A stretch of DNA of 35,519 nt. Origin: Pseudomonadota bacterium. GTDB taxonomy: Bacteria > Pseudomonadota > Alphaproteobacteria > Caulobacterales > Aquidulcibacteraceae. The stretch is taken from NCBI GenBank assembly GCA_016195245.1, contig JACQAC010000061.1:1-35519 (forward strand), in the 5' to 3' direction. The notes under the pieces were generated by a model that was given only the letters and a program-made list of their open reading frames with translations, had not been told where the DNA came from and searched no databases. The position numbers and the translations under genes were made by a program. Below are positions 1 to 35,519 of this stretch, in pieces (the stretch's first letter is position 1; each line of letters opens with the position of its first letter).

Positions 1-2
1 GT

Positions 3-137
3 GAGCAGTACGCCGCCTTCGCTGATACCGGCCTGCAGCTCATCTCTACGGGCCGGCCGGCGGAAGCGCTCGCCGATTTGGACGCCCACGACAACACTCA
101 AGGCTATGGTGCTCTTCAGTGCGTGAGCGCGCATTGA
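3..137 (+). CDS. C-terminal fragment of an unidentified protein (5' truncated by window edge)
   Basis: Open frame from position 3 (EQYAAFADTGLQLISTGRPAEALADLDAHDNTQGYGALQCVSAH*) ending in TGA 135-137, just upstream of the next CDS. Confidence 0.5.
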   Translation, partial: EQYAAFADTGLQLISTGRPAEALADLDAHDNTQGYGALQCVSAH

Positions 138-155
138 TCGCGACGAGGTGAGACG

Positions 156-1127
156 ATGAAAGCTGTTCGGATCGGCGCCAACGGCGGGCCTGAAGTCATC
201 CACGTCGAAGACGTGGAAACGCCAACGCCAGGCGCGCATGAGGTTCGCGTAAAGAACGCCGCGTGTGGCGTGAACTTCATCGACACCTACCATCGCACCG
301 GCCTTTACAAGATCGCGTTGCCGAGCGGCTTGGGCCAAGAAGGCGCGGGTGTGGTCGACGCGATCGGCGAAGGCGTCACGCAGTTCAAAGTCGGCGACCG
401 CGTCGCTTATTGCTCAGGTCCGATCGGCGCCTACAGCGAGCAGCACGTCGTGCGAGAAGATCGCGCAGTGCCTCTGCCACAAGCCATTTCATTCGATGTC
501 GCGGCCGCGTCAGTGCTGAAGGGCATGACAGCTCGTTATCTTCTGAGAAAGACGTTTCGCGTGGAACGCGGACACACCGTCGTCATTCACGCAGCCGCCG
601 GGGGCGTCGGACAAATCCTCGTGCAATGGGCGAAGCATCTTGGCGCGACGGTGATTGCAACGGCGGGCAGCGAAGCGAAGGTAGAGTTGGTCAAGTCACT
701 TGGCGCGCATCACACAATCGTCTCGACGCGCGAAGACATTGCCAAGCGCGTGCGCGAAATCACCAACGGCGTTGGCGCCGATGTGGTCTATGACGGTGTT
801 GGCAAAGACACCTTCGAGGCGTCGCTCGATAGCTTGAAGCCGCTCGGCATGCTGGTGATCTTCGGCAACGCGTCTGGCGCGGCGCCGCCATTCAATCCGC
901 TGATCCTGTCGCAGAAGGGCTCGCTGTTTCTCACGCGCCCAACGCTTGGCCACTACACGTCGACACGCGAGGCGCTCGACGAAACGGCGAAGGATCTGTT
1001 CGCCGTGCTCGAACGGCGCACAGTGAAGATCGCGCCGCCCACGCACTACAAACTCGCTGACGCCGCCCAAGCGCACCGCGATCTTGAGGCACGCAAGACG
1101 ACCGGCAGCTTGGTGCTCGTCCCGTAG
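156..1127 (+). CDS. NADPH:quinone oxidoreductase / zinc-type alcohol dehydrogenase-like (MDR family)
   Basis: 323 aa; GVNFIDTYHRTGLY, AAAGGVGQILVQWAKHLGATVIAT Rossmann motif; RBS-like GACGAGGTGAG upstream of ATG. Confidence 0.93.
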   Translation: MKAVRIGANGGPEVIHVEDVETPTPGAHEVRVKNAACGVNFIDTYHRTGLYKIALPSGLGQEGAGVVDAIGEGVTQFKVGDRVAYCSGPIGAYSEQHVVREDRAVPLPQAISFDVAAASVLKGMTARYLLRKTFRVERGHTVVIHAAAGGVGQILVQWAKHLGATVIATAGSEAKVELVKSLGAHHTIVSTREDIAKRVREITNGVGADVVYDGVGKDTFEASLDSLKPLGMLVIFGNASGAAPPFNPLILSQKGSLFLTRPTLGHYTSTREALDETAKDLFAVLERRTVKIAPPTHYKLADAAQAHRDLEARKTTGSLVLVP

Positions 1128-1733
1128 CTACTTGACGGCTGCGGCGCGTTGAAATGCCGGGCGCGCATGCAGCGCGCCAATGTAGTTCTTCATCGGCGCC
1201 GGGATTTCGTCGGCGATGCCTGCGAACTTGCCGCCCGTGGCGATGTAGGCAACGCAGATATCGGCGGCCGTGAAGCGATTGGCCGCGACGTAGGGGCGGC
1301 CATCAAGTTTGTCCGCCACATATTGGAGGCGCTTCAGGATCGCGCTCTTAAGGTAAGTCGCCGTCCAATTCTGTTTCTGATCGTCGGGCGCCATGAAGCG
1401 CGTGCCGACGAGGGGATTGCCGTACGCCGCGATGCCAGCCTCGCCGAACAGCAGGAATTGGAGGTACTCGGCGTACCCCGGCTCGTTGGGTTTCACCTCA
1501 AGATCGGTCGGACCGTACTTAGCCATGATGTAGATCATCATCGCCACGGACTCGATCATGGTGACATCGCCGTCCTGCAGCACCGGCACGGTGCGGAGCG
1601 GATTGATGGCCTTGAACTCGTCGCTCGGCTTCATGAACGACGCTTCGGCGGTTTCGTACGGCACGCCCATCTCTTCGCAGAGCCAGATCACACGCAATGA
1701 ACGCGCGCCTTGAGAATGGAAAATCTTGAGCAT
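1128..1733 (-). CDS. Glutathione S-transferase family protein
   Basis: 201 aa; N-terminal thioredoxin-fold-like MLKIFHSQGARSLRVIWLCEEMGVPYE, INPLRTVPVLQDGD, C-terminal FTAADICVAY. Confidence 0.92.
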   Translation of the reverse strand: MLKIFHSQGARSLRVIWLCEEMGVPYETAEASFMKPSDEFKAINPLRTVPVLQDGDVTMIESVAMMIYIMAKYGPTDLEVKPNEPGYAEYLQFLLFGEAGIAAYGNPLVGTRFMAPDDQKQNWTATYLKSAILKRLQYVADKLDGRPYVAANRFTAADICVAYIATGGKFAGIADEIPAPMKNYIGALHARPAFQRAAAVK

Positions 1734-1771
1734 GAGCGTCTCCAGAGTGAGCGACTCTAGAGGGTGGCGCG

Positions 1772-1807
1772 CAAAACGAAAGAGGCGCGAGCCCGCGCCC
1801 GCGCCTC
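1772..1807 (-). terminator. Putative intrinsic terminator downstream of rho
   Basis: On the minus strand GAGGCGCG-N10-CGCGCCTC (8-bp perfect stem, 1782-1789/1800-1807) followed by TTTCGTTTT. Confidence 0.65.
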
Positions 1808-1831
1808 AACACTCTGTCGCTCGTTGCGAGC

Positions 1832-3124
1832 TTAGGTGTTCATCGACTGGAAGAAGTCGTCGTTGTTCTTCGAGCTCTTGAGCTTGTCCAAGAGGAACTC
1901 GATCGCGTCCTGGGTGCCCATGGGCGAGAGGATGCGGCGGAGCACGTACATCTTCTGCAGATGCTCTTTCGGAGTGATGAGCTCGTCTTTGCGCGTGCCA
2001 GACTTGAGCACGTCGATGGCCGGGAAGATGCGGCGGTCTGCAACCTTGCGGTCGAGTTGAAGTTCGCTGTTACCGGTGCCCTTGAACTCTTCGAAGATGA
2101 CTTCGTCCATGCGCGAGCCGGTATCGATGAGGGCCGTTGCGATGATGGTCAGCGAGCCACCTTCTTCGAGATTGCGCGCCGCGCCGAAGAAGCGCTTGGG
2201 ACGCTGCAGTGCGTTGGCGTCGACACCGCCGGTCAGCACCTTGCCGGAAGAGGGCACTACTGTGTTGTAGGCGCGGCCAAGGCGGGTAACCGAGTCGAGC
2301 AGGATCACCACGTCCTTGCCGTGCTCGGCGAGGCGCTTGGCCTTCTCGATCACCATTTCCGCCACCGCGACGTGACGCGTCGCCGGCTCGTCGAAGGTCG
2401 AGGAGATGACCTCGCCCTTCACCGTGCGCTGCATGTCGGTGACTTCTTCGGGACGCTCGTCAATCAGCAGCACCATCAGGAAGACTTCCGGATGGTTGGC
2501 TTCGATCGCCTTGGCGATGTTTTGCATGATGACGGTCTTACCCGTCCGCGGCTGGGCGACGATGAGCGAGCGTTGGCCTTTTCCGATCGGCGCGACGATA
2601 TCGATGACGCGGCCGGTCTTATCTTTCAGTGTCGGATCTTCGATTTCCATCTTCAGGCGCTCAGTCGGATAGAGCGGCGTCAGATTGTCGAAGTGGACTT
2701 TATGGCGAACCCGATCCGGGTCCTCGAAATTGATGGTGTTGACTTTGGTCAGGGCAAAATAGCGTTCGCCATCTTTCGGCGCTTTGATCTGGCCTTCGAC
2801 GGTATCGCCGGTGCGCAAGCCGAACTTCCGGATCTGCTGCGGTGACACATAGATGTCGTCCGGCCCTGGCAGATAATTGGATTGGGGGGAGCGCAGGAAG
2901 CCGAAGCCGTCCGACAGAATTTCGATGACGCCGGCGCCGCCAATCTCGACACCACGTTCGGCGACGTTCTTCAGAATCGCGAACAGCATGTCCTGCGTCC
3001 GCAATTGGTTGGCGCCTTCGATCTCGAGCGATTCCGCGAGAGCGAGGATTTCGGTTGGGGGTTTGCGCTTGAGCTCCTGCAGCGTCAGCTGGGTGAGCCC
3101 TTCGAGTGCTTGTTCTTCAGTCAT
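1832..3124 (-). CDS. rho: Transcription termination factor Rho
   Basis: 430 aa; [40 protein letters not shown]-binding region, Walker [44 protein letters not shown]. Confidence 0.98.
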
Positions 3125-3299
3125 GTCTATCTCGGGAGACCACGCGCGCGTTCAGCGGGGAAGGCGGCAGGGTCGGAAAGGAAAAGGTTCGGCGTTGGGG
3201 ATAAGTTCTGCGCCGCCGAGGCGCCACGCACCGAGGCACGTGAGGGGAGGCACACCATAACGGCAGAGCGGCGTCAAGCCGCCAAGCGTCACGGTGCTC

Positions 3300-3779
3300 T
3301 CAGAAGGGCTCCACAGTCGCCAGGAGGATAACCACGATAGCGACGAGGAAAGGGACCTCGCCGATCATTCTCCAGAAGCGGCTGGAATGGCGCCGCTCGC
3401 CCGCTGCGAGCCTGCGACCCTCTTGAGATAGGAAGCCGTGATAGCCGCTCAAGCCTAAGACAAAGATAAGTTTGAGCCAGAACCAGTGCGGCACCCCGGC
3501 GATGATCTCGGGCAGGGGCCTGGTCCAATCGCCGACGATATAGGTGGCAAACAGGAAGATCCCGAATGCCCAGGCAAGAATGATGGATGGCGCAAGAATG
3601 ATCGCCTTCAGCTTCTTGGACGCCGCCAGCAATGTCTGCTCCAGCTCGCCGCCCGGTTGCGATCCGGAAATGTGGGCGTAGTAGCGCGGCAAGATCAGTA
3701 AGCCCGAAACCCACGCCAGAACCGCGATGATGTGCAGCCCGCGCGCCAGGTCGTAGGTGATGAAGTGCGGCCCCACCAT
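3300..3779 (-). CDS. hemJ: Protoporphyrinogen IX oxidase HemJ family membrane protein
   Basis: 159 aa hydrophobic protein; LARGLHIIAVLAWVSGLLILPRYYAH, LKLIFVLGLSGYHGFL; adjacent to hemH/hemE and rho. Confidence 0.88.
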   Translation of the reverse strand: MVGPHFITYDLARGLHIIAVLAWVSGLLILPRYYAHISGSQPGGELEQTLLAASKKLKAIILAPSIILAWAFGIFLFATYIVGDWTRPLPEIIAGVPHWFWLKLIFVLGLSGYHGFLSQEGRRLAAGERRHSSRFWRMIGEVPFLVAIVVILLATVEPF

Positions 3780-3788
3780 GATCCCCGA

Positions 3789-4889
3789 TTATTGGCCCTG
3801 TTGCGCACAGCGCCCAAATGCGACGGGGCAAATCCGCCCACCCGACTCTGATTGCACCTTACCCGGCGCTTGCATAGCGCGCTCCACCAGATCAGCCAGC
3901 GCGTCGATAAAGCGCGGCGCAACCCCAAGGGCAGGGGCGCGGAGATAGAATGGAACGCCTCGCTCCGCCGCAAGCTGCGCGTACTCGATATCGAGCTCGA
4001 CCAGGGTTTCGACATGCTCGGACACGAAGGCGATGGGTGTGACGATGACGCCGGTGAGATCGCGCGCGGCGGCAATCACCTCATCCTCTGTCGAGGGTCC
4101 CAGCCACTCCAATCGCCCGACGCGCGACTGGTAGCAGATGCGCGTGTCCCACTCTGATGGCAAAGCACGTTTCACAGCAGCGACGCTCTGCTCCACCTGC
4201 CATTGATACGGATCGCCCGCCCCCACGACACGCTTTGGCAGACCGTGCGCTGAGAACAGCACGCGCGGATTTGGCGGTTCACCGGCTTTGCGCCAGGTCT
4301 CAAGGATCGCATCGGCATGCGCCTGCGCGAACTTCTGGCCGGTAGGGTAGCAGCAAATCGTCGAAGCCGGCAGCTTTGACGCCTGCTGCCACGCGTGCAG
4401 CGAGGATGCCGTGGTGGTGGTGGAGAACTGCGGATAGAGCGGCAGCAGGATCGCGTCTGTCGCGCCCCACGCTTCCGCCGCTCTTGCGGCGTCCTTCACG
4501 AACGGCTTCCAATAACGCATCGCCGGGAAACACTTGAACATGACATTGCCGATGCGCTTGGCGATCGCCGCATCGAGCGCTTCAGCTTGCTGCAGGGTCT
4601 CGGGCAGGATCGGTGAGCGACCACCCATCAACTCATAGTTCCTCCGCGCTACGCGCTCGCGTGAACCGGCGATCACTTTCGCCAACAAGAACCGGAACGG
4701 CTGCGGGTAGGGGATGATGGCGCGATCATTGAACAGATTGAACAGAAACGGCCGCACCGCCTTCGGTTCATCGGGGCCGCCGAGATTGAAGAGAATAATG
4801 GCGACACGCCGCGAGGTGAGGATCCGCAAGCCGTGCTTCTGCTGGCGCTCCGGCTGCGGCGCTTCGGATTCGACTGGAACAGCGCTCAC
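3789..4889 (-). CDS. hemH: Ferrochelatase
   Basis: VAIILFNLGGPDEPKAVRPFLFNLFNDRAIIPYPQPFRFLLAKVIAGSR, LLPLYPQFSTTTTAS, SAHGLPKRVVGAGDPYQWQVE; GTG start at 4889 overlaps the hemE stop by 4 nt; exact start uncertain. Confidence 0.95.
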   Translation of the reverse strand: MSAVPVESEAPQPERQQKHGLRILTSRRVAIILFNLGGPDEPKAVRPFLFNLFNDRAIIPYPQPFRFLLAKVIAGSRERVARRNYELMGGRSPILPETLQQAEALDAAIAKRIGNVMFKCFPAMRYWKPFVKDAARAAEAWGATDAILLPLYPQFSTTTTASSLHAWQQASKLPASTICCYPTGQKFAQAHADAILETWRKAGEPPNPRVLFSAHGLPKRVVGAGDPYQWQVEQSVAAVKRALPSEWDTRICYQSRVGRLEWLGPSTEDEVIAAARDLTGVIVTPIAFVSEHVETLVELDIEYAQLAAERGVPFYLRAPALGVAPRFIDALADLVERAMQAPGKVQSESGGRICPVAFGRCAQQGQ

Positions 4890-5926
4890 GCGGCGCCTTT
4901 CACAATGCGCACCAATTCGGCGACATTTTCGGGCGTTGCATCCGGTGTGATGCCATGACCGAGATTGAAGATGTGCGGGCTGCCGCGGAAGGCTTCAACC
5001 ACCTGCCGCGCGCCTTGCTCCAAGAACTTTCCGCCAGCGACAACCAATTGGGGATCAAGATTACCCTGCAGCGGCATGTTCGCCGGCGCCTGTTCGCGCG
5101 CGAAAGCCGCTGGTGTTTGCGTATCGACTCCAAGCGCAGTGATGCCGGTCTCGCGCGCGTAGCGCCCAATGTGTGCGCCGGCGCCGCGCGGAAAGCCAAT
5201 GATCGGTACTGTGACGCCCAAGGCCCGTAGTCGTGAAACAAGCGCCGTCGTCGGTTTCAGGATCAAACGCTCAAAGAGGGGGGGCGGTAGTCCTTCAGAC
5301 CAGCTCTCGAAAATCTGCAAGCAATCCGCGCCGGCTTTCGCTTGCGCCGCCAGATGCTGCGCTGTCGCTTCGACCAAGACATTCAAGAGCACATCCACTT
5401 CCTGGCAGCGGCGATAGGCCGCCAACCGCGCCTCATCCTTATCGCCGCCGCGCCCCTGCAACATGTACGTCGCAACCGTCCACGGTCCGCCCGCGAAACC
5501 GATCAGCGCGATAACTTTGGATATCTGCCCGCGAATGCGTTCCACAGTTTCATAAACCGGCGAGAGCCGTTGGATCGCTTTCTGCGGATCATCGAAGGTC
5601 CACCCAGCTTCGGGAATCAATGGCTCAAGCCGCGGCCCTTCGCCTTCTACGAACCAGACCTTCCGGCCCAGTGCATCGGGTAAAACGAGTATATCCGAGA
5701 AGAGGATTGCGGCATCCAATGGGAAACGCCGCAGCGGTTGAAGCACTGCCTCCGTCGCAAGAGCAGGGGAGTAGCAAAATTCCAGAAAGCTCTTCGCTCG
5801 GCCTCGAAGCTCTCGGTACTCAGGAAGATAGCGTCCGGCCTGACGCATGATCCAAATCGGAGGAGGATCGATCCTCTCTCCGTTCAGAACGCGTAGAAAG
5901 ACCGAAGGTTCTTTCAGGTCGACCAT
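4886..5926 (-). CDS. hemE: Uroporphyrinogen decarboxylase
   Basis: MVDLKEPSVFLRVLNGERIDPPPIWIMRQAGRYLPEYRELR, PWTVATYMLQGRGG; start re-assigned to 5926 behind GGAAGGAGACA RBS (the supplied ORF extends further 5'). Confidence 0.97.
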   Translation of the reverse strand: MVDLKEPSVFLRVLNGERIDPPPIWIMRQAGRYLPEYRELRGRAKSFLEFCYSPALATEAVLQPLRRFPLDAAILFSDILVLPDALGRKVWFVEGEGPRLEPLIPEAGWTFDDPQKAIQRLSPVYETVERIRGQISKVIALIGFAGGPWTVATYMLQGRGGDKDEARLAAYRRCQEVDVLLNVLVEATAQHLAAQAKAGADCLQIFESWSEGLPPPLFERLILKPTTALVSRLRALGVTVPIIGFPRGAGAHIGRYARETGITALGVDTQTPAAFAREQAPANMPLQGNLDPQLVVAGGKFLEQGARQVVEAFRGSPHIFNLGHGITPDATPENVAELVRIVKGAA

Positions 5927-6258
5927 TGTCTCCTTCCAAATTTTTTTCTTAATCGTGATTAAGAGGGACTCGTTGTTGTGGCGATATGCAAACTGGGACA
6001 ATCTCCATGTCCACAGCAAATCCACAGAGTTGCTCTTTTCGGCCCTGCGTCAAAATCGCTTTGGTTAGAAGGCGTTGTGCGGACCGATTCGAGCGCTTGA
6101 TTCTTTCGACGATCCGAGTGGGGTCTGTGGAGAGGGGTGGAGGGAATCGCTGACGAGGCGAAAGAAGAACGCGGTTTCCGGCGCGTCCCCTGATTTCACG
6201 CGCAACAGCCCCTTACTTGCTGACAGCTTGTTCACAGGCTGCGACAGCCTGATATGAA
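5927..6258. other. Putative chromosomal replication origin (oriC/Cori-like)
   Basis: Divergent hemE / ppsR(DUF299) intergenic region; AT-rich stretch 5938-5962; DnaA-box-like 9-mers ATGTCCACA (6007), AAATCCACA (6018), CTCTCCACA on minus (6126-6134), TTGTTCACA (6228), each 7/9 to TTATCCACA; inverted repeat CTTAATC-GT-GATTAAG (5948-5963). Confidence 0.72.
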
Positions 6259-7092
6259 ATGACGATGCGTCAGCGTTTGGCCACATATTTCAACGTTCAT
6301 CTCGTCTCGGACTCCACCGGGGAGACGCTGGCGGGCGTCATGCGCGCCACTTGCGCCCAGTTCGACAACATTATGCCCATCGAGCACTCATACTTTCTGG
6401 TGCGATCGGTGCGGCAATTGGAGCGGGTGCTGGAAGAGATTGCCGGGGCGCCAGGCGTCGTCATGTTTACCCTTTCCAACCTGGAGCACCGCGCCATCCT
6501 CGAAGAGCATTGCGCCAAGATCAGCATGCCCTGTGTCGCCGTTTTGGACCCAGTGCTCGATATCACCTCGCGTTACCTCGGCCAGGAGCTGAACCATCGC
6601 GTTGGTGCGGCGCGCAAACTCAACGCCGAATATTTCAAGCGCATCGATGCTCTCGATTTTGCCATGGACCATGACGACGGCCAGCAGGTGATCGAACTCT
6701 CGACCGCCGACGTCATCCTCGTTGGCGTGAGCCGCACTTCGAAAACACCTACGAGCGTCTATCTCGCGCATCGCGGCGTAAAGGCAGCCAATGTGCCGCT
6801 GGTGCCGAACGTGCCGCTGCCCCCTGAATTGTTCGCGAAAAATCATCCGCCGGTGGTCGGTCTTACGATCTCCGCCGATCGGCTCGTTCACATTCGCCGA
6901 AACCGGCTGGTCGCCATGAAAGAAACCCGCGCTGGCGATTACACTGAAGAAGAAGCGGTGCGCCGCGAAGTGATGGACGCCCAGCGCCTCTTCGAGAGGG
7001 AAGGGTGGCCGACGATCGATGTGTCACGCCGCTCGATTGAAGAGACCGCGGCCGCCGTCCTCAATCTACTCGCGGAGCATCGCGGCGTATGA
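6259..7092 (+). CDS. ppsR: Pyruvate, phosphate/water dikinase regulatory protein (DUF299, kinase/pyrophosphorylase)
   Basis: FNVHLVSDSTGETLAGVMRATCAQF, DVILVGVSRTSKTPTSVYLAHRGVKAANVPLVP, YTEEEAVRREVMDAQRLFEREGWPTIDVSRRSIEETAA. Confidence 0.95.
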   Translation: MTMRQRLATYFNVHLVSDSTGETLAGVMRATCAQFDNIMPIEHSYFLVRSVRQLERVLEEIAGAPGVVMFTLSNLEHRAILEEHCAKISMPCVAVLDPVLDITSRYLGQELNHRVGAARKLNAEYFKRIDALDFAMDHDDGQQVIELSTADVILVGVSRTSKTPTSVYLAHRGVKAANVPLVPNVPLPPELFAKNHPPVVGLTISADRLVHIRRNRLVAMKETRAGDYTEEEAVRREVMDAQRLFEREGWPTIDVSRRSIEETAAAVLNLLAEHRGV

Positions 7093-7679
7093 GTCTGGTT
7101 CTCGCATCCGCCAGCGCCGCGCGCCGGCGTATGCTCGAGGATGCGGGCCTGGTCTTCGATGTCATTGCGCCGGTGTGTGATGAAGAGGCTGCGAAACGCC
7201 AATACCGAGCGCAAGGCCGCTCGCCGCATGCCCAGGCCGAATCCCTAGCGGAACTCAAGGCAAGGTCGGTGTCGCAAACATCGCAAGCGTTGGTGATTGG
7301 CGCCGATCAAATGCTCGCCGTCGACGGTGTTGTGCTCGACAAGCCGAAAAGCGCGGCCGAGGCGCGTGAACACCTGCTGCTCTTGCGCGGCCGCACTCAC
7401 GAACTCATCACCGCGGCGGTGGTCGCAAAGGAGGGCGCGATCGTTTGGCGCGTGACCGAGGCGCCGCGCTTGCGCATGCGCAACTTTTCGGACGCCTTCC
7501 TGCAGGACTATCTCGACCGTGCCGGCGACGACGTGCTGCGCTCGGTTGGCGCCTATCAGCTTGAGGGTCTCGGCGCCCAACTGTTTGAGCGCGTCGAGGG
7601 AGATTATTTTTCGGTGCTCGGCTTGCCGCTTGTGCCTCTACTGACTTTTCTCCGCGGGCAAGGGGAGCTCAGCGCATGA
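7089..7679 (+). CDS. maf: Maf family nucleoside triphosphate pyrophosphatase
   Basis: LVLASASAARRRMLEDAGLVF, VIGADQMLAVDGVVLDKP, GAYQLEGLGAQLFERVEGDYFSVLGLPL. Confidence 0.95.
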   Translation: MSLVLASASAARRRMLEDAGLVFDVIAPVCDEEAAKRQYRAQGRSPHAQAESLAELKARSVSQTSQALVIGADQMLAVDGVVLDKPKSAAEAREHLLLLRGRTHELITAAVVAKEGAIVWRVTEAPRLRMRNFSDAFLQDYLDRAGDDVLRSVGAYQLEGLGAQLFERVEGDYFSVLGLPLVPLLTFLRGQGELSA

Positions 7680-8506
7680 CCGTCACCGCAGCAACCCAAG
7701 TGCTGGCCGTGATTGGCGACCCGGTATCACACTCGCTGTCGCCGCTGATGCACAATGGCTGGATCGCCGACCATGGCTTGGATGCTGTGTACGTAGCGCT
7801 GCCTTTGGGCGGCGCCGACCCGGTCTCCGCGTTGCGCGCCTTGAAGCGGTTCGGCCTTAGGGGCGCCAACGTCACCGTGCCGCACAAGGAAGCCGGCGCT
7901 CGCGCCGCCGACCGCAGCGAAAGCGATGTCGCCAATGTGCTTCGGTGGGAGGAGGATGGGAGTGTTTCCGCCTTCAACACAGATGGATTGGGTTTTCTCG
8001 ATTGCCTTTCGGAACAAGCACCCGATTGGCGCGGCCGCACGAGTCGTGTGTTGATGCTCGGCGCCGGCGGCGCGGCGCGCGCCATCGCCACAGCGCTTTC
8101 ACCTTTTGTCGACACCATTCATTTTGCCAACCGTACGCCGGAGCGGGGCGAGGCGGCGGCATTGTCGCTGCCCAACGGCCGCGCGCTGCGCTGGGATGAG
8201 CTGGAGCGCGGCTTCGGCGCGGCTGACTTGATCGTCCAAGCGACAACGTTGGGTATGGAAGGCCAGCCACAAATGGAATGGCCGGTCGCCAATTGCCGCA
8301 CCGGCGCCATCATCGCCGATATTGTGTACCGCCCGCTTCACACGCCATTGCTCGCAGCGGCGCGCGCGCGCCGGCTTGCCACTGCCGATGGCCTCGGCAT
8401 GCTCATTCACCAGGGCGCGCGCTCATTCGATCTTTGGTTCGGCATCAAGCCCGACGCGGCTAAGGCGCGCGCGCGCCTGCTCGCAGCGCTCGGTGAGACG
8501 CCGTGA
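7676..8506 (+). CDS. aroE: Shikimate dehydrogenase
   Basis: [89 protein letters not shown]. Confidence 0.97.
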
Positions 8507-9096
8507 TCGTCATCGGCCTCACTGGATCCATCGGCATGGGCAAGTCGACGGTTGCGCAAATGTTTGCGGAGGAGGGTGCGCCCGCCTTCGACTCCGACGA
8601 TGCGGTACACGCGCTCTATGCAAGGGACGGCGCAGCGGTTGTGCCCGTTGAGCGCGCGTTTCCTGGCGTAACCAAAGACGGCGCAATTGATCGCGTCGCG
8701 CTCACTGCGCGTGTCGTCGACAATCCCGAAGCCATCAAGAGGCTTGAGGCGATCGTACACCCACTGGTGCATCAGGCGCAGATCACTTTCCTCGAACGGC
8801 ACGCTCGCGCAGGCGTCAAGACCGCCGTGCTCGACATACCTTTGTTGTTTGAGTCGGGCGGGGCAGAGCGCGTGAACAAGGTCGTAGTCGTTTCCGCGCC
8901 TGCGGATGTGCAGAAAGCGCGCGTCATGGCGCGACCGGGCATGACCGAAGACAAGTACGCTTATCTGCTATCGCGACAGATGCCCGATGCTGAAAAGCGG
9001 GCGCGCGCGGATTTTGTCATCGACACAAGCGGCGACCTGGACGCCACGCGCACCCAGGTTCGCGCTGTGCTGGACGCGCTCGGCGAACAGAGTTAG
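8503..9096 (+). CDS. coaE: Dephospho-CoA kinase
   Basis: [68 protein letters not shown]. Confidence 0.97.
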
Positions 9097-9106
9097 CGCC
9101 GAACCC

Positions 9107-9847
9107 ATGCGCGAAATTGTTTTCGACACGGAAACCACCGGCATCTTCCCCGACCATCCGGAGCCACGCGAGCGTGATCGCATCGTCGAAATCGGCTGCG
9201 TCGAACTCATCAATCTTGAGCGCACTGGCCGCGAATTTCACGCCTACATAAATCCCGGTCGCAACGTGCCCGATGAAGTCGTGCGCGTGCATGGACTCAC
9301 CGGCGAGTTTCTCTCCAAGCACCGCAAGTTCTCTGAGGTCGTGCAGGAGTTCCTGGAGTTCGTAGGCGATGCGCCGTTGGTCGCGCACAATGCATCGTTC
9401 GATCAGGGCTTCCTCAACGCGGAGCTCGCGCGATGTGACCTACCGCGTCACGGCGACGAGCGCTTTGTCGACACCTTGGCGATCGCCAAGAAGCGCTTTC
9501 CTGGCGCTTCGTGCTCGCTCGATGCGCTGGCGCGGCGCTTTCAGCTCGACCGTTACGGTTTCGACCTGGCGACACGCAAAGCGGCCGGAGGCCACGGCGC
9601 GCTCGTCGACTCGCGTATCCTGGCGGAAGTGTACCTGCAGCTAAAAGGCGGACGCGAACAGCGTCTTGCATTCGATGTGTCGGTTGAGGTTGAAGCCGCC
9701 GACGGCGCCGTTGCGGCAGAGTTTGTACCACGCGCGCGACGCCCGCAGCCGCTGCCATCCTGTGCGACTTCCGCGGAGGCCGAAGCGCACGCTGCGTTCG
9801 TGGCCAAGCTTGGCCCCCACGCGCTCTGGCTGAAGTACGGAACGTAA
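9107..9847 (+). CDS. dnaQ: DNA polymerase III epsilon subunit (3'-5' exonuclease)
   Basis: MREIVFDTETTGIFPDHPEPRERDRIVEIGCVEL (ExoI), HNASFDQGFLNAEL (ExoII), HGALVDSRILAEVYLQLKGG (ExoIII). Start shortened from the supplied ORF (8987). Confidence 0.96.
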   Translation: MREIVFDTETTGIFPDHPEPRERDRIVEIGCVELINLERTGREFHAYINPGRNVPDEVVRVHGLTGEFLSKHRKFSEVVQEFLEFVGDAPLVAHNASFDQGFLNAELARCDLPRHGDERFVDTLAIAKKRFPGASCSLDALARRFQLDRYGFDLATRKAAGGHGALVDSRILAEVYLQLKGGREQRLAFDVSVEVEAADGAVAAEFVPRARRPQPLPSCATSAEAEAHAAFVAKLGPHALWLKYGT

Positions 9848-9850
9848 GAC

Positions 9851-10360
9851 TTAAAAGGCCGCACTCGCCGCGCCTGGCGGTAGCCCGTCACGCGCTTGGC
9901 GCTCACGCAACTCAGCCCAATAGAGCGGCGTGAAGTCGATCGGATTGATCATGAGCGGCGGATAGCCGCCTTCGCGCGTTATCTCAGCCATGATTTGGCG
10001 GCTAAATGGGAAGAGCAGGCGAGGGCATTCGATCCAGATCAACGGCTCGATCTCTTCCTGGCGAACATTCACGAATTGAAACAGGCCCGAATAGACGAGA
10101 TTGGCCGCGAACATCACATCATCGCCCCGTTTGGCCGCGACATTGATGCAGAGGTCAACCTCAACCGCCTCGCCCTGATCGCCGATGGGTCGCGACTTCA
10201 CTTCCACGCCCATGTCGATGGTTGGCTGCTGGTCGTAGGCTTGTGCCGACGCGGCCGCCATCGCATTGCGAAATGACAGATCCTTCACGTACTGTGAAAG
10301 CACGCGTAAGTGCGGAGAATCCGCGGATTGGCCAAATTCTGGGCCGGGTTGCGTGGACAT
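9851..10360 (-). CDS. secB: Protein-export chaperone SecB
   Basis: LSQYVKDLSFRNA, NLVYSGLFQFVNV, LLFPFSRQIMAEITREGGYPPLMINPIDFTPLYWAEL; start set to MSTQPGPEF. Confidence 0.96.
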   Translation of the reverse strand: MSTQPGPEFGQSADSPHLRVLSQYVKDLSFRNAMAAASAQAYDQQPTIDMGVEVKSRPIGDQGEAVEVDLCINVAAKRGDDVMFAANLVYSGLFQFVNVRQEEIEPLIWIECPRLLFPFSRQIMAEITREGGYPPLMINPIDFTPLYWAELRERQARDGLPPGAASAAF

Positions 10361-10493
10361 TCGCAAACTCCGTGTTGGGGGCGGCGGCGGGCTAACACGG
10401 GGGCCTATGCCCGGCAACCGTGCTGGCGGTGACAGCTTGTTAGCACTATCTTGGCGGTAAGCCGCTCAGGAAGTCGGCTCAGGAGTTGGAATT

Positions 10494-11090
10494 TTGGACC
10501 AGAGCACGATCGAGATCGTCGTCCTCGCCTTTGTCGCGGGCTTCGTGCTGTTCCGGCTCTACGCCACGCTCGGCCGCCGCACCGGGTCGGAGCGGCCTGC
10601 GGTGCCTCTGGCCGCGCAAGGCCTGTTGCCGCAGGGGGTCGCAACGCCTGCGCCACTGCCGCAGGCCTTTGCTGACAATCCGGCCAGCGCGGGCGTCATG
10701 GCCATCGTGCGCGCCGACCCAAGCTTTGACATTGCCCATTTCATGAACGGAGCAAAGGGCGCTTATGAAATCATCGTCGGCGCCTTTGCCAAAGGCGATC
10801 GCGACGCCCTGCGCAATCTTCTAACGCCCCGCGTGTTTGATACTTACGTCGCCGCAATCTCTGCGCGTGAAGCCAAAGGCGAGGCGGGTCCGGAATTGGT
10901 GCGTTTGAGGTCAGCCGACTTGGCCGGCGCCGAACTCGCCGGCGATACCGCACGCGTGACTGTCAAATTCGAGTCTGAGTTGGCAGAAGGCGCGGACGGC
11001 GTGCGCGACGCGCATGAGCGTTGGACTTTCGAGCGTGCGATCCGCTCGGCGGACCCAAACTGGCGATTGGCGCGCGTCGCCGCTGCGTGA
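10494..11090 (+). CDS. Tim44/TimA-domain putative membrane adaptor protein
   Basis: N-terminal TM segment; DPSFDIAHFMNGAKGAYEIIVGAFAKGDRDALRNLLTPRVFDTYVAAI; C-terminal ERWTFERAIRSADPNWRLARVAAA; TTG start; expected synteny next to secB. Confidence 0.9.
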   Translation: MDQSTIEIVVLAFVAGFVLFRLYATLGRRTGSERPAVPLAAQGLLPQGVATPAPLPQAFADNPASAGVMAIVRADPSFDIAHFMNGAKGAYEIIVGAFAKGDRDALRNLLTPRVFDTYVAAISAREAKGEAGPELVRLRSADLAGAELAGDTARVTVKFESELAEGADGVRDAHERWTFERAIRSADPNWRLARVAAA

Positions 11091-11599
11091 GCAAGAATCG
11101 GCGCGATCTCACGTCCGAAGAACGAAGCCTGTGGCGCCGCGTCGCGTCGACAGTGAAGATGCGACGCTCTCTCCCCGATGCAGAGACCGAGGCGCCGAGT
11201 AAACCGCCCCCAAGCCGGACCAGCTCTCACAGCCTTCTGGAGCGACCTGTGGCGCCACGATCGCCCACAGCGCGACCCGTCGCGAATGTCTCCACTGAAA
11301 AGCGCGTGCGCCGAGGGGACGTGGAAATTGGTGCGACGCTCGACTTGCATGGCCACACGCAGGACTCAGCCTTCAGCGCGCTCACCCGCTTTCTGCATCG
11401 GGCCCAGAAGCGCGGCGACCGCGCCGTGATCGTGGTGACTGGCGTTGGCCGAGGCGGGGAGGGCGTGCTGAAGCGCATGTTTCCCGGCTGGCTTGCGGCA
11501 AAAGAGATCCGGCCGCTCGTTGCCAGTTACGCCCCAGCGCATCGTTCACATGGCGGCGCCGGCGCCTTCTACGTGTTCATCAAGCGCGCTCGCGGCTAG
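11087..11599 (+). CDS. Smr/MutS2-domain protein
   Basis: LDLHGHTQDSAFSALTRFLHRAQKRGDRAVIVVTGVGRGGEGVLKRMFPGWL...HGGAGAFYVFIKR; GTG start overlapping the tim44 stop. Confidence 0.92.
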   Translation: MSKNRRDLTSEERSLWRRVASTVKMRRSLPDAETEAPSKPPPSRTSSHSLLERPVAPRSPTARPVANVSTEKRVRRGDVEIGATLDLHGHTQDSAFSALTRFLHRAQKRGDRAVIVVTGVGRGGEGVLKRMFPGWLAAKEIRPLVASYAPAHRSHGGAGAFYVFIKRARG

Positions 11600-11717
11600 C
11601 GCGCGTCAACACTCGTTTAAGGCTCCTCTCCAACTCGTATTCATGCCCTTCAGCGCATCCTAACCAAACTCCGGCAGGTTCCTCGCGTGCGCCCGCGCGG
11701 GCGCGCCGGGAGATGAG

Positions 11718-13736
11718 ATGGGCGCGCTCGCTCGCATCGTGAGATCATACACGCCGCGTGGCTTGGCCGCGCGCGCGGTGTTGTTCACGACCGGGCTAAT
11801 GGTGGCGACGGCGTTGCTTTCGGCTGTCACCATCATGTTTGGCGCCGACCGCGAGAGCGAACGTCGACAGCTCGAAGTTACAGGTGAACTCGCGCAACAT
11901 TTGGCGACCGTGTCCGGTAATTTCATTGCCGAAGACAACATCCGCGAACTCAACTCGGTTACGACCGTGGCGACGTCCCGCCGCGAAGTGCGACGCATCA
12001 CGGTTCACGATGAGCAGGGGCGAACCATCGTTGCGCATGGAGGCAGCGCCTCCGATATTGCGGCCGCCGATGTGCTTGCCGCGCATGTAGCCAGCAGTGG
12101 CGAACCAACCTACGTGCGCACCGCCGACAACGGCCTCGCGCTTGCCGCCCCCATAATTCACAACGGCGAACGGCTTGGAGTCGCCGTGATGATGTGGAAC
12201 GGCAATGCATACCGTTTCGATGCGTTGCCCGCCCTCGCTCCGTTTCTTCTCATTCTGATTTGTTTGACCGGCGCAGCAGTTCCGCTGACGGCGCATGTGG
12301 TTCGCGCCGCCGTCGCACCGCTGGGCGAACTCGTGCGCTTCGCTGAACGGATTGGGGATCAAGGCCAAACAGAGTCAATCAAGCTCCAAACTGGCGATGA
12401 GTTTGAAACGCTCGCGAACGCCTTCAACAACATGATCGGCCGCCTCGATCAGTCCATTCAGCGCATTCAGCAAATAGCATTTGTGGATCCGGCGACGCAG
12501 CTCCCGAACCATGATCGCTTCGTGAGAGAGATTGATTTCTTCATTCTACGGGCCAAGGCCGAATCCGGCGCTGTGCTCGTTTTCGAACTTCGTCGTCTCC
12601 CCAAACTCGTACAGACGCTCGATCCGGCTGCGTCGCGAGAGTTTGTGCGGATGATTTCCGAGCGTCTGTCGAAGGCTATGACCACTGTGGATCGAGCCGT
12701 GCGATTGGTGGGGGAGGGAAGGTCGCCTCCGATCGCGGCTCGTCTTGGCGCCGTCGAATTCGGCGTGTTTATACCCAACCTCGCATCGCCGTCCGACGCC
12801 GCGCGGTTCGCGCAGCACCTCAATGCCGCCCTCAACCAACCGCTTGAGTGGCGCGGCCACAAGCTCACGCTCGGCGCCTGCTGCGGTGTCGCGTTGGCGC
12901 CGCGTGACGGTAGGGCCGCAGAAACCGTCATCCGCCATGCGCGCATGGCGCTGGGTGCGGCCAGCAATTCGCCTGCCGCCTTGAAGCTCTACACGCAGTC
13001 GCTGGATCGTGAGGCGGTGGCGCGGCTGACGCTTGAGCGCGAAATGCGCGGCGCCCTCGAGCGCAACGAGTTTCGCGCGTATTTCCAGCCCAAGGTCAAT
13101 CTCCGCTCTGGCCGCATTGAAGCATGCGAGGCGTTGGCGCGCTGGGTCCGTCCCGATCGTACGATCGTAAGTCCGGGCCGCTTTATCCCTGTAGCGGAGG
13201 AGAGCGGGCTAATCGGTCCGTTGTCGGACGCAATCATGCGCGAAGCATGCTGGAAGGCGGCGTCGTGGGCGCGCTCGGGACACCCGGCGAAAGTCGCCGT
13301 CAATGTTTCACCTCTGCAATTCCGCGGCGATCGTTTCGCAGAGCGCGTTCTTCGCACCGTGCAGCATGCTGGTTTGCGGCCCGATGCGCTGGAATTGGAA
13401 ATCACCGAATCGGTGGTCATGGAAGACCCGGACCGGGCCCTGCACGTAATCCGGCCCTTGCGCGACGCTGGCGTGCGTCTGGCCATCGATGATTTTGGGT
13501 GCGGCCATTCCAATCTGGCCGCGCTGTCAAGACTGCCCTTCGATGTGATCAAAATCGATCAGCAGTTTGTACGCGCTTTGGAGCGCGGTGACGCCCAAGC
13601 GCCGGCGATCATTGAAATGATACTGGCTTTGGCGGGTGCGCTCGACATGGAAGTGGTCGCCGAAGGCGTCGAACGACGTGAGGATTCCTTCAGCGCAAGC
13701 GCGCGCAAATTTGTCTCCGGTCGTGGGCCCATGTGA
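11718..13736 (+). CDS. Membrane HAMP-degenerate GGDEF-EAL protein, apparently 3'-truncated
   Basis: Two hydrophobic segments flanking a sensor region, HAMP-like linker, GGDEF replaced by GAVEF, EAL domain motifs EALARW, VNVSPLQF, LELEITESVV, AIDDFGCGHSNL, VIKIDQQFV, VVAEGVE; usual C-terminal QGY segment missing. Confidence 0.88.
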   Translation: MGALARIVRSYTPRGLAARAVLFTTGLMVATALLSAVTIMFGADRESERRQLEVTGELAQHLATVSGNFIAEDNIRELNSVTTVATSRREVRRITVHDEQGRTIVAHGGSASDIAAADVLAAHVASSGEPTYVRTADNGLALAAPIIHNGERLGVAVMMWNGNAYRFDALPALAPFLLILICLTGAAVPLTAHVVRAAVAPLGELVRFAERIGDQGQTESIKLQTGDEFETLANAFNNMIGRLDQSIQRIQQIAFVDPATQLPNHDRFVREIDFFILRAKAESGAVLVFELRRLPKLVQTLDPAASREFVRMISERLSKAMTTVDRAVRLVGEGRSPPIAARLGAVEFGVFIPNLASPSDAARFAQHLNAALNQPLEWRGHKLTLGACCGVALAPRDGRAAETVIRHARMALGAASNSPAALKLYTQSLDREAVARLTLEREMRGALERNEFRAYFQPKVNLRSGRIEACEALARWVRPDRTIVSPGRFIPVAEESGLIGPLSDAIMREACWKAASWARSGHPAKVAVNVSPLQFRGDRFAERVLRTVQHAGLRPDALELEITESVVMEDPDRALHVIRPLRDAGVRLAIDDFGCGHSNLAALSRLPFDVIKIDQQFVRALERGDAQAPAIIEMILALAGALDMEVVAEGVERREDSFSASARKFVSGRGPM

Positions 13737-14659
13737 GAGATGACTTCGGATGCCGCCAGCGAAGCGAGCGCGCCGCACTCAGCCGTTGACCGCTGTTTCG
13801 CGTAGGCGAACAGGAAGCCTGCCGCGTATTGGTCGCCGGCGCCTGTCGTGTCCACCACCTTGCCGACCGGTAGCGGCGCCACGTGAGTTTCCGCGCCGCC
13901 TTCAAGGATAACCGACCCGAGTTCCGACCGGGTCACCGCAACCACCGGACAAGCCGCTTGCGCTGACGCGAGTGCAGCTTTCAAGTCGCTCGTCTGGTAC
14001 AGGGCCAGGATTTCGTGCTCGTTGGCGAAGAGGATGTCGACATGGTTCGCGACCAGCTGTCGAAAGCTATCGCGATGACGCTCCACGCAAAACAGGTCTG
14101 AAAGCGTCAGCGCCACCTTCCGGTCGGATGCGCGCGCTATCTCGGCCGCGCGCACAAAGGCGGCCTTCGCTTCGTCGCGATCGAACAGATAGCCTTCGAG
14201 AAACAAGGTCGCACTGGAGCGAATCAGATCGGCGTCGATATCCGACGCGGAGAGCAGGGTCGAGGCGCCGAGATAGGTGCTCATCGAACGCTGACCATCC
14301 GGCGTTACCGCAATCAGGCAGCGCGCCGTTCCGGGAGCGCCCTCGCGTGGCGGTGTGTCGAAGGCGACACCCGCGGCTCGGAACTCGCGCGTGAAACGCG
14401 CGCCGAGTTCATCGTCAGCGACCTTGCCGATATAGCCAGTCTTGCCACCGAAACTGGCAACGCCAGTCACCGTGTTGGCGGCGGAGCCGCCTGCGGCGAC
14501 CGTCGCTTCGCGAAACAACCGCGTCAGTTGATCGGCGCGGGCCTCGTCGATCAGGGTCATCGTGCCTTTGCTGATATCCTCCTGCGCCAAGAACGAATCC
14601 GGCACAGGTTGCAGAATATCGATGATGGCGTTGCCGACCGCGACGACGTCGTAAAGCAT
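13559..14659 (-). CDS. Adenosine kinase-like PfkB family carbohydrate kinase (3' end reads through antisense into EAL gene)
   Basis: DVVAVGNAIIDILQPV, GGSAANTVTGVASFGGKTGYIGKVADDELG, DTTGAGDQYAAGFLFAYA, ASEVISHMGPRPETNLRALA; the last ~40 aa are low-complexity and antisense to the EAL ORF. Confidence 0.92.
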   Translation of the reverse strand: MLYDVVAVGNAIIDILQPVPDSFLAQEDISKGTMTLIDEARADQLTRLFREATVAAGGSAANTVTGVASFGGKTGYIGKVADDELGARFTREFRAAGVAFDTPPREGAPGTARCLIAVTPDGQRSMSTYLGASTLLSASDIDADLIRSSATLFLEGYLFDRDEAKAAFVRAAEIARASDRKVALTLSDLFCVERHRDSFRQLVANHVDILFANEHEILALYQTSDLKAALASAQAACPVVAVTRSELGSVILEGGAETHVAPLPVGKVVDTTGAGDQYAAGFLFAYAKQRSTAECGALASLAASEVISHMGPRPETNLRALALKESSRRSTPSATTSMSSAPAKASIISMIAGAWASPRSKARTNC

Positions 14660-14750
14660 GGAAAAACCCTTGAAACCTGCCGGTTAAAGCGTGTGCGTTG
14701 CGTCGTTGCAAGCATTGTCGCGCAGCGATTCGCACGGCAAGGTGGCGCGC

Positions 14751-15149
14751 ATGCGAAATCTCGTGGTGATCCTTTCCTTGGCGGCGTTGCTTGGATGTTC
14801 AACCACGGCCGCGACTCCGTCAGCGCCGGAGATGACGCCAGTGGCGGCGCTACTCGCCTCGCCCACCAGCAATCGCGGCGCGCAGATGCTTGCGCAGGCG
14901 GGTCGCGCCAATGCGCCAACGCGCGCCGACATTGAGCGAACGTTTGGCGCAGGCGACATTTCCCGCCAGGACGGCGCTGGTGTCGCACTCACCTACCGGC
15001 TCAGTACCTGCGCGTTGTTGCTTGTGTTTACAGCGGATGCGCACAACACATTGCGTCTCATGGATGCGCACGCAAGCGCACGCCAAGCTGGCCAAGCCGC
15101 GCCGACGCTCGATCAATGCGGCGCGGAAGCGGAAGCGCATCATCCTTGA
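14751..15149 (+). CDS. Small hypothetical lipoprotein
   Basis: MRNLVVILSLAALLGCSTT: signal peptide with lipobox LALLGC-type; no recognised domain. Confidence 0.7.
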   Translation: MRNLVVILSLAALLGCSTTAATPSAPEMTPVAALLASPTSNRGAQMLAQAGRANAPTRADIERTFGAGDISRQDGAGVALTYRLSTCALLLVFTADAHNTLRLMDAHASARQAGQAAPTLDQCGAEAEAHHP

Positions 15150-16030
15150 TGCGTCGAATCGCCTATCTCACCGGCAGATCGTATCGCGGAACGCCGTTGG
15201 CGCCCGGCGATGTGCCGTCGCTCGAACTGAAGAGCCGCGAACTGATTGTCGCCGCTGGCGCTGAGCGTGGCCTCAGCTTTGAGACAGCGTACTGGGACGA
15301 TCACGAATTGCCCTCGCGCGGATTTGCCCTCGCGCTGATCCGCACCTGCTGGGACTACCACGAACGCCCGCAGCAATTTGTCGAGGCTTTGGACGCATAC
15401 GAGCGTGCGGGGCTGCGCGTTCACAATTCATCGAGCGTCGTGAAATGGAACGCGCGCAAGACCTATCTGAAAGAACTCGGCCCATCGGCGATCCCCACGA
15501 TCTGGGTCGATCGCGCCGATGCACAAGCGGTCGCGCAGGCCTTCGATGCGCTGGACGCCGCCGAGATTGTTGTGAAGCCACAGGTCGGCGCAGGGTCGAT
15601 CGATACGGTCCGCCTGAAACGCAACGCCTGGAGCGAGGCTGATTTGATCGCCGGTCCCCGGGGGGCGGCGATGATCCAACCCTTCTTGCAAGCCATCGAG
15701 ACGGAGGGGGAGCGGTCGCTCTTCTGGTTTGGCGGAACTTTCTCGCACGCCATTCGCAAGGTGCCGCACAATGGCAGCTGGCTCGCCAATATTCCCGGCA
15801 AGACTCAGTTTGTCGCCGACACACCGCCGGCAGCCGCGATGCAGGCGGCCGAGTCCGCGCGCGCACACGCCCCGAAAGACTTGCTCTACGTCCGCATCGA
15901 TCTGGTGCTGGGCGACGATGGCCAATGGCGCGTGATCGAGATCGAGGCGATTGAACCTTATCTCTTCTTGGACTTTGCGCCGGAAGGCGCGCGTGTCTTG
16001 GTTGACGCGATCGCTAGAGTCTTGGGCTGA
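15149..16030 (+). CDS. ATP-grasp domain protein
   Basis: LALIRTCWDYHERPQQFVEAL, VVKWNARKTYLKEL, EIVVKPQVGAGSIDTVRL, MIQPFLQAIETEGERSLFWFGG, DLLYVRIDLVLGDDGQWRVIEIEAIEPYLFLD; ATG overlaps the preceding stop. Confidence 0.88.
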   Translation: MRRIAYLTGRSYRGTPLAPGDVPSLELKSRELIVAAGAERGLSFETAYWDDHELPSRGFALALIRTCWDYHERPQQFVEALDAYERAGLRVHNSSSVVKWNARKTYLKELGPSAIPTIWVDRADAQAVAQAFDALDAAEIVVKPQVGAGSIDTVRLKRNAWSEADLIAGPRGAAMIQPFLQAIETEGERSLFWFGGTFSHAIRKVPHNGSWLANIPGKTQFVADTPPAAAMQAAESARAHAPKDLLYVRIDLVLGDDGQWRVIEIEAIEPYLFLDFAPEGARVLVDAIARVLG

Positions 16031-16656
16031 TACAGGCAGATATCGGCGATCACGCAGCGCGGACATTCCGGCTTGCGCGCCAGGCAGACATAGCGACCGT
16101 GCAAGATCAACCAATGATGCGCGCCGTGGAGATACTTCGCGGGCGTGATCTTCATTAATTGAGCTTCGACTTCCGCCGGCGTCTTGCCGTCAGCGAGGCC
16201 GGTACGGTTGGCGACCCGGAAGACGTGCGTATCGACCGCAATCGTACCTTCGCCAAAGATCTCCATCAGCACGACGTTTGCCGTCTTGCGCCCAACGCCT
16301 GGCAACGCTTCCAGCGCTTCGCGATCATGCGGCACTTTGGAACTATGCTTCTCGATCAGCTCTTCGGACAGCGCGATGACGTTCTTGGCCTTGTTGCGCC
16401 AAAGCCCAATAGTCTGAATGCGCTTGCCGAGCGCGGCTTCGCCGAGCTTCACCATCTTCTCCGACGTATCGACGGTCTTAAACAAATCCCGCGTCGCGCG
16501 GTTGACGCCAGCGTCGGTGGCTTGCGCCGAAAGCACCACCGCGACCAGCAGGGTGTAAGGATTGACGTATTCCAGCTCTGTCTTCGGGTCGGGCCGCACC
16601 TTGGCAAGACGCGCATAGAGCTCTTTAGCTTTCGCTTTTGTCAGTCGTTTGGCCAC
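15958..16656 (-). CDS. nth: Endonuclease III
   Basis: NPYTLLVAVVLSAQATDAGVNRATRDLF, LPGVGRKTANVVLMEIFG HhH, VDTHVFRVANRTGL, C-x6-C-x2-C-x5-C Fe-S loop (CLARKPECPRCVIADIC); GTG start proposed at 16656. Confidence 0.96.
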   Translation of the reverse strand: MAKRLTKAKAKELYARLAKVRPDPKTELEYVNPYTLLVAVVLSAQATDAGVNRATRDLFKTVDTSEKMVKLGEAALGKRIQTIGLWRNKAKNVIALSEELIEKHSSKVPHDREALEALPGVGRKTANVVLMEIFGEGTIAVDTHVFRVANRTGLADGKTPAEVEAQLMKITPAKYLHGAHHWLILHGRYVCLARKPECPRCVIADICLYQPKTLAIASTKTRAPSGAKSKKR

Positions 16657-16705
16657 GTGCCCAGGGTCCCTTGGCGAAAGTCGCAATCGGCGTACCTTAA
16701 TCGAC

Positions 16706-17200
16706 ATGACGCCGCGTTGGGAACGCACGCAATCACCGCCCGAACTCGAGGGCAAAATCTACCTCGACACCGTGCTGCGTCCGCACCGCAGCCTCAGCCT
16801 GCAAGCCTTCCGCCTGCTGCTGCTCGTAGTCATCATCATCAATGCGGTGATCGGCGCGTTCTTCCTCGCGCACGGCGCCTTCCCCGTGACCGGCTTTTTC
16901 GGCCTTGACGTGTTGGCGCTCTGGCTCGCCTTCCGGATCAACTACCGCGCCGCCAAAGCCGCAGAGCACATCGTGCTCACCCCGCTGCAAATGCAGGTGG
17001 AGCGGCGCAGCCCCAGCGGCCAACGCTCGTACTTCGTGCTCAATCCGGTGTGGGCCAAAGCGCGCGAAGAGAGCGTCGGCGTGTCGATCTGGAGCGGGGG
17101 GAGGGCGCTGCGCGTGGGCGCATTCCTACCGCCCGATGAGCGCGCGGAGTTCGCGCGCCAGCTCGATCTCGCACTCTTCCGGGCGAAGCGCGGCGCTTAG
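16706..17200 (+). CDS. DUF2244 family membrane protein
   Basis: LDTVLRPHRSLSLQAFRLLLLVVIIINAVIGAFFLAHGAFPVTGFFGLDVLALWLAFRINYRAA; two TM segments; characteristic DUF2244 layout. Confidence 0.85.
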   Translation: MTPRWERTQSPPELEGKIYLDTVLRPHRSLSLQAFRLLLLVVIIINAVIGAFFLAHGAFPVTGFFGLDVLALWLAFRINYRAAKAAEHIVLTPLQMQVERRSPSGQRSYFVLNPVWAKAREESVGVSIWSGGRALRVGAFLPPDERAEFARQLDLALFRAKRGA

Positions 17201-17937
17201 AGGCCGAGCACGTCGCGCATGGTGTAAAGACCGGCAGGCTTGTCCGCCGCCCAAAGCGCCGCAGCGAGTGCGCCGTCAGCGAACAAACCGCGATCCAGAG
17301 CAGCGTGTGAAAGCGTCAGCACTTCACGCTCCGCCGCAAAGATCACGTCATGCTCGCCAACAATGCCGCCCGCGCGCAGCGACGCGAAACCAATGCCGCC
17401 CGCCTTTCGTACGCCCGTGACACCGTTGTTGGGCGCGAGCTGCACATCCTCAAGCGCGACGCCGCGACCCTTCGCGGCCGCGTCGCCCAGCATCAGCGCC
17501 GTTCCGGATGGCGCATCCACTTTGCGCCGATGATGGGCGTCGAGGATTTCGATATCCCATTCCGGACCCAGTTTCGACGCCGCTTGCTCCACCAATGCCG
17601 CGAGCAGATTGACGCCCAGACTGAAATTGCCCGAACACACAATAGCGATACGCTTGGCATGCTCGGCGATGCGGTCTCTCTGCGCCGGCGAAAGCCCTGT
17701 GGTGCCAACGATGGCGGCGCGAACTTTGGCGCCGCTCAGCGCATCGAGCGCCGTCACGGTCGCATCCGGCGTCGTGAAATCGATCCAGACATCGGCATTG
17801 GCGGCAGCCGCGCCGGCGCTCGCGCCGCCGCGCGTGGTCGTGCCGACGATGGAGAATCGTACATCGCCGCCTGCGGCGCTCATAAGCGCGCGGCCCATGT
17901 GTCCGTTGCAGCCGGCAATAGCGATGGCGAGCGTCAT
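17197..17937 (-). CDS. dapB: 4-hydroxy-tetrahydrodipicolinate reductase
   Basis: IAIAGCNGHMGRALM, VWIDFTTPDA, IVCSGNFSLGVNLL, EILDAHHRRKVDAPSGTALMLGDAAA. Confidence 0.97.
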   Translation of the reverse strand: MTLAIAIAGCNGHMGRALMSAAGGDVRFSIVGTTTRGGASAGAAAANADVWIDFTTPDATVTALDALSGAKVRAAIVGTTGLSPAQRDRIAEHAKRIAIVCSGNFSLGVNLLAALVEQAASKLGPEWDIEILDAHHRRKVDAPSGTALMLGDAAAKGRGVALEDVQLAPNNGVTGVRKAGGIGFASLRAGGIVGEHDVIFAAEREVLTLSHAALDRGLFADGALAAALWAADKPAGLYTMRDVLGL

Positions 17938-17976
17938 GCGCCGAGTCATGGACCGCACTCGGCGCGCCCGCAAGCG

Positions 17977-19146
17977 TTAGCGCGTCGGCGGCTCGGTGTT
18001 GGCCTCGAAGAAGCGTTTCACACTATCGAAGAAGCCTTGCGTCTGTGGGTGCGCTTCCTCACCGCATTCCTTGGAGAATTCTTCGAGAAGCTTGCGTTGT
18101 TTCGCCGTGAGATGGACCGGCGTTTCCACCAGCAGCTCGACATGCAGATCGCCGCGATCACGTGAGCGCAGCTGCGGCATGCCTTTGCCCTTGATGCGGA
18201 AGCGCCGCCCGGTTTGCGCGCCGGCCGGCACGTTCACCTTGGTCCGTTCGCCATCGATGGTCGGGATTTCGATGTCGCCGCCAAGCGCGGCTTTGCTCAT
18301 CGGCGTCGGCGCACGGCAATAAAGATCCGGCCCGTCGCGCTCGAACAACTGGTGCGGTTTTACCGACAAGAAAAGATACAGGTCGCCTGGCGGTCCGCCG
18401 CGTGCGCCGCCATCGCCTTCACCAGCTAAGCGGATGCGCGTGCCATCCTCGACCCCGGCCGGAATCTTCACCGCCAGCGTCCGCTCTTTCTGCGTTAGCC
18501 CGCGCCCGCCGCATGAACGGCAAGGCGTTTTGATCGATTGCCCGCGCCCGTGACAAGCCGGGCAGGTGCGCACCACGCGGAACATGCCCTGGCTGGCGCG
18601 CACTTGGCCGGCGCCATTGCAGGTGCGGCACGTCTCCAGCGGCGCTTTGCCTTCGGAGCCGGTGCCGCCGCACGGTTCGCATGCTTGTGCGCGCGGCGCG
18701 ACGATCTCGCGCTCCATGCCGCGGAAGGCTTGCTCGAGCGTGATCTCGACATCGTAGCGCAAATCGGCGCCGCGCTCGGGACCGTTGCGCGGACCCGCGC
18801 CGCCACGCGCGAACATCTCCTCGAAGCCGCCGCCAAAGATCTCATTGAAGATGTCGGAGAAGTCGGCAAAGCCCGCCGCACCTGGCCCGAAGCCCGGTCC
18901 GCCGCCCGCGCTTTGGAACGCGGCTTTGCCGTAGCGATCGTAAGCCGCGCGCTTTTGCGGATCGGAGAGCACCGCATAGGCCTCGCCGATTTCCTTGAAC
19001 TTCTCTTCGGAAACTTTGCACCCCGGGTTTTGGTCCGGGTGCAGTTTCATCGCGAGCTTGCGAAACGCCGACTTGATCGCGGCCTGGTCCGCATCGCGCG
19101 GCACGCCCAGGATTTCGTAATAATCGCCGCTGTTGGTGGTGGCCAT
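17977..19146 (-). CDS. dnaJ: Chaperone protein DnaJ
   Basis: J-domain DYYEILGVPRDADQAAIKSAFRKLAMKLHPDQNPG, Gly-rich linker, four CxxCxGxG-type zinc motifs (CEPCGGTG, CRTCNGAG, CPACHGRG, CRSCGGRG). Confidence 0.98.
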   Translation of the reverse strand: MATTNSGDYYEILGVPRDADQAAIKSAFRKLAMKLHPDQNPGCKVSEEKFKEIGEAYAVLSDPQKRAAYDRYGKAAFQSAGGGPGFGPGAAGFADFSDIFNEIFGGGFEEMFARGGAGPRNGPERGADLRYDVEITLEQAFRGMEREIVAPRAQACEPCGGTGSEGKAPLETCRTCNGAGQVRASQGMFRVVRTCPACHGRGQSIKTPCRSCGGRGLTQKERTLAVKIPAGVEDGTRIRLAGEGDGGARGGPPGDLYLFLSVKPHQLFERDGPDLYCRAPTPMSKAALGGDIEIPTIDGERTKVNVPAGAQTGRRFRIKGKGMPQLRSRDRGDLHVELLVETPVHLTAKQRKLLEEFSKECGEEAHPQTQGFFDSVKRFFEANTEPPTR

Positions 19147-19182
19147 GGTGCGCTATCCGCCAAACCCGCGCATCACGAATCC

Positions 19183-21096
19183 TCAGGCGCTTTTTTTGTT
19201 GTTGCCGTCGACTTCTTCGAAGTCGGCGTCGACCACGCCTTCCTGATTGGGTTGGGCGCCCGCGCCGCCGGCGTCGCCGCCAGCGCCGGCTTGGCCGCCA
19301 TAGAGTGCTTCACCGATCTTCATCGAGGCCTGCACCAATGTCTGCGTCGCCGAAGCGATTTGAGACGTGTTCTCCGTGCCCAACGCTGACTTCAGCGAAG
19401 CGATGGCGCTTTCAATGGCCGACTTGTCGGACGCCGGAATCTTGTCGCCGTTTTCCTGCAGCTGCTTTTCGGTCGCATGCACCAGGGCTTCGCCTTGGTT
19501 CTTAGCTTCCGCCAACTCGCGCCGAGACTTGTCTTCGCTCGAATGCTCTTCAGCTTCGCGCACCATCCGCTTGATGTCGTCCTCGGAGAGGCCGCCCGAC
19601 GGCTGGATACGCATGTTTTGTTCTTTGTTGGTCGCCTTGTCCTTGGCGCCGACCGAGACGATGCCGTTGGCGTCGATATCGAAGGTGACTTCGATCTGCG
19701 GCATGCCGCGCGGCGCAGGGGGAATGCCAACCAAGTCGAACTGGCCGAGCGGACGGTTGTCCGAAGCCATTTCGCGCTCGCCTTGGAAAACACGAATGGT
19801 GACGGCGTTCTGATTATCTTCCGCGGTCGAGAAGATCTGGCTCTTCTTGGTCGGGATGGTGGTGTTGCGTTCGATCAGGCGCGTGAACACACCGCCCAAC
19901 GTTTCGATGCCGAGCGACAGCGGCGTCACATCCAGCAGCACGACGTTCTTCACGTCGCCCTGCAGCACGCCGGCTTGGATCGCCGCGCCTACGGCCACGA
20001 CTTCATCCGGGTTGACGCCCTTGTGCGGTTCGCGGCCGAAGAATTCCTTCACGACCTGCTGAATCTTCGGCATGCGCGTCATGCCGCCCACCAGCACCAC
20101 TTCCTTGATGTCGCTGGCGGAAAGGCCCGCGTCCTTCAGCGCGGCCTTGCACGGCCCAAGCGTCTTTTGAACCAGGTCATCGACCAGGCTCTCATACTTG
20201 GCGCGCGACAGCTTCATGTTGAGGTGGACGGGCCCGGACGCATTGGCGCTGATGAACGGCACGCTGATGTCAAAATCCGAACGTGACGAAAGCTCTTTCT
20301 TCGCTTGCTCGGAAACTTCCTTCAGCCGCTGCAGCGCCAGCTTGTCTTGCCGCAGGTCGATGCCGTTCTGCTTTTTGAACTCGTCGGCGATGTAATTGAG
20401 GATGCGCAGGTCGAAGTCTTCGCCGCCCAGGAAGGTGTCGCCATTGGTGGAGCGGACTTCAAAGACCCCGTCGCCGATTTCGAGCACCGAAACGTCAAAG
20501 GTGCCGCCGCCGAGGTCGTAGACGGCAATGGTCTTGTTCTGCCCGGCCTTATCGAGGCCGTAGGCGAGGGCCGCCGCCGTCGGTTCGTTGATGATGCGCA
20601 GGACCTCAAGGCCGGCGATCTTGCCGGCATCCTTGGTGGCTTGCCGCTGCGCGTCGTTGAAGTATGCGGGAACCGTGATCACCGCCTGGGTCACCGGTTC
20701 GCCGAGATAATCTTCCGCCGTCTGCTTCATCTTCTGCAGCACGAACGCGGACACTTCCGACGGCGCATATTGCTTGTCGCGGCCCTTGATCCAGGCGTCG
20801 CCGTTCGGCCCGCGCACGATCTTATAAGGAACGAGTTCGGAATCCTTCTTGGTGATCGGATCGTCGAAGGTGCGCCCGATCAGGCGCTTCACGGCGGTGA
20901 AGGTGTACTCGGGATTGGTGATGCCCTGACGCACCGCTTGCACGCCGATCAAGCGCTCACCGCTTTCGGTGAAGGCGACGACGGAGGGCGTGGTGTTCGA
21001 GCCTTCGGAATTGACGATCACCTTTGGGGCGCCGCCTTCCATGACGGCCACGCACGAGTTCGTCGTGCCCAAATCGATACCGATGACCTTACCCAT
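19183..21096 (-). CDS. dnaK: Molecular chaperone DnaK (Hsp70)
   Basis: [62 protein letters not shown]-terminal [15 protein letters not shown]. Confidence 0.99.
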
Positions 21097-21372
21097 TTCT
21101 ACGTCCTCGTCCTTTCACAGCGGCGCGGCCTTTCTTCGGGGACCCATGTTCTGGCGTCCTGAAAGCGCGCGTCCTGACTTCAATCAAACCGGATTAACGA
21201 CCCAGCGCCCCCGCTCAAGCATCCAGGCCGTAACTTCCCGGTTCATGTGGTGTATCGCCTACGAGGCGCAAGGCTTTTGGAGGCGGCTATCCGCATTCGT
21301 CGCGGGGAAATGGCCGTTCGTGCTAAAGCGGCGGAACAAAAAAGAAACCGAACGGGTGGAGAGCCGATCAAG

Positions 21373-21996
21373 ATGGCTCAAGCCAGTACTGATCTTGAAG
21401 GTTTCCGGCTCTGGCCCGGCCTGCTCAGCCGCACCGAGCAGGAGGCTCTGCGCGATGACGTCTTCGCGCGCATGCGGGGAGGGCCGCTCTACGTGCCGCG
21501 CATGCCGAAATCTGGTCAGCCAATGCGCGTGCGCATGACCAATTTTGGGTCACTCGGCTGGGTCACCGACAAGGAGCAGGGCTACCGCTACCAGGCGACG
21601 CACCCCGACACCGGCAAGCCGTGGCCGGAGGTGCCGCCGCGCGTGCTCGAACTTTGGAACGAACGCTCGGGTTATCCCGCGCCACCCGAGGCTTGCCTCG
21701 TCAATCTGTATGAGAGCGACGCGCGCATGGGCCTACACATCGACGCCGACGAAGAGGCCTGGGACGCGCCGGTGCTCTCCATCTCGCTCGGCGACACCGC
21801 GCTCTTCCGCATTGGCGGCCCCGTGCGTTCCGACCCAACCCGCAGCGTGCGTTTGGCCTCAGGCGATGTGTGCCTGCTCGGCGGCGCCTCACGCCGCTTC
21901 TATCACGGTGTCGACCGCATCCTGCCGGGCACCTCCCGCCTTCTTCCCAAAGGCGGGAGGATCAATCTCACGGTGCGCCGTGTGACGCCGCCGTAG
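21373..21996 (+). CDS. alkB: Alpha-ketoglutarate-dependent dioxygenase AlkB family
   Basis: MRVRMTNFGSLGWVTDKEQGYRY, NLYESDARMGLHIDADE (HxD), SISLGDTALFRIGG, FYHGVDRI, RINLTVRRV. Confidence 0.94.
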   Translation: MAQASTDLEGFRLWPGLLSRTEQEALRDDVFARMRGGPLYVPRMPKSGQPMRVRMTNFGSLGWVTDKEQGYRYQATHPDTGKPWPEVPPRVLELWNERSGYPAPPEACLVNLYESDARMGLHIDADEEAWDAPVLSISLGDTALFRIGGPVRSDPTRSVRLASGDVCLLGGASRRFYHGVDRILPGTSRLLPKGGRINLTVRRVTPP

Positions 21997-23425
21997 TTGT
22001 CGTAGTGGCCGCGGAAGATTGTGCAGGCGTGGACGCAGCCGGCGCACTTGCATTCGCGCCGTGTTGCATCACCACGAAGTCCGGATGCCATCCCGGCGGC
22101 GGGCCGCCTGGTCCCATCGGAATGTCGCCCAGTGCCATGTGATGCGCTTTCCAAACCATCGCCATGTGGATGCGGTCATAGCCCGATGGGTGATCGTAGA
22201 AGAACCATTCCTCGAACGGCGATGGCTCCATCTTGCGATACTCGGACAAGAGCAGCGCCGATTCCGCAAACCCATCCGGCTCCCGCGCCGCGTTCAGCCC
22301 GAACATATCGGCCTGATGCTCATGGAAGCGGACGATGTTGTTTTGAATCGGTGTCGCGATCAGGAACATAAAGCCGATAATCGAGAACAGCAGCGGCATG
22401 CCGGCTGGATCCCAGATATTGCGAATGCCCCATCGCTCGCCAGCGCTGAGTTTGCTGAAGAGCCAATTGGCGAGCGCAAAGACGATGACAATCATAAACG
22501 CGAACATCACCATCAGCGAGACAGTATGATTGAGCACGTAGTGACCGATCTCGTGGCCGAGCACCGCGCGCACGCCCCCTGGTGACTCGCGGTTGATCAG
22601 ATTGTCCGCCATTGAAATGCGCGTCGTTCCTGCAAAACCGGACACATTGGCGGTCACGCGATTGGATTGCCGAGAGACATCGAACACATAAACGTTGTCC
22701 GCCGGTACCCCGTTGGCCTGCGCGGTTTGCAGCACGCTCGTGCGCAGCGGGCTTTCCGCCATTGGCGTGTAATGATTGAAGATCGGCGCGATATAGACCG
22801 GCGCCAGCATGCTTGAGACAGCGAGCAGGGCGATCGCCGCCACGGTGCCCCAGATCCACCAATTCTTTTTCGCCAGCCAAATGACGAAATACAAAATCGA
22901 AATTCCGATCGAACCGATCGCGAGATTGAGTCCGAAGCCTTGCGCGGCTTCCGTCGCCCATTGTGTGAAAGTCTGCCGCGACAAGCCATAATCATGTTCG
23001 CGCACGAACCCGACCCAATAGTCCCATGGCAGGGTCACGAGGCCGATGAGCGAGTAGAAGAGGAAGAATCCGATGACGACGAGGAAATAGACCTTCACGG
23101 TCTTCTCGAGCCATGCGCGAACGCCCTTGGCCCAGCCCAACTGCAGCACCAAAAAGGCAATCACAAATCCGATGATCGGGCCGACGAACTGAATCCAGTA
23201 CCCGCCCTCGAAGTACGAGTCCGACCGCGCGCGCGACGCCGAATTCATCGTGTTCAGCCATTCGCGCGTCGCCACATCCGGGTCGAACGGCAGCGCCGTT
23301 GCGGCATGTGTGGCGGCAGCGGCAGCAGGCGCGTGCTCAGCGGCTGTTTGCGCGAAGGCGGGTCCTGCTATCGCAGTGAGCGCGACAAGCGCCCCCCATC
23401 CCAAAAGACGCCCAGAAAGACGCAT
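21968..23425 (-). CDS. M48 family (Ste24/CAAX-like) membrane metallopeptidase
   Basis: GHEIGHYVLNH HExxH motif, EHQADMFGLNAAREPDGFAESALL, multiple TM segments, signal peptide MRLSGRLLGWGALVALTAIAGPAFA. Confidence 0.93.
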   Translation of the reverse strand: MRLSGRLLGWGALVALTAIAGPAFAQTAAEHAPAAAAATHAATALPFDPDVATREWLNTMNSASRARSDSYFEGGYWIQFVGPIIGFVIAFLVLQLGWAKGVRAWLEKTVKVYFLVVIGFFLFYSLIGLVTLPWDYWVGFVREHDYGLSRQTFTQWATEAAQGFGLNLAIGSIGISILYFVIWLAKKNWWIWGTVAAIALLAVSSMLAPVYIAPIFNHYTPMAESPLRTSVLQTAQANGVPADNVYVFDVSRQSNRVTANVSGFAGTTRISMADNLINRESPGGVRAVLGHEIGHYVLNHTVSLMVMFAFMIVIVFALANWLFSKLSAGERWGIRNIWDPAGMPLLFSIIGFMFLIATPIQNNIVRFHEHQADMFGLNAAREPDGFAESALLLSEYRKMEPSPFEEWFFYDHPSGYDRIHMAMVWKAHHMALGDIPMGPGGPPPGWHPDFVVMQHGANASAPAASTPAQSSAATTTTTAASHGAP

Positions 23426-23531
23426 ATTGATTTCCCCTCGTCCTGGCTCGCCGCCAGACTGCGCCGGCCCCATATGGCTCGGCAAGGGGATGCGCGCGAA
23501 CGGTCGCGCGGATGCGACGGAGACCCACCCA

Positions 23532-24413
23532 ATGCGCCTAGACGCCGCCTACGGAAACATCGACCCATCGCGCCGCACCATCGCCGCGTCCTTGTTTTTC
23601 GCGGGTTATGCGGCTGCCGCGCTCTCTGCCGACGCCGAGCCGATCGTCACGCCAAGCGACGGCCTCACGATTGAAGAAATCCACATCCACGGCGCCAACA
23701 ATTACAACCTGCCCGCTTATGTCGCGCGCCCCGCAGGGCAGGGGCGTCATCCCGCGATCATTGTCGTCAACGAGGTGTTCGGCATCCACGACTACATCAA
23801 GGATACCTGCCGCCGTTTCGCGCGCGCCGGTTTTGTCGCCATCGCGCCGGACTATTTCAACCGCGCCGGCAATCCCGCGCCGCTCACCGACATGAACGCC
23901 GTCCGCCAGATCGTGCAGACCGCGCACTATGAGCAAGTGATGGGCGACACCGCCGGCGCCATTCATTGGCTGAAGGCGCAGCGCTTCGTGCAGCACAACG
24001 CGCTTGGCGTTACCGGTTTCTGCTGGGGCGGTGGCGTCACCTGGATGGCCGCGGCGCGCTTCCCGCACGATCTCCGCGCCGCTGTCGCCTGGTATGGGCC
24101 GCTGCTGCGCCCGCAAGCCAACGGCTTCGGCTACGAAGAGCATCGCCAATACCCGATCGACATCGCGCCAACGCTCCGCACGCCCGTGCTCGGCCTCTAT
24201 GGCGCGCTTGATCAAGGCATCACCCAAGGCGCCGTTACCCAGATGCGCGCCGCGCTCAACACGCATGGCAATCCCACGCATTCCGAAATCGTCGTCTATC
24301 CCGATGCGCAGCACGGCTTCCACGCCGACTATCGCAGCTCCTACAATCAAGCTGATGCACAAGATGGCTGGACGCGCGCTATCGCCTGGTTCCACCAGCA
24401 CGGCGTCGGCTGA
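23532..24413 (+). CDS. Dienelactone hydrolase family protein (probable Tat-type signal)
   Basis: SRRTIAASLFFAGYAAAALSADA, IIVVNEVFGIHDYIKDTCRRFARAGFVAIAPDYF, GVTGFCWGGGVTWMAA, YPDAQHGFHADYR. Confidence 0.92.
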   Translation: MRLDAAYGNIDPSRRTIAASLFFAGYAAAALSADAEPIVTPSDGLTIEEIHIHGANNYNLPAYVARPAGQGRHPAIIVVNEVFGIHDYIKDTCRRFARAGFVAIAPDYFNRAGNPAPLTDMNAVRQIVQTAHYEQVMGDTAGAIHWLKAQRFVQHNALGVTGFCWGGGVTWMAAARFPHDLRAAVAWYGPLLRPQANGFGYEEHRQYPIDIAPTLRTPVLGLYGALDQGITQGAVTQMRAALNTHGNPTHSEIVVYPDAQHGFHADYRSSYNQADAQDGWTRAIAWFHQHGVG

Positions 24414-24441
24414 CCCTTAGATTCTCTGCAAAGGACAAACC

Positions 24442-25506
24442 ATGCGTTATCGCAAACTCGGCCGCACTGGCCTCACTGTTTCCGAAATCTGCCTCGGCGC
24501 CATGACCTTCGGCGGCGACGGCTTCTGGAAAGTCATCGGCGCCCTGCAACAGGAAGAAGTCACCAAGCTGGTGAAGAGCGCCTTCGACAAGGGCGTCACC
24601 TTCATCGACACCGCAGACGTCTATTCCAACGGCCTCTCCGAACAGGTGACAGGGCAGGCGATCAAGTCGCTGCCGCGCGACGAGCTCGTCATCGCCACCA
24701 AAGTCTTCGGCCGCATGGGCGCCTATGGCGGCGAGCAAACCCCGGAAGCCAAGCGCCGCTACGAAAACACCAATCTCTGGGGCCTCTCGCGCAAGCACAT
24801 CTTCGACGGCATCGACGCCAGCCTGAAGCGCCTCGATCTCGACTACGTCGATCTCTACCAGGTGCACGCCTTCGATCCGCTGACGCCGCTCGAAGAAACG
24901 TTGCAAGCGCTCGACGAAGTCGTGAAGAGCGGCAAGGTCCGCTACATCGGCCTTTGCAATTTCGCCGCTTGGCAGATTGCCAAAGCGCTCGGCATCTCGG
25001 CGCGCAAGGAGATCGCGCGCTTCGAGTCGGTGCAGATGTATTATACGATCGCCGGACGCGATCTCGAACGCGAAGTCGTGCCGCTCGCCAAGGAAGAGCA
25101 GCTCGCCATTCTGCCGTGGAGTCCGCTCGCTGGCGGCTTCCTTTCCGGCAAATACTCGCGCAACTCAGCGCCCACCGAAGGCGCCCGCCGCGTCGCCTTC
25201 GATTTCCCGCCGGTCGACAAAGAGAAGGCCTACGACATCATCGATGTCATGAAAGACCTGGGCGACGCCCGCAAAGTCTCGGTCGCGCAAATCGCGCTCT
25301 CGTGGCTCTTGCACCAAAAGCACGTCACCAGCGTCATCATCGGCGCCAAGAACGAGCAACAGCTCACCGACAATCTCGCAGCCACGACCGTCGAACTCTC
25401 GAGCGATGATCTCAAAAAGCTCGACGATGTCTCAAAGCTGAAGCCCGAATACCCAGGCTGGATGCTGCAACGCCAAGGCGGCGAACGCATGGGTAACATC
25501 TCGTAA
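24442..25506 (+). CDS. Aldo/keto reductase
   Basis: MRYRKLGRTGLTVSEICLGAMTFGG, FIDTADVYSNGLSEQVTG, LDLDYVDLYQVHAFDPLTPLEETLQALDEVVKSGKVRYIGLCNF, SVIIGAKNEQQLTDNL. Confidence 0.96.
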   Translation: MRYRKLGRTGLTVSEICLGAMTFGGDGFWKVIGALQQEEVTKLVKSAFDKGVTFIDTADVYSNGLSEQVTGQAIKSLPRDELVIATKVFGRMGAYGGEQTPEAKRRYENTNLWGLSRKHIFDGIDASLKRLDLDYVDLYQVHAFDPLTPLEETLQALDEVVKSGKVRYIGLCNFAAWQIAKALGISARKEIARFESVQMYYTIAGRDLEREVVPLAKEEQLAILPWSPLAGGFLSGKYSRNSAPTEGARRVAFDFPPVDKEKAYDIIDVMKDLGDARKVSVAQIALSWLLHQKHVTSVIIGAKNEQQLTDNLAATTVELSSDDLKKLDDVSKLKPEYPGWMLQRQGGERMGNIS

Positions 25507-25654
25507 CCGGAGCGCGGGCGTCCCGCTCGCTCTTCGCCAAATACAAGCGCAAGCGCTATAAGGGCAGGACCGCGCCGCATGCGCGCCAGGCGGCGCGCGG
25601 CTCCAACTTGGCGATGACGGTGCAGAACCGGAGCGCGCGGCCCCTGCCGCGCTT
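25505..25654. repeat. Pair of 12-bp direct repeats (AACCGGAGCGCG) each followed by a GC-rich hairpin
   Basis: AACCGGAGCGCG at 25505-25516 and 25626-25637; followed by GCGGG-CGT-CCCGC and GCGCGG-CCCCTG-CCGCGC respectively. Confidence 0.55.
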
Positions 25655-25773
25655 ATTTCCATCGCTCCTAACGCAGGTACGTGTTGCGTCGATCATTTGA
25701 ACTCGCAGCCCAATCCGGACACTGGACTGACGACGCGTGTTGCGACGAACGCGAAGATAGATTTCGCCTTAGC

Positions 25774-26529
25774 TTAGGCTTTGTTCTCGCGCGCAGGCGC
25801 TAGCCAAAACGAAGCTCCGACCGCAACAGCAACGACTGCAAGGCGCAGGACATTGCCCAGCCAGCCGCCGAGCGCGTTTTCGCCAAGATCGAACACTTCC
25901 CAGATCGTATTCAACCCGACATGCAGAAAAAGCGGCGGCCAGAAGTTGAACTGCCAGCGCCAAAACAGCCAGCCGAGCAAGATGCCGCTCAGGCCTGTGA
26001 TCGCGACGATGCCGGCGACACTGCCCCAATCCTCGCCCTGGCCGAAATGGGCGACGCCGAAGAACACGGCCGGCCAGACGCACGCCAACCAGACCGGCCA
26101 GCCGCACCAGCGAATGAGCACGCCCAGCGCCAGTCCGCGATAGACAAACTCCTCCGCCAGCGGCCCGCCAAATCCTAACCACGCGATGTCTTGCGCATGC
26201 ACATCCGGCGCAACGCGAGCCAACGCCAAACTCACTGCGATCGCCGGGACCAGCCAGAGCAGCGCCCACAGCGCGGGTCTCCCGATCGGCGCCTGCAAAC
26301 CCGTTTGTCCGATCACCTGCAGCGGCGATCTCCCCGCTGCGAGCGCCGCGAGAAGAACCAGCACAAGCGCATCTCCGAACGAGACGAGCGCCGAGCCAAG
26401 GTACGGAACAGCGCGAACCGGCTCGACCCTAACGAAGGGCGCCAGTAAATCTCCGCTGACAGTGGAGTAAGCGAGCGCGACGGACACGGCCGCCGCGGTG
26501 GCGATCGCCCGCCATCGCGTTAGTCGCAA
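25774..26529 (-). CDS. CPBP family intramembrane metalloprotease (Rce1/Abi-like)
   Basis: GPLAEEFVYRGLALGVL (EExxxR), VFFGVAHFGQG, LFLHVGLNTIWEVFD; multiple TM segments. Confidence 0.92.
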   Translation of the reverse strand: MRLTRWRAIATAAAVSVALAYSTVSGDLLAPFVRVEPVRAVPYLGSALVSFGDALVLVLLAALAAGRSPLQVIGQTGLQAPIGRPALWALLWLVPAIAVSLALARVAPDVHAQDIAWLGFGGPLAEEFVYRGLALGVLIRWCGWPVWLACVWPAVFFGVAHFGQGEDWGSVAGIVAITGLSGILLGWLFWRWQFNFWPPLFLHVGLNTIWEVFDLGENALGGWLGNVLRLAVVAVAVGASFWLAPARENKA

Positions 26530-26579
26530 GGACTCATCCTGATGAATCGGACCTTCTCCCGCTTGTTTGATGCGCGCCC

Positions 26580-27459
26580 GTGGTAGCCGATCCCGCCCCC
26601 ATTGGATTGAAGAAATCGGACATCGCGCGCGGCGAACTCGTTCTGTTTCACCCCCCCGCCGAACTCGCAGGCAACGTGTTCGGCTTCATCCATCGCGACG
26701 AAGACCCGGGGCCCTCAAGTCGTTCGGGTTCTCCCTGAAGTCAGATTTTCAATTCAGCTCATGCTGGATCAGCCCTATTGGCTGCGCGACGCCACCGCTA
26801 ACGCCGAATGGAGGCGCCTGCCGCGCATCGCCCTATGGGGTCCGAGATACGACTGGTGCTACGGCTTCGCCGCCGGACGCATCAAGGCGTTCGGCATCGG
26901 TTTGTCCGCCATTGGGCTGAGACGGATCAGTCAGCGCGCCGCCTCGCAGCTCGTAAACATCGTCTTGGATCTCCGAGACGTGCAGCCGGCGCTGGCCGAA
27001 GCGCTCGAACCTCTAGCCCATGAAGCATTCGATACTTGGCGTTTGCGCGCGGAACACGTCTTGCTGGCGTTCTTCCAGCATTCCGAACCTGACCCGCTCG
27101 CATCCACGCTTGATATTTTGGCCACGGCTGACGGCAGCGCAGTCTCCCGCGCCGCCGCGGCCGTGCATCTGTCATCGCGTCAATATCGTCGCGCGTTTGC
27201 CAACCTCTACGGCGTTGCACCAAAGCTTTACCAACGCGCAGTTCGGGTCGATCGTCGAATACGTCAGCTACATGATACGCCTTGGGAGGCCGATGGGTAT
27301 GCCGAAACACCAATTGCCTATGCAGATCAGCCGCATGCGACGCGGGAATTTCGCGCCATGACCGGCCTCAGTCCCGGCGAATATGTCCGCGAAAAACGGA
27401 GTGGCGGCCTGACGCTCAGGTCAGTACCGACCGACGACGTCACGCCTCCGTTTAGGTGA
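26580..27459 (+). pseudogene. AraC-family transcriptional regulator, probable frameshift near 26706-26715
   Basis: Frame A 26580-26738 (VVADPAPIGLKK...ELVLFHPPAELAGNVFGFIHRDEDPGP) continues in frame B as QVVRVLPEVRFSIQLMLDQPYW...; C-terminal AraC HTH PWEADGYAETPIAYADQPHATREFRAMTGLSPGEY. Confidence 0.75.
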
Positions 27460-27831
27460 ATAGACCTTCTAATGCTTGGGTGACGCCTTTCGGCGAAGAG
27501 CCGCCGCCCAGAAATTAGGGGGATCGGACTGGCTCCAATCCTACACCTTTCTGCCGAAAATCCCTTTCCCATCAACAAAAGTGCGTTTCGCAATCCGACC
27601 GCATTGGAAAGCGCTTACACTGCCCCGGTCTCTTGTCGGGAGGCTGACGGTACCAACAGCCAATCAGTTCAAGAGATGTGATTTGAGTGTGATGCGGAAG
27701 ATGGTCGCGAGATCGGGCGCCGCAGTTTCGAGGAGAGAAAACGAAACTCGAAGTCGCGGGGACTGGTCCGGGGGCAACCCGGCTTGGCGAAGAGTTAGCG
27801 CCAGTCTTTATCGATGTTGTTTTTCAGCTCA

Positions 27832-27872
27832 GGCCCGCCTGCGGGCCGAAGCTGCAAAGCAGCGTAGGCCCG
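27832..27872. repeat. Compound hairpin with mutually exclusive pairings
   Basis: GGCCCGC-CT-GCGGGCC (27832-27847), GCTGC-AAA-GCAGC (27851-27863), and GGCCCG (27867-27872) able to pair with CGGGCC (27842-27847). Confidence 0.6.
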
Positions 27873-27947
27873 TCTGCCTCAACGCATGGCTACTCGCGGC
27901 TCCGTAGGAACGCCACTGAGTCTTCTCCGGTCGACAAAACAAATCAC

Positions 27948-28010
27948 GCGGGGCGCGCACCAAGCACCAACCCCTCTATCTTTCTTGCGCACGCTTTGTG
28001 CGCGCCCCGC
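27948..28010. repeat. 13-bp perfect inverted repeat with nested competing hairpin
   Basis: GCGGGGCGCGCAC (27948-27960) and GTGCGCGCCCCGC (27998-28010); nested GCGCAC-GCTTT-GTGCGC. Confidence 0.75.
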
Positions 28011-28076
28011 TCTCCCATCTTTGAGAGCACAACTCTGATCCGCAGTTTTCGCGACTGAAACTGTAAGCGATGAAAC

Positions 28077-28196
28077 GCGTCCCCTCCCCTTGAGGAGAGG
28101 GGGCAGGGGGTGTGGTGAAGTACCAGCCCCCCCGCGCACAAAAACGACGGAGCAACACCCCGCCCCTTAACCCCTCCCCTCAAGGGGAGGGGACGC
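28077..28196. repeat. 120-bp palindromic MITE/REP-like element
   Basis: Ends GCGTCCCCTCCCCTTGAGGAGAGGGG and reverse complement of GCGTCCCCTCCCCTTGAGGGGAGGGG (1 mismatch over 26 bp), extended inward by a looser GGGGCAGGGGGTGTGG / CAACACCCCGCCCC pairing. Confidence 0.75.
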
Positions 28197-28265
28197 TGCG
28201 ACCCAAAAAAATGCGGCGGCGCCCTTGTCCGGCGCCGCCGCGCGTGCGTCCCGCCTTAGAGGAGC

Positions 28266-30461
28266 CTACTGACGCACGATCGAAATTTTGTACGAGCCCG
28301 TTGAACCTCCAAGTCCACTCGCCTGAAGGAAGTACGATCCCGCCTGCGGCGGAGTGAAGCGCAGCCGCGCGTTGCGCCCGTGGCCGCCGTCGTCATCGGC
28401 TGCAACGCGTTCGCCGTCGCTGTTGAGCACCGTCAAGTAGGGATCACCGAGCGGGTCATCACCCACAGCCGTAACTTCGATCAGATAATGCGCGCCCGCT
28501 TCGAGATCGACGCGATAGTCATCAAGATCGCCCGCGATCTCGATGCGATTGGCGCGGTCGTCGCCAGCGGCCGCGTCGAGTGTCTCATCGGTGTTGGTGT
28601 TGCCCGGCACATCCGTATCGCTGACGGTCAGCGTGTAGTGGCCCTGGCCTGTGTTGTTGAAGGAAGACACGGCCGCGTAATATTGCCCGCCGGCAACCGA
28701 GGTATAGCTCAGATACGAATTCACGCCCGAGCCGCCATCGTCATCGGACGCCACTTCGTGCCCGTCGGTATCGTAAAGCGTGAGCACGGGGTCGGCGAGG
28801 GGGCCAGGTTCGGCGCCCTGCACGTTGAAGCGGTAGGGGCGGCCTTCCACGAGCGTCACCGCGAACCAATCGATGTCGCCGTCATTGTTGATCATGGCGG
28901 TGCGGCCGTCGCCGTTCGGCTCGATGGATTCCGCGCCGTCAGCGGTGTTGCCGATATCGCCCGCTGACACGCTGATGGAATAGCGCCCTTGGGCGTCGTC
29001 GCTGAAGCCGCGCACTTCCAGATAATAGGCGCCTGCCGCCGGCGCGACGAACTCCATCCATGAATTGAGCCCTTGGCCGCCATCATCGTCGCGCGCCAAT
29101 TCGGCGCCGTCCGGCCCGTGCATAACAATGAGCGGATCTTGCAGCGCGCCTTCGCCCTCCGCGGCGTTGACCGCGATGCGCACCCCTTGGCCGTTCGCCA
29201 GATTGATCTTGAACCAATCCTGATCCCCGGCCGGCGCAATCGTGCCCTCGCGTGAGTCGCCATCAGCGCTCAAAACGGCATCGGTTGTCGCATCGTTTGG
29301 AATGTCGCCGGCGGCAGCGGAAAGGGTGTAGCGCCCGAAGGCCGATTGATCGAACGATTGCACATCGAGAAAGTAAGTCCCCGAATTCGGAGCGGTGAAT
29401 TCAAGATAGGAATTGAGGCCCTCGCCGCTGTCGTCATCGGTCGCCAGCTCTTCGCCATGCGAATCGCGCAGGTGCAGCACCGGATCGGCGAGCCCATGAT
29501 CGTCGCCGCCATTGAGCGAGAAGCGGTAGGATTGGCCTTGCTCAAGGCGCACGCGATACCAGTCGTGATCGCCGGGATAGTCGAGCGCGCCGCTGACGCT
29601 GGCGCCAACATTGACGCGGCCGCGTGTCCCCGTGTCGGCGCTCGCATCATCGGGCGGCAGCGCCGTCGCGGCTATGTTCAGCGTGTAAGCGCCAGTACCC
29701 TGATCGCCGTATCCCTGCGCCGAAACGAACACGTCGCCGCCGCGCGAGGGAATGAAGTTCAGCGAGGAATTGAGGCTGCCTTGGCTGTCGTCGTTCGATG
29801 CAATCTCGGTTCCGTGCGAGTCGACCACGCGGAGCATGGGATCGGCGAGGGGGCTCGCCGCCCCCTGCGTGCCCGCCAGCGTGATTGTGTACATTTGCCC
29901 GGTGTGCGCGCTGAAGCGGTACCAATCGACGTCGCCGGCATAGTCCAGAGAACCGTTCACCGGCGAACCGGCGCTAATCCGCGCGTGTGTGCTGGCGTCA
30001 TTGCCGACCTCGTCGGGCGGCAGCACTGTCGCGGTGACGCTCAAATGATAAGGCCCCGTCGCCGTATCGCTAAAAGATTTGGCTTCGACGAACACATCGC
30101 CGGTCGCGCTCGGCACATAATCCAGCGCCGAATTGAGCGAGCCATTAGCATCGTCATTAAACGCCAGCTGTTGGCCGTCGGCGCCATGGACGGTCAGCGT
30201 CGTGTCGATCGCTTGAGCGGCGTCGCCGCCGGCCACGCCGTCGAGCGTGATATGATAACTCTGGCCGCGCTCGACATGCAGACGATACCAATCGCTGTCG
30301 CCAGCTGGTGAAATCTGTCCGTCGATCGGCGTGCCCGCCACGAGCTGCGCCTGCGTGCTTGCATCCCCCGGTGGATCGCGATCCTGAGCCAAAACAGCCG
30401 GCGCAAATCCCAACGCCATCAGCGCGGCACTGGCCACGCCGATCCAAAGCTTTCCACGCAT
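28266..30461 (-). CDS. Exported protein consisting of about six tandem PPC-like (bacterial pre-peptidase C-terminal) domains
   Basis: Signal peptide MRGKLWIGVASAALMALGFAPAVLAQ; six recurrences of D-x-D-W-[YF]-x(n)-L-x-x-G-x-x-Y ... DP-x-L-x-x-x-DxxGxExAxxDDxxxGxNSxLxF ... YxLxVxA. Confidence 0.88.
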   Translation of the reverse strand: MRGKLWIGVASAALMALGFAPAVLAQDRDPPGDASTQAQLVAGTPIDGQISPAGDSDWYRLHVERGQSYHITLDGVAGGDAAQAIDTTLTVHGADGQQLAFNDDANGSLNSALDYVPSATGDVFVEAKSFSDTATGPYHLSVTATVLPPDEVGNDASTHARISAGSPVNGSLDYAGDVDWYRFSAHTGQMYTITLAGTQGAASPLADPMLRVVDSHGTEIASNDDSQGSLNSSLNFIPSRGGDVFVSAQGYGDQGTGAYTLNIAATALPPDDASADTGTRGRVNVGASVSGALDYPGDHDWYRVRLEQGQSYRFSLNGGDDHGLADPVLHLRDSHGEELATDDDSGEGLNSYLEFTAPNSGTYFLDVQSFDQSAFGRYTLSAAAGDIPNDATTDAVLSADGDSREGTIAPAGDQDWFKINLANGQGVRIAVNAAEGEGALQDPLIVMHGPDGAELARDDDGGQGLNSWMEFVAPAAGAYYLEVRGFSDDAQGRYSISVSAGDIGNTADGAESIEPNGDGRTAMINNDGDIDWFAVTLVEGRPYRFNVQGAEPGPLADPVLTLYDTDGHEVASDDDGGSGVNSYLSYTSVAGGQYYAAVSSFNNTGQGHYTLTVSDTDVPGNTNTDETLDAAAGDDRANRIEIAGDLDDYRVDLEAGAHYLIEVTAVGDDPLGDPYLTVLNSDGERVAADDDGGHGRNARLRFTPPQAGSYFLQASGLGGSTGSYKISIVRQ

Positions 30462-30639
30462 GTCCACTTCTCCCCTCGTGTCCGCAGCACACAAAAGCAC
30501 AGCGGATCAGGCACGTCGTCAGGATTAACTATCGTTCAAGTGGCTGAAAGGCTGAAAACAGGCGGAAGCACGGCGTTCGCCCGCATCGACGCAAACCGCC
30601 GCAATAAAAGCGGATAGCTGAGGCTTCGCTGACGCTGCG

Positions 30640-31182
30640 TCAGACTTTGATATCGACGCTGGGCGCGTCCTGGCCGCGGCCAGCAGACACCACCACCATG
30701 GCCGCCCGCAAGGTCCGCTCGCCCAGCACGTACCCCGGCTGCATCACCTCGGCGATCGTGTTGGCTGGATGCTCCGACGGGATTTGTGCGATGGCCTGAT
30801 GGATCTTCGGATCAAACACATCGCCCTTGGCGCCAACGCGTTTCAGCCCATGCCGCGCGAATGCGTCGAGCAAGGATTTTTCGGTCAGCTCGACGCCAGT
30901 GAGCAGATTGCGGAAGCCTTCGTCGGCATCGTCGCGAGGCGCGGCCGACAAAGCTCGTGACAGCGTATCGGCCACGGCGAGCAAATCCGTCGCGAAGCGG
31001 TCGATCGCATAAGCGCGCGCATCGGCGGCCTGGCGCTCGGCGCGGCGGCGGGTGTTCTCGACTTCCGCCAGCGCCCGCAACCGGTCATCGCGCGCTTTCG
31101 CCAGCTCTGCCTCAAGCGACGCAGCGTCGGCCGCCGGCTCAGCTCCCTCAGGCAAGTCAGTCTGTGCGTTGGTTTCGCTCAT
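30640..31182 (-). CDS. grpE: Nucleotide exchange factor GrpE
   Basis: LRALAEVENTRRRAERQAADARAYAIDRFATDLLAVADTLSRAL, LLDAFARHGLKRVGAKGDVFDPKIHQAIAQIPSEHPANTIAEVMQPGYVLGERTLRAAMVVVS. Confidence 0.97.
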   Translation of the reverse strand: MSETNAQTDLPEGAEPAADAASLEAELAKARDDRLRALAEVENTRRRAERQAADARAYAIDRFATDLLAVADTLSRALSAAPRDDADEGFRNLLTGVELTEKSLLDAFARHGLKRVGAKGDVFDPKIHQAIAQIPSEHPANTIAEVMQPGYVLGERTLRAAMVVVSAGRGQDAPSVDIKV

Positions 31183-31189
31183 TCCATCC

Positions 31190-32269
31190 TCAGCGTTCAG
31201 TCCGCCCATCGAGCACGCGCCCGACGATGCGGGCGGTATAATCCACCACCGGGATCACCCGCGCATAATTAAGCCGGGTGGGGCCGATGACGCCCAGCGC
31301 CCCGACCACCCGTCGTTCGGCATTCATATAGGGCGCAACGATCAAGCTCGACCCCGAGAGTGAAAAAAGCGGGTTCTCGGAGCCGATAAACACCCGCACC
31401 GCTTCGCCCGCCTTGGCCAAATCCAGCACCTGGATCAGTTCCCGGGTTTTTTCCAGGTCGTCGAACAAGCGCCGCGCCCGTTCCAGATCGGCCACCGCCT
31501 CCTGATCCTGCAGCAGATTGGCGCGCCCGCGCACGATTAGTGAGCGCCCAACGGTCGGATCCTCGCCCGACCACTCCACCAGGCCGCTCTCGATCAATCG
31601 CGCTGCCGCCTGATCGAGCGCGGCTCGGTCGCGGGCCAAAGCGTCGCCGGCGTCGGCGCGCGCCTCGGCCAGGGTCTTGCCCTTGAAGCGCGCGTTCAGA
31701 TAGTTCGCCGCCTCGATCAGAACGCTCGGCGGCAAGTCCGAGGGCGTGGCGATCAGCCGATTTTCGACCTGGTTGTCCTCGAACACCAACACCAGCAGCG
31801 CTTGGCCCGGTGCAATCGACACGATCTCCGCATGCCGCACCGGCGCGTCGCGCTCCGGCGTCACAACAAGACCCGCCCCACCGGCGAGCCCGGAGAGCAA
31901 TTCCGAAGCCGCGCCCAGCACATCCTGTGGGTTTGTGCCCGCGCGCGTGATGCGCTCATCGATCTCTCGCTTTTCGGGGTCCGCTACTTCGCCAAGCTGC
32001 AGCAAGCTGTCGACGAAGAAACGCAAGCCCGCCTGCGTCGGCCGCCGCCCGGCCATTGCGTGCGGCGCATCGATCAAGCCGAGCGCGGCTAGATCGGCCA
32101 TGGTGTTGCGGATCGAAGCGGGCGACAGCGTCACGCCGCCCAGTTTCGATAACGTGCGCGAACCCACCGGCTCGCCAGTCGTTAAATAAGATTCCACGAT
32201 CTCACGGAAAATCTCGCGCGCCCGTGTGTCGAGCGTAGAAAGATTGGAGGAAGAGGGCGGGAGCGCCAT
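31190..32269 (-). CDS. hrcA: Heat-inducible transcriptional repressor HrcA
   Basis: [79 protein letters not shown]-terminal [28 protein letters not shown]. Confidence 0.97.
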
Positions 32270-32287
32270 AGCGTCTAGGTAGCGAAC

Positions 32288-32312
32288 GCAGCCGCGCGCG
32301 CAAGCGCGCTGC
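32288..32312 (-). terminator. GC-rich hairpin after the AAA+ gene, possible terminator
   Basis: GCAGCCGCGCGCGCAAGCGCGCTGC between ATPase stop and hrcA start; no strong T-tract. Confidence 0.35.
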
Positions 32313-32314
32313 CG

Positions 32315-33496
32315 CTAACGCTTCTTCTTCGCCGCAGCGTTGGCCGGCATGGCGCGGCGCATGTAGTCTGCGAACATCGGCACCGTGAAGCCGATCAGCC
32401 CGCGCTCCGGCGAATAGGCCATGCCTTTTTTGATCAGCTCATCGCGAATTGGCGCAGCTTGGCTGAGCGACAGGCCCAAAGCATTGGCGACGTTCGACGA
32501 ATTGATCGGCTCCTCGGCAAATTCCGCCATGGCGCGCGCATAGGATTTCTGCCGCTCCGTCAGCCGCGCCAGCCGCACCTTGAACAAGCCTTCATCCAAC
32601 GCCGCCACCGCATTTGCGCCGGCTCTCTTCGCGTCAGCCAAGCTGATCGGCGATTTGGTCGCCACGTCCCAGCAATGCGAACCCCACACTTGCAGGAAGA
32701 ACGGATAACCGCCGGTTTGTTCGATCACATAATCGAGCGCGTCTTTCGCGTAGCCCACGCCTTCGCGCTTCGCAGGCTCAACCAATGCTTGCCGCGCCGC
32801 TGCTGCTTCCAGCGGCCCAATGGGCGGATAGTCGAACAAGCGCTCAGCATACGATTTCGCATCCCCCGCCAGCTTCGCCAGTTGCGGCAGGCCGCCGCCA
32901 AACAACAACAGCGGCATCTGCCGTTGCGAAATCTTGTGCATCGCCATGATCAGCGCGCTGAGATCGCCTTTCTGCAGATACTGAATCTCATCGATCAGCA
33001 GCACGATCGCGGTCTCGCGTTTCTTGGCGGCGTCGGGGATGGCGAGGAAGAGTTCGGTGAGATCGACAACCAGATCGCCCGTCGCCGGCGCCGAGATGCC
33101 GAAATCGATATCGGAAATGGTGGCGCGGAAAACGCTGGCGAAGGCGCGTAGATGTCCGAACGCTTTTTGCAGATCGGCGCCAGCCTTCTTCAAGCGGTCG
33201 AGCCGGTGCAGGATGTGTTGCAGCTGTGGCGCGAGTTGATGCGCGAGCGGCTTGTCGGGGTCGATCTCCAGAAACGCGGTCTGGCAGCCTTGCTCATCGG
33301 CGAGCGCTTCGAAGGCATTGAGCAATACTGTTTTGCCGACGCCGCGCAGCCCCAGCATGATGGCGCTCTTGGCGGCGCGTCCCGCTTTGGCGCGGGCGAT
33401 CGCCACGCGCGCTTGCTCCATCAGCGCATCGCGCCCCGCAAGCTCCGGAGGAGGGACCCCCGCGCCCGGGTTGTAGGGATTGTGCGTGGCCTGCAT
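32315..33496 (-). CDS. AAA+/STAND-like P-loop ATPase (COG1672-type 'archaeal ATPase' / Orc1-Cdc6-like fold) with C-terminal winged-helix-like region
   Basis: ELAGRDALMEQARVAI, Walker A GLRGVGKTVLLN, Walker B IVLLIDEIQYL, LLLFGGGLPQL sensor-1-like, GYPFFLQVWGSHCWDVA; C-terminal LTERQKSYARAMAEFAEEPINSSNVANALGLSLSQAAPIRDELIKKGMAYSPERGLIGFTVPMFADYMRR. Confidence 0.85.
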   Translation of the reverse strand: MQATHNPYNPGAGVPPPELAGRDALMEQARVAIARAKAGRAAKSAIMLGLRGVGKTVLLNAFEALADEQGCQTAFLEIDPDKPLAHQLAPQLQHILHRLDRLKKAGADLQKAFGHLRAFASVFRATISDIDFGISAPATGDLVVDLTELFLAIPDAAKKRETAIVLLIDEIQYLQKGDLSALIMAMHKISQRQMPLLLFGGGLPQLAKLAGDAKSYAERLFDYPPIGPLEAAAARQALVEPAKREGVGYAKDALDYVIEQTGGYPFFLQVWGSHCWDVATKSPISLADAKRAGANAVAALDEGLFKVRLARLTERQKSYARAMAEFAEEPINSSNVANALGLSLSQAAPIRDELIKKGMAYSPERGLIGFTVPMFADYMRRAMPANAAAKKKR

Positions 33497-33500
33497 AGAG

Positions 33501-33667
33501 TAGTTTGGTCTAGTTAGGCCATAGCGGCCAAATAAATCTATAATGTCGTATTAAGGAATTAGGCCGAGTCGCCCAAACTTGGCGAAACTTTCCTATCAGC
33601 CTACGCCCCTCGCCCGACAGGGCCGCATAGGAAAATTAGGCCCGTATCGCCAAACTAAGCCAAACTA
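33501..33667. promoter_or_regulatory. Iteron-like repeat region / bidirectional operator between the AAA+ gene and rph
   Basis: TTAGGCC at 33514, 33559, 33636; CCAAACT at 33573, 33650, 33660 and inverted at 33502-33508; CGAAACT at 33583; CCAAATA at 33528; perfect TATAAT at 33539-33544; 8-bp inverted repeat TTTCCTAT (33589)/ATAGGAAA (33627). Confidence 0.8.
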
Positions 33668-33683
33668 CCCAACAGGAGCCCGA

Positions 33684-34393
<710 letters not shown>

Positions 34394-34397
<4 letters not shown>

Positions 34398-34675
34398 TCC
34401 GCGCGCTGTTCGCCGCTCTGGTGCTGCTCAGCGCGTGTGCAGCGCCCGCTCCGCCGCGCATCTATCCGGAGGCCGAACTCGCGCCTGGCAATATCCTCGC
34501 GCCGATCCGCGCTGCGATGGGCGATCAGATCGCTTTCACCAATGCGCGCGTGGTGAGCGAGGGCGTGATGGAAGTGGAGGGCGCGCGCGCTGACGGCGCC
34601 TATGAATTCACGGTCACCCAGCAAGGCGACCGCTGGGTGCTCACCAACACCGAACGCACCGGCCTGGCGCCGTGA
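34394..34675 (+). CDS. Small hypothetical lipoprotein
   Basis: [21 protein letters not shown] lipobox; ATG overlaps the rph stop (ATGA). Confidence 0.7.
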
Positions 34676-35043
34676 GCGGCCGCTTCTCGATCGCCGCGCG
34701 GCTCAAAAGCTTCAGCTTCGCTTTCGCCGGCATCGCGACCATGCTGCGCACGCAGCACAATGCGTGGCTGCATCTCATCGCTACTATCATCGTGATCGGC
34801 GCCGGTTTCGCCTTCAATGTCGGTGGTGAGGATTGGCGCTGGCTCATAGCGGCGATCGTGCTGGTATGGACCGCGGAAGCGGTGAACACCGCCTTCGAAC
34901 ATCTCTGCGATGTGGTCTCGCCCGAGTTTCACGCCTCGGTTCAAAAATCCAAGGACATCGCCGCCGGTGCGGTGCTGATCTGCGTCATCGGCGCTGTGAT
35001 CATAGGCTTGCAGGTGTTTGTCCCCTACCTCGTCCGTCGCTAA
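34672..35043 (+). CDS. dgkA: Diacylglycerol/undecaprenol kinase family protein (DgkA)
   Basis: SFSFAFAGIATMLRTQHNAWLHL, VWTAEAVNTAFEHLCDVVSPEFHASVQKSKDIAAGAVLI; GTG start overlaps the preceding stop. Confidence 0.93.
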   Translation: MSGRFSIAARLKSFSFAFAGIATMLRTQHNAWLHLIATIIVIGAGFAFNVGGEDWRWLIAAIVLVWTAEAVNTAFEHLCDVVSPEFHASVQKSKDIAAGAVLICVIGAVIIGLQVFVPYLVRR

Positions 35044-35173
35044 GCGACGAAGCGGACCCCAAGCGCGACCAAACAATGCGCCTCACGCGCGATGCCCCTG
35101 GCGAGCCCGCCGCCCGCTGATAGAACCGCACCTAAAGCGGCGCTGGCCGCACCAAGAATTGGGGTGGAATCCG

Positions 35174-35519
35174 ATGCACGCTTCTCGTCGCGCGTTCATG
35201 GCAACGGCTGCAGCCGCGGGCGTGCTGGCTGGCGCGCCAGGCCTCGCGCGAGCGCAGACCGGGGCAGGCGATGCGCAACTCGCCACGCTCCTCAACGCCT
35301 TCGCCGACGAGATGATCAAGGCGTCACCCGAAACCGCCACTGGTCTCGGCCTCGACAAAGACGCCCACGCCGATCTGAAGAGCAAACTCTCCGACGTCTC
35401 GCGCGGCTCGCTCGCCGCCGACCAACGTTCGGCTTACGCGATGCTGCGACGCATGTGGGCGATCGACCCCGCAAGCCTCAGCCAACGCGAGCGCACGCGC
35501 TACGAAGCGGTGCAATACG
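35174..35519 (+). CDS. N-terminal part of a DUF885-like exported protein (truncated by window edge)
   Basis: Tat-like signal MHASRRAFMATAAAAGVLAGAPGLARA, then LLNAFADEMIKASPETATGLGLDKDAHADLKSKLSDVS. Confidence 0.75.
   Translation, partial: MHASRRAFMATAAAAGVLAGAPGLARAQTGAGDAQLATLLNAFADEMIKASPETATGLGLDKDAHADLKSKLSDVSRGSLAADQRSAYAMLRRMWAIDPASLSQRERTRYEAVQY

Follow-up and report, generated by a model that had tools for sequence, protein, structure and literature searches.

A probable chromosomal replication origin between hemE and ppsR in a Terricaulis-like bacterium of the Caulobacterales

Where does the chromosome of an uncultured, Terricaulis-like bacterium begin to replicate? In Caulobacter crescentus the origin, Cori, is established between hemE and the COG1806/DUF299 gene, and the predicted Rickettsia origin also lies between these two genes (PMC1914354). 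We analysed a stretch of DNA of 35,519 bp (the window) that contains such a gap; it is one contig (C75) of a draft MAG of 2.96 Mb in 275 contigs, 81% complete. The source lineage is Terricaulis-like and belongs to the Caulobacterales; in a recent phylogeny, Terricaulis falls within the sister clade of the Hyphomonadaceae (PMC12700997). A previous reading of the letters alone (the sequence-only reading) had proposed the gap as a replication origin. This proposal is supported by position, gene neighbourhood, a cluster of DnaA boxes, conservation across 30 genomes, a nearby parB and the GC skew of relatives. Judged from sequence comparison, the gap is very probably the chromosomal oriC (probability about 0.88).

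Results

The gap spans positions 5927–6258 of the window (332 bp). On one side it is bounded by hemE (4886–5926, minus strand, ATG at 5926), a gene whose position is conserved in relatives, and on the other by ppsR (DUF299/COG1806), an open reading frame at 6259–7092 on the plus strand. As had been claimed, transcription diverges from here, with rho-hemJ-hemH-hemE running leftward and ppsR-maf-aroE-coaE-dnaQ rightward. The neighbouring gene order was kept in all 20 genus spans examined, and placement between hemE and the COG1806/DUF299 gene was found in relatives as well as in the window. The gap has a GC content of 0.52 versus 0.62 for the window, and it matched no Rfam family. An ATG at 6265 is a possible ppsR start in place of 6259 and agrees with the start in most aligned relatives. 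Elsewhere in the window, a GGDEF/EAL gene and an adenosine/sugar-kinase gene with odd C-termini overlap by 178 bp (13559–13736); the interval is 2–3 kb shorter than in three relatives, which we read as a deletion or an assembly join.

Four DnaA box-like 9-mers had been named in the gap and all are present: ATGTCCACA at 6007–6015, AAATCCACA at 6018–6026 and TTGTTCACA at 6228–6236 on the plus strand, and CTCTCCACA at 6126–6134 on the minus strand, each seen in the window sequence and in the genus alignment. The 11-bp spacing of the first two is correct, as is the score of 7/9 given to every box against the E. coli consensus TTATCCACA. At the position of the second box many relatives carry TTATCCCCA or TTGTCCCCA, which are W-box-like (TCCCCA, where the window has TCCACA). 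The alignment further revealed a third register of the 11-bp array, overlooked before, at 6029–6037 (plus strand); it reads GTTGCTCTT in the window, possibly a weak box, and has the consensus CTTGTCC in relatives. Such clustering is above chance: the gap holds four sites with at most two mismatches to TTATCCACA where 0.62 are expected (p = 0.0025), and three TCCACA where 0.16 are expected (p = 0.0005). No second stretch of 332 bp with three TCCACA occurs in the 35.5-kb window, and the exact pair TCCACA-N5-TCCACA (11 bp) occurs a single time in the window's draft genome.

The AT-rich tract of the sequence-only reading was recovered too. Of all 40-mers in the window, the one beginning at 5925 is the richest in AT (72.5%), and this tract of about 40 bp (5925–5964) is a candidate unwinding element. 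Beside it, at 5967–5978 on the plus strand, lies the nearly invariant GACTCGTTGTTG, which holds a GANTC (CcrM) site together with GTTGTTG. Two more GANTC sites were found in the window sequence and the alignment: GATTC at 6099–6103 within a conserved CGATTCC, and GAATC at 6144–6148 within a conserved GGAATCG, its inverted partner. All three GANTC sites (5967, 6099 and 6144) had previously been overlooked and are conserved across the genus. Of the 30 genomes searched, 27 encode a RAMA domain protein of the CcrM type, as does the window's genome.

Across 30 genus genomes the gap measures 314–361 bp and its elements stand in a fixed order: GACTCGTTGTTG, the DnaA-box pair 11 bp apart, the half-conserved third register TTGTCC, CGATTCC, the reverse DnaA box, GGAATCG and, immediately before ppsR, AACAGCTTGTCCACA. 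Counting as DnaA boxes all sites with at most one mismatch to TTATCCACA or TTGTCCACA, we found 2.1 boxes per gap versus 0.08 per 332-bp coding control; GANTC amounted to 4.4 per gap versus 0.42. From -17 to +3 kb around ppsR in 20 genomes, 46 boxes fell into the 500-bp bin of the gap and at most eight into every other bin, making the cluster unique in its neighbourhood; background density was 0.12–0.18 per kb in three stretches of about 400 kb. The ppsR-proximal box is TTGTCCACA in most relatives and TTGTTCACA in the window. TTGTCCACA is a high-affinity DnaA box in Mycobacterium and Streptomyces (PMC4285127). The arrangement had been described as low-affinity and Caulobacter-type. As a whole this description holds only in part, since the TTGTCCACA of most relatives scores 8/9 against the E. 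coli consensus.

Using the G-box, W-box and CtrA motif definitions of PMC4285127, we took as a positive control for the locus the hemE/ppsR gaps of Caulobacter-like genomes (genus g23, recognised by these same origin motifs). There the G-box TGATCCACA was found in 5 of 6 gaps, along with TCCCCA W-boxes, and in each complete gap perfect CtrA boxes (TTAA-N7-TTAA) numbered three or four; this CtrA motif and TGATCCACA are both seen in L221 (G187), L223 (G152) and L222 (G093). In contrast, TGATCCACA was never among the boxes listed for the gaps of our genus, which have TTGTCCACA or TTGTTCACA instead. Perfect CtrA boxes are almost absent (0.03 per gap in 30 genomes), and the window gap has no TTAA-N7-TTAA at up to one mismatch. 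A TCCACA between -75 and -15 of ppsR is shared by 24 of 30 genus genomes and 6 of 6 Caulobacter-like ones. The strict IHF consensus was missing in 7 of 8 genus gaps checked and likewise in Caulobacter-like gaps, and is thus powerless as a discriminator.

The GC-skew check suggested for the locus was run on sampled stretches of complete relatives rather than on the draft MAG, with a divided outcome. At coarse sampling, the cumulative minimum of both G032 and G033 fell on the 20-kb piece that holds ppsR. At 10-kb bins, however, the minimum of G032 lay about 30 kb away on the hemE side in a weak and noisy profile, while G033 at finer scale had a local minimum near the gap, again in a noisy profile. 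We also scored the skew at fourfold-degenerate sites, comparing it with baselines for the left and the right arm that were kept separate by gene strand. The likelihood flips its sign at the hemE|ppsR boundary, with hemE, hemH, hemJ and rho left-arm-like and ppsR, maf and aroE right-arm-like, each single gene being weak evidence.

A parABS system is close by. In genus members with both genes on one contig, ppsR and parB are 14–15 kb apart, parB being on the hemE side. In the window's draft genome parB is on a separate contig (C212); this is expected, since towards hemE the window reaches only about 6.3 kb from ppsR. Canonical parS (at most two mismatches) is missing from much of the genus and matched in only some genomes. 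Relaxed variants of the canonical pattern recovered parS-like sites between about -5 and -13 kb in most members (about -5.8, -8.2, -9.5 and -12 kb). Among them are GTTTCGCGTGGAAC within a quinone oxidoreductase gene (554–567 of the window; a position shared by nearly all members of the genus), GTTTCATGTGAAAA at the start of mnmE and a pair near -9.5 kb. The dnaA gene is 100–225 kb from the locus in relatives. DnaA of the whole genus scores under the TIGR00362 cut-off (L002, L059), and the two proteins read (again L002 and L059) have the domain IV signature GGFDHTT, where E. coli DnaA has GGRDHTT.

The polarity of the KOPS-like octamer GGGNAGGG gave a discordant result. In three complete genomes it is oriented 74 forward to 2 reverse on the ppsR-side arm and 3 to 37 on the other arm, independent of gene strand. 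Between -10 and 0 kb, however, it follows the sense of the ppsR arm (9 to 1) despite lying on the hemE side. Over 20 genomes we counted 38 forward and 0 reverse sites between -7 and 0 kb versus 2 and 45 beyond -9.9 kb, counts which overstate independence as some recurrent sites are homologous, while distinct sites agree too. Polarity thus switches 7–10 kb from the gap, on the hemE side and amid the parS-like sites (L109/L156 in G033, L121/L136 in G032, L175/L176 in G052). Other family members checked (G011, G012, G023, G029) did not contradict this position. Inspection of the sites listed for the Caulobacter-like G108 gave no clear polarity and inverted repeats are present, so that this genome is of no use as a control.

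Discussion

If the hemE/ppsR gap is oriC, DnaA would bind the helically phased pair at 6007 and 6018, possibly the third register at 6029, and also the flanking boxes at 6126 and 6228, and would then assemble across the gap. The AT-rich tract beside hemE would melt, and two forks would depart from it. The three conserved GANTC (CcrM) sites may act through timing or hemimethylation state, replacing the CtrA-box control of Caulobacter. Against the origin reading stand the 7/9 scores of the window boxes, the displaced GGGNAGGG switch, the weak skew and the boxes at the dnaA promoter.

The main rival, to which the switch points, is a start near mnmE and mnmG, about 7–10 kb away towards hemE and amid the parS-like sites; the gap would then be a double promoter regulated by DnaA and CcrM, or a relic origin. 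Both the strand-independent polarity change and the parS-like sites themselves speak for such a start. Yet the 20 genomes show no DnaA-box cluster there, the DLH-mnmE interval is mostly coding and has little intergenic DNA, the neutral fourfold skew changes arms at hemE|ppsR, and the homology of several recurrent sites leaves fewer independent events than counted. We consider this start quite improbable. The DLH/mnmE junction itself was rejected as an origin, having neither a sizeable gap nor boxes. Another reading, for this family, places the centre of the chromosome's strand-polarity switch in the parS cluster, 7–10 kb away from the DnaA boxes: either forks effectively start there, or the centromere and not oriC sets the polarity of FtsK-type motifs, and origin control has moved from CtrA boxes to fixed CcrM sites. 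Taken as a whole, we hold this to be rather unlikely.

In many bacteria dnaA adjoins oriC. An origin beside dnaA-dnaN, 100–225 kb off, would reduce the gap to a mere divergent promoter, and most genus genomes do have boxes upstream of dnaA (27 over 26 loci, counted in the two 250-bp bins from -750 to -251; 3 in G032). A frequency near one box per genome is, however, compatible with dnaA autoregulation. By GGGNAGGG polarity dnaA is well within one arm, and it is far from parB; Cori of Caulobacter, moreover, is at hemE/COG1806 (PMC1914354). We regard a dnaA-side origin as very improbable. Equally improbable is that the gap serves as a divergent promoter for hemE and ppsR in which boxes and GANTC sites control transcription only. 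The genes are indeed divergent, and in Caulobacter both DnaA and CcrM act on transcription as well (PMC4468827, PMC8116508). What argues against this explanation is a box array with three GANTC sites at fixed spacing in 30 genomes at a classic origin locus, with parB and the skew minimum close by; in addition, no sigma-70-like promoter match in the gap was above chance in a scan that is weak for alphaproteobacteria.

The gap as probable oriC can be set beside known origins. With Cori of C. crescentus it shares the locus, the boundary genes, an AT-rich tract of about 40 bp, GANTC sites, a nearby par locus and a plus-strand DnaA box 30–80 bp upstream of ppsR. It differs in length (about 330 bp in the genus versus about 500), in having two or three boxes phased at 11 bp, in boxes that resemble TTGTCCACA and not TGATCCACA, and in the near absence of perfect CtrA boxes. 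The hemE boundary, DnaA boxes and an AT content above that of the genome recur in the predicted origins of Rickettsia and Wolbachia, although CtrA and IHF sites, which we did not find here, had helped to call those origins, and the partner gene in Wolbachia is COG1253 instead of COG1806 (PMC1914354). Like oriC of E. coli, the gap combines a DnaA-box array with a DUE, here a candidate one, and is enriched in a motif for adenine methylation, GANTC in place of the GATC of E. coli; unlike it, it lies at an unrelated locus, no SeqA-like reader was identified and the role of methylation is putative.

A very probable origin can now be placed for an uncultured Terricaulis-like lineage, together with an element footprint from 30 genomes. 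The comparison with the Caulobacter gaps shows that, within the order, hemE/DUF299 origins do not always carry CtrA boxes, while DnaA boxes and GANTC sites are retained here. Such variability fits a flexible evolution of CtrA input at origins, and in most other origins of alphaproteobacteria no CtrA sites are seen (PMC4468827). GANTC motifs also occur in Caulobacter origins (PMC3973325). Neither the absence of CtrA sites nor the presence of GANTC is therefore new in kind; the set of control sites is lineage-specific. In another family of the order, hemE/ppsR gaps of about 335–367 bp contain 8–12 GANTC sites (L229 in G204, L238 in G064, L235 in G111).
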